Of a DNA stretch of 64,000 nt, positions 1 through 64,000 are shown in pieces; position 1 is the first letter of the stretch, and each line of letters opens with the position of its first letter. This stretch comes from Acidobacteriota bacterium. Its GTDB lineage: Bacteria; Acidobacteriota; UBA6911. The notes under the pieces were generated by a model. It did no database searches, was not told where the DNA came from, and saw only the letters and a list, made by a program, of their open reading frames with translations. Location: contig JAISUT010000056.1 of assembly GCA_031271905.1 (NCBI GenBank), forward strand, positions 41,856 to 105,855. The letters are read 5' to 3'. The position numbers were made by a program, and so were the translations under genes.

Positions 1-63
1 CTTCTTATGCTGCCGCGCCAGCCGGTTGTATTCCTTTTTCAGGGATGTGACGTCGTCCGACAT
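1..63 (-). CDS. 5' end of an unidentified gene, cut by window edge
   Basis: Only the first 21 codons lie in the window (MSDDVTSLKKEYNRLARQ...). The ATG is at 63-61, and a GGGACGGC Shine-Dalgarno-like stretch precedes it, inside the 12-base gap after the FIST gene stop. The charged, heptad-like start could be a coiled coil. FIST genes often lie beside signalling kinases or cyclases, so a sensor is plausible from context only. The product cannot be identified. Confidence 0.55.
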   Translation of the reverse strand, partial: MSDDVTSLKKEYNRLARQHKK

Positions 64-75
64 GTGCCGTCCCGG

Positions 76-1254
76 TCAGAACATGCAAAAGGTGATCGAA
101 CAGTTGTGGAAGCGGTTGGAGACCTGCCCGTCCTTGTAGCGGGCGGGGCATATCTCCCCCAGGCAGTAGGCGCCGAACAGGGTCAACCCCGGCGGAAGCA
201 TCTCCGAGAGGATGCGCCCCTCGGCGTCGCCGTCCGAACCGAGGATCATCGCCCGTCCGCCGCAGGAGATGCACATGGCGGTCGAGTAGGAGTAGCCTGG
301 ATGCGCCTCCCCGGCATCCAGCAACACCCGCATCGACTCGCGGCATGCCGCCATGATGTCCTCCTTCTTGATCAGGCAGATGTTGGCAAGCGTCCCGACC
401 GGCACGTCGCCAACGCACGTGCCGGAACCGTCCGCGAGGTCGAGCTTCGAGATGTGGCGCATCAGCGGGGTCTCGTCCTCGCCCTCGCGCGTCAGCATCA
501 TGGGGTACGAGGCGAACGCCAGCAGCGGGTCGTCCACGTCGGTCTTGAAGCCGAAGCCCTCCAGGTATCGGACGAAGGTTTCGTCGCCCACCATGCGGAC
601 GACGTTCTTCTCCGCGGCGGTGACGCGGCGGATCCTCTCGGCGAAGCGCGATGTGGCGTGGCGCAGCGAAAACACCGGGTGGACGTCGCCCCGGATGCCG
701 CAAAGGACCAGGCGGTCCCTGTACTCCCCGCCGGAGAAGAACACGCGCGGATGCTTGTGGTCGTAATCGTTGGAGGACATGCCGCCGATGACCGGCACGC
801 CGGGGGCGACGCGCGAGATCACGTCGGGGTACTGGTCGCCGGAGAAGTCCAGCCCGGAGGGGCAAAACGCCAGCAGGACGCCGGGAGGCGCGCCCTCCGC
901 GACGATCCTGCCGCAGGCGCCGGCGATGCGCTCCTCGCAATTGCCCGCGTCGAGCGGTTCGGAGACGGCGACGGGGAACTCGCAGTCGTCCGCAGTCAGG
1001 ACGGTCAACACCGCGCCGCCGTCCTGCCGCCCGCCGGAGTCGAGGGCGGCGAGCGTGGTCATGCCCGCGACCTCGAAGCCCAGGATGCCTTTCAATTCGC
1101 CGGTCAACGCCGCGCCGTCGGTGTCGGCGTCGCACAGGAGCAGGCCGATGGAGTTCTTCTGGAAGGCGATCTTCCCTTTGACCGACTCGGCGAGTTCGCG
1201 GGCGAGCCCCGCCGTGTCGTCCAGTTCGAAGCTGACAGCCGATGCGCTTTTCAT
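76..1254 (-). CDS. FIST-domain sensory protein
   Basis: A protein of about 392 residues with the FIST_N and FIST_C architecture. The N-terminal half carries the glycine-rich core (GGMSSNDYDH near the middle), and the C-terminal part holds the CISCGGR and FGAYCLGEI segments typical of FIST_C. FIST proteins are predicted intracellular ligand sensors, proposed to bind small molecules such as amino acids, that feed signal-transduction systems. The ORF track opens at 1287, but the ATG at 1254 follows a GAGAGGA ribosome site and removes an atypical basic leader, so I chose 1254. It follows cheD on the same strand after about 105 bases, so it is probably the distal part of the chemotaxis operon. The ligand is unknown. 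Confidence 0.85.
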   Translation of the reverse strand: MKSASAVSFELDDTAGLARELAESVKGKIAFQKNSIGLLLCDADTDGAALTGELKGILGFEVAGMTTLAALDSGGRQDGGAVLTVLTADDCEFPVAVSEPLDAGNCEERIAGACGRIVAEGAPPGVLLAFCPSGLDFSGDQYPDVISRVAPGVPVIGGMSSNDYDHKHPRVFFSGGEYRDRLVLCGIRGDVHPVFSLRHATSRFAERIRRVTAAEKNVVRMVGDETFVRYLEGFGFKTDVDDPLLAFASYPMMLTREGEDETPLMRHISKLDLADGSGTCVGDVPVGTLANICLIKKEDIMAACRESMRVLLDAGEAHPGYSYSTAMCISCGGRAMILGSDGDAEGRILSEMLPPGLTLFGAYCLGEICPARYKDGQVSNRFHNCSITFCMF

Positions 1255-1360
1255 GGTCGTTCCTCTCGTTCGTCCGGGGCGCGGCAAGACCGTGACGGGC
1301 GGTGCCTGCGCAGCCGCCGCCGTCGGAAGGCGCCGGGGAAACCGCCGGTGCGGGAAGACA

Positions 1361-1849
1361 TCACAGACGCCAATGGCCTTTGCCTGCGGAATAGATTAGC
1401 ACTTCGCCGCTGCCCACGTCGATGGATACCGTGCGGCTAATCGTGCCTCCGACGTCCTCCGACGCGATGGACAGCCCCTGGGCCCAGAGGATGCTCCGCA
1501 CGGCCTGCACGTTGCGCTTGCCGATGTTGAAGACGTCGTTCTTGTCCATGATGACGGCGCCGCCCGCCAGCTTCACGGACACGCCCAGCCCCTTGGCGCG
1601 GAAACCGATCCCGGACATGGCCTGGAAAAGGCGCGGCAACCCCGTGTCGGCGAAAAAGCCCGGTTTCTCGAGGGCGCGCTCGGGGTTCACGGCGGAGTCG
1701 GGCAGCGCGATGTGGATCATCCCCGCCGCAGGCAGGGCGGGACAGTGCATGATGACGGCGACGCAGGAGCCTAGCGCGTACGTCTTGATGGATGACGCGG
1801 CGTCCCTGGACACCCCGAAATCCCCGACCCCAAGGACGAGCTCGCTCAT
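1361..1849 (-). CDS. cheD: CheD chemoreceptor glutamine deamidase
   Basis: 162 residues, normal for CheD. The protein deamidates specific glutamines on methyl-accepting receptors and, in many bacteria, interacts with CheC to tune adaptation. The catalytic region is visible: Thr and Cys in TYALGSCVAV and His in GMIHIALPDS, matching the Cys-His-Thr arrangement of the family. The late IGKRNVQAV segment is also typical. The ATG overlaps the cheB stop by four bases (ATGA), so translation is coupled to cheB. No cheC or cheX is visible in this window. Confidence 0.93.
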   Translation of the reverse strand: MSELVLGVGDFGVSRDAASSIKTYALGSCVAVIMHCPALPAAGMIHIALPDSAVNPERALEKPGFFADTGLPRLFQAMSGIGFRAKGLGVSVKLAGGAVIMDKNDVFNIGKRNVQAVRSILWAQGLSIASEDVGGTISRTVSIDVGSGEVLIYSAGKGHWRL

Positions 1850-2907
1850 CTGGACATCTCTTTCAACAGGCAGATGATCTCCACCGGCATCTTGTCCAGG
1901 GGGACGAGCCTTTCCGCCCCCCCTTTTTCAAATGCCACCTTGGGCATGCCGAAGACGACGCAGCTCTCCTCGTCCTGGGCGATGTTGCGCCCCCCCGCCT
2001 GGCGCATCCGCAACATCCCCTCGGCGCCGTCCGACCCCATGCCCGTGAGCATCACGCCGACGGCGTTGGGGCCCACCTCGTGGGCGACCGAGTCCATCAT
2101 CACGTCCACCGAGGGGCAATGGCCGCTGACTTTCGGCCCCTCGTGGCACGCCACCTGGTAAGTCCCGCCGCTGCGGATGACCTTGAGCTGCTTCCCGCCG
2201 GGGGCGATCAGGACATGGCCGGAACGCACCCGGTCGCCGCTCACCGCCTCCTTGACCTTCATCGCGCACAGATCGTCCAGGCGGTCGGCGAACATCTTGG
2301 TGAACCCCGCCGGCATGTGTTGCACCACCACCACCCCCGGCATGTCGGCGGGGAAGCGGGTGAGCAGCGCCCTGAGCGCCTCGGTGCCGCCGGTGGAGGC
2401 GCCGATGGCGATGACCTTGTCGGTCGAGCCCGCCAGCCAGGTCTTCTGCTCGGCGGTGACGTTCCTCGCGACCGCCTGCCGGTCTTTCTTCCAATGGGAG
2501 ACGTTGGCGCGCGCCGCGATCTTGACCTTCTCGCACAAGGTGGCGATCATGCCCTGTAAACCGGCGGCCATGTTGGCGGTCGGCTTGGTGACGAAATCGA
2601 CCGCGCCCGCGTCCAGGGCGTCCAGCGTGATCTGGCCGCCCCTCTGGGTCAGCGAGCTGACCATGACGACCGGCAGGGGGTGCTGCGGCATCAGCCGCCG
2701 CAGGAACTGGACGCCGTCCATCTTGGGCATCTCCACGTCCAGCGTCAGGACGTCGGGCCGCAACTCCATGATCTTGTCCCGCGCCATGTACGGGTCGTTC
2801 GCCGTGCCGACCACCACGATGTCGGGGTCCATGCCCAACCCCCGCGAGAGTATCTGCCGCACCAGCGCGGAGTCGTCGACGACCAGGACGCGAATCTTAC
2901 CTTGCAT
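1846..2907 (-). CDS. cheB: CheB chemotaxis response regulator / protein-glutamate methylesterase
   Basis: 353 residues. An N-terminal receiver domain (about 5-120) has the acidic pair in VVDDSA, the phospho-acceptor Asp in TLDVEMPKMDG and the switch Lys in VTKP. The C-terminal methylesterase domain (about 165-350) has the catalytic triad motifs GASTGG (Ser), QHMP (His) and GMGSDGAEG (Asp). It removes methyl groups from receptors and so opposes CheR. The start overlaps the end of cheR by 11 bases and the end overlaps cheD by 4, which indicates one tightly coupled operon. Confidence 0.97.
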   Translation of the reverse strand: MQGKIRVLVVDDSALVRQILSRGLGMDPDIVVVGTANDPYMARDKIMELRPDVLTLDVEMPKMDGVQFLRRLMPQHPLPVVMVSSLTQRGGQITLDALDAGAVDFVTKPTANMAAGLQGMIATLCEKVKIAARANVSHWKKDRQAVARNVTAEQKTWLAGSTDKVIAIGASTGGTEALRALLTRFPADMPGVVVVQHMPAGFTKMFADRLDDLCAMKVKEAVSGDRVRSGHVLIAPGGKQLKVIRSGGTYQVACHEGPKVSGHCPSVDVMMDSVAHEVGPNAVGVMLTGMGSDGAEGMLRMRQAGGRNIAQDEESCVVFGMPKVAFEKGGAERLVPLDKMPVEIICLLKEMSR

Positions 2908-3781
2908 CTGAAACCACCGCCTTCTGATACAACGCAGGCTGGATGTACCTGTACGCCTGCTGCTTCCTCCCCAAGGTCTCCGAATGGCCGATGAACAGGT
3001 ATCCGCCCGGCTCGGTCACCTCGTAGAAGCGGTTGACCACCTTCTGCTTGTCGTTCTCGTCGAAATAGATCATGACGTTGCGGCAGAAGATGACGTGGAA
3101 CGGCTTCCGGAACGGGTAGGATCTGTTCATCAGGTTGAAGCGCCGGAACGTCGCGTCCCGGCGCAGACGGTCTGCGATCCTGTAGCTGCCGTCGCCGAGG
3201 CGCGACGTGTATTTTTCGCGCAAGCGCGGCGGCAACGACGCGATCTTGTCCTCGCTGTAGACCCCCTCCTTGGCGACATCCAGCACCTGCTCCGAGATGT
3301 CGGTCGCCAAGATCCCCGCCTTCCAGTCGCTGGCGCCGGCGCCGAAGAACTCCGCCATGAGCATCAGCAGCATGTACGCCTCCTCGCCCGTGGAGCAGCC
3401 CGCGCACCAGACGCGCAGGTCGTTCTCGCCCTTGGCGCGCAACGACGCCGTGATCGCAGGCAACGCCACTTTGGAGAAATACTCGAAGTGGTCGTTCTCG
3501 CGGTTGAAGAAGGTGTGGTTGGTCGAGATGCGGTTGACCAGCTCCTGCACCTGCCGCCGGTCGCTGCTCTTCGTCAGATGGTCGTAGTAGTTCTGGAAGG
3601 AGCCGAAGCCGGAGTCGCGGATGATCTTCTGCAGCCGCGAGACCAGCAGGGAGCGTTTCTTGTCCGTCAAGTGGATGCCGAACCGCCGGTGGATGTAGGT
3701 GCGGAAGAGGTCGAACTCCGCACCGCTGATGTCCATCAGGTAATGGTTGTTGAGGTTGGCTTCCATGGCCGGACCCGTCAT
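2897..3781 (-). CDS. cheR: CheR chemotaxis protein methyltransferase
   Basis: About 294 residues. An N-terminal helical CheR_N domain is followed by the SAM-dependent methyltransferase domain. The SAM loop is VWCAGCSTGEEAY, the following acidic strand is ILATDIS, and the VIFCRNVMIYFD segment near residue 230 is diagnostic. It methylates glutamates on chemoreceptors. An alternative start at 3766 (MEANL) exists, but a GGAAGG ribosome site supports 3781. It sits between mcp (24-base gap) and cheB (overlap). Confidence 0.96.
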   Translation of the reverse strand: MTGPAMEANLNNHYLMDISGAEFDLFRTYIHRRFGIHLTDKKRSLLVSRLQKIIRDSGFGSFQNYYDHLTKSSDRRQVQELVNRISTNHTFFNRENDHFEYFSKVALPAITASLRAKGENDLRVWCAGCSTGEEAYMLLMLMAEFFGAGASDWKAGILATDISEQVLDVAKEGVYSEDKIASLPPRLREKYTSRLGDGSYRIADRLRRDATFRRFNLMNRSYPFRKPFHVIFCRNVMIYFDENDKQKVVNRFYEVTEPGGYLFIGHSETLGRKQQAYRYIQPALYQKAVVSDAR

Positions 3782-3805
3782 CTCCGCACGCCTTCCATTT
3801 TCAAA

Positions 3806-5692
3806 CTAATAGCGTCCGAACTCGCTGTCATCCAGCGCGATGAAATCGTCGGACGCCTTCGTCTGCTTCTGCACCTCCCGCGCCGCCAGGTGGGGCGGGA
3901 ACTCGTCGGCGAAATCCTCCGCCGTCTTCGGCCAGTTGCGCTCGTCCCCGCGCTTGCCGGGGCGTTTGGCGGGCGGTTCGGCGACCCCCCTGTCGCCTTC
4001 GCCCTGATGGGGCTGCCCCTGGTTGCGGAGCTTGAACCGGTTGAGGAGCTTGCGCAGATGCTGCGCCTGGCTCGCCAGCTCTTCGCTCGCCGCCGCGCTC
4101 TCCTCGGCGTTGGCGGTGTTCTGCTGGGTGACGCTCTCGATCTGGCTCAACCCCTGGTTGATCTGGCCGATGCCCTGCGACTGCTCGTTGGAGGCGGCGG
4201 CGATCTCCGCCACCAGATCCGTGGTCTTGGTGATGCCGGTGACGATCTCGGACAGGGCCGCAGCCGTGCGCTTGGCGATGTCCACGCCGTGCTCGGCCTT
4301 GCCGACCGAGCCTTCGATCAGGTCGGCGGTCTCACGCGCCGCCTGGGCGCTGCGGGCGGCGAGGTTGCGCACCTCCTCCGCCACCACGGCGAAGCCCTTG
4401 CCGTGCTGCCCCGCGCGGGCCGCCTCCACCGCCGCGTTCAACGCCAGGAGGTTGGTCTGGAAGGCGATCTCGTCGATCACCTTGATGATCTTGGAGATGT
4501 TCTGGCCGGAGGCGTTGATGTCGTCCATGGCGGCCATCATCTCCTTCATCTGCTCGTTCCCTTTCTCCGCCGCGCTCCGGGCCTGGGTGGAGAGCTGGTT
4601 GGCCTGCGCCGCGTTCTCGGCGTTTTGCTTGGTCTGGGCGCTGATCTCCGTCATGGAGCTGGTGATCTGCTCCAGGGAGCTGGCCTGCTCGGTGGCGCCT
4701 TGCGAGAGCGACTGGCTGGAGTCGGAGACCTGCGTGGAGCCTCCGGCGATCTGGTTGCCCGCGGTCTGCACCTGTTCGAGGATGCCGTTGAGCGTCTCGG
4801 TCATGGACTTGAGGGCGCGGCCGAACTGGTCTTTCTCCGAGCGCACCGGGACGTCCACGTCCAGGTTCCCCTTGGCGATCTCCTCCGCAACGCCCGCCGC
4901 CGCCCCGAGCGTCTCCGCGATGCTGTCGAAGTTCTGGATGAGCACGCCGAGCTCGTCCTTGCGGTCTTCGGTGATGCGCACGCTGAAATCGCCCTTGACG
5001 ATCTCCGTCGCCATCCCCAGGACTTTTTTGATCGGGACCGTGATGCTCCGCTCCAGGAAGAAACCCAGGACGATGGCGGCGACGAAGACGGCGCCGAAAG
5101 TCAGCGAGATCATCAAGAGGACGAAGTTGTACGTGGACGCCTCCTCCGTCTCCAGGTCGGAGACGAGCTTGTCGTTGATCGCCTGGATCTTCGCCATGTC
5201 CTCGCGCATGGATTCGAACCTGTCCGCGCCGGTGCCCTCGTCCAGCATCTTCAAGGCGGCGGAGCGATCCGAGTTGCGGAGGGCGTCGATGCGCTTCCTG
5301 GAACTCTCCACCCAGGCGTTCAGATGGGTTTGGAACACCGGGTCGATGGCCCTGGACTCGTCGCTTACGAATGTCGCGACCGCCTTCGCCCAGCTCTCTT
5401 TCGCCTGCGCCACGTTCTCTTCATACTCCTTGTTCAGCTTGTCGAACTTCTCCGTGCCCGGCTCGGTGAAGGTCATCGTCCGGAGCGCCACGCGGGCCTG
5501 TTGGAGGTCGCGGTCTGCGCTCAGGATGCCGTTCGTGACGGGGAGCCGGTGGTGGATGGCCGTGTCGCACAACGTCTTTATGATGCCCAGCCCCCTGTAG
5601 CTCATAAAGGCCAGGACCCCCGTCAACAGCAACACGACGGCGAAGCTGCTCAGCAACTTCATTCCGATCTTGAGATCTCTAAACCACTTCAT
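3806..5692 (-). CDS. Methyl-accepting chemotaxis protein with periplasmic four-helix-bundle sensor
   Basis: 628 residues from the ATG at 5692, which follows a strong GGAGGGGAG site; the track start at 5725 adds an unlikely leader. It has a first membrane segment at about 10-32, a helical periplasmic 4HB-type domain at about 35-190, a second membrane segment at about 192-212, then HAMP. The cytoplasmic signalling hairpin has its tip at [21 protein letters not shown]. The tail after the hairpin is Pro- and charge-rich and ends in DDSEFGRY. I see no clear xWxxF CheR-tethering pentapeptide. As the only receptor in the operon, it is the likely dedicated input to this CheA. The ligand is unknown. 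Confidence 0.95.
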
Positions 5693-5804
5693 AGCACTCC
5701 CCTCCACAACGCAAAGTAATTCCAAAACCCGTCTGCAAGGCCCGCCGCCCGCCGCGCCGACGCGACGGCGTGGGCTCGACGCCCCGCGGCCTTACGCGCG
5801 CCCC

Positions 5805-6323
5805 TCAGTCCGCGGCCTGCGCGTGTTCCGCGGCATCCTCGTACAGCAGCCGCCGGACGTCGAGGAGTATCTTGACCTCGCCCCCCGCCTTGCCGATGCC
5901 CTGTATGTAGCTGGGGCCGCCCTTGCCCGTGTGGGGCGCGGGCTCGATCTGGTCTTCGGGGATGGACGCCACCTCGTTGACCTTGTCCACCACCAGCCCC
6001 ACGGCCTTGTCCTCGACGTTGACCACCACGATGCATGTGCGCTCGTCGTACTCCCGCTCCGGGAGGTTGAAACGGATGCGCACGTCCATCACCGGGATGA
6101 CCTTGCCGCGCAGGTTGATGACCCCTTTGACGAAGCGGGGCAGGTCGGGGACGTCGGTTATCTTCTGGATGCCGATGATCTCCGTGACGTAGCGGATCTC
6201 GAAGCCGTAGTCCTCGTTCGCCAGGCGAAAGGTGAGGAACCGCCCTTTCAGCGTGTCCTCCTCGACGCCCATGACATCCTCATCGACCGTTTTCTCTGCC
6301 AGCGCACTTCCCATTTTCCCCAT
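5805..6323 (-). CDS. cheW: CheW chemotaxis coupling protein
   Basis: About 170 residues in the real product; the ORF track start at 6467 adds a low-complexity leader with no ribosome site. Plausible starts are ATG 6323 (MGKMGS) and ATG 6314 (MGSALAEK). The CheW fold is clear: FLTFRLANEDYGFEI, the EIIG and ITDVPDLP segments, the VKGVINLRGKVIPVMD core, and the late VDKVNEV strand. It bridges the receptor and the CheA P5 domain. It lies between cheA and mcp, in operon order. Confidence 0.94.
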   Translation of the reverse strand: MGKMGSALAEKTVDEDVMGVEEDTLKGRFLTFRLANEDYGFEIRYVTEIIGIQKITDVPDLPRFVKGVINLRGKVIPVMDVRIRFNLPEREYDERTCIVVVNVEDKAVGLVVDKVNEVASIPEDQIEPAPHTGKGGPSYIQGIGKAGGEVKILLDVRRLLYEDAAEHAQAAD

Positions 6324-6483
6324 CCTGTTTTTTTTCGGCCCGTGGCACGCCGCCCGTGGCAAGTATCCATACCCTGTGTGACGCGACCGCGTCACGCCTG
6401 CCGCCACGGCGCCCCGTCTGCGGCATCCCATCCCTATCGCCCCTTCCCGGCCCCCGGTTCGCCGCACCGGTCGCGACGCCCCG

Positions 6484-8973
6484 TCACACGCCCGCCGCCT
6501 GCAACTCCCGCTCGTACTCCAGCTCCACCAGCGAACCGATGTCCAGGATCAGGCAGACCTCGCCGTTGCCCAGGATGGTGCAGCCGGAGATGCCCCGTAT
6601 GTTGCCGATGTAGTCGGACAACCCCTTGATGACGGTCTGCTGCTGCCCCAGGATCTCGTCCACCTGGAGGCAGAAGCTGACCCCCTGGTCCTCCATCACG
6701 ACCAGGACGCCATCTTCGACCTGCTCGAAGTCGTCCTGTTCCTGGAGCAGGTCGGCGAGCCGCCGGATGGGGAAGAACTTGTCCCGTATCTGCGCCATCC
6801 GCCGCCCGTCGGGCATCACGGTGATGTCGCCCGCCGTGGGGCGTATGATCTCCCGGATGGCGATCAACGGCGCGATGCACTTGGTCTTGCCCACCCGTAT
6901 GAGCATGCCGTCGATGATGGCGAGCGTCAGCGGGATGCGCAGCTTCATCTGCGTGCCCTTGCCCGGCTTGCTCTGGATGTCGATCTTCCCCTTGATCTTC
7001 TCCAAGTTCTGCTTCACGACGTCCATGCCGACGCCGCGCCCGGAGATGTCGGTGACCTTCTCGGCGGTGGAGAAGCCGGGCTGGAAGATCAGCCCGAACA
7101 CGGCCTTCTCCGACAGGTCGGCGCCGTCGCCTTGGACGAGCCCCTTGCCGCGCGCCTTCTCCAATATCTTCTCCTTGTCCAGCCCCCGCCCGTCGTCCTC
7201 GACGGTGATCCAGATCTCGCCCTCCTCGTGGCGCGCCGAGAGCCTGACCACGCCCGTCTCGGGCTTGCCCGACTTGACCCGCTCGTCCGGGGTCTCCAGG
7301 CCGTGGTCGAGGGAGTTGCGCAACAGGTGCACCAAGGGGTCGGTGATGGTCTCGACCACGGTCTTGTCCACCTCCGTCTCCTCGCCCGACAGTTGCAGGT
7401 CCACCTTCTTGCCCGACTTGACCGAGAGGTCGTGGACCAGGCGGATCATCTTTTTGAACAGGCCGGATACCGGGATCATGCGGATGGTCATCGCCATCTC
7501 CTGCAACTCCCGGATGAGCTTCTCCATCTGCTGCGCCGCCTTGTTGAAGTTCTCCAGGTGCAGACCCGCCAGGTCGGGGTTGTTGACCAGCATGTTCTCG
7601 GCGATGACCAGCTCGCCGATGACGTTGATCAGGTCGTCGAGCTTGCCGAGGTCCACGCGGATGTCCTGGCGCTTGAGCTGGGCGGGCTTCGCGCCCCCCG
7701 AAGACGGCGGGAGGATGGGGGGGGTGTTCTTCCGCTCCTCCTGCTCGTGCAGGGCGGCCTCGACCTGCTCCGGCGTGACCTTCCCCATCTCCACGAGCCG
7801 TTCGCCGATGGGGCCGGGCTGCTTGGAGAGCGCCTCGTCCACGGCCTCCTTCTCGACCAGCCCCTGGCGCACCAGTATCTCCCCGACGCGGGGCACGGTC
7901 AGGTTCTTGATGGCGTCGACGAACTGGTCGATGTCGGCGATCTGCCCTGCGCCCCCGCGCCCGATGTCGGCGATGGAGTTTTTCAAGGCGTCGATGTAGC
8001 CGAGGAGGAACTCGGCGGGGTTGTCGATGTTGGTCGGCACCCCCTCCCGCACCTCGTCCAGCAAGCTCTCCATGTTATGCGCGAGCCGCTCCGGATCCTT
8101 GTACCCGAAGAAACCGCAGTTGCCTTTGAAGCTGTGGACGTTGCGGAACACGTCCGAGACCAGGTCGATGTTCTCCGGGCTTTCAGACCAGAGCAGCAAC
8201 CCCTGTTCGATGGCGTGCAACAGGTCGTCGGACTCTTGGACGAAGGCGCCGAGCATCTCGGGCGGGATGAGGTCGGCGGGGTCGTCCGCCACATCTCGCC
8301 CCCCGTCCCCCCCTGCGCCGTCCGCCGGCGTCGCCGCGCCGGGGGCGGGTTCGGCGGCCGCCGCGTCGCAGCTTTCCGCAGCCTTCTCTGCGGCGGCGAT
8401 GGCCGCCTCCAGGAGTTGCTTCATCTGCGCGGACTTCTCCTGCATGGCCTCGTCGTTGCCGTCATGCTCCAGCCTGTCGAGGGACTCCTTTGCGAAATCG
8501 CAGGTCTGGCAGAGCAGATCCACGTGTCCGGGCTGCATCTTCACCTTGCCCGAACGGATGCGGTCGAGCAGGCTTTCCGCCGCGTGGGCGGAGGCGACGA
8601 TGTTGTTGAGCCCGAGGAAGCCCGCGCTCCCCTTCATGGAGTGGAAGAGCCGGAAGATGGCGTTCATGGTCTCGCCGTCGCCGTTGATCTGCGCGAACAC
8701 CCGGCACTGCTTGCACCCCGCCTCCGAGCTCGCATAGGGGCAGGTCTGGTCGCCACCGCCGACGTACCCCTTGTGCAGCCAGCACGGGTAGTCGATCCTG
8801 TTGCCGTGGCGCGGGCAGCCGGTGTTCTCGCAACCGAGCGTCGCCCAGCAGTCGGCGTCGTGGCAGTGCTGCCCCAACTCGATGATGGTCGGTTCGAGCT
8901 GTTCGATCATCTCACGGTTTTCCTGGATGAAATCGACCAGTATCTCGTCTAACTCGTTGAAGACTTCGCTCAT
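6484..8973 (-). CDS. cheA: CheA chemotaxis histidine kinase with two Hpt domains and a cysteine-rich insert
   Basis: About 830 residues. Two Hpt modules are present: HSMKGSAGF (His about 113) and HSFKGNCGF (His about 282). Residues about 39-95 inside the first Hpt region form a cysteine-rich insert (CWATLGC, GCPRHGN, PCWLHKG, CKQCRVF) resembling the two-CW pattern of bacterial sensors. Residues about 364-412 hold a tandem GEILVRQGL / GERLVEMGK element similar to MshEN-type motifs. The P3 dimerisation, P4 kinase (HLLRNSLDHG, DDGRGL, GRGVGMDVV) and P5 CheW-like domains follow in order. The ATG at 8973 has a GGGAG site at good spacing; 8979 is the alternative. It is first in the che operon. No cheY lies in the window, so the phospho-acceptor regulator must be elsewhere. 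Confidence 0.96.
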   Translation of the reverse strand: MSEVFNELDEILVDFIQENREMIEQLEPTIIELGQHCHDADCWATLGCENTGCPRHGNRIDYPCWLHKGYVGGGDQTCPYASSEAGCKQCRVFAQINGDGETMNAIFRLFHSMKGSAGFLGLNNIVASAHAAESLLDRIRSGKVKMQPGHVDLLCQTCDFAKESLDRLEHDGNDEAMQEKSAQMKQLLEAAIAAAEKAAESCDAAAAEPAPGAATPADGAGGDGGRDVADDPADLIPPEMLGAFVQESDDLLHAIEQGLLLWSESPENIDLVSDVFRNVHSFKGNCGFFGYKDPERLAHNMESLLDEVREGVPTNIDNPAEFLLGYIDALKNSIADIGRGGAGQIADIDQFVDAIKNLTVPRVGEILVRQGLVEKEAVDEALSKQPGPIGERLVEMGKVTPEQVEAALHEQEERKNTPPILPPSSGGAKPAQLKRQDIRVDLGKLDDLINVIGELVIAENMLVNNPDLAGLHLENFNKAAQQMEKLIRELQEMAMTIRMIPVSGLFKKMIRLVHDLSVKSGKKVDLQLSGEETEVDKTVVETITDPLVHLLRNSLDHGLETPDERVKSGKPETGVVRLSARHEEGEIWITVEDDGRGLDKEKILEKARGKGLVQGDGADLSEKAVFGLIFQPGFSTAEKVTDISGRGVGMDVVKQNLEKIKGKIDIQSKPGKGTQMKLRIPLTLAIIDGMLIRVGKTKCIAPLIAIREIIRPTAGDITVMPDGRRMAQIRDKFFPIRRLADLLQEQDDFEQVEDGVLVVMEDQGVSFCLQVDEILGQQQTVIKGLSDYIGNIRGISGCTILGNGEVCLILDIGSLVELEYERELQAAGV

Positions 8974-9243
8974 CCCCATCTCCCGCCTGGCGGCTCAGGT
9001 TTGTCCGGGTCTACATATCGTCGCCGCGCCCCCGCACCGTAATTTTTTTCGGGCGAAACGCGGCAAAAAACGCTGTAGCCGTCGTCGGTTTCGCTTTCGG
9101 CGCAGGCGGGGGATGCAAGGGGGGGGGCCAAGGGGGGCCATGGAAGGCCTATGGATGGAATGGGGACGCCGCCCGCCGGGGTCGTTTCAAATCATGCGTG
9201 GATGTTGCAGGGAAGCCCGCCGGGGTCGGCGGACGCGCCGGTT
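8974..9243. other. Intergenic region before the che operon
   Basis: This 270-base stretch separates the argF stop from cheA; both genes are on the minus strand. It should hold the che operon promoter and the 5' leader. I see A/T-rich patches (reverse strand GTTTTTTGCC and CGAAAAAAATTACGG) and a run of nine G at about 9119-9127, but no convincing sigma-28 or sigma-70 pair. No gene is supported here. Confidence 0.5.
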
Positions 9244-10170
9244 TCAGCCCATGAGGGCGACCAGCACGGCCTTCTGCGCGTGGAGGCGGTTCTCCGCTTG
9301 CTGGAACACGACCGAGTGGGGGGAGTCGATGACGCCGGCGGAGACCTCCTCGCCGCGGTGCGCGGGCAGGCAGTGCATGAAGACGTAGTCGTCCTTCGCC
9401 CGCGCCGTCACCCCGTCGTCGATCTGGTAGCCTGCGAAATCCCTCTGGCGTTTCTCGTTCTCCGCCTCCTGCCCCATGCTGGTCCAGACGTCGGTGTAGA
9501 GCACGTCGGCGGCCTCGGCGGCCTGCAGCGGGTCGCGCACGACCTCGATCCTCCCGCCGGAGGCGTCGGCGTGCTCCCGCGCCCAGGCGACGACGCCCGC
9601 GTCGGGCTCGTAACCCTCGGGGGTGGCGACCGCTATGTGCGCGCCGAATCGCGCCGCGCCGAAGATCAGCGAGTGGGCGACGTTGTTGCCGTCGCCGATG
9701 TAGGCGATCTTGACGTTGTTCAGGTCGCCTTTCGTCTCCAGGATCGTCAGGTAGTCCGCCATCGCCTGGCAGGGGTGTGTGAAATCGGTCAAGCCGTTGA
9801 TGACCGGGATGGCGGCCTCGCGCGCCAGCTCCTCGACGACGGCGTGGGCGAAGGTGCGGATCATGATCCCCTGCACCATGCGCTCCAGGTTCTTCGCCAC
9901 GTCCCGGATGGGCTCGCGCTTGCCGAGGTTGATCTCCTGCGCGGTCAGGTGTATGGCGAAGCCCCCCAGTTGCCGGACTCCCACCTCGAACGAGACGCGC
10001 GTGCGCAACGAGGGTTTTTCAAAGATCAGCGCCAGCGCCTTGCCGTCCAGCCGGCGGCTGTACTCCCCGGGCGCCGCCTTGAGGGCGCGCGCGGAAAACA
10101 GCAATTCCAGCAAGTCGGCCGTCGGCCAGTCCCGCAACGTCAGAAAATCCCGCTGTCCAGTGTCACCCAT
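9244..10170 (-). CDS. argF: Ornithine carbamoyltransferase
   Basis: 308 residues, normal for the anabolic enzyme that joins ornithine and carbamoyl phosphate to give citrulline. The carbamoyl-phosphate loop is FEKPSLRTRVSFE, followed by MIRTFAH. The HPCQAMADYLT motif and the ornithine-binding HCLPAHRGEEV motif are intact, as is the DVWTSMGQE loop. It is separated by about 16 kb from the other arg genes here and lies with the yjbQ-like gene on the minus strand, 176 bases apart. No argG or argH is in the window. Confidence 0.96.
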   Translation of the reverse strand: MGDTGQRDFLTLRDWPTADLLELLFSARALKAAPGEYSRRLDGKALALIFEKPSLRTRVSFEVGVRQLGGFAIHLTAQEINLGKREPIRDVAKNLERMVQGIMIRTFAHAVVEELAREAAIPVINGLTDFTHPCQAMADYLTILETKGDLNNVKIAYIGDGNNVAHSLIFGAARFGAHIAVATPEGYEPDAGVVAWAREHADASGGRIEVVRDPLQAAEAADVLYTDVWTSMGQEAENEKRQRDFAGYQIDDGVTARAKDDYVFMHCLPAHRGEEVSAGVIDSPHSVVFQQAENRLHAQKAVLVALMG

Positions 10171-10346
10171 CTCTCCGCCCCGCGCCTTCCAAAGAAACTC
10201 CCATAATCTACCGCAAATCCACTGCGAATCAAGTGCGCGCTTTCCTTATCCTCCCGTGTTCCCGAAGCGATCCTCCTTGGGGCCGCAAACCCCCGCCTGC
10301 ACGAACCGCCCGGCCGGTGCGAACGGCGGGAGCGCCGCCCCCGCCG

Positions 10347-10742
10347 TCACGCCCCCATCACCTTGACATGGAATTTCCTGTTCCTCGGCGGGTCGAACTC
10401 CGTGAAGTACACGCCTTGCCACGTCCCGAGGACAGGCTTGCCGTTTTCGATCACCACGGTCACGCTCGAACCGATGCAGCTCGCCTTCAGGTGCGCCGCT
10501 GAATTGCCCTCCGCATGACGGAACTCCGGGCGGTCGGGAAACGCCTTGCCCAGTGCAAAGATCAAATCCCGCACCACGTCCGGGTCGGCATTCTCGTTGA
10601 TTGTTATGCCCGCCGTGGTGTGTGGGCAATAAACCACGGCGATGCCGCTGGTCACGCCGCTCTTGCCGATGGCTTCCCGGACTTGCGCCGTGATATTGTA
10701 AAAATCCTCTTTGGATGCGTTGAGTTGGTATTCGTAGGTCAT
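10347..10742 (-). CDS. YjbQ / UPF0047 family protein
   Basis: 131 residues from the ATG at 10742, which has a GGGGGACG site; the track start at 10847 lies upstream without one. The family signature is present: VVYCPHTTAGITINENADPDV, HAEGNSAAHLKAS, and GTWQGVYFTEFD. The conserved His and Glu residues form a putative metal or phosphate site. Weak thiamine-phosphate-synthase-like activity is known for some members, but the cellular role is unsettled. I do not infer a role from the neighbour argF. Confidence 0.9.
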   Translation of the reverse strand: MTYEYQLNASKEDFYNITAQVREAIGKSGVTSGIAVVYCPHTTAGITINENADPDVVRDLIFALGKAFPDRPEFRHAEGNSAAHLKASCIGSSVTVVIENGKPVLGTWQGVYFTEFDPPRNRKFHVKVMGA

Positions 10743-10789
10743 GGCCGCGTCCCCCGCTCGTTGGTGGCGATGTGCATTGCCGATCGTCC

Positions 10790-11294
10790 TATCGCCGCCT
10801 CGTCGATTTGGTGATTTCGGGGGGAATGGCCATGCCGTCGATATCATCTGGCGGACGCCGCCGCGTCACGCGGCGCTTGCCGCCGTGGCTGTGCTCCCAG
10901 CCCATGCCGCCGCCGTCAGGCTCGCGCGGGAGCCTGTTGCCCCGCAACGCCCCCCCCTCCGCCGCGCCGGACACCGCCGTGACGCGGCCTGCGAGGTCGC
11001 GCGCGTAGCCCATGCGGCAGTCGTCAGGATACCATATCCCCCGCAGGTCTTTGCGCCCGCATCCGCACCCGTCGTCCGAGTAGTCTGAGTCCACGTGTAT
11101 TCCGTGCGCGTCGTGTTGCCCCTTGCATCCTTCGATACGGCTTGGTAGGCGTAGCCGGCGCCGCCGCTCAACCCTGCAATGGTCATCGTGTGCGCCGTCG
11201 TCCGGCTGGAGTTGGCTGCGAGGAGCGAGCACCCGCGGGTCGCGATGAACCTTCGCCACGCGGAGCTCGCCGAGGCCGACGACCTCGCGCCCAA
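10790..11294 (-). pseudogene. Decayed YD-repeat / fibronectin-III-like gene remnants
   Basis: No intact gene explains this stretch. On the minus strand one frame reads MTIAGLSGGAGYAYQAVS then KDARGNTTRTEY, like the end of an Fn3 module. A second frame (near 11035-10980) reads MGYARDLAGRVTAVSGAA, like a YD/Rhs repeat. The change of frame inside a continuous similarity-like stretch suggests decay by small indels. It probably derives from a large surface or Rhs-type protein. Similar fragments occur at 58.0-59.1 kb. Confidence 0.5.
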
Positions 11295-11375
11295 GCGAAT
11301 TTTTTTCCTAAGAAATCATGCGGCGGATCGTTATGCCGATCAGAGAGTCGGAAAACACACGGAGGTCGAACGGGC

Positions 11376-11903
11376 ATGATGGACTCTGACTGGATCACGG
11401 CGGCGCTGGCGGAATACGAACAGCCGCTGATACGTTACGCAGCCCACATCCTCGGCAGGGCGGGGGATGTCGAGCGGGCGCGCGAGGTCGTCCAGGACGT
11501 GTTCCTCAAACTCTGCCGGCAAGACCGTGCCGAACTCTCCGACCATCTGGCGCAGTGGCTCTATTCCGTGTGCCGCAACCGTGCGCTGGATGTCCTCAGA
11601 AAGGAGAGACGCATGACAGGACTAGGCGAAGCGCAATTAAACATGCCCGACCGCAACGGGTCGGAAATCATGTCGGCGCTGGAGCGGGAGGAGCGATACT
11701 CGGGAGTCCTGGGTATCTTGCAAACCCTTCCCCATAACCAGCAGGAGGTGATCCGGCTGAAATTCTCGGGCGACCTCAGCTACCAGGAGATCAGCGCGAT
11801 CACCAAGCTTTCGGTGAGCAACGTCGGCTTTCTTATCCATACCGGGCTTAAAACCATCCGCGAAAAATCGCAAAAACGCGAGGCGCAAAGGAGGACGAAA
11901 TGA
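11376..11903 (+). CDS. ECF-type RNA polymerase sigma factor
   Basis: 175 residues from the ATG at 11376, placed 9 bases after GGAGGT; the track start at 11142 runs back through remnant DNA. Region 2 is visible around EVVQDVFLKLC and the WLYSVCRNRALDVLRKE helix. Region 4 is LPHNQQEVIRLKFSGDLSYQ with the recognition helix SVSNVGFLIHTGL. The stop overlaps the next ATG by four bases (ATGA), which couples it to the VWA membrane protein. By analogy with other ECF pairs, that protein's N-terminal region may be the anti-sigma factor. Confidence 0.92.
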   Translation: MMDSDWITAALAEYEQPLIRYAAHILGRAGDVERAREVVQDVFLKLCRQDRAELSDHLAQWLYSVCRNRALDVLRKERRMTGLGEAQLNMPDRNGSEIMSALEREERYSGVLGILQTLPHNQQEVIRLKFSGDLSYQEISAITKLSVSNVGFLIHTGLKTIREKSQKREAQRRTK

Positions 11904-14158
11904 ACATAGACATGAATGATCCCCGCCTGACCGCCTACGCGCTCGGCGAAATCACCGATGAAAAAGAACGCGCGGAGCTGGAAGCCGCGATTGGCGAGGC
12001 GCCGGAACTCGCCGTTTTCGTGGAGGAGGTTCGCGAGACCGCAGGCTGGCTCTCCGCCGAGCTCCATGCCGAGCTCGGCGCCTCGGCCGACGGGGCGCTG
12101 ACCCCCGCGCAGCGCGGTAACATCGAAGCCCGCGCCGCCAAGGCCGCCTCCGGCGGAATCTTGGCCAAGCTGTTCGGACATGAAGGATTTTTTGGCAACA
12201 AACTGGCTTGGATGCCCGTGGGCGCGGCGGCGGTGCTGGTGCTGGCGTTTTTCACCTTCAGACAGTTCCAGCCGGAGGCGGTTCACGACGGGCAGACGGC
12301 TGGGCTCGTCGAAGACGCCGGTCATGAACCGGACGACCTGGCGACGCCCGTGCTGACGGCGCAAGTTGAAGAACCAGTCGCCGAGCAACGAATCGCCGAG
12401 CAAGCGACGGCGCAGGTTGACGAACAGGTCGCCAATCAGGCGACGATGCAAACGTTTGTCGCGCCAACGGCAATTCCCATGGAAATCCCGCCGCCGGCGC
12501 CGGGGGAGCTGTCGATGTTGCGCTCCCAGGAGTCTATCGCCCGGCTCGCGCAGATGGAGGCGGAAATCCGCGCGGGGAAGAAGGTGAACAGCATCATCGC
12601 CGCCGCAGCACCTGCGGCACGCGACGACATAATGGAGCTCATCCCGACCATGTCGGGGAGCGTGGCGCAACCGGACGGATATCCGTTCCCGAGTCCGGAC
12701 GATTGGAACGGCAATCGACCGCCAGCGGGAAAAAGGAGCCGGTTCAACACCGAAGACTATGCGTCCGTCGTTGACAACCCGTTCCTCGACGTCGTGCAGA
12801 ATCCGCTCTCGACCTTCTCCATCGACGTGGACACGGCGTCCTATTCCAACGTGCGGCGCTTCCTCGAAGGCAACCGACGTCCGCCCAAGGACTCCGTCCG
12901 CATCGAGGAGCTGGTCAACTACTTCGACTACGACTACAAGGCGCCGACGGACGGCAAGCCGTTCGCGGTGAACGCGGAGATGGCCGAGGCGCCGTGGAAC
13001 CCGAAGCACAAGCTGCTCCGCGTCGCGTTGAAGGGGCGTGAACTCGCCAAGGGGAAGCGCCCGCAGAGCAACCTGGTGTTCCTGGTCGACGTGTCCGGTT
13101 CGATGACCGACTACAACAAGCTGCCGCTGGTGAAAGAGTCGATGAAGATGCTGGTGGACAGGCTGGCCGCGTCCGACCGCGTCTCCATCGTCGTCTATGC
13201 CGGCAGCAGCGGCCTCGCGCTCCCTTCGACCAGCGGCGAGCAGAAGGACGTCATCCGCCGCGCCATCGACAACATGAGGGCGGGCGGGAGCACGGCTGGC
13301 GCCGCCGGCATCCAGTTGGCATACAAGGTCGCCGAGGAGAATTTCATCAAAGGCGGCGTCAACCGGGTGATCCTGGCGACCGACGGCGACTTCAACGTCG
13401 GCGTCACCAGCAAAGGCGACCTGACGCGCCTGATCGAGGAGAAGGCGAAGAAGAACGTCTTCCTGACCGCCCTCGGCTTCGGCATGGGCAACTACAAGGA
13501 TCCGACGCTGGAGCTGCTGGCCGACAAGGGGCACGGCAACTACGCCTACATCGACACCGCCAACGAGGCGCGCAAGGTCTTGGTGGAGCAGATGGACGCC
13601 ACGCTGGTCGCCATCGCCAAGGATGTGAAGATCCAGGTGGAGTTCAACCCGGCGCGGGTCAAGTCGTACCGGCTGCTCGGCTACGAGAACCGCATCATGG
13701 CTAAGGAGGATTTCAACGACGACGCCAAGCAGGCGGGGGTCGTCGGCGCGGGGCACGCGGTGACGGCGTTCTACGAGCTGGCGACGGAGGACGACGCCGC
13801 CGACACGCGCCCGGTCGATCCGCTCAAGTACCAGGCCAAGCCTGCGGCTTCGGCGCAAGCCGACAGTTCCGAGATCGCCACGGTGAAGATCCGGAGCAAG
13901 GCGCCGGAGGGGGACAGGAGCGTCCTGACCGAGTTTGCAGTCCATGACGGCGCAAGGGGATTCGCCGCCGCCTCGCGCGACTTCAAGTTCGCCGCCGCCG
14001 TTGCCGCCTTCGGCATGGTGCTACGCGACTCGCCGCACAAGGGAAGCGCGGATTATGACCGCATCCTGCAATGGGCGAACGAAGGGAAGGGGGATGACCG
14101 GTTCGGCTACCGCGCGGAGTTCATCCGCCTGGTCCACCGCGCCGTCTCCATCAAATAG
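11900..14158 (+). CDS. Membrane VWA-domain protein (YfbK-like) with anti-sigma-like N-terminus
   Basis: 752 residues. The first 90 residues look like the cytoplasmic head of an ECF anti-sigma factor (acidic, LTAYALGEI then EELEAA-like helices). One membrane segment lies at about 102-120 (WMPVGAAAVLVLAFF). A Pro/Ala/Glu linker leads to a VWA N-terminal region (NPLSTFSIDVDTASYSNVRR) and a VWA domain with an intact MIDAS start, DVSGSM, at about 397. The C-terminal DUF3520-like region follows (GYENR, EFIRLVHRA). VWA domains of this class bind partner proteins through a metal ion. Coupling to the sigma gene suggests that a periplasmic binding event controls the sigma factor; this is inference. Confidence 0.88.
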   Translation: MNIDMNDPRLTAYALGEITDEKERAELEAAIGEAPELAVFVEEVRETAGWLSAELHAELGASADGALTPAQRGNIEARAAKAASGGILAKLFGHEGFFGNKLAWMPVGAAAVLVLAFFTFRQFQPEAVHDGQTAGLVEDAGHEPDDLATPVLTAQVEEPVAEQRIAEQATAQVDEQVANQATMQTFVAPTAIPMEIPPPAPGELSMLRSQESIARLAQMEAEIRAGKKVNSIIAAAAPAARDDIMELIPTMSGSVAQPDGYPFPSPDDWNGNRPPAGKRSRFNTEDYASVVDNPFLDVVQNPLSTFSIDVDTASYSNVRRFLEGNRRPPKDSVRIEELVNYFDYDYKAPTDGKPFAVNAEMAEAPWNPKHKLLRVALKGRELAKGKRPQSNLVFLVDVSGSMTDYNKLPLVKESMKMLVDRLAASDRVSIVVYAGSSGLALPSTSGEQKDVIRRAIDNMRAGGSTAGAAGIQLAYKVAEENFIKGGVNRVILATDGDFNVGVTSKGDLTRLIEEKAKKNVFLTALGFGMGNYKDPTLELLADKGHGNYAYIDTANEARKVLVEQMDATLVAIAKDVKIQVEFNPARVKSYRLLGYENRIMAKEDFNDDAKQAGVVGAGHAVTAFYELATEDDAADTRPVDPLKYQAKPAASAQADSSEIATVKIRSKAPEGDRSVLTEFAVHDGARGFAAASRDFKFAAAVAAFGMVLRDSPHKGSADYDRILQWANEGKGDDRFGYRAEFIRLVHRAVSIK

Positions 14159-14173
14159 ACGACGGCCGACAAA

Positions 14174-14204
14174 GGCAGGGCGCTCGCGCTGCGGACGCCC
14201 TGCC
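14174..14204 (+). terminator. Inverted repeat after the VWA gene, terminator-like but without a U-tract
   Basis: GGCAGGGCG (14174-14182) and CGCCCTGCC (14196-14204) form a perfect 9-bp stem with a 13-base loop, starting 16 bases after the VWA stop. No T-run follows, so it may be a pause or stabilising hairpin rather than a full intrinsic terminator. Confidence 0.45.
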
Positions 14205-14462
14205 CTGAAACCCCGCTCCACCACTCCTGCACTTTGAATCCGCCGGATATTTGAACCGCCGGCACGACGCACGCGCTGCCGAAAGTCACGCTGGACATAT
14301 TCCCGAATCAGAAAACGCGGGTGCCGGAAGATGCGGGTGTTCCAGACGGTCTCGGACTGCCGCAGAACAAGTCGCGGGCAAACTATCCCCACTGTCACCT
14401 GCCTGCCACCTGATTTTTTTTGATTCGGATTTTCGAAAATCAATGCAAGTCGTTGATTTGAT
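14205..14462. other. Intergenic stretch without a supported gene
   Basis: Apart from the hairpin just before it, I see no coding signal I trust. One plus-strand frame around 14278-14370 stays open with a protein-like composition (LPKVTLDIFPNQK), but it has no start, ribosome site or recognisable domain. Confidence 0.4.
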
Positions 14463-14538
14463 TGGTGGAGCTAACGAGGATCGAACTCGTGACCTCCTGA
14501 CTGCCAGTCAGGCACTCTCCCAGCTGAGCTATAGCCCC
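14463..14538 (-). tRNA. tRNA-Ala (anticodon GGC)
   Basis: Read on the minus strand, a full 76-nt cloverleaf with encoded CCA. The acceptor arm GGGGCTA pairs with TAGCTCC and contains the G3-U70 wobble that identifies alanine tRNA. The D arm starts GCTCAGCTGGGA. The anticodon stem CCTGA/TCAGG encloses CTGGCAG, giving anticodon GGC. The T arm is ACGAG-TTCGATC-CTCGT. Confidence 0.97.
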
Positions 14539-14811
14539 ACGCTTTCAAACACCTCCGACCCTTGCGATCGGCACGCTGCCCTTATCGGCAGGGCAACGTA
14601 AAGACGTCAATGGATCCCGGATGTTTTCCCGTTTCGCCAACGGGTGCGCATCTGTTGATCCACACGGTCAAATAAAATATGGGATCATCCCCGTCTTTTC
14701 AAGTAAAACTTGCCCGTAACCCTTGAGTCCTGCGGCTCTGCCCCGCATCTTCAAAAACGCGCCTGAAACCGCGCCCGTGCGACCGACCGGCGGCGCGCGG
14801 GACGCGCCCCG

Positions 14812-15753
14812 TCACCGTGCGGCCGCACTCCCGCCAAGCCGCAACGGCGGCGGCGGCGCGCAAACGACCTCCAGCCGCTCCCCCGTCGCAGGATGTTCCA
14901 ATTCCAGGGACAGGCTGTGCAGGTGATAGCCGAGGTCTCCGGGGAGTGCGCCATGGCCTGGCAGGGGGACGCCTCCGACGCCGTACAGCGGGTCGCCGAC
15001 CAACGGATGTCCCGCCGCCGCCAGATGGATGCGTATCTGATGCGGCCGCCCCGTCGTGATCCGCACGTCCACCAAGGCGCAACCGTCCCGGCGCTCCATC
15101 ACCGCGACATGGCTGTGCGCCGCCTTTCCCGACGGGTCGCCGGGAAAGGTTGCGGCGTGAACCGTCCCCAACGCGCGGTGGGGGATGCGTCCGACGGGGA
15201 CGTCGATGTCGAACCCGTCCGCCGATGGCTCGCCCGCCACCAGCGTCCTGTACGCCTTGCGCACCTCGCCGCGCCGCCACGCTTGCGACACTCGCGCAAA
15301 CGCCTCCGCCGAGCGGGCGAAAAGCAGGACGCCCGACGTCCCCCGCCCCAGCCGGTGCACGGGGTTCGCCTCCGGGAACCTCCGTCGCACCAGCGCCCAC
15401 AGGGTGTTTCGCATGAAGCGCCCGCCGCCGGGCAGGGTCGGCAGCCCCGTCGGCTTGGCGACCGCCAGCAGATGCTCGTCCCGGTGCAGGATCGCATAGG
15501 CGAGCGGCGCGTCCGGCTCCACCCACGGGGGGCGCAGCCAACTCAGCCTTTGCCCCGGACGCAACACGGCGTTCGCCGCCGCCGGAGCCCCGTCGAGCAG
15601 GACGCGCCCCGCTTCGATGCGCTCCAGCCACTCCCCGCGTCCGGCGGACGGATGCCTCCCCGCGAGGTATTCCACGACGTTGCATCCCGCCGCCGCCGCG
15701 CCCAGCTCTTCGCGATATTCATATCCGTCGTTGAGATCGTCTTTGTGGGGCAT
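14812..15753 (-). CDS. RluA-family pseudouridine synthase homologue with catalytic Asp replaced
   Basis: 313 residues from the ATG at 15753, just before an in-frame low-quality extension in the ORF track. An S4-like N-terminal part (about 15-75) leads into the RluA catalytic domain: KPTGLPTLP, the box-II region PVHRLGRGTSGVLLFA, KAYRTLVAG, GRPHQIRIHLAAAGHPLVGD and a C-terminal YHLHSLSL strand. The family motif is HRLDxxTSG, where Asp attacks the base; here the codon is ggg (Gly). The rest of the domain looks well conserved. It may be a non-catalytic RNA binder or a divergent subfamily. It stands alone; the upstream gene is divergent. Confidence 0.85.
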   Translation of the reverse strand: MPHKDDLNDGYEYREELGAAAAGCNVVEYLAGRHPSAGRGEWLERIEAGRVLLDGAPAAANAVLRPGQRLSWLRPPWVEPDAPLAYAILHRDEHLLAVAKPTGLPTLPGGGRFMRNTLWALVRRRFPEANPVHRLGRGTSGVLLFARSAEAFARVSQAWRRGEVRKAYRTLVAGEPSADGFDIDVPVGRIPHRALGTVHAATFPGDPSGKAAHSHVAVMERRDGCALVDVRITTGRPHQIRIHLAAAGHPLVGDPLYGVGGVPLPGHGALPGDLGYHLHSLSLELEHPATGERLEVVCAPPPPLRLGGSAAAR

Positions 15754-16042
15754 GGCGGCATTGTAGCATTTTCCAAATCCCCCAATTGGTCGGTTTCTTC
15801 GGAAAGATGGGCGTCCCGGGTCATCGACGCGGCTCGCGAGATGGTTTCGACGACCTCGCCGATGCACGACGGCGTCGTCACGGTGACGGGGCGTCCGGCC
15901 TGGTCGCAATCTTTTTCTTGAGCCCGCCCCGTCCTCCCCTGTCCATGGAAAGGCTTTCGGCTCCCAAGAGGGGATCTGGCATAATGTCCGGCATCGGCGT
16001 CTATGGATGGGGCGTGACGGATGAAACGGAGGCCGTGAACGT
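15754..16042. other. Divergent intergenic region
   Basis: 289 bases between the divergent RluA-like and ADP-ribosylglycohydrolase genes. It should hold both promoters. I see no confident promoter or operator and no supported gene. Confidence 0.5.
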
Positions 16043-16885
16043 ATGCTGGGGGCCATAATCGGGGATGTCGCAGGTTCGCGCTTCGAGTTTCACAACCACC
16101 GGAGCAAGGATTTCGACCTGTTCGGCGAAGGTTGCTTCGCCACCGACGACAGTATCATGTCCTTGGCCGTCGCCAAGGCGCTCATGGATGCCGTCGAGGA
16201 CGCATCCCCGTCCTCCCGGGGGGGCGCCTGCGGGTACGACGAGGCATTCCACGCGCGCCTCGCGGAGCTGACGGTCGAACGGATGCGGGAGATCGGGCGC
16301 AAGTATCCGCGTTGCGGCTTCGGCGGCAGGTTCTACGATTGGCTCTTCAGCGACGCCCCCGCTCCGTATGGCAGCTTTGGCAACGGTGCCGCCATGCGGG
16401 TCAGTCCGGCGGGGTTCGCCGCACGGACGGAGCGGGAAGCCGGACGTCTGGCGGAGACGGTGACCGCCGTCACCCATGACCACCCCGAAGGCGTCAAGGG
16501 CGCGCAGGCGACAGCCATGGCCATCTTTTGGGCGCGGCGGGGCGCGACGAAAGACGACATCCGCCGCCGCATCGCCCGCGACTACTATGCGTTGGATTTC
16601 ACGGTGGACGCCATCCGCCCCACCTACCGTTTCAATGAGACCTGCCAAGGGACTGTGCCGCAGGCGATAGAGTGCTTCCTCGAATCCAGTTCTTTCGAAG
16701 ACGCCATCCGCACGGCGATCTCCCTGGGCGGCGACAGCGACACCGTCGCCGCGATCACCGGCTCGATAGCCGAAGCCCATTACGGCGTGCCGGAGGAAAT
16801 CCGGGAGACGGCGCTCTCCTACTTGGACGCGGAGTTGCGGGCGATCTATGACCGGTGGACGGAGTTTGTCGCAGTCCACGCCTGA
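16043..16885 (+). CDS. ADP-ribosylglycohydrolase family protein (DraG-like)
   Basis: 280 residues. The di-metal site signatures of the family are present: GAIIGDVAGSRFE at the N-terminus, ATDDSIM, the central GNGAAMRVSP, HDHPEGVKGA, and the C-terminal GGDSDTVAAITG. These proteins remove ADP-ribose from modified proteins, nucleic acids or small molecules. The start has a GGAGG site 8 bases upstream. No nitrogenase genes or partner ADP-ribosyltransferase is visible, so a classical DraG role in nitrogen fixation is not supported. The substrate is unknown. Confidence 0.92.
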   Translation: MLGAIIGDVAGSRFEFHNHRSKDFDLFGEGCFATDDSIMSLAVAKALMDAVEDASPSSRGGACGYDEAFHARLAELTVERMREIGRKYPRCGFGGRFYDWLFSDAPAPYGSFGNGAAMRVSPAGFAARTEREAGRLAETVTAVTHDHPEGVKGAQATAMAIFWARRGATKDDIRRRIARDYYALDFTVDAIRPTYRFNETCQGTVPQAIECFLESSSFEDAIRTAISLGGDSDTVAAITGSIAEAHYGVPEEIRETALSYLDAELRAIYDRWTEFVAVHA

Positions 16886-16986
16886 CATCCCCGTGGCAAC
16901 CCAAGCCCTTGCATTGATATTCAGAGCGCGTGAACCTGAGCGCGCGAAACTGTTGCGGCAATGGCTGTGTGCGGGTTGACTGCATT

Positions 16987-17006
16987 CGTACGTTTCATCC
17001 CGTACG
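16987..17006 (+). promoter_or_regulatory. Paired CGTACG palindromes, possible antitoxin operator
   Basis: Two CGTACGTTT copies, each with the 6-bp palindrome CGTACG, start 14 bases apart immediately before the Phd-like start. YefM/Phd-family antitoxins bind paired short palindromes of the TGTACA type at their own promoters. The arrangement fits, although the exact core differs. Confidence 0.4.
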
Positions 17007-17018
17007 TTTGGAGGCGTC

Positions 17019-17106
17019 ATGTCTGTGTTGGGCGTTCCAGCCCATCGATTCCGTGACAACTTCTCCCACTATGCCGAACTTGCGGAAGGCGGTGTGGATA
17101 TTTTGG
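17019..17106 (+). pseudogene. Truncated Phd/YefM-type antitoxin
   Basis: The ATG at 17019 has a GGAGG site and begins MSVLGVPAHRFRDNFSHY, then AELAEGGVDIL. This matches the first 25-30 residues of prevent-host-death antitoxins (a helix with R-N-FS-Y-ELAE spacing followed by a beta strand). After about codon 29 the frame runs into the 3' end of the opposing molybdenum-hydroxylase gene and loses the family pattern. No toxin follows. The long ORF in the track (17019-18236) is therefore a chimaera of this stub and antisense sequence. Confidence 0.55.
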
Positions 17107-17150
17107 GTCGTCCGTCCTCGCCGGGCGACCGCCGAGACCGCCGTGCGCGG

Positions 17151-18134
17151 CTACCGCAGGCAGGCGAGGACGGCGCGCTTGGCAAGCGTCCGCGCGATCT
17201 GGATCTTCCACTTGTTGCGGTCGCCGGGCAGCGCCCGCGCCTCGGCGACCGCCGCCGCCCCCGCCGCCTCCGCCGCCTCCTCGGCGGTCGAATTTCCTTT
17301 CAAGGCGTCTGCCGCCGCCGCCTCTGCCCGCGCCGCGCGGTACGGCTTGCCGTGAACCGCGTTCAGGCAGATGCGCGCCGTGCCGCCGGCCTTGTCCACC
17401 AGCGCGGCGCAGTTGACGACGGGGAAGTCGATCGACTTCCTGACGGCGAATTTGAGGAACGCGCTTTTCGCCCCCTCGGGCGGCGCGGGAACCTGCACCT
17501 CCATCACGATCTCGTCGTCGGCGAGGACGGTGCTCCCCGGAAACGCCACGTCCCAGAACCGCTCGGCCTCGATGGTGCGGCGGTTGGTGTGGATTTTCGC
17601 GTCGAGCGCGACCAGCGCGGGCGCCAGGTCGCCGGGGTTGACCGCCAGGCACGATTTCACCGCGCCGAAGATCGAGTGGTAGCGGTTGTCGCCCGACATG
17701 GCGAAACACTGCCCGCCCCCTTTGCGGACGCAGTTGAAGCGGTTGTCGGGGGTGCGGAAATACCAGCAGCGGGGCAGCTGGCAGATGTTGCCGCCTATCG
17801 TCCCCATCTCGCGGATGTGCGGCGTCGCCGTGCGGTGCGCGGCTTCGCCGAGGGCGGCGTACCGTTCTTTGACAAGCGCGGAGCGCGCGATGTCCTCCAG
17901 GCGCGTCAGCGCGCCTATCCTGAGCGCGCCGCCGTATTCCTTGATGTAGTCGAGGAACGGGTCGGCCTTGAGGTTGACCACGGTCTCCGGATGCGTGGGG
18001 AGGATCTCGAAGCGCAACGTCCCCAAAAGGTCGGTGCCCCCGGCGATCAGCGCCGCCCGGCCCGATTTCAGTATGGCCGCGGCCTCCTCGGCGGTCTTTG
18101 CGTCCACATGCGCGAATTTCTTCCAAGTCTTCAT
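17151..18134 (-). CDS. Molybdenum hydroxylase, FAD-binding subunit with probable [4Fe-4S] site
   Basis: 327 residues. The FAD-binding motifs AGGTDLL and TIGGNICQ are those of CoxM/XdhB-type subunits, and the CO-dehydrogenase flavoprotein C-terminal domain follows. Between them lies a cysteine pattern (NICQLPRCWYFR, FNCVRK, GGQCFAM) like the [4Fe-4S]-binding loop of 4-hydroxybenzoyl-CoA reductase beta and PaoB, so an extra cluster is likely. It transfers electrons from the 2Fe-2S subunit to an acceptor. The start at 18134 overlaps the upstream subunit by four bases. The 3' end abuts the antitoxin stub. Confidence 0.9.
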   Translation of the reverse strand: MKTWKKFAHVDAKTAEEAAAILKSGRAALIAGGTDLLGTLRFEILPTHPETVVNLKADPFLDYIKEYGGALRIGALTRLEDIARSALVKERYAALGEAAHRTATPHIREMGTIGGNICQLPRCWYFRTPDNRFNCVRKGGGQCFAMSGDNRYHSIFGAVKSCLAVNPGDLAPALVALDAKIHTNRRTIEAERFWDVAFPGSTVLADDEIVMEVQVPAPPEGAKSAFLKFAVRKSIDFPVVNCAALVDKAGGTARICLNAVHGKPYRAARAEAAAADALKGNSTAEEAAEAAGAAAVAEARALPGDRNKWKIQIARTLAKRAVLACLR

Positions 18135-18874
18135 GCGCGCGCCCCTTTCGACGGCTTCGGTTCCCCCCCGCTTCTTTTCTGGAATTCCGGCAGCGCCTTG
18201 GCCGCCTGCAACACCGCCGGGGGGTGCTGTTGGTAGGTGGCGCAACGGCACAGGTTGCCGCCGAGGGCGTCGCGGACGTCCTCCTCGGTCGGGTCGGCGT
18301 TCCTGTCCAGCAGCGCCTTGGCCGAGACCACGAAGCCGGGGGTGCAGTAGCCGCATTGGAAGGCGTTGTGGTCGATGTAGGCTTGGATGAGCGGATGCCC
18401 CGCCTTGGCGATGCCTTCGGCGGTTTCGACCACCGCGCCGCCGCACTCGCACGCCAGCGTCATGCAGGAGAGGACCGGCCTGCCGTTCATGATGACCGTG
18501 CAGGAGCCGCACGCCCCCATCCCCCCGCACCAGTCCTTGGGCGAGGTGAAGCCGAGCCGGTCGCGCAGGAGCTGGCGCAGCGTCCAGTGCGGCTCGACCG
18601 CCTGGGTGTATTTGTCGCCGTTGACCGTCAGCGTGACGGTCGCCATGCCGGAGGCGCAAACCGCTTCGGAGGCGACCGGGACGGCGCGCGCGTTGTATGG
18701 CTGGGCGGCCTCGGCGTCGGGCGGGGCCGAGATCGCCATCGCGCCGCCGAGCACCGCAGGCGCCCCGGCGGCAAGGCCCGCGTCCTTCAGGAAATTCCGG
18801 CGCGACATCTTCCCGGCGTTTTCCGCGCCCTTGTTCCCCTCATCCCCAAAGTTCGGTTCGTCCGGCATCGTCAC
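18131..18874 (-). CDS. Molybdenum hydroxylase, [2Fe-2S] subunit with Tat signal
   Basis: 247 residues. A twin-arginine signal (SRRNFLKDAGLAAGAPAV) starts near residue 24, so the folded holoenzyme is probably exported to the periplasm, as for PaoABC. The plant-type ferredoxin domain has WCGGMGACGSC plus a distal Cys (VLSCMTL). The second helical domain has QCGYCTPG and LCRCATY. All eight cluster cysteines are visible. Gene order is large subunit, FeS, FAD on the minus strand, with 322 bases between the large-subunit stop and this gene. Confidence 0.95.
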   Translation of the reverse strand: MTMPDEPNFGDEGNKGAENAGKMSRRNFLKDAGLAAGAPAVLGGAMAISAPPDAEAAQPYNARAVPVASEAVCASGMATVTLTVNGDKYTQAVEPHWTLRQLLRDRLGFTSPKDWCGGMGACGSCTVIMNGRPVLSCMTLACECGGAVVETAEGIAKAGHPLIQAYIDHNAFQCGYCTPGFVVSAKALLDRNADPTEEDVRDALGGNLCRCATYQQHPPAVLQAAKALPEFQKRSGGEPKPSKGARA

Positions 18875-19196
18875 TCCCCTCCATCGAACGTACGCAAATC
18901 GTGGTCCACATTAGTTTGCATACATAGAGTCTGTCCACTTATCGCACCCGCCGCACAACCGCGAAGCGGTTGCCGGCGGGGCTTCGCCCCACACCCTGCG
19001 ACATCCCCGCGACAAACCGGCGATGCGGCGAAGCCGCGAGCCGCCAGCACCCGCCATCGTCCACGGTCGCACGGGCGCAGGGTGGTGTGGATGCAAGGCG
19101 CGCGCAGGGCAGGCTCCGCAGGCGCGCTCACGCGCGTCGAGGAAGCCCGCCCAAGCAGCAACGCGGCAGACGCGCCGCCATGCGCCCGTGCGACAG
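18875..19196. repeat. Intergenic spacer with a G+C-rich palindromic repeat unit
   Basis: The 322-base gap inside the molybdenum-hydroxylase cluster holds AACCGCGAAGCGGTT (18957-18971, perfect palindrome) followed by GGGGCTTCGCCCC (18979-18991, hairpin). Both motifs recur at 48.88-49.0 kb in the same order and orientation, so they look like members of a dispersed repeat family. More GC-rich inverted pieces follow (GCGGCGAAGCCGC near 19024). I see no gene here. Confidence 0.6.
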
Positions 19197-21683
19197 CTAG
19201 ATTTTCCCGAGCGCCCTGAGCACGCGGTCCGGCGTGGTCGGGTAGTCCATCACCCACTTGCCGGTGGCGTTGAAGATCGCCGACGCCGTGATGCCCGACA
19301 TCGCCGCCGCCGGGTTCTCGCCAAGGCCGTAGGCGCCGAAGGCGGCGTAGCCCAGATGGCTCTCGTTGACGATCCCCGTCGCCCTCGGGTAATCGTTCAT
19401 GGTTCCGATGTGGTAGCCGACCAAGTCCTTGTTCAGCGCCACCCCCGTGCGCGGGCACCAGACGTGCTCCTCGGTGCCGCTGCGCCCCAAACCCATGATG
19501 GCGCCGCCGTACTGTTGCGCCTCCGCGCCCTTGGGGTTGAAAAGGTGCCCCACGTCGTTGACGCAGACGATATCGGTGACATCGACCATGCCGGTCTCGT
19601 CGTCCACCTCCACCTCGATGAAATGCGCCTGTCGCGCCATCGTGTAGTAGGTGTCGTCGGGTTTGCCGTCCACCGTCAGCCCCTGGACCGTCCCGGTCAC
19701 CGGGTAGGCGATGGCGGGATCCACGTCCCAGAAGATGTCCGCCACCTCGCGCAGCGTCTTGCGGTTCGAGGGGTTCGCCTTCTCGAAGACCACGCTGTCC
19801 TTGATGTCCAGATCCTCCGGCCGCTTGCCGGGGAAGGCGGGCGGCTGCACCGTCTTGTAGAAATGGCTCGTGTTGTACGGAGGCGTCGGCTTGACGGCGC
19901 AGGAGAGGAGCTTGCGCTTCAGCTCCCGCGCCGCCATGACGAGCTGCGTGTTGATGAAGGCGGTGGAGAAAGAGCCGCCCGGCTGCCACATGTAGAAGCT
20001 GCTGTTGTCCGAACGCCGCTGGTGGACGATGACGTCCTCGTAACGCAACCCCAGCTCGGCGGCGACGGTGTGGCGCGCCCCCGACTCGGAGTCCGAGCCG
20101 ATGTCGCTGCGCACCCCGACGATGGCGCAGATGCCGTTGCGCAGCATCAGGCAGGCGTGCGACTTGGCGGGGGCGGGGGCTTCGCATGTCCACTCGACCG
20201 ACTGCATGAAGCCGAGTCCGTGCAGCCTGCCGTTGGGCAGCCGCCGCGCGCCGGGCTTGTGCCATTTCCCGTCCCAGCCGATGGCGGCCTTCCCCTTGTC
20301 GATGACCTCCTTCAGGCTCCAGCGCTGCGGGAAGCCGTTCTCCTCCTGGTAGCGCGTCACCCACTCCCAGTCGTGCCCCCGGCAGCCGTCGTTTTTGAGC
20401 GCCACCTCCGTGGGATCCAGGCCCAGCTCTCCCGCCACGCGGTCGAACATGACGTTGTGCGGCACGCAGGAGTTGGCGCCGTGGCGGAAGCAGATGAAAT
20501 GCCCCTTGTTGGTCAGCGCCCATTCGAACGTCCCGAGGATGTTGGGTATCTTCGTCCCTTCGTAGGTCTTCTCGACGGCGGCGTTGCGCGGGCCGACCAC
20601 ATGCCAGTGGTAGGCGGTGATGGTGCCGTCCTTCTTCGCGCCGACCTTGCAGGTGTACGTCCCCGCGTCGTCGCCGAGGACGTAGAAGGGGTTCTCGTCA
20701 AACAGCAGCTTCACCGGACGCCCCCCGGCGCGGCGGGCGAGGATGACGGCGAGGCGGTTGAAGCATGTGGAGTATTGCTGCCACGAGAAGCCGCCGTACA
20801 TGGCGCCCTGGAAGGGCATGGTCACGGTGATCTTCGACCACTCGGCCAGGGGCGGGCGCGGCTTGCCCTCGGCGTCCGCGCCGATGGAGGAGATCAACCC
20901 CCACTGGGGGATGTCGTGGTGGTGGACCCAGATGTCGAGGAAGTCGCCGTCGCCCCCCTGCCCCCCGCGCCACTGCGCGACGCACACGGCGGGTTCGGGG
21001 CCCGCGGAGGAGTTGACCTCGCGCGTGACCTTGTATTCGATGACAACGTCGGCCTCGGCGAAGCCCTTAGCCACGTCGCCATACTCGGCGCGGTCGGCGA
21101 CGATGATGTTCGGCTCCCGCGCCTTGGCGTTGGTGCGGTCGGCATCCGCCATGACCTTGACGGCGTCGGGCTTGGCAGCCTGCTCCATGTCGAGGACGAA
21201 GGGGCGCTCCTCCCACTCGATTTCGACGAGGCGCAGGGCGCGGTCGCACGTCTCCTCGTCCTCGGCGACGACCGCCACGCCCATCGGGTGCTGGTAGAAG
21301 TCGCCGCCCCCGGGCAGGGTGAGGATGCTGTAGTTGCCGGCGATCTCGTACCAGTAGCCGGTCGCCCGGTCGCCCGCGATGTCGGGGTCGGTGTGTTCCA
21401 GCACGTCGCGCACCCCTTCCAGGGCGCGCGCCTTGGAGGTGTCCATGCGCTTGATCCGCGCGTTGGCGTAGGGCGACAGGAGGATCTTGGCGTAGAGCAT
21501 CCCCGGCAGGTGGATGTCGCGGGTGAAGACCGCCGTGCCGCTCACCTTCTCGTAGGCGTCCTGCCGCGTGATGCCGGGCAGGGTCTTGGAGAAATCCTCC
21601 GGCGGCGTCCAAGTCCACGGCCTGTAGTCCAGATCCTCGTTTTTTTCGCTTCCCCCGGCTCTTTCGACCTTGTCTCCATCCAT
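19197..21683 (-). CDS. Molybdenum hydroxylase large (molybdopterin-binding) subunit
   Basis: About 828 residues from the ATG at 21683, which has a GAGGGGAG site; the track start at 21854 adds a low-complexity leader. The aldehyde oxidase/xanthine dehydrogenase a/b hammerhead (about 30-150) is followed by the two Mo-binding domains. Visible motifs are QGAMYGGFSWQQ, KLLFDENPF, HTVAAELG and the C-terminal YGLGENPAAAMSGIT, whose Glu is in the position of the catalytic base. It has no signal of its own and would be carried out by the Tat-tagged FeS subunit. The substrate (aldehyde, purine or aromatic acyl compound) cannot be fixed from sequence. A broken relative lies at 63.2 kb. Confidence 0.93.
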   Translation of the reverse strand: MDGDKVERAGGSEKNEDLDYRPWTWTPPEDFSKTLPGITRQDAYEKVSGTAVFTRDIHLPGMLYAKILLSPYANARIKRMDTSKARALEGVRDVLEHTDPDIAGDRATGYWYEIAGNYSILTLPGGGDFYQHPMGVAVVAEDEETCDRALRLVEIEWEERPFVLDMEQAAKPDAVKVMADADRTNAKAREPNIIVADRAEYGDVAKGFAEADVVIEYKVTREVNSSAGPEPAVCVAQWRGGQGGDGDFLDIWVHHHDIPQWGLISSIGADAEGKPRPPLAEWSKITVTMPFQGAMYGGFSWQQYSTCFNRLAVILARRAGGRPVKLLFDENPFYVLGDDAGTYTCKVGAKKDGTITAYHWHVVGPRNAAVEKTYEGTKIPNILGTFEWALTNKGHFICFRHGANSCVPHNVMFDRVAGELGLDPTEVALKNDGCRGHDWEWVTRYQEENGFPQRWSLKEVIDKGKAAIGWDGKWHKPGARRLPNGRLHGLGFMQSVEWTCEAPAPAKSHACLMLRNGICAIVGVRSDIGSDSESGARHTVAAELGLRYEDVIVHQRRSDNSSFYMWQPGGSFSTAFINTQLVMAARELKRKLLSCAVKPTPPYNTSHFYKTVQPPAFPGKRPEDLDIKDSVVFEKANPSNRKTLREVADIFWDVDPAIAYPVTGTVQGLTVDGKPDDTYYTMARQAHFIEVEVDDETGMVDVTDIVCVNDVGHLFNPKGAEAQQYGGAIMGLGRSGTEEHVWCPRTGVALNKDLVGYHIGTMNDYPRATGIVNESHLGYAAFGAYGLGENPAAAMSGITASAIFNATGKWVMDYPTTPDRVLRALGKI

Positions 21684-22067
21684 GCGGAACTCCCCTCGGG
21701 TTGCCGTGCCGTCCGTTTCGGACTGGCAAGCGGGCATTTTAGCGCGGTTCAGGGCGATTTCGTACAAAAAACCTCGCACTTCGGGCACTTCGGGGCGCTT
21801 CGGGGGCCGCGGGCGGGTTCGGGGGCGGTTCCGCCAAGCCGCCGATGCCGTCAATTATTTGACGTTCGCGTCGCCGCATTGCCGTCTCGTCGGACGCGCG
21901 GAGGTCTTGAAAGCCTCGAAATGGCGCGCATGGGCGGATTTCGGGCGGGTTTCGGCGCCGGGGCGTTGGCATGGTTATTGCTCTTGCCCTTCTGAGGGGC
22001 GGGTTTCCGCCGCCGAATTTGCCGCGTTTGCCTCACAGGCGGCATTTGTCCGAGGGGGGATTGTCGC
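21684..22067. promoter_or_regulatory. Divergent promoter region with a short palindrome
   Basis: 384 bases between the divergent molybdenum-hydroxylase and histidine-kinase genes. CGTCAA and TTGACG (21849-21854 and 21859-21864) form a perfect 6-bp inverted repeat with a 4-base loop, a candidate operator. I see no clear -35/-10 pair and no gene. Confidence 0.35.
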
Positions 22068-23360
22068 ATGGCGTCCGAGACTGTTGATTTTGACGATATC
22101 TATGAAAGCGCCGCCGTGCTGCCCGGGCGCCCGCTTGAGGGCGAAGCCGCCCCCGCCGATGACGCAGACCGGATCATCGACGCCTTCCGCGCGTTCACCG
22201 ACGCCTCGTGCTCCCTGGAGTCCGCGTTCGGACAGCTCCAACGGCGGGTCGAGCGGCTGTCGGAGGAGTTGGAGGCGAAGAACCGCGACTTGGAGCGGAG
22301 CCTGCGCGAGAAGCAGGAGGCGCAGGAGTACCTGCGGACGATACTCGAAAGGCTGCCGTGCGGCGTGTTCGTGCTGGAGGATGGCGGCGAGATGACGCTC
22401 TGCAACCCCATGGCCGCCGACGTGCTGCGCAAGGCGCGCGACAAGGCGGGGAGGTTCAAGAACAGCGAGCTGCGCAAGTTGTTCGCCGCTTCGGCGGACG
22501 GGCGGCGCGAGGAGACCGAGATCGCGCTCGCGGCCAGCGGCGAGCGGCGGGTGCTGGCGACGTCGGGGACTCCGCTCGAGGACGAGCAGGGGCGCGCCTT
22601 GGGCACGCTGCACATCATCCGCGACGTGACGCTGGTCAAGGCGCTGGAGGAGAGGACTCAGCGGGGGGAGCGGCTGGCGGCGATGGGGGAGATGGCCGCC
22701 GAGCTGGCGCACGAGATCCGCAACCCCTTGGGGAGCATCGAGCTGTTCGCCTCGTTGCTCGGGCGGGAGTGCGCCGGGGACGCCAAGCTCTGGGCGGAGA
22801 ACATCCGCATCAGCGCCCGCTCGTTGAACACCATCGTCTCGAACATGCTGCATTTCTCCGGCCCGCTCTCGCCGGTCTTCGCCGAGACCGACATGCACGA
22901 GGTCGTCCGGGACGTCGGCGCCTTCTGCGAGCCGATGATGCGCCAGCGCGGCGTCCGCTGGGAGATGGCGTTGGAGGCGGAGGTCGCGCTCGCCTGGGCG
23001 GACCGGGGCTTGTTCAAGCAGCTCCTGCTGAACCTGATATTCAACGCCATGAAGGCGATGCCTGCGGCGGGCTCGCTCACGGTGCGTACGCGCAATGTCG
23101 CCAGGCCCGCCGATGGCGTCGATGATGTCGATGCGCGGCGCCACCTGCTGGAGTTGCAGTTGCGGGACACCGGCGTCGGCATCGCGCCCGAGCATCTGCA
23201 ACGGATATTCGACCCCTTCTTCACCACGAACCGGAACGGGACCGGGCTGGGGCTGTCGATCGTCCACCAGATCGTGCAAAGCCATTCCGGGGACATCCGG
23301 GTGGAGAGCGAGGTGGGGCGGGGAACCGCCTTCACGATCACGCTCGACACGCTGCCCTGA
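22068..23360 (+). CDS. Soluble PAS sensor histidine kinase (FlrB/NtrB type)
   Basis: 430 residues with no membrane segment. A coiled coil at about 50-90 leads to a PAS-like domain (about 90-190), then HisKA with the phospho-acceptor in AAELAHEIRNPLGSIELF (His about 215). HATPase_c motifs follow: NLIFNAMKA (N box), DTGVGIAPEH (G1), FFTTNRNGTGLGLSIV (F and G2). The layout matches kinases that pair with sigma-54 activators, such as FlrB of the flagellar cascade. No response regulator is adjacent, so the partner and the pathway are uncertain. The start follows a GGGGGA site. Confidence 0.92.
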   Translation: MASETVDFDDIYESAAVLPGRPLEGEAAPADDADRIIDAFRAFTDASCSLESAFGQLQRRVERLSEELEAKNRDLERSLREKQEAQEYLRTILERLPCGVFVLEDGGEMTLCNPMAADVLRKARDKAGRFKNSELRKLFAASADGRREETEIALAASGERRVLATSGTPLEDEQGRALGTLHIIRDVTLVKALEERTQRGERLAAMGEMAAELAHEIRNPLGSIELFASLLGRECAGDAKLWAENIRISARSLNTIVSNMLHFSGPLSPVFAETDMHEVVRDVGAFCEPMMRQRGVRWEMALEAEVALAWADRGLFKQLLLNLIFNAMKAMPAAGSLTVRTRNVARPADGVDDVDARRHLLELQLRDTGVGIAPEHLQRIFDPFFTTNRNGTGLGLSIVHQIVQSHSGDIRVESEVGRGTAFTITLDTLP

Positions 23361-23559
23361 CCTGCGCCAACCCGCCGTGTGCCGCATTGGCGAAAAGTGT
23401 GCGGAGTGCCCCTGCAGAAAGTCCGGCGTCGCCCGAATCGCATTCGCAAGGGCGTCCCGCCCCTGCCGCTCGATGGCGTGGCCCGACGCCGCGAAGCCCC
23501 GGCGCCGTGCGCGCTAATCACGCCCATCCCCGTCCGTGTTGGATTGGCGATGATTTATG

Positions 23560-26205
23560 TTAGGATATGGTTTTTTGAAAGCGTGGGGGGGGGGGGGGGG
23601 GGTAAGGCACGGGAGTGACGTCTTGCTTCAGCAACCCCCGGCTGGCGGCGATGCGGAGGGCGTCCGTGCGGTTCGACGCCCCGAGCTTGGTGTAGATGCG
23701 CTGGATGATGCTCTTGACGGTGTTGACCGACAGGTTCTTCTCCTCGGAGATCTCCCCCAAGGTGAACCCTCGGAAAAGCTCTTGCAGCATCTCCATCTCT
23801 TTGGGGGAAAGGTCTACGTGGGCGCGTTGCGGCTTCCCGGGCTCGTCCGCGCCGTTTTTCGCGAACGGGAACCGTTCGGCGATCCTGAAGAACTTCTTGG
23901 CGTATGCCGACGCCTGCAGGCGTATCTTCTCCAGGAACTCCCTGGGGATCGGCGCGTTGTCCCTGAGCGCCGCCTCCGTCAGCGCCCGCATGTCCTTCCC
24001 CCACTCCACGAAGGGGAGGAACAGCCCCGCAGGCTGCGCCAGGTCGTAGGCCTCCTTGAGTTTCCCATAGGCGGCGGGGCGGTTTTGCATCTGGTACAGC
24101 GTCACGCTCTCCATCACCGCGATCTCCACCTTGCCGAAGATGAAGGTCCCGACGTTCGCCTTGCTGTAGTTGAGCACCGCCAAGGTCGCGGGGTGGTTCC
24201 GTTCCCGTAAAAGCGCCTTGGCGCGGATCAGGAGGTCTTGCCCCTTGATGTGCGTGTTGAGGCGGGGGACGCCCGTCTCGCCGCGCAACCAGCGCGCGAG
24301 TTTCTCCGTCGCGCCCAGGTGGGCGTAGAACCAGCCCCTGAAGATGTCGTTGTAGATGTAGCGGTTCAGGTACTCCTCGACGGTCAACAGGTGTTCGAGC
24401 CGTTCGTGGATTTCGATGATGGCGTCGTGGTTCCCTTGGAACGCGGCGATGCGCATCAGGTAGAAAAGCGCCTGGCTCTCCACCTCGTATTGGTTCTTCT
24501 GCCGGGCGCGTGCCGTCGCCTCGCGCAGGTAGCTCTCCGCGCCGTCCATGTCCATGCGGAAGAAGTGGACTTCGCCCCGGCTCACGCAGTCCTGCCCCCA
24601 CATGCATCCGTGCATGGCCGCCGCGGTCTGCGCGACCATCCTCCCCTCCTCGGCGATGAACGCCTCCATGTCGTCCGGGTTCGGCGTCCCCGCGCGGCAG
24701 GCGTAGGTGCCGATGCTGGCGATGGTCATCGGGCCGGAGATCTCCCCGCCCCAGAGCGATTTGTAATGGAGCGCCTTGGCGAAGCACTCGGCGAAATCGT
24801 AGTTCCGGTCGGCGAGGCAGCGGAGTTTGCGGAGGAACCCCAAATGGGTGTAGCAGCCGAAGAGGAGGCGGTTCAGCGTCGGGGACGCCTCTTGCGGCTC
24901 GTACTTGGCGATGACCTCCGTCAACTTCTCATTCGCCTCTTCGATGTTGCCCGTGCTGAGGAGCAGCCGGATCAGGATGACCCATGCCAGCGGCTGGGAC
25001 TCGTAAGTCTCCTTGGGGAGTTGGCGCATGAGGTCGAGCAGGAACTCGGCGTCTTTGTCCGGTATCGCCATAGGCAGGGTGTAGACCTGCTCGCTGACCT
25101 TGTCGAAATTCCCCGACCGGCTGTAATAGCTGATGGCGTCGATCGCCTGCCCGACGGAGGCGCTCCATTCCGCCGCCTTCCTCCAGACCGCCTTCTTCTC
25201 GGCCGGGAGCAGCTCGTCCTGGAAGCCGCTGAGGTATTCCGCCAGCAGCCGGTGTATCTGCCAGGTGTTCTGGTAGGTGTCGAAATAGACGAAGGAGCCC
25301 ATCGACTTCATCTGCTCGACCATCTCCCGCGCCCCCTCGTCCAGTTGCTCGATCAGCTCCGGCGCCAAATGGTCCAGCAACGTCAGCTTGATCAGGAACC
25401 GGCGCAGCTCCGGACTGACGCCCATGACGACCTCGCTCTCGATCAACTTGAAGATGTTGCTGCGGATGACGTGCGAGGTGTAGAACCTCCCGGGCGCCGA
25501 TTTCTTCAGATAGAGCCCGACCAGGTGGATGGCGAACGCCCACCCTTCCGTGTCGCGGTATGCGGCGTCCAGCGTCTCTTTGGGGGCGTTGATGCCCAGC
25601 AACTGGAAGTACTCCGCCATCTCGTCCCAACTGAACCGGAGCTGTTCTTCGGTGATTTCCACCAACGCGCCTTTGGAAAGGTGGAGGATCATGTTGAACG
25701 GCGGCTCTTTCCGGGAGATGAAGACCGTGGTGACGTTTGGGTAGGGGAGGGTGATGCATTTTTCGAGGAATTCGAGCGCGGACTTGTTCTCCAGCAGGTG
25801 GAGGTCGTCGAAGACGAAGATGTATTTCTCCAGCGCCGGGTCTACGTGCTTCTGCAGGACGTCCAGGAAGCGTTCGAACTGGGGATCGGTCGCGGGGAAC
25901 CCCAGCTTGGCGAGTTCGGCGGCGGCCTTCGCGTTGAGCAGCGCGAGGGCGCGGGTGAAGTTGTCCCAGAACCGGTTGACGATGTTGTCGCGCGGCGACA
26001 GTTGCACCCACAGGGTGCGGTGCGCCCGTTTCCGCAGGTAGGAGTAGACCGAATGCGTCTTGCCGTAGCCTGTTCCGGCCGTGACCGTCACCATGGGGCT
26101 GTGTAGCGCGTCGTCGAGGATGTCGTCGATTTGGGGGCGTTCCAGGTAGACCTGGTTCTCTGGGACGCGCGCGGCGGAGCAGTGGGTGGCAGGGTTTCGT
26201 AGCAT
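23560..26205 (-). CDS. MalT-like LuxR-family ATP-dependent transcriptional activator
   Basis: 881 residues. A STAND-type NTPase head carries the Walker A loop AGTGYGKTHSV (about 43-53) and a Walker B-like strand YIFVFDDLHLLE. A winged region and a long array of TPR-like helices (about 330-770) follow. The C-terminal LuxR helix-turn-helix is LSPKEMEMLQELFRG through NTVKSIIQRIYTKLGASNRT (about 800-860). The final residues are VPYPPPPPPRFQKTIS: the proline run is encoded by an 18-base homopolymer, so slippage would change the tail. The ATG at 26205 follows AGGTGG. The effector and regulon are unknown; it stands alone. Confidence 0.92.
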   Translation of the reverse strand: MLRNPATHCSAARVPENQVYLERPQIDDILDDALHSPMVTVTAGTGYGKTHSVYSYLRKRAHRTLWVQLSPRDNIVNRFWDNFTRALALLNAKAAAELAKLGFPATDPQFERFLDVLQKHVDPALEKYIFVFDDLHLLENKSALEFLEKCITLPYPNVTTVFISRKEPPFNMILHLSKGALVEITEEQLRFSWDEMAEYFQLLGINAPKETLDAAYRDTEGWAFAIHLVGLYLKKSAPGRFYTSHVIRSNIFKLIESEVVMGVSPELRRFLIKLTLLDHLAPELIEQLDEGAREMVEQMKSMGSFVYFDTYQNTWQIHRLLAEYLSGFQDELLPAEKKAVWRKAAEWSASVGQAIDAISYYSRSGNFDKVSEQVYTLPMAIPDKDAEFLLDLMRQLPKETYESQPLAWVILIRLLLSTGNIEEANEKLTEVIAKYEPQEASPTLNRLLFGCYTHLGFLRKLRCLADRNYDFAECFAKALHYKSLWGGEISGPMTIASIGTYACRAGTPNPDDMEAFIAEEGRMVAQTAAAMHGCMWGQDCVSRGEVHFFRMDMDGAESYLREATARARQKNQYEVESQALFYLMRIAAFQGNHDAIIEIHERLEHLLTVEEYLNRYIYNDIFRGWFYAHLGATEKLARWLRGETGVPRLNTHIKGQDLLIRAKALLRERNHPATLAVLNYSKANVGTFIFGKVEIAVMESVTLYQMQNRPAAYGKLKEAYDLAQPAGLFLPFVEWGKDMRALTEAALRDNAPIPREFLEKIRLQASAYAKKFFRIAERFPFAKNGADEPGKPQRAHVDLSPKEMEMLQELFRGFTLGEISEEKNLSVNTVKSIIQRIYTKLGASNRTDALRIAASRGLLKQDVTPVPYPPPPPPRFQKTIS
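23585..23602 (+). repeat. 18-bp poly(G) tract inside the LuxR gene 3' end
   Basis: Eighteen consecutive G on the plus strand (C on the coding strand), after the HTH and before the stop. The three possible frames give tails RFQKTIS, TLSKNHILT, or a longer one starting HAFKKPYPN. Such tracts are slippage-prone. Confidence 0.9.
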
Positions 26206-26506
26206 GTTTCCACCTGTTCCTTAAACCAGCCCGGAAATGCGGGCTGTTCAAATGGGCGATCGGTGTCGGGTTTGTGTTGACGATGACTTCCGGCGGAAGA
26301 ACGCACCGGGTTTTAATGAAGGTCGCCCAGCATTGGTGTCCTCATCGACCACACCCTCAACCGGCTTTAATCAAAAAGCTGCCAGCTATTATTATTGACG
26401 CCATTGGAAAACGACAAGAACGAAATTTGAAAAACTTTCCCGGCCTTTTCCGTCCCTTGGAAAAGCGCCGGGGGTGGGGATCCTGCGCCGGGGCGACTTT
26501 GCTCCT
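26206..26506. other. Divergent intergenic region, left part
   Basis: About 300 bases upstream of the LuxR-type gene. It is more A+T-rich than its surroundings near 26390-26450 (TATTATTATTGACG, TTGGAAAACG). It must carry the regulator's promoter, but I cannot assign one. No gene is supported. Confidence 0.45.
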
Positions 26507-26542
26507 TGCATAACTAGTCATCGGTCTGCATAATTATCGCCC
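26505..26542 (+). promoter_or_regulatory. Tandem ARG-box-like operator sites upstream of argR
   Basis: TGCATAACTAGTCA (from 26507) and TGCATAATTATCGC (from 26527) start exactly 20 bases apart. Each resembles half or more of the ArgR consensus TGAATWWWWATTCA. Pairs of 18-bp ARG boxes 2-3 bases apart give this 20-21-base period. The site lies about 80 bases before the argR start, which fits autorepression and control of the arg operon by ArgR-arginine. Confidence 0.55.
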
Positions 26543-26618
26543 CTGCGGGACTGCGCCAGGGCGAGACCCCTTGCGAGGGGGGCGGGCGACGGCGCGGCGC
26601 GGGGCCGTGGAGGACGGC

Positions 26619-27062
26619 ATGGTCGCCAAGAAAGCCAGGCAGGCGAGGATAGTCGAGATCGTCCGCAAGTGCCGGGTGGACAGCCAGGAGGCGCTCGCGG
26701 CGCTCCTGGCCCGGGAAGGGGTCGGGGTGGCGCAGACCACGCTCTCCCGCGACATCCGCGAGCTGGGGCTGGTGAAGGTGCGCGGCCGCTACCACGTCCC
26801 CCCCGCCGTCGAGGCGGACGGGGCGGCCGCTGCGCCGGGGGCGTTGCGGCGCGTGTTCGGGCAGTTCGTCCTGGGGACGGACGCCTCCGGCAACATCGTC
26901 GTCGTCCGCACCTCGCCCGGGGGGGCGCATTCGGTCGGCGTGGCGCTGGACGCCGCCAACTGGCCGGAGATCCTGGGGACGGTCGCCGGGGACGACACGA
27001 TCTTCGTCCTGGCGCGCAGCCCCAAGGCCGCCCGTCGGGTGTTGGAGAAATTCAATCGGTAG
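26619..27062 (+). CDS. argR: Arginine repressor ArgR
   Basis: 147 residues from the ATG at 26619 (GGAGGA site); the track start at 26571 is upstream without support. The N-terminal winged helix (RQARIVEIV, then TTLSRDIRELGLVKV with the SR motif) binds DNA. The C-terminal hexamerisation and arginine-binding domain carries GTVAGDDTIFVLARS, matching the GTIAGDDT motif. It represses arginine genes when arginine is present. It heads argCBDAJ with 6 bases to argC, and ARG-box-like sites precede it. Confidence 0.96.
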   Translation: MVAKKARQARIVEIVRKCRVDSQEALAALLAREGVGVAQTTLSRDIRELGLVKVRGRYHVPPAVEADGAAAAPGALRRVFGQFVLGTDASGNIVVVRTSPGGAHSVGVALDAANWPEILGTVAGDDTIFVLARSPKAARRVLEKFNR

Positions 27063-27068
27063 GGGTCC

Positions 27069-28094
27069 ATGGACATGAAGGTGAAGATAGGCGTCGTCGG
27101 AGTCGGCGGTTACGCGGGCTTGGAGTTGATACGGCTCGTCGGGCGCCATCCCGGCGTGGATTTCGCTTCGGCGATGGACGTGGCGGGGTTCGTGGGCAAG
27201 CCCCTCGGCGAGGTGCACACGTCGCTGCGCGGCGTCTGCGACCTGGTGGTCGCCCCCCCCGACCCGGAGAAGGCGGCGGGCTTGGACACGGTGTTCCTCT
27301 GCACGCCGGACAAGGTGTCCCACGAGCTGGCGCCGCAGTTCCTGCGCGCCGGGGCGCGCGTCATCGACTTCAGCGGCGCGTTCCGCCTGAAGGACGCCGC
27401 CAATTTCGCCGCCTGGTACGGCTTCGACCACGCCGACAAGGGCTTGCTGTCCTCGGCGGTGTACGGGCTCGCGGAGTGGAACGCCCGCGAGATCGCCCCC
27501 GCCAAGCTGATCGCCAACCCCGGTTGCTACCCGACGTCGGTGGAGCTGGCGCTCCTGCCCCTGGTGCGCGCCGGCATGCTCGAGACCGGCTCGGAGATAT
27601 TCTGCGACTCCAAGTCGGGGGTGAGCGGCGCGGGGCGCGCGCCCAAGGCGGACATGATGTTCGTCGAGGTCGTGGAGAGCTTCCGCCCCTACAGCCCGGT
27701 GCGGCATCGCCACGCGCCCGAGATGTGCCAGGCGCTGGGGTGGGACATCGAGAACTTCACCTTCGTGCCGCACCTGCTGCCCATCCGGCAGGGGATACTC
27801 TCCACCATCTACGTGAGCTTCAACCGGCAGGTCGGCGCGGAGGAGCTGGAGGCGGAGTACGCCCGCCGCTACTCGGGGCGCCGCTTCGTCCGCATCCTCG
27901 GATCGTCGCGCCTGCCGGAGATCGGCGCGGTCGCGGGCACGAACTTTTGCGACATCGCCTGGAGGCTGACGCACAACGGCAAGCGCGCGGTCGTCTTCTC
28001 CGCCATCGACAACCTGATAAAGGGCGCGGCGGGGCAGGCGTTGCAGAATTTCAACATCATGCACGGCTTGGACGAGGCCGAGGGGATACTCTGA
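27069..28094 (+). CDS. argC: N-acetyl-gamma-glutamyl-phosphate reductase
   Basis: 341 residues. The NADP-binding start is GVVGVGGYAGLELIRL. The catalytic cysteine sits in ANPGCYPTSVEL, and the active-site His region is VRHRHAPEMCQ followed by VPHLLPIRQGIL. It reduces N-acetylglutamyl phosphate to the semialdehyde, the third step of arginine synthesis. The start may be 27069 or 27075 (MDMK). It follows argR by 6 bases and precedes argB by 16. Confidence 0.97.
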   Translation: MDMKVKIGVVGVGGYAGLELIRLVGRHPGVDFASAMDVAGFVGKPLGEVHTSLRGVCDLVVAPPDPEKAAGLDTVFLCTPDKVSHELAPQFLRAGARVIDFSGAFRLKDAANFAAWYGFDHADKGLLSSAVYGLAEWNAREIAPAKLIANPGCYPTSVELALLPLVRAGMLETGSEIFCDSKSGVSGAGRAPKADMMFVEVVESFRPYSPVRHRHAPEMCQALGWDIENFTFVPHLLPIRQGILSTIYVSFNRQVGAEELEAEYARRYSGRRFVRILGSSRLPEIGAVAGTNFCDIAWRLTHNGKRAVVFSAIDNLIKGAAGQALQNFNIMHGLDEAEGIL

Positions 28095-28110
28095 CGGGAG
28101 GGGGCGCCTG

Positions 28111-28950
28111 ATGCGCATCACCATCAAGCTGGGGGGCAGCATACTGCAGAACGCCTCCATCCGGGGGCGGTTGCTTGCCGAGGTCGCGGGCATCGCGCGG
28201 CGCGGGCACGAGGTCGTGCTGGTGCACGGCGGGGGCAAGAGCCTGAACCGCCGCCTGGCGCAGATGCAATTGGCGTCGAAGTTCATCGACGGCCTGCGCG
28301 TGACGGACGAGGCGACGCTCGGGGTCGCGGTCATGACGCTGGCGGGCGAGGTCAACAAGAGGCTGGTCACGGAACTGGGCGTCTTGGGGGTGGACGCGCT
28401 CGGCATCTGCGGCGCGGACGCCCATGCGGTGCGGTGCGTCCCGGTGGCGGGCACCCCAGGCTACCCCGAGGGCGTCGGCTTCGTCGGCAAGCCGACCGGG
28501 GTGAACCGGGGTTTCTTCGAGCTGGCGCTCGGCGCGGGCATCATGCCCGTGGTCTCCAGCATCGCGGTCGGGGAGGCGGACGCGCCCTCCGGGGGGGGCG
28601 CGTCCGTGGCGGGGCGGGGGGCGGCGCAGCTCTACAACGTCAACGCCGACCAGATGGCGGCAGCCTGCGCCTCGGGGACCGGTTGCGAGGCGCTGGTGTT
28701 CCTCACGGACGTGCCGGGGGTGATGGACGCCGACGAGAAGGTGATCGGGCGCCTGGGCAAGGCCGGCATCTTGGAGCTGCGCGCGCGGGGCGTGTTGTCG
28801 GGGGGGATGCTCCCCAAGACGGCGTCCTGCCTCGAAGCCATCGACGCGGGCGTGGGCGCGATCTACATCCTGCCCGGCGCGGACGAGGGCGTTTTGACGG
28901 AGTTCATAGGGGGCACACTCGCGAAGGGGACGAAAATACATGGAGACTAA
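28111..28950 (+). CDS. argB: Acetylglutamate kinase
   Basis: 279 residues of the amino-acid-kinase fold. The phosphate-binding start is IKLGGSIL, and HGGGKSLNRRL and GLRVTDEATL are the second and third family motifs. LYNVNADQMAAA and LTDVPGVMD form the nucleotide region. It phosphorylates N-acetylglutamate. SGGMLPKTASCLEAIDAG near the end is the ATP-site motif with the catalytic Lys. The tail overlaps argD by 11 bases. Confidence 0.95.
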   Translation: MRITIKLGGSILQNASIRGRLLAEVAGIARRGHEVVLVHGGGKSLNRRLAQMQLASKFIDGLRVTDEATLGVAVMTLAGEVNKRLVTELGVLGVDALGICGADAHAVRCVPVAGTPGYPEGVGFVGKPTGVNRGFFELALGAGIMPVVSSIAVGEADAPSGGGASVAGRGAAQLYNVNADQMAAACASGTGCEALVFLTDVPGVMDADEKVIGRLGKAGILELRARGVLSGGMLPKTASCLEAIDAGVGAIYILPGADEGVLTEFIGGTLAKGTKIHGD

Positions 28951-30163
28951 GACTGCGGCGCCGACGCCCCGTGAGATCAAGGAGGCCGAGGCGCGCCACC
29001 TGTTCCAGACCTACAAGCGCGCCGAGCTGTACTGTTCGCACGGCGAGGGCGCCTACGTGTTCGACCTGGAGGGCAGGCGCTACCTCGACTTCTTGGCGGG
29101 CATATCGGTGAACAACCTGGGGTACGGCCACCCCCGCATCGTGCGTGCGCTCGCCGAGCAGGGGGCGCGCCTGGTGCATTGCTCCAACCTCTTTTACAAC
29201 CAGTACCAGGGGCTGCTGGCGAAGAAGCTGGCGGAGGTCTCCGGCATGGCGCGGGCGTTTTTCTGCAACAGCGGCACCGAGGCCATAGAGGCGGCGATGA
29301 AGATCGCCCGCGCCTGGGGCCGCGCGCAGGGCGGGGCGGGGAAGGCGAAGATCCTCTCGCTCAACAACTCCTTCCACGGGCGCACGCTCGGCGCGCTCAG
29401 CATCACGGCTCAGGAGAAGTACCAGGCGCCGTTCCGCCCGCTGGTCCCCGGCGTCGAGATACTCGGCGAAACCACGGTCGCGGCGCTGGAGGCGGCGTTC
29501 TCCGACGAGGTCTGCGCCCTCGTGCTGGAGCCGGTGCAGGGGGAGGGGGGCGTCTTCCCGATGCCTGCCGACTTCATGCGCGCGGCGCGCGGGCTTTGCG
29601 ACAGGCACGGCGCGCTGCTGGTCGCCGACGAGATCCAGTGCGGCCTCGGGCGCACCGGCAAGTGGTTCGGCTTTGAAAACTACGACGTGCGCCCCGACGT
29701 GGTGACGCTCGCCAAGTCCCTGGCGGCGGGCTATCCGCTCGGCGCGGTCTTGGGGGGCGAGAAGGTCGCGGAGACCCTCCGGCCCGGCGACCACGGCACC
29801 ACCTTCGGCGGCGGCCCGCTGGCGTGCCGTCTGGCGCTGGAGGTCTTGTCGGTCATCGAGGACGAGGGGTTGATCGAGAATGCGCGGGAGACGGGCGACT
29901 TCCTGATGGGGGGGATCGCCGGGCTCGGGCGCGTGCATCCCGCCGTCGGCGAGGTGCGCGGCGTCGGGCTGATGATCGGCGTCGAGCTGGGCGGCATCGC
30001 CAAGGAGGTCGTGGACAGGCTCCTCGGCAAGGGGATCATCGCCAACGCCACGCACGACACGGTGCTGCGGTTGATCCCGCCGCTGGTCGTCACCAAGGAG
30101 CAGTGCGAGGAGTTCCTGGCGATGTTGCACGCCGTGCTGGGCAACATCGAGGCGGAGCGTTGA
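28940..30163 (+). CDS. argD: Acetylornithine aminotransferase
   Basis: 407 residues, class-III PLP aminotransferase. Motifs in order: [13 protein letters not shown]-like start, [48 protein letters not shown], and the PLP-binding Lys in [15 protein letters not shown]. It converts N-acetylglutamate semialdehyde to N-acetylornithine; some members also act in lysine synthesis. It overlaps argB and leaves 4 bases to the GNAT gene. Confidence 0.96.
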
Positions 30164-30167
30164 GGGG

Positions 30168-30683
30168 ATGGATATGACGACGCAGGCGGCAACGGACGCG
30201 CAGGCGGACGCCCGGGCGGATCTGTCGGTCCGCAAGGCGCGCCCCAAGGATGTCGGCGAAATATCGCGGATCGTCAATTTCTACGCCGCGTCGCAGCAGA
30301 TGCTCCCCAAGACGCACCTGCAACTCTATGAGAACCTGCGCGACTTCTCCGTCGTGGAGGACGGGGCGGGGCGCATCCTCGCCTGCGGGGCGCTGCACCT
30401 GTACTGGGAGAACCTGGCGGAGATACGCGCCATCGCCGTGACCGACGGGATGGCGCGCAAGGGCATCGGCACGATCCTGGCGGAGCGGCTGGTCGAGGAG
30501 GCGCGCGAGCTGGGCCTGGACGAGGTGTTCTGCTTCACCTACGTCCCCAGGTTCTTCAACAGCCTCGGCTTCATCCAGGTGGAGCACAGCGTCCTGCCTC
30601 TGAAGGTCTACAACGAGTGCTTCCAGTGCCCCAAGTTCAACAAGTGCGACGAAATCGCGATGGTGTTGCATCTGCGGGTCTGA
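30168..30683 (+). CDS. argA: Short GNAT-type N-acetylglutamate synthase
   Basis: 171 residues; the ATG at 30174 has better spacing from GAGGGG than 30168. It is a single GNAT domain (DVGEISRIVNFY start, ARKGIGTILAERLVEEA acetyl-CoA loop, FFNSLGF end), not the long kinase-fused ArgA of enterobacteria. The tail has a CxxCxxxxC pattern (ECFQCPKFNKC) known in this short ArgA group, possibly a metal site. It makes N-acetylglutamate from glutamate and acetyl-CoA. Position inside the arg operon supports the call. Confidence 0.88.
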   Translation: MDMTTQAATDAQADARADLSVRKARPKDVGEISRIVNFYAASQQMLPKTHLQLYENLRDFSVVEDGAGRILACGALHLYWENLAEIRAIAVTDGMARKGIGTILAERLVEEARELGLDEVFCFTYVPRFFNSLGFIQVEHSVLPLKVYNECFQCPKFNKCDEIAMVLHLRV

Positions 30684-30775
30684 CGGGGTCGGATTGACGG
30701 TGGTCGCCGCGCGGCGCGGGCGGGACGCCCCTCGCGCGCGGCGGACGCGGTGAGACTGTTGACGAGGCGGTGGGT

Positions 30776-32014
30776 ATGGCGAATGCGAGATCACGTTCCA
30801 AGGGTGTGGCGGGCTGGCTGCCCGTCGAGGGGGGCGTCACCGCGCCCGAAGGGTACCTGGCTTCCGGCGTCGCGGCGGGGATCAAGGCCGAGGGGCTGGA
30901 TCTGGCGGTGGTCTTCTCCTCGCTGCCCGCCTCGGCGGCGGGGGTGTTCACGCGCAACCGGGTGCAGGCGGCACCGGTGCGCCTGAGCCGCGAGCGCCTG
31001 AAGCTCTCGCGCGGGCGCGCGCGCGCCATCTTGGTCAATTCCGGTTGCGCCAACGCCTGCACCGGCGAGCGGGGCGACAAGGACTCCCTGTTGAGCGCAC
31101 AGTCGCTGGCGTCGCGCCTGAACGTGGATGCGGGGCAGGTGCTGGTCGCCAGCACCGGCGCCATCGGCTATTTCCTGCCGATGCCCAAGCTCCTGAAGGG
31201 GGTCGGCGCGGCGGCGTCCGCCCTGAACTCCAAGGGGGGGCTGGCGGCGGCGCACGCCATCATGACCACGGACACCTGCGAGAAGGTCGTCGCCTTCGAG
31301 GGGGTGGTCGGGGGCAAGGTCGTGCGCATCGGCGGCATGGCGAAGGGCTCGGGGATGATCCACCCCGACATGGCGACGATGCTCGGCGTCATCACCACCG
31401 ACTTCAAGGTCGCCCCGGGGGCGTTGCAGAAGGTGTTGCGCCGGGTGGTGGAGCGGACGTTCAACTGCCTGACCGTGGACGGCGACACCTCCACCAACGA
31501 CACGGTGTTCGTCCTGGCGAACGGCGCGTCCGGCGCCGCAGCCTCCGACGGCCGCTCGCTGCTGGAGTTCGAGAAGGGGCTGGGGCTGGTCTGCGCGGAG
31601 TTGGCGAAGAAGATCGCGCGCGACGGGGAAGGCGCCACCAAGTTCGTGGAGGTCACCGTCAGCCGCGCCGCCGACTTCGCCTCGGCGCGCACGGTCGCCA
31701 AGGCCATCGCCCATTCGCCGCTGGTCAAGACGGCGTTGTTCGGCCAGGAGCTGAACTGGGGGCGCATCCTGTGCGCCGTCGGCTACAGCAAGGTCCCGTT
31801 CGACCCGGACGAGGTGGCGCTGAGCCTGAACGGCATCCCCATCTTCCGCAAAGGCGCGCCGGTGGCGGCGACGCGCGCCAGGGCGGAGAAGGCGATCCAG
31901 GCGCGCGACCTGAAGATAGAGGTCGATCTCGCCGGGGGGAGGGAGTCGGCGACGGTCTGGACTTGCGATCTGAGCCACGAGTACGTCAACATCAACGCCA
32001 GCTACATCTCGTAG
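30776..32014 (+). CDS. argJ: Glutamate N-acetyltransferase / amino-acid acetyltransferase (ArgJ)
   Basis: 412 residues from the ATG at 30776 (GTG 30770 is possible). The self-cleaving motif is KGSGMIHPDMATMLG, where Thr of MATML becomes the N-terminal nucleophile of the beta chain. The oxyanion region STGAIGYFLPM and the C-terminal SHEYVNINASY end are typical. It transfers acetyl from N-acetylornithine to glutamate, recycling the acetyl group. Together with the GNAT it gives both linear priming and cyclic recycling. Last gene of the arg operon, followed by a small hairpin. Confidence 0.96.
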   Translation: MANARSRSKGVAGWLPVEGGVTAPEGYLASGVAAGIKAEGLDLAVVFSSLPASAAGVFTRNRVQAAPVRLSRERLKLSRGRARAILVNSGCANACTGERGDKDSLLSAQSLASRLNVDAGQVLVASTGAIGYFLPMPKLLKGVGAAASALNSKGGLAAAHAIMTTDTCEKVVAFEGVVGGKVVRIGGMAKGSGMIHPDMATMLGVITTDFKVAPGALQKVLRRVVERTFNCLTVDGDTSTNDTVFVLANGASGAAASDGRSLLEFEKGLGLVCAELAKKIARDGEGATKFVEVTVSRAADFASARTVAKAIAHSPLVKTALFGQELNWGRILCAVGYSKVPFDPDEVALSLNGIPIFRKGAPVAATRARAEKAIQARDLKIEVDLAGGRESATVWTCDLSHEYVNINASYIS

Positions 32015-32029
32015 CCGGCGGGCGGATGT

Positions 32030-32051
32030 GCTAGACTTCCTAGCGTTTTTT
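32030..32051 (+). terminator. Small intrinsic-terminator-like hairpin after argJ
   Basis: GCTAG and CTAGC form a 5-bp stem with a 5-base loop, followed by G and six T. The stem is short and weak, and lepB follows closely, so read-through is likely. Confidence 0.4.
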
Positions 32052-32080
32052 GAGCCCTCGCACGGCAGGAGGAAGGCGCG

Positions 32081-32740
32081 TTGGAATTTCACAAGTCCAC
32101 AATACGGGAGTATTTCGAGTCCTTCGTCATCACCGCCATCATCGCCCTTTTCACCACCACGTTCGTGATCCAGGCGTTCAAGATACCCACCGGCTCCATG
32201 GAGTCCACCTTGCTGATAGGCGACCATCTGCTGGTCAACAAGTTCGTCTACGGGATGAACCCCGGCGTCCTCGGCAAGCTGCTCCCCTGCAAGGAGCCCC
32301 GACGTGGGGACGTCATCGTGTTCAAGTACCCCAACAACCCCGAGGTCGCTTACGTGAAAAGGCTGATCGGCGTGCCCGGCGACACGGTGGAGATGAAGGG
32401 GCGGACGGTCTACGTCAACGGCGAGGCGCTGGAGGAGCATTACACGCAGTACATCGACGAGGTGAGCGTCTTCGCGCACTGGGGCCCGTACGACGTCCCC
32501 GAGGGGATGTATTTCGCCATGGGCGACAACCGCGACAACAGCCAGGACAGCCGCTATTGGGGCTACGTCCCCAGGGGCTACCTGCTGGGCAAGCCGCTGG
32601 TGATATATTGGTCTTTCGAGACGCCCAGGGACGAGTACCTGCGCACCAGCCCGTCCGAGCGCGCGCACCAGTTCGCCGACGTCTTCAGGAACTTCTTCGC
32701 CAAGACCGACTGGAAGCGGACCCTCAAAGTCATTCGGTGA
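32081..32740 (+). CDS. lepB: Signal peptidase I
   Basis: 219 residues with a TTG start at 32081, after a strong GGAGGAAGG site. A single N-terminal membrane segment (about 12-35) anchors the enzyme. Catalytic Ser is in PTGSMESTLLIGDHLLVNK and catalytic Lys in KRLIGVPGDTVEMK. The MGDNRDNSQDSRYWG box is complete. It cleaves Sec and Tat signal peptides on the periplasmic side of the inner membrane. Confidence 0.96.
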   Translation: MEFHKSTIREYFESFVITAIIALFTTTFVIQAFKIPTGSMESTLLIGDHLLVNKFVYGMNPGVLGKLLPCKEPRRGDVIVFKYPNNPEVAYVKRLIGVPGDTVEMKGRTVYVNGEALEEHYTQYIDEVSVFAHWGPYDVPEGMYFAMGDNRDNSQDSRYWGYVPRGYLLGKPLVIYWSFETPRDEYLRTSPSERAHQFADVFRNFFAKTDWKRTLKVIR

Positions 32741-32798
32741 CGCGGCGCCGCCCGGGGCGCGCAAGGCAAGTCGGGGAAGGTGGACTGTCGAGGCCGGT

Positions 32799-33407
32799 AT
32801 GAAAGCATCGTTCGCATTCGCAATCCTGCTCGTCGCCCTCGGCGGGGCGTCCACGCCGCTTCCGGGGGCGGATGCGGCGAGGCGCGCCCTCTCGTCTTTC
32901 GACGCCGACTCCTGCGAGAACAAGCTGAACCGGATCAAGGCGTTCGCCCCGGTGAAGAAAGCCGGCGCGAGCCAGACCGTCTATTTCACGGAAGACGAGC
33001 TGAACGCTTGGCTGGCGTTGCGTTTCAAGCTCAGGGCGCACCCCTGCCTGAAGGACTTGGCGGTGGAGCTGGAGGACGGCCAGGCGCTGGTGACGGCGGC
33101 CATCGACTTCAACCGGCTGCGCGAGGACGCCGACGGGGTCCTGCCCAAGATCATCGCCTTCATGTTCTCCGGCGTCCACACCATCTCCGCGCACGGGAAG
33201 GTCGTCAGCGGCGACGGCAAGGGGATGTTCGACGTGGACAGGGCGCGCTTTGACAACGTCGTCATCCCCGGCTACCTGATGAACGAGATCCTCTCGGCGG
33301 TCGGGCTCCGGCAGTCCCCTCCGGTGGATCCTTCGAAGCTCTCGCCGCTCCCCTTCGGCTTGGACCGGATGGACGTGCGCAAGGGAAGCCTGCTCGCCTA
33401 CCAATAA
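32799..33407 (+). CDS. Secreted hypothetical protein
   Basis: 202 residues. A Sec signal peptide is clear (MKASFAFAILLVALGGAS, cleavage probably near PGADA). The mature part has a FTEDELNAWLALRF segment, two cysteines (SCENK, HPCLK) that could form a disulfide, and an alternating beta-like pattern (ALVTAAIDFNRL, TISAHGKVVSG). I do not recognise the family with confidence. The shape suggests a periplasmic ligand- or lipid-binding beta protein, which is a guess. It lies between lepB and a TPR gene, in the same direction. Confidence 0.8.
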   Translation: MKASFAFAILLVALGGASTPLPGADAARRALSSFDADSCENKLNRIKAFAPVKKAGASQTVYFTEDELNAWLALRFKLRAHPCLKDLAVELEDGQALVTAAIDFNRLREDADGVLPKIIAFMFSGVHTISAHGKVVSGDGKGMFDVDRARFDNVVIPGYLMNEILSAVGLRQSPPVDPSKLSPLPFGLDRMDVRKGSLLAYQ

Positions 33408-33456
33408 AAAATCTTGTATAGTATCTGTTCTGATTTTGGACTCCGGGGGGACGACC

Positions 33457-34575
33457 GTGAACAAAGCACAGTTTGACGCCAAGTTGAAAAGAGCCGCGAC
33501 CGACGAGGAGCGCATAGCCATCCAGGACGCATATGCCGAGGAGCTGTTCGACAAGGAGGACTACGGCGGCGCCGCGCTGGTCTACGGGCAGGCGTTCAAA
33601 CTCGCCAAGCAGCCGAACGTCAAGGCGTACCTGGCGGGCAAGGTCGGCGTCTGCCATTACAACGGCGGGCGGGACGACGCGGCGATCCGGCACTTGCAGA
33701 AGTCCACGCAGCTCTTCCGGCCGGAAGAGCCCGAGTTCATGAGCGACATGTACGGCTTCGTGCTCTTCCACCTCGGCTCGCTGTACGAGTACCACGGCAA
33801 GACCGCCAAGTCGCTCGAAGCGCGCAAGGCGTGCGAGGAGTATGTGGACAGCCAGGAGAAGGACACGAAGTGGATGCTCTACTCCGGCATCAGCCGCAAC
33901 TACGAGGCGCTGGGAAAGCACAGCGAGGCCATCCGCTACTCCCAGAAGGCCATCCAGGTGTTGAGCGACGACGACCCCGGCCTGAGCTACCTGTACGAGA
34001 GCATGGCGAACAACTACATGGAGCTGCAACAGTATCAAGAGGCCATCCGCCACTACTCGCGGGTGCTGGAGCTCGACCCGGAGTTCGAGCGGCGCGACGA
34101 GGTCCAGGCGAAGCTGGCGGACTGCTACAGGCTGATCTCCAACTACGCCATGGCGCTGGAGACCTACGAGAAGCTCCTCAAGCTCAAGCTGCTGACCGCC
34201 AAGAACAGCGACGTCGTCTGGGTCTACCTCAAGATCGCCGAATGCCACTTCCGCATGTCGTCCTACGAGAAGTCGTTGCTGGCGGCGATGGAGGTGTTGC
34301 ACCGCCACCCCCGCAACCCGTTGGAGAAGGCGACCGCGCTCAGCTTCGTCTCCGCCAACTACTGCGAGCTGGGACGCTACCGGGAGGCGGTCGCGGACGG
34401 GGAGAAGGCGCTCAAGCTGGCGAAGCGCTTCCCGAACGACGACATCTTCTACGTGCGGATGGCGCTCGCCTTCCACAAGCTGGGCGACAAGAAGTCGTTC
34501 GAGAAGTACCGGGCGCTCGTCCGCAAGCTGCTCAAGGACGACAACTGGAACCGGCACTTGGAGAAACTTTCTTAG
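33457..34575 (+). CDS. TPR-repeat protein
   Basis: 372 residues from the GTG at 33457, which follows GGGGGGACG; the TTG at 33436 is the track start. At least six TPR-like units are visible across 30-360 (for example GGAALVYGQAFKLAKQP, SEAIRYSQKAIQVLSDD, QEAIRHYSRVLELDP, REAVADGEKALKLAKRF). No signal peptide or catalytic domain is present, so it is a cytoplasmic scaffold. An A+T-rich stretch with TTGTATAGTATC at 33413-33424 just upstream is a candidate -10 region. The partner is unknown. Confidence 0.85.
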   Translation: MNKAQFDAKLKRAATDEERIAIQDAYAEELFDKEDYGGAALVYGQAFKLAKQPNVKAYLAGKVGVCHYNGGRDDAAIRHLQKSTQLFRPEEPEFMSDMYGFVLFHLGSLYEYHGKTAKSLEARKACEEYVDSQEKDTKWMLYSGISRNYEALGKHSEAIRYSQKAIQVLSDDDPGLSYLYESMANNYMELQQYQEAIRHYSRVLELDPEFERRDEVQAKLADCYRLISNYAMALETYEKLLKLKLLTAKNSDVVWVYLKIAECHFRMSSYEKSLLAAMEVLHRHPRNPLEKATALSFVSANYCELGRYREAVADGEKALKLAKRFPNDDIFYVRMALAFHKLGDKKSFEKYRALVRKLLKDDNWNRHLEKLS

Positions 34576-34590
34576 GGACGGCGGCCTCCA

Positions 34591-35799
34591 TTGGACATAT
34601 TCGACACCAGGCGCTCGGTGCGCATCACGCCCGCCGGCGTCGGACGCATCCGCAAAGGGCACCTCTGGATATACGCGGGGGATGTGCTGCAGGAGCCGGA
34701 GGCGGCGGATCCGGTGTTCGTCCACGTCCTGGATCCGGCGGGCAACGGCATGGGCTACGCCTTCTACAGCCGCCCGTCGCAGATACGCCTCCGGCTCTTC
34801 TCGCGCGAGGGGGAGCCGCCCACGGAAGAGCTGTTGCGCGCGCGCGTGGCGGCGTCGGTCGCCCGTCGCGGCGTCCACGGCCGTTGCGATGGCGAGGGGG
34901 GCTGCGCCTCCGCGCGCCGCGTCGTCTTCGGCGAGGGGGATCTGCTCCCCGGCGTCGTCGCCGACCGTTACGGGCCGGTCATCGTGCTGCAAACCCTCTC
35001 GCGCGGCGCGGACGCGCTGAAGCCGCTCCTGGCGGACATCCTGCGCGACGTCGTCAAGCCTGCGGGGATCCTGGAGAGGAACGACGTGCGCACGCGCGCC
35101 CTGGAGGGGCTCGAAGGCAGCAGCGGCGTGTTGTGGGGCGAAGTCCCCGCCGAGGTCGAGGTCGAGGAGGACGGCATCCGCTTCGTCGTCGATCCGTTCG
35201 GCGGGCAGAAGACCGGACTCTTCCTCGACCAGCGGGAGAACCGCGTCGCGGCGGGGGAGGTCGCCTCGGGGAAGACGCTGGACTGCTTCACCAACAGCGG
35301 CGGCTTCGCGCTGCATTTCGCCCGGCGGTGCGCCCGGGGCGGCTCGCAGGTGCTGGCGGTGGACATCTCGCCGGATGCCGTCCGGCAGGCGGAGCGCAAC
35401 CGCCGGCTCAACGGCTTCGACAACCTGCGCTTTCAAGAGGCGAACGTCTTCGACCTGTTGCGGGGACTCGATCGCGCGCGGGAGTCTTTCGACACGATCT
35501 GCCTCGACCCGCCGGCGTTCGCCAAGAACCGCAGGGCGGTGGCGGGGGCGCGCAGCGGCTACAAAGAGATCAACCTGCGGGCGCTCCGGCTGCTCAAGCC
35601 GGAGGGTATGCTCGTCACATCGAGTTGTTCCTACCACATGCCGGAGGCGGAGCTGCTCCAATTGATCCGCGAGGCGGCGCAAGACTGCCGACGCCACATC
35701 CAGGTCGTCCAGCGGCGCGGGCAGGCGGACGACCACCCGGCGCTCGGCGGGATGCCGGAGACCAGCTATTTGAAATGCTTCTTCATCCGGGCGTTGTGA
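34591..35799 (+). CDS. RlmI-type 23S rRNA (cytosine-C5) methyltransferase
   Basis: 402 residues with a TTG start 15 bases after the TPR gene. An N-terminal PUA-like RNA-binding domain (about 8-85, RIRKGHLWIYAGDV) precedes the Rossmann methyltransferase. Motifs: FGGQKTGLFLDQRENR, LDCFTNSGGFALH (SAM loop), VDISPDAV, the LDPPAFAKNR catalytic loop, and SCSYHM with the late Cys. This layout matches RlmI/RlmK-like enzymes that methylate C1962 of 23S rRNA. The exact target is inferred from the family. Confidence 0.9.
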   Translation: MDIFDTRRSVRITPAGVGRIRKGHLWIYAGDVLQEPEAADPVFVHVLDPAGNGMGYAFYSRPSQIRLRLFSREGEPPTEELLRARVAASVARRGVHGRCDGEGGCASARRVVFGEGDLLPGVVADRYGPVIVLQTLSRGADALKPLLADILRDVVKPAGILERNDVRTRALEGLEGSSGVLWGEVPAEVEVEEDGIRFVVDPFGGQKTGLFLDQRENRVAAGEVASGKTLDCFTNSGGFALHFARRCARGGSQVLAVDISPDAVRQAERNRRLNGFDNLRFQEANVFDLLRGLDRARESFDTICLDPPAFAKNRRAVAGARSGYKEINLRALRLLKPEGMLVTSSCSYHMPEAELLQLIREAAQDCRRHIQVVQRRGQADDHPALGGMPETSYLKCFFIRAL

Positions 35800-35890
35800 C
35801 GCCGCCCCCTCCCGCCCCCTCTGTTCGGATGCGTCGCGCGATCCCCGGGATGTTGGCGGTCAGGCGTGGTCAATGCGTGGGGAGGGGGGG

Positions 35891-36175
35891 CTACCCGTCT
35901 TTCTCCAGGCGGTAGACCCAAGCCAGGATGCGGGCTACGGCTTCGTAAAGCGCCGCAGGAATCTCTTGCCCCAGTTCGAGGGACAGGAGCGCCGAGACCA
36001 GGGCGGCGTCCTCCACGACGGGCACGTCGGCGTCGCGGGCGATTTCCACGATGCGCTGCGCCACCAGCCCTTGGCCCTTCGCCTTGACGACAGGCGCGGA
36101 TTCCCCGGGGGCGTATTGCAGCGCCACCGCCTCGGCGCGCATCCCGCCGTCGTCACGCCCGGTGTCGCGCTTCAT
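35891..36175 (-). CDS. Orphan FlhB C-terminal-domain protein
   Basis: 94 residues. It matches the cytoplasmic C-terminal domain of the flagellar export switch FlhB (AVALQYAPGESAPVVKAKGQGLVAQRI, VEDAALVSALLSLELGQEIP). Instead of the autocleaving NPTH of full FlhB only the later half is present, and there is no membrane part. Such FlhB-like stand-alone proteins occur in several flagellate lineages. The start overlaps the FliK-like gene stop by four bases, so the two are co-translated and probably act in flagellar export or hook-length control. Confidence 0.88.
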   Translation of the reverse strand: MKRDTGRDDGGMRAEAVALQYAPGESAPVVKAKGQGLVAQRIVEIARDADVPVVEDAALVSALLSLELGQEIPAALYEAVARILAWVYRLEKDG

Positions 36176-37323
36176 GCGATGACGTCCATCCCCCGCCCGG
36201 AGGGGGCGCCCTGGCGCGCGCCGCCCGGGGTTGCTTGCGAGACGCCGATGTGGCAGAGCGTCATGGGGACGCCGGACAGCTCTTGGCGCACCGCCTGGCG
36301 CTCCCGCCTCAGGAGCGCGCAGGTCGCGGGGCGCTCCGCGTAGAAATGCAGACTGTAGGAGCGCCCGTCGCTTTCGACGTTGCCGCCGACAAAGCCCAAC
36401 CTCGCGCCATCCACGCCGAATCCCATCTGCCAGTAGCCCCGGCCGCCCTTTTTCGCGGTGCGCCCCACGGACACCCGTGCGGTGGCGGGCTTCCCGTCTT
36501 CGCGGAAGGGGAGCGTCGGCGCCGCCAGGAGCGCCGGTTCCACATCCTCCCTCGGCGCGCGCAGCAGCAGGGAGTGGCCGCGCAGGAATTTTTCGACGTC
36601 GTCGCCCCGACCGCCCTCTTTCATGGAGCGGAGGACTTCTTCCGGCGACTCCCCGTCCCGGACGCGCGCCTTGAACTCTTCCAGGACGCGGCTCCAGATG
36701 GCGCCCGCCCGGACCGCGTCCAGTTTCATGTACCAGGAGACGACCTGCACGTTGCCCGGCGTCAGGGGGATGTCCCGCGCCCAAAGCTCCAGCAGCGGCG
36801 CCAGTTGTTCCCGCGCCCCGCCCGCCATCCGCCAAGCCGTCCGGAGCGCGGCCAGGACTCCGTCGGAAAGCGGCATGTCGCGGGCCAGCAACGCGGCGGC
36901 TAGAATCCTGTCGGCGGGATGCAGGCGGCCCAGGAGCGAAGGTTCGCCTTGGAGCGGCCGCAGCGCGGGAACTTCGCCGGCGTGCGCTTCGCCTGTGGCG
37001 AGGGTCGCGGCGGCGGCCGTGGCGGGGGGATCCCAGACGGCGTGGAAACGTCCTCCGACGGCGAGGTCGGCGGTGGCGCGGACGGCGAAAGCCTGCGACG
37101 GGCTCGCGTCCGCCGCGCCTGAGATGACGCGCACCATGTAGCTCCCGTCCTCGTTCCGCGCCACCACCAGGCATTCCACCGGACCCCCCGGGCGGATCGC
37201 GGGGATGGCCTGGTCTGCGAAGCGCCCGCCGGTCGCCGTCGGCATGGCGTCTGTCTGCGGCATGGCGTTCGGCAGGCTCGCGATCTGGTTGATTCGCATG
37301 TTGAGGCTCGCGACATCGTTCAT
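36172..37323 (-). CDS. FliK-like / hypothetical protein paired with the FlhB domain
   Basis: 383 residues. The N-terminal third is Ala/Pro-rich and low in structure. The middle is helical (LLGRLHPADRILAAALLAR, LLELWARDIPLT). The C-terminal third is a compact domain (about 290-365) with RGYWQMGFGVDG and SLHFYAERPA. The arrangement (disordered start, C-terminal domain, neighbour FlhB-CTD) resembles hook-length control protein FliK, which meets FlhB-CTD during the export switch. Similarity is by layout rather than a diagnostic motif. A leucine-zipper-like or secretion signal is not evident. Confidence 0.65.
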   Translation of the reverse strand: MNDVASLNMRINQIASLPNAMPQTDAMPTATGGRFADQAIPAIRPGGPVECLVVARNEDGSYMVRVISGAADASPSQAFAVRATADLAVGGRFHAVWDPPATAAAATLATGEAHAGEVPALRPLQGEPSLLGRLHPADRILAAALLARDMPLSDGVLAALRTAWRMAGGAREQLAPLLELWARDIPLTPGNVQVVSWYMKLDAVRAGAIWSRVLEEFKARVRDGESPEEVLRSMKEGGRGDDVEKFLRGHSLLLRAPREDVEPALLAAPTLPFREDGKPATARVSVGRTAKKGGRGYWQMGFGVDGARLGFVGGNVESDGRSYSLHFYAERPATCALLRRERQAVRQELSGVPMTLCHIGVSQATPGGARQGAPSGRGMDVIA

Positions 37324-37456
37324 CGTTGGAATATTACCAATGTTTGCCGGATATCCAAGTCCACCCGGGGCGATCGCCTGGACATGCGGCGTCTTTCACG
37401 CGATGCGCGCGCGATGTGCGTGATGGATAGGTTGCAAAAGCAGCGGATGGGAGATG

Positions 37457-37509
37457 AAAAAAGGGCGGCGCCCCCACCGGATTCGCCGGATGGAAGGCGC
37501 CGCCCTTTT
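37457..37509 (-). terminator. Rho-independent terminator after ppdK
   Basis: On the minus strand GGGCGGCGCC and GGCGCCGCCC form a perfect 10-bp stem followed by six T. On the plus strand GAAAAGGG-type arms also give a short T-run, so it may work for both directions. It starts about 35 bases past the ppdK stop. Confidence 0.85.
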
Positions 37510-37545
37510 CCCGTGACCGCCTCGGCTTGGCGGCGTTTGCTTGCG

Positions 37546-40323
<2,778 letters not shown>

Positions 40324-40796
40324 CGCGTCTCCTGCGCTTGCTGGTTGAAAATGGTCTTGCTCTGATTCAAATCCCTGGTTCAAGTTACAGAGGAAAGCAA
40401 AAAACAGGTGATGATACATCAAAAAGATGCGGCGATCAAAAGCCATGTGCGGGATTTCTGGAAAATCCCCGGTCGCGACGGCAAATGCGTGAGGGGGAGG
40501 CGCCGGGGGCGCTCCCGGCGTGGATCGAAATCCCCTGCGGGGGATTGGGGAAACGCCGGGGAAGCCCGGGGAAGCCCGAGAAAACCCCTTTTAATTTTCC
40601 CCCGACCCGTGTATGGTACTAACTGTTTAAGATCACACCGGGACGTTTTGAGGCGTTTGGCGATGTGAGGGGGGCGTAAATCTGACATAAAACTTTTTAC
40701 TGAGAAGTTGTGTCATATCCGCGTAGGATGGATTGGACTTGCAACCTGTTCCCATTCTTACACTTACTTAGTCTGTTGATGTTGGAGGAACACGTC
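40324..40796. other. Divergent intergenic region of 473 bases
   Basis: It lies between ppdK (minus) and the repeat-protein gene (plus). It should hold both promoters. A+T-rich patches occur at about 40590-40630 (TTTTAATTTTCCC, GTATGGTACTAACTG) and 40683-40735 (ATAAAACTTTTTACTG). No promoter pair is clear enough to call, and short ORFs here lack ribosome sites. Confidence 0.45.
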
Positions 40797-43292
40797 ATGA
40801 ATAGAGCATTGAAGAGTCTGGGGCTGGCTTGGTTGCCTGCCGTGTGCGCCGGGTTGTTGCTCGCGGCGACCGCGCAGGCGGGGTCGGTCACGGACAGCCA
40901 CGGGAATGTGGGTTACGACACGGCGGAGGAGTGCGACGCCGCCGTGGCTGCGGGCACGGCCCGTTTCTATCGTTCCTATACCAAGAACCCGCCGTTGGAA
41001 CGCGCCGGCGAGGTGTCCGTCAAGACGATGAAGATCAGCGACCTGACCACGGCCGCCGAAGCCGCCGGCAAGCTGGGTTACGATGCCGCCAACTACACCT
41101 ACGGTTCTTGCGACTTGGGCGTGGGGCGGTCCAACGGGCGCGCAGGCGTCGCCCGCGAGCTGATCGGCAAGTACGTGCCGTTCAGGCACGACACGCCCAT
41201 CAACGGCTACATGGACGCGGCGGGCGCCGTGGTGCGCGCCACCATGCAGCAATGCGACAACAATTTCAGCGGCCCCCTGCCGCGCCCCGTCAACCGCAAG
41301 GCGCCGGCGCCGGCGGCCGTGGCGGAGAAGCCCGCGCCCGCCGTCCCGGTGGAGTGCGTGGCGACCATCCTGGTCCCCGCCAAGTTCGAGACCCGCACCG
41401 AGCGGGTGGTCAAGGTCCCCGAGACCAAGCGGTACGAGACGGTGCCGCCCACGTATAAGACGGTCACCGAACGGGTGCTGGTGAAGCCGGAGACCCGGCG
41501 CCAGATCCCGGTGCCCGCCACCTACAAGACCGTGGCCGAGGAGGTCGTGGTGCGCCCCGCGTTCTTCCGCGAGGAGCCGGTGCCCGCCACCTACAAGACC
41601 GTGTCCGAGCAGGTCGTGGTCAAGCCCGCCAGCACCAGGCTGGAGGTCGTCCCCGCCACGTACAAGACCGTGACCGAGCGGGTGCTGGACACCGCCGAGC
41701 GCAAGGAGCTGCGCGTCATCCCGGCGGAATACGCCGAGAAGGAGGAGCGCATCATCGACCGGCCCGCCACCACCCGGGTGGAGACCGTCCCCGCCACGTA
41801 CAAGACCGTGACCGAGCGGGTGCGCATCAAGGAGGAGTACCTCCGCTACGAGCCGATCGAGCTGCCGTTGCGCCAGATCACCGAGCGCGTGCTGCGCTCG
41901 CAGGCCAGCGCCCGGCTGGAAGCCCTCAGCCCGCAACTGCGCACCGAGACGGAGCGCGTGATGGTCAAAGAGGCGAGCACCCGCCTGGTCGAGGTGCCTG
42001 CGGTGTTCGAGACCGTCTCCGAGCGGATCAAGGTCGCCGACGCCACCCGCGAGTGGAAGCGCGGGCGCGCCTGGGTCGGCCAGGCCGTCGAGGTGCGCCC
42101 CCTGCGCGGGTTCGTGGTCGGGCCTGACGGCCGGGTGGACGGCTCCAGGGTCGCCGTGCCCGCCGCCGCCAACCCGCGGTCTCTCGGCGTCGTGGACACC
42201 GGGGTCGTGACTGCGGACAACACCAACCTCGACGACGACGTCATGTGCCTGGTGGAGATCCCGGAGCAGTACCAGGTCATCACCAAGCAGGTGCTGAAGA
42301 CCCCCGCCACCGTGCGCGAGGAGGTCATCCCCGCCGAGTACGCCACCATCGACCACAGGGTGCTGGCGGCCGACGCCCGGACGCGCGAGATCGCCATCCC
42401 GGAGACCTACCAGACCGTCACCCGCTGGGTGATCGACATCGAGAAGCTGCGCGCCGCGGGCTACAAGTTCGACGACAAGGGCGACATCATCGCCACCCCG
42501 ACGGGTGATCGCGTGTTGCGCGCCGCCGACGTGAACAAGCAGGGCGGGGTCAGCGCCGGCGCCAACTCCGGCCGCGAGGGGTACGTGCGCGAGATCACCG
42601 TGCCCGCCGAATACAGCACCATCACCCGGCAGGTCGTCGACCGCCCCGCCACCGTGCGCACGGTGGAGGTGCCCGCCACCTACAAGGTCGTCAAGACGCA
42701 GGTCGTCTCCCGTCCGGCGCGCACCGAGGAGGTGGTCATACCCGCCACCTACAAGACCGTGACCCGGCAGGTCGTCGACCGCCCCGCCACCACGCGCGAG
42801 GTCGCCGTCCCGGCCGTCACCCGCTCCGTCGAGCGCCGCGTGGTGGACGTCCCCGCCACGACCCGCCAGATCCCGGTGCCCGCCCAGACCGAGCGGATAG
42901 AGCGCCGCGTGATCGACAAGCCAGCGACCTTCCGCGAGGAGGTCGTCCCGGCCGAGTACAAGACCATCGAGCGCATGGTGGTGGACACGCCCGCCTCGAC
43001 GCGGGAAGTCGTCGTCCCCGCCCAGTATGAGACCATCTCCTACCAGGTCAAGGTCGCCGACGCCGAGGTCGTGCGCCGCGCCGTTTTGTGCGAGACCAAC
43101 GCCACCCCGGCGAAGATCCGGGAGATCCAGACCGCCCTGCGCGCCGCCGGTTTCGACCCCGGCGCCATCGACGGCACCCTGCGCGCCGCCACCATGAGCG
43201 CGGTGCGCCGCTACCAGCAGGCGAAGGGCCTGCCAGTGGACGGCTACCTCAACCTCGACACGGTCAAGTCGCTGGGCGTCAGCCCGGACTAG
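40797..43292 (+). CDS. Secreted protein of tandem 23-residue repeats with peptidoglycan-binding tail
   Basis: 831 residues from the ATG at 40797 (TTGGAGGAAC site). A signal peptide ends at ATAQA. Residues about 30-180 form a Cys-containing head. Then two blocks of a 23-residue repeat follow, consensus VPATYKTVTERVVxxPATxRxx: about nine units near 195-425 and about nine near 485-770. Each block begins just after a cysteine (VECVATILVP and DVMCLVEIP), and another Cys follows the last unit. The last 60 residues are a PG_binding_1 domain (IREIQTALRAAGFDPGAIDG, YQQAKGLPVDGYLNLDTV). This suggests an extended beta-rich periplasmic rod tethered to the cell wall. Its function is unknown. Confidence 0.85.
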   Translation: MNRALKSLGLAWLPAVCAGLLLAATAQAGSVTDSHGNVGYDTAEECDAAVAAGTARFYRSYTKNPPLERAGEVSVKTMKISDLTTAAEAAGKLGYDAANYTYGSCDLGVGRSNGRAGVARELIGKYVPFRHDTPINGYMDAAGAVVRATMQQCDNNFSGPLPRPVNRKAPAPAAVAEKPAPAVPVECVATILVPAKFETRTERVVKVPETKRYETVPPTYKTVTERVLVKPETRRQIPVPATYKTVAEEVVVRPAFFREEPVPATYKTVSEQVVVKPASTRLEVVPATYKTVTERVLDTAERKELRVIPAEYAEKEERIIDRPATTRVETVPATYKTVTERVRIKEEYLRYEPIELPLRQITERVLRSQASARLEALSPQLRTETERVMVKEASTRLVEVPAVFETVSERIKVADATREWKRGRAWVGQAVEVRPLRGFVVGPDGRVDGSRVAVPAAANPRSLGVVDTGVVTADNTNLDDDVMCLVEIPEQYQVITKQVLKTPATVREEVIPAEYATIDHRVLAADARTREIAIPETYQTVTRWVIDIEKLRAAGYKFDDKGDIIATPTGDRVLRAADVNKQGGVSAGANSGREGYVREITVPAEYSTITRQVVDRPATVRTVEVPATYKVVKTQVVSRPARTEEVVIPATYKTVTRQVVDRPATTREVAVPAVTRSVERRVVDVPATTRQIPVPAQTERIERRVIDKPATFREEVVPAEYKTIERMVVDTPASTREVVVPAQYETISYQVKVADAEVVRRAVLCETNATPAKIREIQTALRAAGFDPGAIDGTLRAATMSAVRRYQQAKGLPVDGYLNLDTVKSLGVSPD

Positions 43293-43312
43293 CCGGACGA
43301 CGGCGTCCACAC

Positions 43313-43357
43313 CGGGCGGGGGTTCCGACGGCGTCGGGGCCTCCGCCCGTTTTTTTT
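43313..43357 (+). terminator. Rho-independent terminator after the repeat-protein gene
   Basis: CGGGCGGGGG and CCTCCGCCCG form a stem (one bulge/mismatch) around a loop that itself folds (CCGACGGCGTCGG), followed by eight T. It begins 21 bases after the stop. Confidence 0.85.
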
Positions 43358-43469
43358 CTGCGGCGCGCCGCCGTTTCCCGCAGGGCTGCGCCCGTCTCCG
43401 CCCCCGTCCGAACGCCCCCGGGGCGGACGGCGGGCAATCCGGCAGTCCGGTGTTGCGCGGTCGGGGCGC

Positions 43470-43498
43470 ATGTGGTACATTGTCCGCTCATTTTCAAG
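43470..43498 (+). promoter_or_regulatory. Candidate sigma-70-type promoter for the YfgM-like gene
   Basis: TTGCGC, a 17-base spacer and TACATT precede the GTG start by about 55 bases. The match to TTGACA/TATAAT is moderate. Confidence 0.3.
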
Positions 43499-43551
43499 CG
43501 GTTTTGGCGGTTTGCAGGCAGACAGGGAGAAATGATCGCAAGGAAGGCGTC

Positions 43552-44304
43552 GTGGGCACAACTAAACTGACTCGAAAGGAAATACTCTCGGACGACCCGG
43601 TGCATGACGGCATCCTCCGGCTGTTCGGGATCCTCCAAGGCAACCGGAGGCTGATCGCCGTCTCCCTCGCCGTGGCCGTCGTGTTGGCGGTCGGCCTCTG
43701 GGCGGGTTCCCGGTACTTGGACGCCCGCGCCCTCGCGGCTGCGGAACGGCTCGGCAAGGGCATGGACTTTTTCATGGCGAACGTGTCGGCGGACGCCGGG
43801 GATGGCGCCGACCCTTACGCCTCGGGCGACGGGACGCCGACCTTCAAAAGCGACGAGGCGAAGTACCAGGCGGCGGCGAAGGAGTTCGCCGCCGTCGCCG
43901 ACGCCTTCGGCGCGGGTGAGACGGCGAAGACCGCCCGCTATTTCCTCGGCTTGACCCAGTTGAAGCTCGGCAAGAAGGACGAGGCGGTCAAGACTTTGGA
44001 GAAGGTCGCCTTCGGCTCGGGCAGCCGCACGGTCGGCTACCTCGCCAAGAAGGCGCTGGCGGGGCACTACGCGGAGTCCGGCAACGCCAAGGGCGCGGCG
44101 GAGCTGCTCCAGGGGATGGTCAAGGACTCCAAGTGCGACCTGCCGAAAGAGGAGCTGAGCCTGCAACTCTCCCGCGTCCTGGTCGCCGACGGCAAGAAGG
44201 ACGAGGCGGTCAAGGTCTTGCGGGAGGCGACCGAGCAGCCGGGGGACGCCTTCGGGACTTACAACAGCCAGGTGCTCGCGGAGATAGAGAAGTTGCAGAA
44301 ATAA
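43552..44304 (+). CDS. Membrane-anchored TPR protein (YfgM/TPR_21-like)
   Basis: 250 residues from a GTG at 43552 (AGGAAGG site); the track start at 43450 is too early. One membrane segment lies at about 31-52 (LIAVSLAVAVVLAVGLW). A periplasmic helical part with TPR-like units follows (KTARYFLGLTQLKLGKKDEA, VGYLAKKALAGHYAESGN, QLSRVLVADGKKDEA). YfgM in E. coli binds the SecYEG translocon and periplasmic chaperones; similarity is by layout. A consensus promoter after it shows that the next operon is independent. Confidence 0.75.
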   Translation: MGTTKLTRKEILSDDPVHDGILRLFGILQGNRRLIAVSLAVAVVLAVGLWAGSRYLDARALAAAERLGKGMDFFMANVSADAGDGADPYASGDGTPTFKSDEAKYQAAAKEFAAVADAFGAGETAKTARYFLGLTQLKLGKKDEAVKTLEKVAFGSGSRTVGYLAKKALAGHYAESGNAKGAAELLQGMVKDSKCDLPKEELSLQLSRVLVADGKKDEAVKVLREATEQPGDAFGTYNSQVLAEIEKLQK

Positions 44305-44345
44305 CGGCGCGGCTGAAGGCGGGGGCGCTTCGCAAGGCGCCGTCC

Positions 44346-44373
44346 TTGACAAAGGCCTCCCCGCCAATATAAT
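44346..44373 (+). promoter_or_regulatory. Consensus sigma-70 promoter for the DUF177-rpmF-plsX-acpP operon
   Basis: TTGACA (44346-44351), a 16-base spacer, and TATAAT (44368-44373): both hexamers are perfect. The GTG start of the DUF177 gene lies about 42 bases after the expected transcription start. Confidence 0.85.
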
Positions 44374-44421
44374 TTGCTTTTTTTGCCTGTCGCCTGCGTC
44401 GGGAAATTTGCGGAGTTGGGC

Positions 44422-44952
44422 GTGTTCATCGAGATCGAGGGGTTGAAGGACAAGCCGCGTCGCGTCCAGCATGTGTTCCCGGTCGATGAAATACCGTTCC
44501 AGCACGAGGATGCATGGCTCGACAGCCCGGTGGCGGTGGATTTCAAGCTGACCCCCGACGGGCGGGAGTTGCGCGTCCGAGGGAAGATGGAGACGTCCGT
44601 GCGTTGCCGTTGCTCGCGGTGCGCGAAGGAGTTCGCGCGACCGGTCGTGGCGGAGTTCGACCTCTCCTACACGCCGCAACCCGATTGGGGCGGCGGGGCT
44701 TCGGAGGTCGAGCTGGAGTACGGGGACATGGACGTCGGGTATTACGACGGCGTCAGTTTTGACGTGAACACGATGGCGCTCGAACAGATCGAGCTCGCCA
44801 TGCCGATGCAGTACGTGTGTCGGGATAACTGCAAGGGGCTCTGTTATAGATGCGGGGCCGATTTAAACGAGGGGTCGTGCTCCTGTGAAGAGGAGCCGGA
44901 TGCGCGGCTGTCCGCCCTGCTGCAATGGCGGGAGAGGCGGGCGGGCGGATAG
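44422..44952 (+). CDS. DUF177 (YceD) family protein
   Basis: 176 residues from the GTG at 44422, six bases after a GGAG site. The family layout is clear: a beta-rich front, the CRCSRCAKEF cysteine pair, then CRDNCKGLCYRCGADLN and SCSCEEE near the C-terminus. YceD-like proteins are linked to 23S rRNA accumulation, and their genes usually stand directly before rpmF, as here (115 bases). The four paired cysteines suggest a zinc site. Confidence 0.92.
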   Translation: MFIEIEGLKDKPRRVQHVFPVDEIPFQHEDAWLDSPVAVDFKLTPDGRELRVRGKMETSVRCRCSRCAKEFARPVVAEFDLSYTPQPDWGGGASEVELEYGDMDVGYYDGVSFDVNTMALEQIELAMPMQYVCRDNCKGLCYRCGADLNEGSCSCEEEPDARLSALLQWRERRAGG

Positions 44953-45066
44953 GGGCGCAAGCCGGCGGAGTCCCGGCGCATGCGCGCCGTCGCGACAGGC
45001 CGCCAGGGCGGTTCCGCCTCATCCGGTTCACGAACGGGCGTCGTCCCCTGTGATGGAGAAGTTCTC

Positions 45067-45252
45067 ATGCCGAATCCGAAACGGAGACATTCCAAGTCGC
45101 GTCGCGGCAAGCGCCGCGCGCATGATTTCCTGCAAACCGTGACCCCCGGCGTCTGCCCCAACTGCCAGAACCCCAAGCCGCCGCATCAGGCGTGTGCCAA
45201 GTGCGGCTACTACAAGGGGAAGCAGGTGATGGAAGCCGAGGAAGAATATTAG
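45067..45252 (+). CDS. rpmF: Ribosomal protein bL32
   Basis: 61 residues starting MPNPKRRHSKSRRGKRRAHD, the standard L32 head, with two zinc-finger cysteine pairs (CPNCQN, CAKCGYY). A GGAGAAG site precedes the ATG at 45067; the track start at 44980 is too early. It belongs to the large ribosomal subunit. The stop lies directly at the left end of the MITE-like repeat. Confidence 0.96.
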   Translation: MPNPKRRHSKSRRGKRRAHDFLQTVTPGVCPNCQNPKPPHQACAKCGYYKGKQVMEAEEEY

Positions 45253-45373
45253 GGAGCCTCTAATTAAAACCGGATGCTGCGCTGCGCCTCGGTCGAAAAT
45301 GCTCATTCGCCTCGGCAAACTCCGCTTTTCGACCTGCGGCGACGCCTTGTCTGCGAGGTTTTTAGAGGTCCCC
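45252..45373 (+). mobile_element. MITE-like palindromic repeat between rpmF and plsX
   Basis: About 120 bases. The ends are inverted: GGGAGCCTCTAATTAAAAC on the left and GAGGTTTTTAGAGGTCCCC on the right (core CCTCTAA/TTAGAGG). Inside, GGTCGAAAA and TTTTCGACC form a second stem. It has no coding capacity. It starts at the last base of rpmF and fills most of the gap to plsX, inside an operon, so it is transcribed. Confidence 0.7.
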
Positions 45374-45450
45374 ATTAGCCGCCGGTCTGTGGCCTGTGGT
45401 TTGCCGTAGGCGGCGAACCGCCTGCGGTCGCCCGCCATCGGCTGAAACGG

Positions 45451-46494
45451 GTGGGACATAATCCTTTGATTACGATTGCTGTGGACGGCATGGGGAGCGA
45501 CAACGCCCCCGCCAGCGAGGTCGAGGGCGTCGTCTCCGCCGTGAAGGCTTGGGACGTGAAGGTGCTCCTTGTCGGGAAGGAGTCCGTCCTCGCTCCGCTT
45601 CTCAAAGAGGGGGGCGGGGAGGGCCTGCCCATCGAGGTGCGCAACGCCTCCGAGGTGGTGGCGATGGACGAGCCCCCTACGGCGGCATTGCGCAAGAAGC
45701 GCGACTCCTCCATCCGCGTCGCCGCCGACCTGGTGCGCACGGGCGATGCCGTGGGGCTGGTCAGCGCGGGGAACACGGGCGCCGTCATGGCGACCTCCAA
45801 GTTGGTGTTCGGCATGGTTCCCGGCGTGGACCGTCCGGCGCTGGCGACGGTGCTGCCCACGCTCACCGGCCACTCGGTGATGCTCGACGTGGGCGCCAAC
45901 GTGGCGTGCAAGCCCCACCACCTCGTGCAATTCGCCGTCATGGGGCACCTGTTCAGCAAGAAGATCGTCGGGGTCGCGAGCCCCCGCGTCGGGCTGATGT
46001 CGGTCGGGGAGGAGGAGTCCAAGGGCAACGACCTGGTCAAGGAAGTCCACCAGATACTCAAGCAGGCCAACCTGAATTTCATCGGCAACGTGGAGGGGCG
46101 GGACATCTACGGCGGCCGCGTCGATGTGATCGTCTGCGACGGCTTCACCGGCAACGTGGCGCTCAAGACCAGCGAGGGGCTCATCGAGGCGATGCTCAAG
46201 CTCATGCGGGAGGAGCTGTCGCGCGACATGCAGGCGAAGCTGGGCGCGGCGCTCAGCCGGCAGGCGTTCCGGCGGCTCAAGAAGCGGCTCGACTACTCGG
46301 AATACGGCGGGGCGCCGCTCTTGGGGTTGCGCGGGGCGTCGATCATCTGCCACGGCCGTTCGAGCGGCAACGCCATCAAGAACGCCATCCGGGTGGCGAA
46401 GGAGTTCGCCGAAAAACAGGTGGAGCCGATGCTGGAGGCGGAGCTGGGCAAGATCGACAGCGAAGCGTACGGGAAGTCGAAGACGTCGGAATAA
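45451..46494 (+). CDS. plsX: Phosphate acyltransferase PlsX
   Basis: 347 residues with a GTG start. The front MITIAVDGMGSD-like motif (ITIAVDGMGSDNAP) is diagnostic, as are SAGNTGAVMA, LDVGANVACKP, VCDGFTGNVALKTSEG and GGAPLLGLRG. It converts acyl-ACP to acyl-phosphate for PlsY in phospholipid synthesis. The ribosome site is weak (GAAACGG), maybe because the repeat element displaced the original spacer. No fabH follows; acpP comes 111 bases later. Confidence 0.96.
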   Translation: MGHNPLITIAVDGMGSDNAPASEVEGVVSAVKAWDVKVLLVGKESVLAPLLKEGGGEGLPIEVRNASEVVAMDEPPTAALRKKRDSSIRVAADLVRTGDAVGLVSAGNTGAVMATSKLVFGMVPGVDRPALATVLPTLTGHSVMLDVGANVACKPHHLVQFAVMGHLFSKKIVGVASPRVGLMSVGEEESKGNDLVKEVHQILKQANLNFIGNVEGRDIYGGRVDVIVCDGFTGNVALKTSEGLIEAMLKLMREELSRDMQAKLGAALSRQAFRRLKKRLDYSEYGGAPLLGLRGASIICHGRSSGNAIKNAIRVAKEFAEKQVEPMLEAELGKIDSEAYGKSKTSE

Positions 46495-46605
46495 GGGGAT
46501 GCGCGCGGGCAAGGTGCCGTCGCGGCATCCGGGGCCTCATGCAGGCGCCCGCCGGAAAATGGAAGAATGGAAGAACAGCAGAAAGAGAAGAGGGAGGAAC
46601 GGGGA

Positions 46606-46845
46606 ATGTCATCTTCTGTGGATGAAAAGGTGAAGTCGATCATCGTGGAGCAACTGGGCGTAGGCGAGGCGGAGGTCACCGGGAGCGCGTCGTTCGTGGA
46701 CGACTTGGGGGCGGACTCCTTGGACACGATAGAGCTGGTGATGGCTTTCGAGGAAGCCTTCGGCATCGAGATACCGGACGAGGCCGCCGAGAAGATCAAG
46801 ACGGTGCAGGACGCCGTCAAGTACGTCGAAGACCATTTGAACTGA
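46606..46845 (+). CDS. acpP: Acyl carrier protein
   Basis: 79 residues from the ATG at 46606 (GGGAGGAACGG site). The phosphopantetheine serine is in [15 protein letters not shown], and helix III ends [11 protein letters not shown]. It carries acyl chains in fatty-acid synthesis and is the acyl donor source for PlsX. The fabH-fabD-fabG genes that often stand between plsX and acpP are absent here. Confidence 0.97.
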
Positions 46846-46847
46846 CA

Positions 46848-46919
46848 CCGGGGCGGTTGCGAAAAAACGGACGTCGCGCCGGCGCGCTTGCGCGAGGACG
46901 CCCAGCCGCCCCGGCTTTT
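46848..46919 (+). terminator. Terminator-like hairpin after acpP
   Basis: CCGGGGCGG and CCGCCCCGG form a perfect 9-bp stem enclosing a GC-rich inner hairpin (GCGCGCTTGCGC), followed by CTTTTC. The T-run is short. It separates acpP from etfB. Confidence 0.55.
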
Positions 46920-46992
46920 CCCGTCGCGGCGCGTCCCGTCGTCGAGGTTTTCGCGGACGCCCACTAACCCAGAATCATAACGGAGACATATC

Positions 46993-47769
46993 ATGAAGAT
47001 TGTCGTTTGCGTCAAATATGTTCCAGACACCGCGATCAAGGCGAAAATCGCCGCGAGCGGCAAGGACGTCGATCTCGCGGGGGTCGCCTTCGTGGTGAAC
47101 CCCTATGACGAATTCGCCGTGGAGGAGGCCCTGAAGATCAAGGAGAAGCTCGGCGGGGAGGTCGTCGTCGTAGGCGCGGGCGCGGAAGCTGCGACCCAGG
47201 GGTTGCGCACTTGCCTGGCGATGGGCGCCGACTCGGCGGTCTTGATCAAAGACCCCGCGCTGGAGAACGCCGACTCGTTCGTCCTCGGCACGGTGCTCGC
47301 CAAAGCCGTCGGCGAGCTCTCGCCCGACCTGATCCTCTTCGGCAAGCACGCTATCGGCGTGGACAACGGCCAGGTGCCCGCAGTCGTGGCGGAACTGCTC
47401 GACCTGCCGCAGGCGTCCGTGGTCACGAAACTCGATGTCACAGACAAGACGTTCGTCGCGGAGCGCGACATCGAAGGCGCGCAGGAAGTCGTCGAAGGCA
47501 GCCTGCCCGCCGTCATCACCGCCCAGAAGGGGCTGAACACGCCGCGCCTGGCGTCCCTCAAGGGGATCATGGCCGCCAAGAAGAAGCAGGTCGTCGTGAA
47601 ATCGACCGCCGACCTGGGGCTGGACGCCGACGCGCTGAAGCCGCGCATCGCGGTGGAGCTGGTCACCCTGCCCCCGTCCCGGCCGCCGGGAAAGGTGCTC
47701 AAGGGCGAGGTCGCCGACACGGTCCCGCAACTTGTCAAGCTGCTGCACGAGGAGGCGAAGGTCATCTAG
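46993..47769 (+). CDS. etfB: Electron transfer flavoprotein, beta subunit
   Basis: 258 residues, typical EtfB. It starts KIVVCVKYVPDTA, has NPYDEFAVEEALKIKE and the signature region VEGSLPAVITAQKGLNTPR in the middle (the anti-codon for the AMP site), plus KGIMAAKKK. With EtfA it accepts electrons from acyl-CoA or other dehydrogenases and passes them on. etfA follows after 69 bases. Confidence 0.96.
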   Translation: MKIVVCVKYVPDTAIKAKIAASGKDVDLAGVAFVVNPYDEFAVEEALKIKEKLGGEVVVVGAGAEAATQGLRTCLAMGADSAVLIKDPALENADSFVLGTVLAKAVGELSPDLILFGKHAIGVDNGQVPAVVAELLDLPQASVVTKLDVTDKTFVAERDIEGAQEVVEGSLPAVITAQKGLNTPRLASLKGIMAAKKKQVVVKSTADLGLDADALKPRIAVELVTLPPSRPPGKVLKGEVADTVPQLVKLLHEEAKVI

Positions 47770-47838
47770 CCCGCAGGCTGGCGAGCCATGCGATAACCAG
47801 GGAATCGAGGGATATTCAAAGGAAATTGGAGGAGAGAA

Positions 47839-48813
47839 ATGGCCCAGGGAATTCTGGTCTTCATCGAGGAGAGGGACGGCAAGGTGAAAAAGCCGTCGCT
47901 GGAGGCGTTGTCTGCGGCGCGCAAGCTGGCCGATCAGGCGGGCGAGAAGGTGACCGCCCTGCGCGTAGGCCCGGGCGAGGCTTCGGAGAATCTGGCGGCC
48001 TACGGCGCCGACCGCGTCGTCGCGGCGTCGCACGACCTGTTGAAATCCTATGCCACCGAGGCGTATGCGGCGACGGTGGCGCAGGTGGTGAAAAACGAGC
48101 AGCCGCGCGTCGTCCTCGGCTCGGCGAGCGCCATGGGCAGGGACTTGCTGCCGCGCGTCGCCGCCAAGCTGGGGGTGGGGCTGGCGCAGGACTGCATCGA
48201 GCTGGCTGCCGCCGGCGGGCAGCTCGAATGCGTGCGCCCGATCTACGCGGGCAAGGCATACGCCAAGGTGAAGCTGTTGCTGGAGCCCGCCATCGCGACG
48301 CTCCGCCCCAACGTGTTCGCGTTGGCCGCGCCTGACGCGGGTCGCACTGCGGAGACGGTGGCGTTCGCGCCGGAGATCGGCGCCGACAAAGTGCGCGCCT
48401 CCGTGAAGGAGGTGAAGGCGGCGGCAGGGCAGAAGCTGGAGCTGACCGAGGCGAACATCATCGTCTCCGGCGGGCGCGGGATGAAAGGACCTGAGAACTT
48501 CCCGGTCATCGAGCAGCTCGCGGACGCGCTGGGCGCCGCCGTGGGCGCATCCCGCGCGGCGGTGGACGCCGGCTGGATAGACCACACGCACCAGGTGGGG
48601 CAGACCGGCAAGACCGTCTCCCCGACGCTGTACATCGCCTGCGGGATCAGCGGCGCCATCCAGCACTTGGCGGGGATGTCCTCGTCCAAGTACATCGTGG
48701 CGATCAACAAAGACCCGGAGGCGCCGATCCTCAGCATCGCCGACTACAGCATCGTCGGCGACCTGTTCGCGGTCGTGCCTGCGCTGACGGAAGAAGTGAA
48801 GAAGCTTTCATAA
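47839..48813 (+). CDS. etfA: Electron transfer flavoprotein, alpha subunit
   Basis: 324 residues. The FAD-binding C-terminal domain has IIVSGGRGMKGPENF, GASRAAVDAGWIDHTHQVGQTGK, YIACGISGAIQHLAGM and INKDPEAPI. No ferredoxin insertion is seen at the N-terminus. GGAGGAGAG precedes the ATG. Neither an ETF dehydrogenase nor an acyl-CoA dehydrogenase is in the window, so the electron partner is unknown. Confidence 0.96.
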   Translation: MAQGILVFIEERDGKVKKPSLEALSAARKLADQAGEKVTALRVGPGEASENLAAYGADRVVAASHDLLKSYATEAYAATVAQVVKNEQPRVVLGSASAMGRDLLPRVAAKLGVGLAQDCIELAAAGGQLECVRPIYAGKAYAKVKLLLEPAIATLRPNVFALAAPDAGRTAETVAFAPEIGADKVRASVKEVKAAAGQKLELTEANIIVSGGRGMKGPENFPVIEQLADALGAAVGASRAAVDAGWIDHTHQVGQTGKTVSPTLYIACGISGAIQHLAGMSSSKYIVAINKDPEAPILSIADYSIVGDLFAVVPALTEEVKKLS

Positions 48814-49073
48814 GGCGCATGCCCCGGAGGGGCGTGGTTTTGAGTGCGCCGTCTGTGGGGCGCGAAGCGCGGAACCGGCAGGCGACCGCGAAGCGGTTGC
48901 GCTGAAGGCAACCGTTTGATGCAGGGTGCAACCCTTTCAGGGTTGGATTCTTTTCTGCAAACGCTTCGCGGTCGCTGTCGGGGCTTCGCCCCGCACCTCG
49001 CAACGCCCCTGTGTTAAACCGTGGTTTGGCGCAGGGGCGGGTTGGCGGTTAATGGCATTGTGGAGGTGATCCG
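48814..49073. repeat. Intergenic palindromic repeat cluster
   Basis: Between etfA and the pgpH-like gene. GCGACCGCGAAGCGGTTGC (48882-48900) and GCAAACGCTTCGCGGTCGC (48957-48975) are 19-base inverted arms with one mismatch. Then GGGGCTTCGCCCC forms a hairpin (48979-48991). The same two motifs occur together at 18957-18991. An inner stem (AACCCTTTCAGGGTT, 48929-48943) is also present. It can fold into a large cruciform and probably terminates or stabilises transcripts. No gene is seen. Confidence 0.6.
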
Positions 49074-51425
49074 ATGGCAGCCTCCGGCGGTTTTGAGAGA
49101 TGGGTGGAACGCCCGCGCCAGCAATGGCATCTGGAACTGCTCCGAAATCTGCGCAGCGGCCTGGGCTGGTGGGATCTGCTCATCGGCTTCGCCGCCACCC
49201 TGGGCATCGCCCTGGTCCTCATCGGCTTCCGCCACCAGAGCATCCCGCGCTACGAGGCGGGGCAGTTCGCCGACCGCGACGTGCGCGCCTTCCAGGACGT
49301 CACCTACAAGGACGTCGCCGCCACCGCGCTCAAACAGGCGGAGGCGCAGGCGTCCGTCCCCGCCGTCTACCAGATCGAGACCGAGTTGATCGACGGCAAG
49401 GTGCAGTCCCTCACTTCGGCGTTCGCCGAGGCGCGCGACCTCTTGGCTGCAAGCGAGGCGGTTTCCGATTCGGGCGAAAAGAAGGCGGATCGCGACCGGT
49501 TGCTCGAAGAACTCCACAAGAAGCTGGGGCGCGTCTTCCCCCGCGACACCCTCGAAGTCCTCCTGCGCTACAATTTCAGCCCGGCGTTGGAAAGCAGCCT
49601 CGTCCGGCTTTTGGACGGCATCCTGCGCGACGGCGTCATCGGCGACCGCGGGGAGTTGCTGAAGGATTTGCGGACGGGGGTGGTGGTGCGCGACGGCGCG
49701 ATGCAGATGGAGCGCCCCCTGTCCGACGCCTGGCTCAAGCCCGACGTCTCCGCCGCCAAGGAGCTGTTGCGCAAGACCCCGCTGAACTTCCGGGGGCTTT
49801 CCGCGCGGGAGCAGACGACGCTCGTCCAGTTCCTGGAGTCGCAACTGGTGCCGACCCTGGTCTGCGACCGCGAGGAGACGGGCGAGCGCCGCCGCGAGGC
49901 GTCGGAGAACATCCGCCCCGTGGAGGTTCGGATCAAGCAGGGGCAGATCATCGTCCGCGCCGAGGAGCAGGTGACCGACAAGGTGCAGCAGCAGCTCGAC
50001 GCCCTGCGCACCTTGCGCGAACCGCGCTCGCTCCTGGGGCAGGCGCTGGGCTACTTCATCCTCGCCGTCATCCTGGTCTACTCGCTCTGGCGTTATTTCT
50101 TTTACTACCAGCAGCATGAAAAGCGCATCCGCAGCCGGACGGTGCTGATCCTGTGCGTGCTCGTCTTCGAGCTTTTCGTCATGCGCCTGGGCACGGCGTT
50201 GGCGGACATCCTCAACGAGCGCTTCCAGGACGCGCTGGATCCGTCCATGCTGTATTGCGGCATCCCGTTCGCCTTCGGCGCGGTGCTGGTCACCCTGCTG
50301 GTGGACATCAACCTGGGCGTCGTCGCCTCCATCATGCTGGCGGTGATCACGGGGCTGTTCTACGGCAGCGCGGACTTGGGCGCCTATTGCATGATCGGGT
50401 GCATCGCGGGCATCTACGGCATCCGCCAATACAAGGACCGCGCGGCGATCTTGAAGAGCGGGCTGACCGTCGGGGCCGCCAACCTGCTGACGCTGGCGGC
50501 CATCGGGCTGTTGCGCCAGTCGTCCGTCGATTTCTCCGGCGTCCTGGCGTTCTTCGCCCTCGCCATGCTGAGCGGCGTGGTCGGCTCCGCCCTCGCCTCC
50601 ATGCTGCTGCCGGCGCTGGAGGCGATATTCCGCGCGACCACCGACGTCAGGCTCCTGGAGCTGTCCAACCTCAACGCCCCCGTCTTGCGGCGCCTGGCGG
50701 TGGACGCGCCGGGGACGTACCACCACAGCCTGATGCTGGCGACCTTGGCGGAGGCCGCCGCCGAGGCCATCGACGCCAACCCCCTGCTGGTGCGCGTGGG
50801 CGCCTACTACCACGACATCGGCAAGCTGGAGAAGCCCGACTACTTCGTCGAGAACCAGAGCCGCGGCGGCAACCGCCACGAGGAGCTGTCGCCGAACATG
50901 AGTTGCCTGGTCATCGCCAGCCATGTCAAGGACGGCCTGCATTTCGCGAAGATGGCGGGCTTGCCGCCGCGCATCAGCGATATGATCCCCCAGCACCACG
51001 GGACGCGCATCATGACCTTCTTCTACAAGAAGGCGCTCGACGCGGCGGGGGGGGACAAGAGCAAGGTCGTGGAGGCCGACTTCCGTTATCCCGGGCCGCG
51101 CCCGCAGAGCCGCGAGGCCGCCATCCTGATGATGGCGGATTCCATCGAGGCGGCGTCGCGCACGATGGGGGAGGCGCCCGCGCCCGCGCAGATAGAGGGG
51201 ATGGTCGATCGCGTGGTGGACGCCATCGTCGCCGACGGGCAGCTCGACGAGTGCGACATCACCATGCGGGACATCGCCTCGGTGAAGGCGAGCTTCTTCA
51301 AAATCCTCGCGGGGTCTTTCCATCACCGCATAGAGTATCCAGGGTATGACTTCAAGAACAGGAAAGAGGACGCCCCCGGCGGCGACCATCCCGGTGCGGA
51401 ACCGCCAAAGGCGCGTCGGGATTGA
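49074..51425 (+). CDS. 7TM-HD family membrane phosphohydrolase (PgpH-like)
   Basis: 783 residues. One N-terminal membrane segment (about 35-53) precedes a large extracytoplasmic 7TMR-HDED domain (to about 315). A block of about seven membrane segments follows (about 320-510). The cytoplasmic HD domain has APGTYHHSLM, YYHDIGKLEKPDYF, HEELSPNM and MMADSIEAASR. PgpH of Listeria hydrolyses cyclic di-AMP; this architecture suggests the same, but it is inferred. The Shine-Dalgarno GGAGGTGATC is near perfect. It overlaps ybeY by 80 bases. Confidence 0.9.
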   Translation: MAASGGFERWVERPRQQWHLELLRNLRSGLGWWDLLIGFAATLGIALVLIGFRHQSIPRYEAGQFADRDVRAFQDVTYKDVAATALKQAEAQASVPAVYQIETELIDGKVQSLTSAFAEARDLLAASEAVSDSGEKKADRDRLLEELHKKLGRVFPRDTLEVLLRYNFSPALESSLVRLLDGILRDGVIGDRGELLKDLRTGVVVRDGAMQMERPLSDAWLKPDVSAAKELLRKTPLNFRGLSAREQTTLVQFLESQLVPTLVCDREETGERRREASENIRPVEVRIKQGQIIVRAEEQVTDKVQQQLDALRTLREPRSLLGQALGYFILAVILVYSLWRYFFYYQQHEKRIRSRTVLILCVLVFELFVMRLGTALADILNERFQDALDPSMLYCGIPFAFGAVLVTLLVDINLGVVASIMLAVITGLFYGSADLGAYCMIGCIAGIYGIRQYKDRAAILKSGLTVGAANLLTLAAIGLLRQSSVDFSGVLAFFALAMLSGVVGSALASMLLPALEAIFRATTDVRLLELSNLNAPVLRRLAVDAPGTYHHSLMLATLAEAAAEAIDANPLLVRVGAYYHDIGKLEKPDYFVENQSRGGNRHEELSPNMSCLVIASHVKDGLHFAKMAGLPPRISDMIPQHHGTRIMTFFYKKALDAAGGDKSKVVEADFRYPGPRPQSREAAILMMADSIEAASRTMGEAPAPAQIEGMVDRVVDAIVADGQLDECDITMRDIASVKASFFKILAGSFHHRIEYPGYDFKNRKEDAPGGDHPGAEPPKARRD

Positions 51426-51861
51426 CCTCCGGGCGGTCGAGCGCTTCGCCGCCGCCGCCCTCGAATCGCTCGGCATGTCCGGCGGGACGTTTGAGATCGC
51501 GTTCGTCGGCGCCGCCGCCATGCGCCGCCTGAACCGCGACTGGCGCGGGAAGGATCGCGCCACCGACGTGCTGAGCTTCGCCTACGGGGGCGAGGTCGTC
51601 TGCGGCGCGCCGCTGCTGGGCGAGGTCGTCATCGCGCCGGAGGTCGCCGTGCGCTTCGCCGAGGCTTACGGCGTCGCGCCGGAGAAGGAGATAAGAAAAT
51701 TGCTCGTCCACGGCCTGTTGCATCTAATGGGTTACGACCACGAGGCCGATAACGGGGAGATGCAGCATAAGCAGAGGCAGGTGCTGCGCCGGCGGTTTTT
51801 CGCGGAGCCGCCGCCATTGTTGGCGCCGGTTCCCGCGCCGGCCCGGGGGAAGAGCCGATGA
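51346..51861 (+). CDS. ybeY: Endoribonuclease YbeY
   Basis: 171 residues. The zinc-binding catalytic motif is HGLLHLMGYDHE, and the RATDVLSFAY segment is conserved. It matures 16S rRNA 3' ends and acts in ribosome quality control. The ORF start overlaps the upstream gene by 80 bases; an internal start cannot be excluded, but conserved regions begin after about residue 25, so the true start may lie further in. It overlaps the CorC-like gene by four bases (ATGA). Confidence 0.93.
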   Translation: MTSRTGKRTPPAATIPVRNRQRRVGIDLRAVERFAAAALESLGMSGGTFEIAFVGAAAMRRLNRDWRGKDRATDVLSFAYGGEVVCGAPLLGEVVIAPEVAVRFAEAYGVAPEKEIRKLLVHGLLHLMGYDHEADNGEMQHKQRQVLRRRFFAEPPPLLAPVPAPARGKSR

Positions 51862-53138
51862 ACGTCTTGCAAGGCCTCGAATTGACGGTCGCCGTCGTCG
51901 CTTTGGGGCTTGTCGTATTCTTCTCGCTGATCGAGAGCGCCATCTCCCAGTCCGGGGCGCTGACCTTGCGCATGTTCCTGGAGAAGCCGGAGCGCCGCCC
52001 CTCGCCCCTGCTCCCCGTGGTGCTGGAGGACAAGGGGCGCATCTTGGTGCCGCTGTATTTCGGGACGCAGACGGCGGCGGTCGTCTACATCGTCCTGACC
52101 ACGCACCTCTGCCTGCAATTCCTCGACATGTGGCGGGGCCTTGGCGCCGCCTTCGCCATCTGCGTCCTGGTCACGTTGCTTTTCCGCCAGTTCTTGCCGC
52201 GCCTTTTGACGCAGGGGGAGCCGGAGCGGAAGCTGTCGAGGCTCCTGCGCCTGTTCCGCCCCTTCTACCTGGCGTTGAGACTGCTGGTCGCCCCCGTGGC
52301 GTTGGCGTTGAGCATGCACCGGCAGAAGCAGGAGGAGGAGAACGGCGGGGACGAGGGCGGGGACGAGGAGGCGACCGAGGAGGAGATCCACGCCTACCTC
52401 CAAGCGGGCGAGGACGAGGGGATCATCGAGGAGGAGGACTCGCGCCTGATCCAGTCGGTCGTCGAGTTCGGCAACACCTTGGTGCGCGAGGTCATGACGC
52501 CGCGCACCAAGATCGTGGCGTGCGAGGAGGCGACGACGCTCTCGGAGCTGTGCGACCTCATGGTCAGGCGCAGCCACTCCCGCATCCCCGTCTACCGGGG
52601 GGACATCGACCACATCGTGGGGGTGGTCTACATCCGGCGGCTGATGGCGCAGTACATCAGGGCGCGACACCTGCGCGGCGGAGGTGACGAGTCCATCGCC
52701 CCCGTCGTCCGCCCGGTGCTGTCCGTGCCCGAGACCAAGCCGGTGGCGAAGCTGCTGAAGGAGCTCCAGGAGCGGGGCGACCACGTCGCCATCGTCATCG
52801 ACGAGTTCGGAGGGGTCGCGGGGATGGTCACGGTCGAGGATCTGGTGGAGGAGATCGTCGGCGAGATCTGGGACGAGGACGAGGTCAAGGTCAAGAAAGT
52901 GGTCGCGGAGGACGCCCGCACCTTCGTGGTGCATGGGAGCGCGGAGATATCCGACATCGACGGGTTGGCCGAGATGGTGTCCGAGGAGATGAACTGCTCC
53001 ACGGTGGCGGGCTTGGTGATCGCGCACCTGGGGCGGGTGCCGGCTACGGGGGAGACCTTCGAACTGGAAGGGGTGCGGGTGCAGATACTGGACGCGGACA
53101 TGAAGAAGATACACCGCCTCCGCATCCGCCTCCCGTGA
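51858..53138 (+). CDS. CorC/HlyC-type CNNM-CBS membrane protein
   Basis: 426 residues. A DUF21/CNNM membrane part (about 5-150, four hydrophobic stretches) is followed by an acidic linker (EEENGGDEGGDEEATEEE). Two CBS domains follow (REVMTPRTKIVACEE, SHSRIPVYRGDIDHIVGVVYI; DHVAIVIDEFGGVAGMVT). A CorC_HlyC C-terminal domain (about 340-425) ends the protein. Such proteins are tied to magnesium or divalent-cation export. It closes the pgpH-ybeY-corC operon. Confidence 0.92.
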   Translation: MNVLQGLELTVAVVALGLVVFFSLIESAISQSGALTLRMFLEKPERRPSPLLPVVLEDKGRILVPLYFGTQTAAVVYIVLTTHLCLQFLDMWRGLGAAFAICVLVTLLFRQFLPRLLTQGEPERKLSRLLRLFRPFYLALRLLVAPVALALSMHRQKQEEENGGDEGGDEEATEEEIHAYLQAGEDEGIIEEEDSRLIQSVVEFGNTLVREVMTPRTKIVACEEATTLSELCDLMVRRSHSRIPVYRGDIDHIVGVVYIRRLMAQYIRARHLRGGGDESIAPVVRPVLSVPETKPVAKLLKELQERGDHVAIVIDEFGGVAGMVTVEDLVEEIVGEIWDEDEVKVKKVVAEDARTFVVHGSAEISDIDGLAEMVSEEMNCSTVAGLVIAHLGRVPATGETFELEGVRVQILDADMKKIHRLRIRLP

Positions 53139-53316
53139 CGTGCGGGGTCTGCAAACCCCTACGGCACCATGGATGCCGTCCCCGCGGCACATGCGCGGGG
53201 CCTCGGGCGGGGACGGCTTCCCATGGCAGGTCACTTCTCCCGATAGAACGCGACCCCTGGCGATCTATCCGAAAACCGGCTTGTTTTCCATGCGCGCGAA
53301 GACCGCCATGGCCCCC

Positions 53317-53877
53317 TTATTCCCCCAGGGGGATCAGCACGCCTGTAGACCAGCGCATGTCGTGGCGGAATCTTTCGCTCGCGTGTATCGGCAGATAGTC
53401 GAATTGAAAGACCCGCCAGCCGACGTTCGGGGAGAATCTCCAATCGATGCCGCCGCCGAACGCCATGGCGAAGCCGTTCGCCGTGCGTCCGCGGGCGCCG
53501 GGGAGGTCGTCGTCGATGCGGGCGAAACCGGCCAGCGCATGGCCGAAGAAATCGACGCTCCCGCCCCGCTTGGTGAATTGGGGGCCGGCCAGGAACGTGT
53601 AGCGGCGCGAGTGCCCCCAGTCCTTGGCGTTGCCGAACGCGAGCCCGACGTCCGCTTTGACGCCGAGCGCGGGGTTGAGGTTCTTTGCGAAGCTGGCTTC
53701 GACCCCCTTGGAGCCGATCCAGTTGTCGCCGTCGGTGTTGACCATGTACGGTTCGCGGATTTGTTGGGCGGAGAACCCTGCGAAGACCTCATATTTCGCG
53801 AACCCGTCTTCGGCGAAGACGGCGGGCGCCATGCACAACGTCAAAATACCTATCCCTGCCAACAGTTTTACCCTCAT
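53317..53877 (-). CDS. Outer-membrane beta-barrel protein
   Basis: 186 residues. A signal peptide ends at APAVFA. The mature protein alternates short amphipathic strands (YEVFAGFSAQQIRE, RYTFLAGPQFTK, WRVFQFDYLPIHA, RWSTGVLIPLG), as in small eight-stranded OmpA-like porins of this size. A conserved GxAxxFGGGIDWRF stretch supports the barrel. It is transcribed divergently from the diheme gene. The role is unknown. Confidence 0.82.
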   Translation of the reverse strand: MRVKLLAGIGILTLCMAPAVFAEDGFAKYEVFAGFSAQQIREPYMVNTDGDNWIGSKGVEASFAKNLNPALGVKADVGLAFGNAKDWGHSRRYTFLAGPQFTKRGGSVDFFGHALAGFARIDDDLPGARGRTANGFAMAFGGGIDWRFSPNVGWRVFQFDYLPIHASERFRHDMRWSTGVLIPLGE

Positions 53878-54220
53878 TGCAAATCCTCCGTTGCATTTCG
53901 GCGCGGGACGCCCGCCGGGGCGGCCGCGCCGTCGTTAGTTCGCCTCCCGCAAGGGCCGTCGCCCTTGTTCCGTGTATTAATACCGATAACGCCGATTTTT
54001 CTTTTTTTTGACCGGGAGGGGGCGGTCGGCTCCTTGATCGAGACGGCGCAGGGGCGTCGAATGGCGCGAAACGGCGCGAATGGAAACGCCAAAGGTGACT
54101 CGCGGACATTCGCGTCATTCGATGACAAAAAAACCTGTAACATCCTGTATGATCACCGGCATGGCAAACCTTGGAAGAGGTGCATGGTGAATTCGTAAAT
54201 TAGGGGATAAGGAGAAGGCA
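53878..54220. promoter_or_regulatory. Divergent promoter region
   Basis: 343 bases between the barrel gene and the diheme gene. It is relatively A+T-rich near 53973-54010 (TATTAATACCG, TTTTTCTTTTTTTTGACC) and 54121-54150 (GACAAAAAAACCTGTAACATCC then TATGAT). TATGAT at 54147-54152 is a possible -10. No gene and no clear Fur-type operator is seen. Confidence 0.4.
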
Positions 54221-55390
54221 ATGCGACGTGTCAGGAAAATCCAACTCGGCGGCATAAGGAAAGCCATCGGGGGCGGCGCGCTGGCGCTGACGTTGGCGTT
54301 GGCCGCGGCGGCGGCCTACAGAACACATGAGGAATCGGACTCGGAGGTTTTCGCCAAAGCCTATCCGCAGGTCTCCGGCACGCGGCTGGACGGCTGCGAA
54401 GTCTGCCATTCCCGCGTGACGGCGCCGCCGGCGGGACAGCGGGGCGGGCAGGGCGTGGTGCACAACTCCTGCGACTCCTGCCACCAGGCCACCGACTACG
54501 GCAGGAAGAAGGCGGACGTCCTGACCCCGTTCGGCATCGACTACCTGAAGCATGGGCGCGACGCCGCCGCGCTCGAAGCCATCGCCCGGCTCGATTCGGA
54601 CGGCGACGGCGCGACGAACGCCGACGAACTCGCGGCGTTGACCAATCCGGGCGACGCGGCGAGCTCGCCTGAGAAACCGGCGGCGGCGCATGTCGTCCTC
54701 TCCTACGACGACCTGGCGAAGAAGCTCCAGGCGCGGACGCAGGCGATGTTCGTCAACGTCGCCAAATACAAGAACGGCGACAGCTATTCCGACGTGCGCG
54801 GATTCCGCCTGATCGAGGTGCTCGAAGCCGCCGGCGTCTCCAAAGATGCGCAAAGCGTCGATGCCATCAGCCTCGACGGATATGTCACGACGTTCTCCAT
54901 CGAGCAGTTGCGCAAGACCTTCCCGCAGGCCGCGCCGGTGTTCGGCTTGGACAAGGAGACGCTGGGGGAATGCGGCTGGGTCAGCTACGGCGCCAAAGGG
55001 CTGGAGGCGGGGAAGCCGCTGCCCCCTGCCGACATCCTGCTTTCGTTCGAGGAAGACGGCCGGCCCTATCCGGCGGCGTCCATCGACGCCGAGGGCCGCC
55101 TCGTGGGGAGCGGCCCCCTCCGCGTCGCCGCGCCGCAGATGACGTCCCCGGGCGTGCCGGATCTCTCCGCCAACGCGCCCGAAGCCTGTGTGCAGAAGGT
55201 GCCGGAAATCCACCGCTACCACAGGGAATATGAAAAGAACGCCGACTACTGCGCCAAGGCGGTGGTGGCGTTGCGCGTGAATCCGCTGCCGCCGGGGGTG
55301 GTGGACATCGACTGGCCGAAATACGCCAAGCAGGCGGTCGAAGGCAGGGGTGTGGTGGTGTTCGGCGCGATAACGGCGCGGGAGGAATAG
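54221..55390 (+). CDS. Periplasmic diheme c-type protein with EF-hand-like loop
   Basis: 389 residues. An N-terminal hydrophobic segment (about 17-33) acts as signal or anchor. Two CxxCH haem sites are present: CEVCH (59-63) and CDSCH (84-88). A calcium-loop-like DSDGDGATNADEL follows at about 127-139. The C-terminal half is a beta-rich domain with GSGPLRVAAPQ, close to the GEGP motif of so-called GEGP diheme proteins, with Ser replacing Glu. Its place beside a TonB receptor and metal ABC importer suggests redox handling of an imported metal or chelate; this is inference. Confidence 0.82.
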   Translation: MRRVRKIQLGGIRKAIGGGALALTLALAAAAAYRTHEESDSEVFAKAYPQVSGTRLDGCEVCHSRVTAPPAGQRGGQGVVHNSCDSCHQATDYGRKKADVLTPFGIDYLKHGRDAAALEAIARLDSDGDGATNADELAALTNPGDAASSPEKPAAAHVVLSYDDLAKKLQARTQAMFVNVAKYKNGDSYSDVRGFRLIEVLEAAGVSKDAQSVDAISLDGYVTTFSIEQLRKTFPQAAPVFGLDKETLGECGWVSYGAKGLEAGKPLPPADILLSFEEDGRPYPAASIDAEGRLVGSGPLRVAAPQMTSPGVPDLSANAPEACVQKVPEIHRYHREYEKNADYCAKAVVALRVNPLPPGVVDIDWPKYAKQAVEGRGVVVFGAITAREE

Positions 55391-55465
55391 GGAAGCGTCG
55401 AACAGGGGGGCGGGCATGCGGCCATGCCCGCCGGCCCCCCTGTCCGGCTTTTAGGGAGGTTCCCC

Positions 55466-57832
55466 TTAGAACGTGTACTTCATGTTCAGATACCAGCTCC
55501 TCCCAGCCTCGGGATAGCCTTCCTGATAGTAGTAGTAGCGGTCGAACAGGTTCTTCGCCCCGATCTGGAACTTGAGCCCGTACTTGATCGGGAAGACGCC
55601 GCCCAAGTCGACCGTGGCGTAGTTTGACGCCGGCACCTTGCCGTTGTAGCGGTCGAGGGTGAAGGCGCCAGCCTCGTAGCGCGCCGCCGCCAGAATCTGG
55701 ATGCCGCGCGGCAACTGGTACTCCGCCGTCCAGACCGTGCGATGCTTGGGCGTCCCGGTCGGGAACACCGTCTGCATGTCGTAGATCTTCCGCATCAGGT
55801 AGGTGTAGTTGCCCGTGAGCGAGAAGCGGCGAATGGGGGTGGTGCGGAACGATAGCTCCACCCCTTGGTTCAACTCCTTGCCGACGTTGACCAGCATGTT
55901 GCACTTGCCTTGGTAGTCGTTGCCGGGACACTGCGCGAGGGCCAGGTACTGATCCTCGGTCCAGTTCGGGTTGTAAGTCGGGTCGTCGAAGTTCGATGAT
56001 TCGATGGCGTCGTACATGTCGCTGCGGAACAGCTCGATCTGCGCGACCGTGCTGGTGCCGAACGTATGCGAGTAGCCGAGGCTGTAGTTCCTGGATCGCT
56101 CGGCGTTCAGAGACGGATTGGGGATCGACGACTTGTTCTTGTCCGAATAGCGGTCCTTCATCGTCGGGAAATGGCTCTTGAGCGCGAAAGTGAAGAACAA
56201 CGAGCCTGATTCCCCCACCGAATAGGAGACCGACGCCAACGGGTTCGCCGTCCACTTGTGCATCAGGCAGGCCGAGAAGGAGTCGTTCGGCTGGCCGTTG
56301 CAACTGAAGGGGGCGACTATGGGGTCGCCGTTGGCGTCGTCGATGATGTTCTGCGCCCAAGTGGAGTCCAGATGGTCCAGGCTCAGCCCGACCGTGGCGC
56401 GCAGCTTCGGGGAGATCGTGATGGCGTCCTGGATGCCGATGGAGGTCACATACTCCCTGTCCTTGATCTTGGGGTCGGCGGTGACGGCGCCGGTGTTTCT
56501 GGCGACGTTGAAGTCCTGCTTCCTATGCGTGTCGCCCTTTAAGAAAAACGACGCGCTCAGGTTGTTGCGTGGCACGAGCCGTGTGTTGAACTCCGCCGCG
56601 AAACCCTCGGAATGGTCGTCGTAGTCGGTATACATCTGCGGCACGGTCAGCTCCGGATCGCGGTACCGGTTCCACTCGTTCGGATAGAAGTCGAGGAAGG
56701 CGCGGAATTGGATCGAACTCGCCTCGCCCAGCGCCGTGTTGGTGTTCAGGTAGTAGCTGTCGCGGTTCCAATAGCCGTAGCGCAGATAGCGCACCGACTC
56801 GCTGCCCCAGCCGCTGTAGGGCGGGATGCTGTGGTCGGCGTTCTGCTTGGTCCAGGTGAAGACATACTGGTCGCCTTCGCGCGGCGTGTAGCCGAAGCGT
56901 CCGCTGTAACGGGTGTCGTGCCGGTCGGAGTTGAGCCGGTCGTAGGTCGTCTGGTCCCCGAGCAGGGGGGCCTTGCCCGAAAGCGGGAAATAGTCGGTCT
57001 GCTGCCAGTCCATGCCGAAGCGTCCGAAGAACTTGTCCCAGCGGGTGCCGACATGGATGCCCGCCTCCAGCGCGTCGCCGGAACCGGTGCCGATCGACAT
57101 GTCGCCTTCGAATTTCCTTTCCGGCTGGCGCGTGACCAGGTTCACGGCGCCGCCCAGCCCGTTCGGCCCGAGAAGCGGCGAGGAATAGCCCTTGGCGACG
57201 TCGATGTTGGCGATGTCGCTGGTCAGGAACTTGCTGAGGTCGGCATAGCCGTCGTAGGGGACGAGGATCGGCACGTTGTCGAGATAGACGCCGACCTGCT
57301 TGGTGTCAAAGCCGCGGATGATGATTCCGGTCTGCCCGCGGGAGGCCGAGCGGTCAAGAGCCACGCCGGGAAGCTGCTGTATCGCGTCGGCGACATTGGA
57401 CAGGTGCTGGTCGTTGATCTCGCCATATCCGACGCTGTCGGTGACAGGCGAGATCGGCGAGGCTTCGGCGGTGACGCTGATGACCGTCTCGCCGAGCCGG
57501 AAAGACTGGCTGCTGTCCACCGCGAGGATTTTCGCCACCGTCTCCTTGAGTCGGGCGGCTTCTGCCGCGAGATCCGAAGCCGCGGGTGCGACTGCGATGT
57601 CGGAGCTTGGGTGGAGCCGAATCCAGAACTCGACGCCGGTGCGGATACGCGACAGCGTTTCCTTCTCGGCGGCCTGTTCGTCGGGGGAGAGGTTTTGGAA
57701 CTGGTCCAAGGCGTCGCGCCAGACGGTGATCTGGCGGGTCTGCGCCGTCGCCGCAGGCGTCATCGCCGCGGCGATGACGAGCGACAAGCCCAGCGCGGCG
57801 AGGATACACTTCGTGCTACATAGGGAACGCAT
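55466..57832 (-). CDS. TonB-dependent outer-membrane receptor
   Basis: 788 residues. A signal peptide (to about ATAQ) is followed by an unusual 95-residue extension before the plug. The plug domain (about 120-240) has DAIQQLPGVALDRS, GIIIRGFDTKQVGVYLDNVPI and GPNGLGGAVNLVTR. The barrel ends AGRSWYLNMKYTF, with the terminal Phe needed for assembly. It imports a ligand using TonB energy. The ABC importer on the same strand upstream may be its partner, but Rhs and TA debris separates them. The ligand (siderophore, haem or corrinoid) cannot be told. Confidence 0.94.
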   Translation of the reverse strand: MRSLCSTKCILAALGLSLVIAAAMTPAATAQTRQITVWRDALDQFQNLSPDEQAAEKETLSRIRTGVEFWIRLHPSSDIAVAPAASDLAAEAARLKETVAKILAVDSSQSFRLGETVISVTAEASPISPVTDSVGYGEINDQHLSNVADAIQQLPGVALDRSASRGQTGIIIRGFDTKQVGVYLDNVPILVPYDGYADLSKFLTSDIANIDVAKGYSSPLLGPNGLGGAVNLVTRQPERKFEGDMSIGTGSGDALEAGIHVGTRWDKFFGRFGMDWQQTDYFPLSGKAPLLGDQTTYDRLNSDRHDTRYSGRFGYTPREGDQYVFTWTKQNADHSIPPYSGWGSESVRYLRYGYWNRDSYYLNTNTALGEASSIQFRAFLDFYPNEWNRYRDPELTVPQMYTDYDDHSEGFAAEFNTRLVPRNNLSASFFLKGDTHRKQDFNVARNTGAVTADPKIKDREYVTSIGIQDAITISPKLRATVGLSLDHLDSTWAQNIIDDANGDPIVAPFSCNGQPNDSFSACLMHKWTANPLASVSYSVGESGSLFFTFALKSHFPTMKDRYSDKNKSSIPNPSLNAERSRNYSLGYSHTFGTSTVAQIELFRSDMYDAIESSNFDDPTYNPNWTEDQYLALAQCPGNDYQGKCNMLVNVGKELNQGVELSFRTTPIRRFSLTGNYTYLMRKIYDMQTVFPTGTPKHRTVWTAEYQLPRGIQILAAARYEAGAFTLDRYNGKVPASNYATVDLGGVFPIKYGLKFQIGAKNLFDRYYYYQEGYPEAGRSWYLNMKYTF

Positions 57833-57959
57833 AGTTGTTTTTCCTTCATTAGGTTACTTTTGGGGTGGCAGTTTTCGCAAACCACCGCCCAGCATTGGTG
57901 AAAGCTGTTACGAAAAAAGGAGATAATGGTGGAAATATCGCAAATTGTCAACTGCGAAG

Positions 57960-58440
57960 GCTTGCGGGCTTGCGGGGGATCCTCGGAGCGTTAGAACGGA
58001 GCGTTAGAACCGATGTGCATAAAGGGACATTTCTATCGAGGCTTGACACCCTCCTAGACGGCACCGGCACCAGCGGCAACACCCGGCACGCGGTCGCCAT
58101 CGCACTGGGAAACTGGGTTGAGAAAAAGACCCTTGTCGTCGCGGGGAACTCCAACCAAGTCTGGACGTTCAACAACACCGACACCGCGACGACGATAACC
58201 GCGCCGGACGGGGGCCAGACGACGCACACGTTCGTTTGCAAGGACGACGCGAGCGACTTCGCGGCGACGGCGGCGGGGGCGCGCGTGCAGACGTAATACT
58301 TACGACGGGGTGAACAGGTTGAAGACGGCCTACGAGTCCGGGGGATGGAGCCGAACCTACGGCTACGACAGGTGGAGCAACCGCTGGGTGGAGTCCTCCG
58401 CTGGCATCGCCCACGCCGACAGCCGCGAGCCGACGGCGCA
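57960..58440 (+). pseudogene. Rhs/YD-repeat gene fragment (upstream part)
   Basis: One plus frame (to 58296) has NQVWTFNNTDTATTITAPDG, like an Rhs strand. After a stop and frame change, NRLKTAYESGGWSRTYGYD then RWSNRWVESSAGI (58315-58415) is a plain YD-repeat signature. No start, ribosome site or complete repeat array exists. It breaks off at about 58440, where a PIN-like fragment begins. The matching downstream Rhs piece is at 59045. Confidence 0.6.
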
Positions 58441-58461
58441 ATCCCAGCATGGATGCGCCAT

Positions 58462-58510
58462 CATCTTCGCTTTTTTCAACGGCGAGCCGGGCGGCTTCGA
58501 ATGTCCGGGC
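58462..58510 (+). pseudogene. Short duplicate fragment of a PIN toxin gene
   Basis: CGCTTTTTTCAACGGCGAGC and the following bases (58468-58499) repeat 58879-58910 of the toxin gene below with two mismatches. It would encode AFFNGEPGG, the N-terminal piece of a PIN domain. It is a relic of a duplicated or earlier TA unit. Confidence 0.55.
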
Positions 58511-58553
58511 GTTTGGCGCGGCGGCAACTTCCGGTTGCCCCGGCAACAAGGAT

Positions 58554-58580
58554 GTTATACATTTCATCAAAATGTATAAC
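58554..58580 (+). promoter_or_regulatory. Perfect inverted repeat before the VapB-like gene, probable operator
   Basis: GTTATACATTT and AAATGTATAAC are exact 11-base inverted arms around CATCA, ending 13 bases before the ATG. TATACA/TATAAC-like elements inside could serve as the -10. Auto-repression by a VapB(C) complex at such a palindrome is the usual arrangement. Confidence 0.65.
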
Positions 58581-58593
58581 GGGAGGGCGGCAG

Positions 58594-58851
58594 ATGACAA
58601 CGGCGACGATTTCGGCGAAAGGATGGGTGGTGATTCCCGCCAAGGAGCGCAAGGAATTGGGACTCGCGCCGGGTTCCAAGGTGGTCATCCGACGGGACGG
58701 CGACGGGGTGCGCATCTCCCCCTTGCCCGACGCCCCTGTGGCGGCGATGTGCGGGATGCTCAAAAGCAAGGAACGTTTGACCGTCTGTCTGGTCGAAGAA
58801 CACCGGAAGGAGGTCGAGCGCGATGAAAAACGCTCCCGCCCCCGCATGTGA
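58594..58851 (+). CDS. AbrB/VapB-type antitoxin
   Basis: 85 residues. The swapped-hairpin AbrB/MazE DNA-binding domain is at the front (TISAKGWVVIPAKERKELGL, GSKVVIRRDGDGVRI). The tail (MLKSKERLTVCLVEEHRKEVERD) is of the kind that wraps a PIN toxin. A GGGAGGGCGG site precedes the ATG. It overlaps the toxin start by 29 bases. Confidence 0.88.
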   Translation: MTTATISAKGWVVIPAKERKELGLAPGSKVVIRRDGDGVRISPLPDAPVAAMCGMLKSKERLTVCLVEEHRKEVERDEKRSRPRM

Positions 58852-59056
58852 ATATGTCTTGGATTCTTTTGCCCTCCTCGCTTTTTTCAACGACGAGCCG
58901 GGCGGCTCCGCTGTCCGGGAAATCTTTGAACACGCGCAGTCGCATCCGTCGCGCCTCTACCTGTCGGCGGTCAACCTGAGCGAATGCCTCTACATCGTAG
59001 AGCGGCGGCTGGGGCCGCCGCAGACAGAGGCGGCGTGCGACAGCCTAACGACTGGT
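58823..59056 (+). pseudogene. Truncated VapC-like PIN-domain toxin
   Basis: The start is normal: YVLDSFALLAFFNDEPGG holds the first catalytic Asp, and NLSECLYIVERRLG the conserved Glu. After about residue 76 (CDSLTTGA) the PIN pattern stops and the frame enters Rhs-derived and antisense ABC sequence up to 59182. The C-terminal half with the other catalytic acidic residues is missing, so it is probably inactive, although its antitoxin is intact. Confidence 0.7.
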
Positions 59057-59135
59057 GCCGACGCCGCAGGAGTGCTACGACTACCTGCCCTTCGGGCGGA
59101 TGCTCAACTCGTCGGACAACGGGCGGGGCGCAAAC
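59045..59135 (+). pseudogene. Rhs gene fragment (downstream part)
   Basis: The plus frame at 59055 reads ECYDYLPFGRMLNSSDNGR, a well-known late Rhs core motif (DYxPFG). It lies directly after the broken toxin and reaches into the 3' end of the ABC ATPase gene on the other strand. With the fragment at 58.0-58.4 kb it frames the TA module, so the module seems to have landed in an Rhs gene that was later eroded. Confidence 0.6.
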
Positions 59136-59901
59136 CGACCATGTATTGCCCGTCCCGCTCGAGGATCACGACGTCCCCGTAGATGTCCGACAGCGCTTTT
59201 TCCAGCCCTTGGACGGAGCTGTCCCGCATCTGGACGTCGGCGACCAGCGTCCCCTCTTTCAGCAGGAGCAGCCTGTCGCAGTAGGTCAGGGCGAAGTTGG
59301 GGTTGTGCAGGGTCACCAGCCCCGCCTTCCCCTCGGCGTGTATGAGGTCGCGGATGTTTTTCAACACCAGGTGCTTGTTCAAAAAATCGAGCGCGCTGTC
59401 CGGTTCGTCCATCAGCATGACGGGGGCGTCCTGCGCCAGCGTGCGCGCCAAGATCACCATCTGCTGCTGCCCGCCGCTCAGCCTGCCGAAGTCGCGGTGG
59501 GCCGCCCCGCCGAGCCCCATTTTCGCCAGCGCGTCCCGGCACGCCTGCCGTTGCGCCTTCGAGGGGTTTTCCAGCAGCCCCAGGTGCGGGTTGAGCCCCA
59601 TCAGCACCACGTCCAGCACCGACAGGCCGTCCATCGCGCTATGGCGCTGCGGGATGTAGGCGAGGCGCCGGGCCCGCTTGTGTTCGTGAAACGAGGTGCA
59701 ATCGACCCCTTCCACGACGCAGCGCCCGCCCTGGGCCGGGAGCAGGCCGCAGATCGTCTTCAGCAACGTCGTCTTGCCCGAACCGTTCAGGCCGAGCAGG
59801 GCGCAATACTCCCCCTCCCGGATGGAGAAACTGACGTCCCCGACGACGCGCGCCTTGCCGTAGCCCGCCGAAAGCCCGTCCAGCCGCAGCAGCTCCCTCA
59901 T
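59104..59901 (-). CDS. Iron/cobalamin-type ABC transporter, ATP-binding protein
   Basis: 265 residues, FecE/BtuD type. Walker A is GLNGSGKTT, the signature LSGGQQQ, Walker B VMLMDEPDSALD, and the switch His is in LVTLHNPN. It powers the permease upstream, with which it overlaps by four bases. The last residues (LRPARCPTS) are read from the strand opposite the Rhs fragment, so the original C-terminus may have been replaced when that DNA arrived. Confidence 0.94.
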   Translation of the reverse strand: MRELLRLDGLSAGYGKARVVGDVSFSIREGEYCALLGLNGSGKTTLLKTICGLLPAQGGRCVVEGVDCTSFHEHKRARRLAYIPQRHSAMDGLSVLDVVLMGLNPHLGLLENPSKAQRQACRDALAKMGLGGAAHRDFGRLSGGQQQMVILARTLAQDAPVMLMDEPDSALDFLNKHLVLKNIRDLIHAEGKAGLVTLHNPNFALTYCDRLLLLKEGTLVADVQMRDSSVQGLEKALSDIYGDVVILERDGQYMVGLRPARCPTS

Positions 59902-60932
59902 GCGTCCCCCCCCTGCCGCCTCATGATGAAATAGAGCAGGAACGGCACGCCGACAAGGGTGGTCAGGATGCTGATAGGCACTTCGGCGCTGTAGATGGTG
60001 CGGGCGAAGACGTCTGCCACCAGCAGGATCACCCCGCCGACGAGGCTCGCGAAGACGCAGACGGGGAAGCTGTTCCTCTTCAGCAGCAGCCTGGCGATGT
60101 GCGGGGCGATGAGGCCGACGAAGGCTATCAGCCCCGTCACGCAGACGGTGGAGGTCACCATGAGGGTGGAGAAGGCCAAAACCCCTATGCGCACCCCGCG
60201 CACCCTCACCCCCAGCATGCGGCTTTCGTCCTCTTGGAGCCCCAGCAGGGTGACCTGCCGGCGCAGCAGGACCACCCCCGCCAGCCCGACGGCGAACAGC
60301 GGGAAGACGACCGCCAGCTTCGAGGCCGTCATGTTGCTGAAACTCCCCATCGACCAATACTCGATGGCCGCCAGCTCCTTCTCGGGGTCGGCGAAGAACT
60401 TCAACATCATGATGAACGATTCGGAGACCGCCTTCATGACGACGCCCGCCAGGATATAGGTCGCCATGCTGTTGCGGTCGGTCATGCGCACCAGGGCGAT
60501 GACCATGAAAGTCACCAGCAGCCCGCCGACGAAGGCTGAAGACGCCAGCAACATGGTGCTGCCGCCGAAGACCACCACCGCCACCGCCGCGCCCAGGTTG
60601 GCGCCGCTTGAGACGCCGATGATGTCGGGGGCCGCCAGCGGATTCTTGAATATGATCTGGTAGACGCTTCCGGCGAGCCCGAGCCCGACGCCGGTGAGAA
60701 ACGACATGACGGCCCGCGGCACCCGCAGGTTCAGGAACACGTCTCGCTTGAGCTGGCCGACCTCCCCGCCGAACAGGATCGCCCCGATCTCCTCCACCGT
60801 CAGCGGATACTTGCCGATGCAGAAGGAAAACAGGAACGCCAGCGCCGCCAGCGCGCCGACGGCGGCGAAGCACCAGGCGAAGCGCCTCCGGACGGCCCGG
60901 ACGGCGTCGGGTTCCGACGGCGCGACGGGCAT
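59898..60932 (-). CDS. Iron/cobalamin-type ABC transporter, permease
   Basis: 344 residues of the FecCD family with about nine to ten hydrophobic segments. Family motifs include LRVPRAVMSFLTGVGLGLAG, NPLAAPDIIGVSSGANLGA and FVGLIAPHIARLL. It forms the inner-membrane channel. The start at 60932 (MPVAPSE) follows the binding-protein stop by two bases, so it is translationally linked. Confidence 0.95.
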   Translation of the reverse strand: MPVAPSEPDAVRAVRRRFAWCFAAVGALAALAFLFSFCIGKYPLTVEEIGAILFGGEVGQLKRDVFLNLRVPRAVMSFLTGVGLGLAGSVYQIIFKNPLAAPDIIGVSSGANLGAAVAVVVFGGSTMLLASSAFVGGLLVTFMVIALVRMTDRNSMATYILAGVVMKAVSESFIMMLKFFADPEKELAAIEYWSMGSFSNMTASKLAVVFPLFAVGLAGVVLLRRQVTLLGLQEDESRMLGVRVRGVRIGVLAFSTLMVTSTVCVTGLIAFVGLIAPHIARLLLKRNSFPVCVFASLVGGVILLVADVFARTIYSAEVPISILTTLVGVPFLLYFIMRRQGGDA

Positions 60933-60934
60933 GG

Positions 60935-61957
60935 CTACCGCTCCGCCAAGGAAGACGTGTCGATGTTTTCGATGCCGTAGAACTCGCGGTAGAACGACGA
61001 GACGTCCCGGCGCAAGTCGTCCGTGGAGTAGACGTCGCCGTGCAGCACGGACAGGAGCCAGCGCACACCGAGGATGCAGGACGGCGTGGGGGCGTCCCAC
61101 CCGTCGAAGTCCTGCGGCATCTGGTAGACCCGGCCGTTTCTCACCGCCGCCACCTGCCCGAGCGACGTGTCCGTCAGGATGTCCTTCTTGGAGTAGCTGG
61201 CGTAGGAGGAGATCACGATGACCTCCGGGTCCATCGACAGCACCTGCTCGTAGGACACCGTCTTCCAGAAATCGCCGTCGATGCCGCCCGCCACGTTTTT
61301 CCCGCCCGCCCAGAGCATCTGGTCCGACTGGTACATGGCCTTCGGCGCGGTCAGGAGCCAGGAGCTGTCCCCCGCCATGTAGACGGCGGGAGGGGGGCCG
61401 GCCCGGGCGACCAGCTTTTCGATCGCGGCCAGTTCCGCGTCATACCAGCCGTTCAGCTTCTTCGCCCGTTCATCGGCCCCGCACGCCTTGCCGAGCAGGG
61501 CGATCATCTCCTTGAGCGCCGCCTGGCTTTCGGGGTTGACCAGCAGCACGGGGACGCCCAGCTCCTCAAGGCGCGCCGCGCTGTCTTTCAGCCTGAGCGG
61601 TATGACCACCAGGTCGGGCTCCAGCGCCAGGCAGCCTTCCAGGTCGAGCTCGCGGGAGGTGCCGACGGCTGGAAGGCGCAGGAGCCCCGGGGCGGCCAGC
61701 TTGAAGGTCGGCCGGGTGGGGGCGGAGGACTCGATCCCGACTATCCGGTCTTTCAAGCCCAAGGCGAGCAGGGCGGACGACGAGACGTAATAGCCGCTCA
61801 CGATCCTTTTCACCTCGCCCGGAACCGTCACTTGGCGACCGCCCTGGTCGGTCACGACGACGGCGGCGGCCGGCTGCGGCGCGGTCTTGGAGGAGACGCA
61901 GGCAGAGAGGCTTCCGAGCAGGAGCAACGCCGCCAGGAGAATCGAATTTCTTTTCAT
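60935..61957 (-). CDS. Periplasmic substrate-binding lipoprotein of the ABC importer
   Basis: 340 residues. The signal sequence has a lipobox, LGSLSAC, so it is a lipoprotein. The FecB/BtuF fold is seen in VPGEVKRIVSGYYVSSSALLALGLKDRIVG, DLEGCLALEPDLVV and DPEVIVISSYASY. It delivers a metal chelate, haem or corrinoid to the permease. First gene of the importer operon. Confidence 0.93.
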   Translation of the reverse strand: MKRNSILLAALLLLGSLSACVSSKTAPQPAAAVVVTDQGGRQVTVPGEVKRIVSGYYVSSSALLALGLKDRIVGIESSAPTRPTFKLAAPGLLRLPAVGTSRELDLEGCLALEPDLVVIPLRLKDSAARLEELGVPVLLVNPESQAALKEMIALLGKACGADERAKKLNGWYDAELAAIEKLVARAGPPPAVYMAGDSSWLLTAPKAMYQSDQMLWAGGKNVAGGIDGDFWKTVSYEQVLSMDPEVIVISSYASYSKKDILTDTSLGQVAAVRNGRVYQMPQDFDGWDAPTPSCILGVRWLLSVLHGDVYSTDDLRRDVSSFYREFYGIENIDTSSLAER

Positions 61958-62466
61958 AGGGGATGCTTCTTCCTGTAGAGGGCGTCATCGATGACATCGA
62001 CGCCTCCGGTTTCAATTATCCTTTTACAAATCCGCTTACAAATCCGCCCATGCCGCAAAATGCTATCAATATATGGCATTTTATAGCGCTTGTCAGCGCT
62101 TTTTGCATATGCGCCCCACGGGTATACGCCCCACGAACAATTCCTGACATCGCCGCCGCCTTCGTCTGCCGGCGCCTCGCGTTGATCGACAGGAACCTCA
62201 AGCTGCTGGAAAAAGCATGAAAGAATGGGAGCCGTTTTGTCCTGCCACGTTTTAGTGGTAAAACCCTTGGACGACGTCATGCGGTTTTGCAACATCACAC
62301 AACCGCCTGCCGTCATACGAGGCTATTCTGATAACTCGCTCCTGCGAAACGAAATGCATGGCCGATGCGCTCGTGTCGCATCAGTTTGCTTGAAATTTAC
62401 TGAAAATCAGCCATACTGAAAATCGGTGTTGCAGATCGGTTCGGACAACAGCCGGAAGGAGCATTT
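61958..62466. other. Intergenic region of 509 bases before the second TA module
   Basis: It carries the leader of the ABC operon (minus) and of the AbrB/PIN pair (plus). Seen: a 7-bp hairpin GGCGTCG/TGACGCC at 61980-62003; a direct repeat ACAAATCCGC (62023 and 62033 region); AGCGCT-TGTC-AGCGCT plus TTTTT at 62085-62104, terminator-like; and TACTGAAAATC twice (62398-62408 and 62414-62424), a candidate operator for the TA genes. The short ORF 62225-62419 has no support. Confidence 0.5.
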
Positions 62467-62736
62467 ATGAACGGGGCATATCAGGTACAGGTGGTGCAAC
62501 GAGGCATCATCACATTGCCAAAGCAGTTGCGGGAACAGGCGAACGTTGCGGAAGGCGACACCTTGACGCTGTTTCATCTGGGCGAAGGTGTAATGGTGCT
62601 GAGTTCGCGGCGGGCGCAGGCAGATGCCATCGCCGACAAATTGTCGGTGGAATGGACGGAGGCGGGAGAAACGCTGGAATCGATGTTGTCGGCTTTGAAG
62701 GAAATCCGCACAGAGTATGACGCAAAAAAACATTAG
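62467..62736 (+). CDS. AbrB/VapB-type antitoxin
   Basis: 89 residues. The AbrB-like front (VQVVQRGIITLPKQLREQANV, GDTLTLFHLGEGVMVLS) binds DNA, and the helical tail would neutralise the toxin. GGAAGGAGC precedes the ATG. It overlaps the PIN gene by 20 bases. The sequence differs clearly from the antitoxin at 58.6 kb, so the modules are not recent copies. Confidence 0.88.
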   Translation: MNGAYQVQVVQRGIITLPKQLREQANVAEGDTLTLFHLGEGVMVLSSRRAQADAIADKLSVEWTEAGETLESMLSALKEIRTEYDAKKH

Positions 62737-63169
62737 GGTGTTCCTCGACACAAGCGTGATTTTCGCCGCCGTCCTTTCTGCAGACGGTGGGGCGCGACAA
62801 TTGTTCCGACTGGCAGAAGCTGGCGTCGTGCAACTTTTAGTCGGGGCGTCCGTCCTACGCGAAGCGGAAGAGGTGACGCGACGCAAGGCACCGGCGTCGC
62901 TGGCGACCTTGGCGCGGCTGTTGCATGTCGCGAACATCGAAGTATGCGCAGATCCCGACGCCGCAGAAATCGCGGCGGCCTCGCGCAACGTGCAGTACCC
63001 GCCGGACGCGCAGGTGTTGGCAGAAGCCATCCGCGCCCGCCCCGATTGGTTTGTCAGTCACGACAAAGAACATTTCCTGAAACGGGTCGAAGACTTCAAC
63101 TTCGCTTTTTCGATAGGGACGCCAGGCGATGCATTGCAATTCATTCGGGACAGCTTTTCCAAACTGTAG
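62717..63169 (+). CDS. PIN-domain toxin (VapC-like)
   Basis: 150 residues. Acidic residues of the PIN active site are in VFLDTSVIFAAVLS, the mid Glu in REAEEVTR, and the late Asp residues in PPDAQVLAEA and FVSHDKEHF. The length is close to that of the PIN_3-type VapC group. It is a predicted Mg-dependent RNase that inhibits translation when freed from the antitoxin. The gene looks intact. It is followed 12 bases later by a broken hydroxylase gene. Confidence 0.88.
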   Translation: MTQKNIRVFLDTSVIFAAVLSADGGARQLFRLAEAGVVQLLVGASVLREAEEVTRRKAPASLATLARLLHVANIEVCADPDAAEIAAASRNVQYPPDAQVLAEAIRARPDWFVSHDKEHFLKRVEDFNFAFSIGTPGDALQFIRDSFSKL

Positions 63170-63181
63170 AGACGCCAGTGT

Positions 63182-64000
63182 TTGAACGAAGAGGCGTTGA
63201 AGGCGCTCGACGTGCAGTGGGAGATACTGCCGCATGTCGTGGACATCAAAGAAGGCAGGAAGGACGGCGCCCCGGTGATCCAGCCGCCGCCGCCCCCGTC
63301 GCCGAAAGGGGGCGGCATGTTCGGCATGGGGGGCGGCAACAACCCGCCGAAGAAGGGGAACGTCTCCTATTCGAACCAGAACCAGGGGGATGTGGAAAAA
63401 GGCTTCGCCGAGGCGGACCACATCGTCGAGTACGACCTGAACCTGCCCACCTACGCCTCCTCTTCGCCCAACCCGGGAGTTCGTGCGTTGCGTCAACACC
63501 CGCAGGGACACGTTCGACTTCATGATCCAGCAGCGCTTCGTCCATGTGAAGATGGGCTTCACCGACGACGGCCTGATCACGGCTTTCGACGACTTCTCGA
63601 TAGCCGACGGCGGCACCCAGGGCAATTCGTTCTTCGGGACTTCGGGCGACCAGGGCTACGGGCCGTACATCGGCACCAAGTGCGTGAACATAAGGCAGCG
63701 GATGGACATCGTGGACAGCAACCGCGGCCTCATGCCGTTCAGCTCGCAGTTCTGCCCCTTCAACTGGGACGCGGTGACGATGGCGATACACATCATCGCC
63801 GAGAGGCTGGGGAAGGATCCCATCGACGTCGCGCGGCTGAACCTGCACGGCCCGGACGGTCAAGAGGATCCGAGGCCGGTCCCCAGCTTCGACGCCTGCA
63901 TCGAAGCCGGAAAGAAGATGATGGACTGGAGCTGGCATAAGAACGGCGCGAAGAAGCTGCCCGACGGCCGGATGCACGGGGCCGGATTCAGGTACCAGAT
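63182..64000 (+). pseudogene. Broken second molybdenum-hydroxylase large subunit, continues past window
   Basis: The first frame (63182-63476) starts mid-domain (ALKALDVQWEILPHVVD) and runs through DVEKGFAEADHIVEYDLNLP, the end of the a/b hammerhead. At about 63474 the similarity jumps to another frame (REFVRCVNTRRDTFDFM, then HVKMGFTDDGLITAFDD) that stays open to the window end (RMHGAGFRY). Compared with the 19.2-21.7 kb subunit, about 90 residues including the QG-motif region are missing at the junction, and the first ~150-200 residues are missing in front. So it is truncated, internally deleted and frameshifted, or misassembled. Confidence 0.75.

Follow-up and report, generated by a model that had tools for sequence, protein, structure and literature searches.

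The run of 18 G residues near the 3′-end of a MalT-like regulator gene in the window (the whole 64-kb stretch of DNA analysed here) is best explained as a real slippage-prone tract that is tolerated in a dispensable C-terminal tail, with switching between its frames mostly near-neutral; we put the probability of this reading at about 0.6. Slippage at long G runs is an established process. The tract would be an expanded poly-G run prone to it, one of about a dozen in the genome, and gain or loss of bases during replication would give rise to a mixture of cells whose regulators differ only in their last residues. As all three forms of the regulator would retain every domain, the switch would be mostly near-neutral, and the tract would be tolerated at the gene end rather than kept there to regulate activity. 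Tract length probably varies between cells, and the effect of the tail swap on the regulator is probably weak: no folded part is added or removed at this locus, and both paralogs manage with no such tail.

The regulator gene showed a strong coding composition, with GC fractions of 0.60, 0.39 and 0.89 at the three codon positions. Its product had been described in the initial annotation as a MalT-like LuxR/STAND activator, and domain searches bore this identity out. TPR_MalT (PF17874) was found at residues 524-745 (3.7e-17, 63 bits; Pfam cut-off 45 bits) and GerE (PF00196) close to the C-terminus (9.5e-12, 44.8 bits; cut-off 23.5 bits). In the N-terminal half, residues 35-368 aligned to residues 31-371 of solved MalT of Escherichia coli (8bob), and this alignment, together with the motif GTGYGKT at residues 44-50, identified an NTPase (STAND) module. 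The STAND ATPase part, the TPR_MalT region and the C-terminal GerE HTH thus follow one another in the same order as in E. coli MalT, although the two proteins are distant (E 2.4e-14 over the N-terminal half).

Two paralogs of the regulator, 51% and 33% identical to it, were found within its own genome. The 51% paralog (L057, contig C21) adjoins an opposite-strand gene that was recognised by eye as glycogen-branching-enzyme-like, a position that would be in keeping with a MalT-like function in glucan metabolism. Searches of nine genus mates, of 38 genomes from the class (its own and 37 others) and of the wider contig collection gave no ortholog. For the neighbouring argC, the best named relatives were Acidobacteriota MAGs (84% and 66% identical), and the CarboxypepD-beta-barrel proteins fit Acidobacteriota as well. 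The named Acidobacteriota contigs near argC that entered the synteny comparison carried no related regulator or kinase.

Inspection of the window confirmed that the tract consists of exactly 18 consecutive G residues, as first annotated, which read as C18 on the coding strand (Table 1). Elsewhere in the window, G runs reach at most 9 bases and C runs at most 8. By chance, between 1.3e-5 (geometric) and 8e-5 (tail extrapolation) G runs of at least 18 are expected per window, and with an expectation below 1e-4 the run is exceptional. It lies at 98% of the regulator coding sequence, beyond GerE and within the last 15 codons (PYPPPPPPRFQKTIS), where the initial annotation had correctly placed it after the HTH. 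The GC content of the adjoining A+T-rich stretch is 37%, against about 66% for the window. The convergent histidine kinase gene, which is treated here simply as a neighbour, stops about 200 bp away from where the LuxR gene ends.

When the reading frames were recomputed, the three alternative tails came out as they had been written before. In the C18 frame the protein ends in ...PPPPPPRFQKTIS, with RFQKTIS after the proline run; the C19 frame gives ...PPPPPPTLSKNHILT, with TLSKNHILT after the proline run; and the C17 frame gives ...PPPPPHAFKKPYPNINHRQSNTDGDGRD, in which the proline run is followed by HAFKKPYPNINHRQSNTDGDGRD. Past ...GLLKQ, the entire tails comprise 20 (C18), 22 (C19) and 35 (C17) residues. 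The shift in tail length in any frame is therefore a few to about 15 residues, and no domain is gained or lost. The GerE domain is present in all three frames, in agreement with the earlier proposal that a change in tract length would switch the C-terminus and keep the HTH.

Table 1. Features at the regulator locus (window positions)
Feature	Position	Strand	Basis or remark
MalT-like LuxR-type regulator gene, 881 aa (STAND ATPase, TPR_MalT, GerE HTH)	23560..26205	-	ORF, Pfam, coding composition
GerE/LuxR HTH domain, residues 799-853	23647..23811	-	Pfam; not altered by tract length
20-residue C-terminal extension DVTPVPYPPPPPPRFQKTIS, residues 862-881	23563..23622	-	alignment with paralogs, DNA ends
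G18 tract (C18 on the coding strand)	23585..23602	.	candidate slippage site for C-terminal switching
A+T-rich stretch	23537..23585	.	adjoins G18; contains the C18-frame and C19-frame stop codons
PAS-HisKA-HATPase histidine kinase gene	22068..23360	+	Pfam; convergent neighbour of the LuxR gene

Both paralogs end directly past the HTH, at GLLRR and GILPR, and the 20-residue extension of the window protein is absent from them. Solved LuxR-type HTH chains, matched by sequence, end at query residue 859-860. When the last 91 residues were modelled with AlphaFold2 from the single sequence, the four HTH helices were recovered, the last of them terminating near residue 855, and what follows had no secondary structure; as it was built from one sequence only, the model is given modest weight. 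Because the paralogs stop earlier, the solved HTH chains end and the model is unstructured there, the tract falls in an extension outside the fold, which is probably dispensable and is predicted to be disordered.

The tract was found to belong to a genome-wide set, some members of which are placed like phase switches. Pattern searches of the Acidobacteriota draft genome (3.4 Mb, 67 contigs) returned 55 sites with at least 10 G and 11 tracts of at least 14. The counts were 31, 9 and 1 at lengths 10, 11 and 12 and remained flat from 13 to 21; extrapolation of the 10-to-11 ratio gave only 0.3 expected tracts of at least 14, against the 11 observed. Gene interiors held 25 of the 40 tracts of 10-11 but only 1 of the 14 tracts of at least 12 (Fisher p = 4e-4), in a small set with heuristic, composition-based gene calls from which the contig-end tract of C49 was left out. 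That long tracts are so rare inside genes is expected if unstable tracts survive only where they are near-harmless or act as switches. Five of the 11 tracts of at least 14 are no more than 400 bases away from a contig end, which is consistent with long or variable runs breaking the assembly.

Expansion of the tracts through loss of mismatch repair was considered and rejected: this genome (G000) has a MutS_I domain in an open frame of 903 aa and a MutL domain in one of 645 aa, and since both genes are present with open frames there is no mismatch-repair defect to explain the expansion. Long tracts were likewise rejected as a genus-wide feature. Among ten genomes of the genus, tracts of at least 13 were confined to G000 (13 tracts) and G009 (2 tracts); the eight other genomes had none of this length flanked on the searched side, an absence that is weak evidence in fragmented assemblies. 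Tracts of at least 10 are also numerous in G005 and G004. In one genus mate, a very long run of G at the edge of a contig looks artefactual.

Several other tracts of G000 are placed like switches. On contig C51 (L131:1544-4665), a hybrid histidine kinase gene carries a C13 tract between its receiver and Hpt domains. At C13 translation ends at 845 aa and the Hpt domain (PF01627, E 7e-11) is out of frame, while at C11, C14 or C17 the frame runs to about 1040 aa through Hpt; a paralog of this kinase holds receiver and Hpt within one frame. The tract may be a phase switch that adds or removes a whole domain of a phosphorelay protein, or the assembled C13 may be a homopolymer miscall by one base. 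No ortholog of the kinase was found in the genus mates above the cut used, where only paralogs and one 43% relative were obtained. The kinase tract is a stronger lead than the window tract.

Contig C9 (L031:1207-10721) carries tandem genes for TonB-type outer-membrane proteins with a common MSSRGGG-like start. The first gene of the pair has an in-frame G9 and the second has G14 at the same conserved position, which puts its signal peptide out of frame; the peptide would be in frame at 12 or 15. An in-frame G15 was found on contig C48 within an open ORF that is adhesin-like by sequence and has no Pfam family. Contig C10 (L032:5962-6390) carries a C16 tract, 413 bases upstream of a large gene whose product has a TPS secretion domain, and a promoter-length switch is possible there. 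On contig C64 (L135:4084-4095), two possible start codons of an ArsR-family regulator are separated by a G12, and a change in its length could alter translation of that regulator.

Long runs were also seen in two further places. Three long G tracts on contig C18 (L034:3150-3290 and 5920-6010) are found near a DNA methylase gene (N6_N4_Mtase), and one repeated element of about 60 bases precedes two of the three. Contig C49 ends (L037:6050-6063) and contig C50 begins (L038:1-19) in a C run, so that the two contigs may join at a long tract; an ORF recognised by eye as DnaA-like lies about 1 kb from this run.

As far as can be judged from the sequence, the architecture at the window locus matches C-terminal phase variation in form: a long homopolymer is present late in the frame, beyond the functional domains, and the three frames end soon after the tract with differing C-termini. 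Helicobacter canadensis has eight poly-G genes with read-supported length ranges, most of which alter only a few residues, and its G10-14 tracts at gene 3′-ends vary in reads (PMC2823697). The window locus is similar in having a poly-G run of at least 10 at the 3′-end of a frame, where three frames swap a few terminal residues, and further tracts in the same genome (PMC2823697). However, the H. canadensis lengths vary in reads while the window tract is known by a single assembled length only, no transcription regulator is described among the eight published genes, and phylum and base composition differ (PMC2823697).

In Neisseria gonorrhoeae, four C-terminal phase-variable genes are described in which, as here, the C-terminus is changed by a repeat close to the 3′-end (PMC5320596). 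The third frame there sometimes joins further coding sequence, whereas no fusion arises at the window locus; the tracts of the genes considered are far shorter (G6-G8 against G18), and a strain comparison exists (PMC5320596). In bvgS of Bordetella pertussis, a poly-C run in a regulator gene leads to a frameshift, a likeness that bears on the hybrid kinase of contig C51; the C6/C7 truncation of bvgS turns the system off, whereas the window tract removes no domain (PMC1891110).

The window tract might instead act as functional C-terminal phase variation, in which tails differing in charge, length and end residues affect stability, folding or DNA binding and give a graded, selected output. We hold this to be unlikely, if the most credible of the alternatives. 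It gains from the class being described in H. canadensis and N. gonorrhoeae, from a second regulator of the genome, a hybrid kinase, in which the frame of a tract decides Hpt attachment, and from the position of the window tract next to a DNA-binding domain. Ribosome slowing at consecutive prolines is established, and the six consecutive prolines near the stop of the window protein could have such an effect. Yet neither paralog has a tail, no structure is predicted for it and no frame gains or loses a domain; nor was there an ortholog in the 38 class genomes or the contig collection by which conservation could be shown. Near-neutral variation is thus more likely than tuning of DNA binding or stability by the tail.

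That the real run is shorter, or its length miscalled, in sequencing or assembly appears improbable. Homopolymers are error-prone, and the draft is in 67 contigs with several tracts at contig ends; the artefactual-looking run of the genus mate points the same way. The G18 tract, however, lies about 40 kb from the closest contig end with unique and in-frame flanks on both sides, the tandem outer-membrane protein pair has a short and a long G run at one conserved position, and long runs are scarce inside genes, a bias that random read errors would not produce. We give slightly less credence still to an action at the nucleic-acid level, by a G-quadruplex or a transcription roadblock at the convergent gene ends, to which the coding overlap would be incidental. 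Eighteen G residues are able to form a G-quadruplex, and the tract sits where the LuxR and histidine kinase genes converge, beside the A+T-rich stretch; a search for terminator-like or promoter-like sites at the tract found none, and nothing links its length to transcription.

The best-known cases of slippage-based switching come from host-adapted pathogens, and no report of it in Acidobacteriota was found in the literature searched. The long G tracts suggest, tentatively and with the odds against it, an Acidobacteriota lineage, probably gut-associated or anaerobic, with a poly-G phasome in which a kinase would gain or lose its Hpt domain, a MalT-like regulator would swap its tail and outer-membrane proteins would be turned on and off. 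The window tract alone probably matters little. If the tract set does switch, it would extend slippage-based switching to Acidobacteriota, and the set offers a clear test of signalling rewired by homopolymer slippage, foremost through the contig C51 kinase with its tract between receiver and Hpt.
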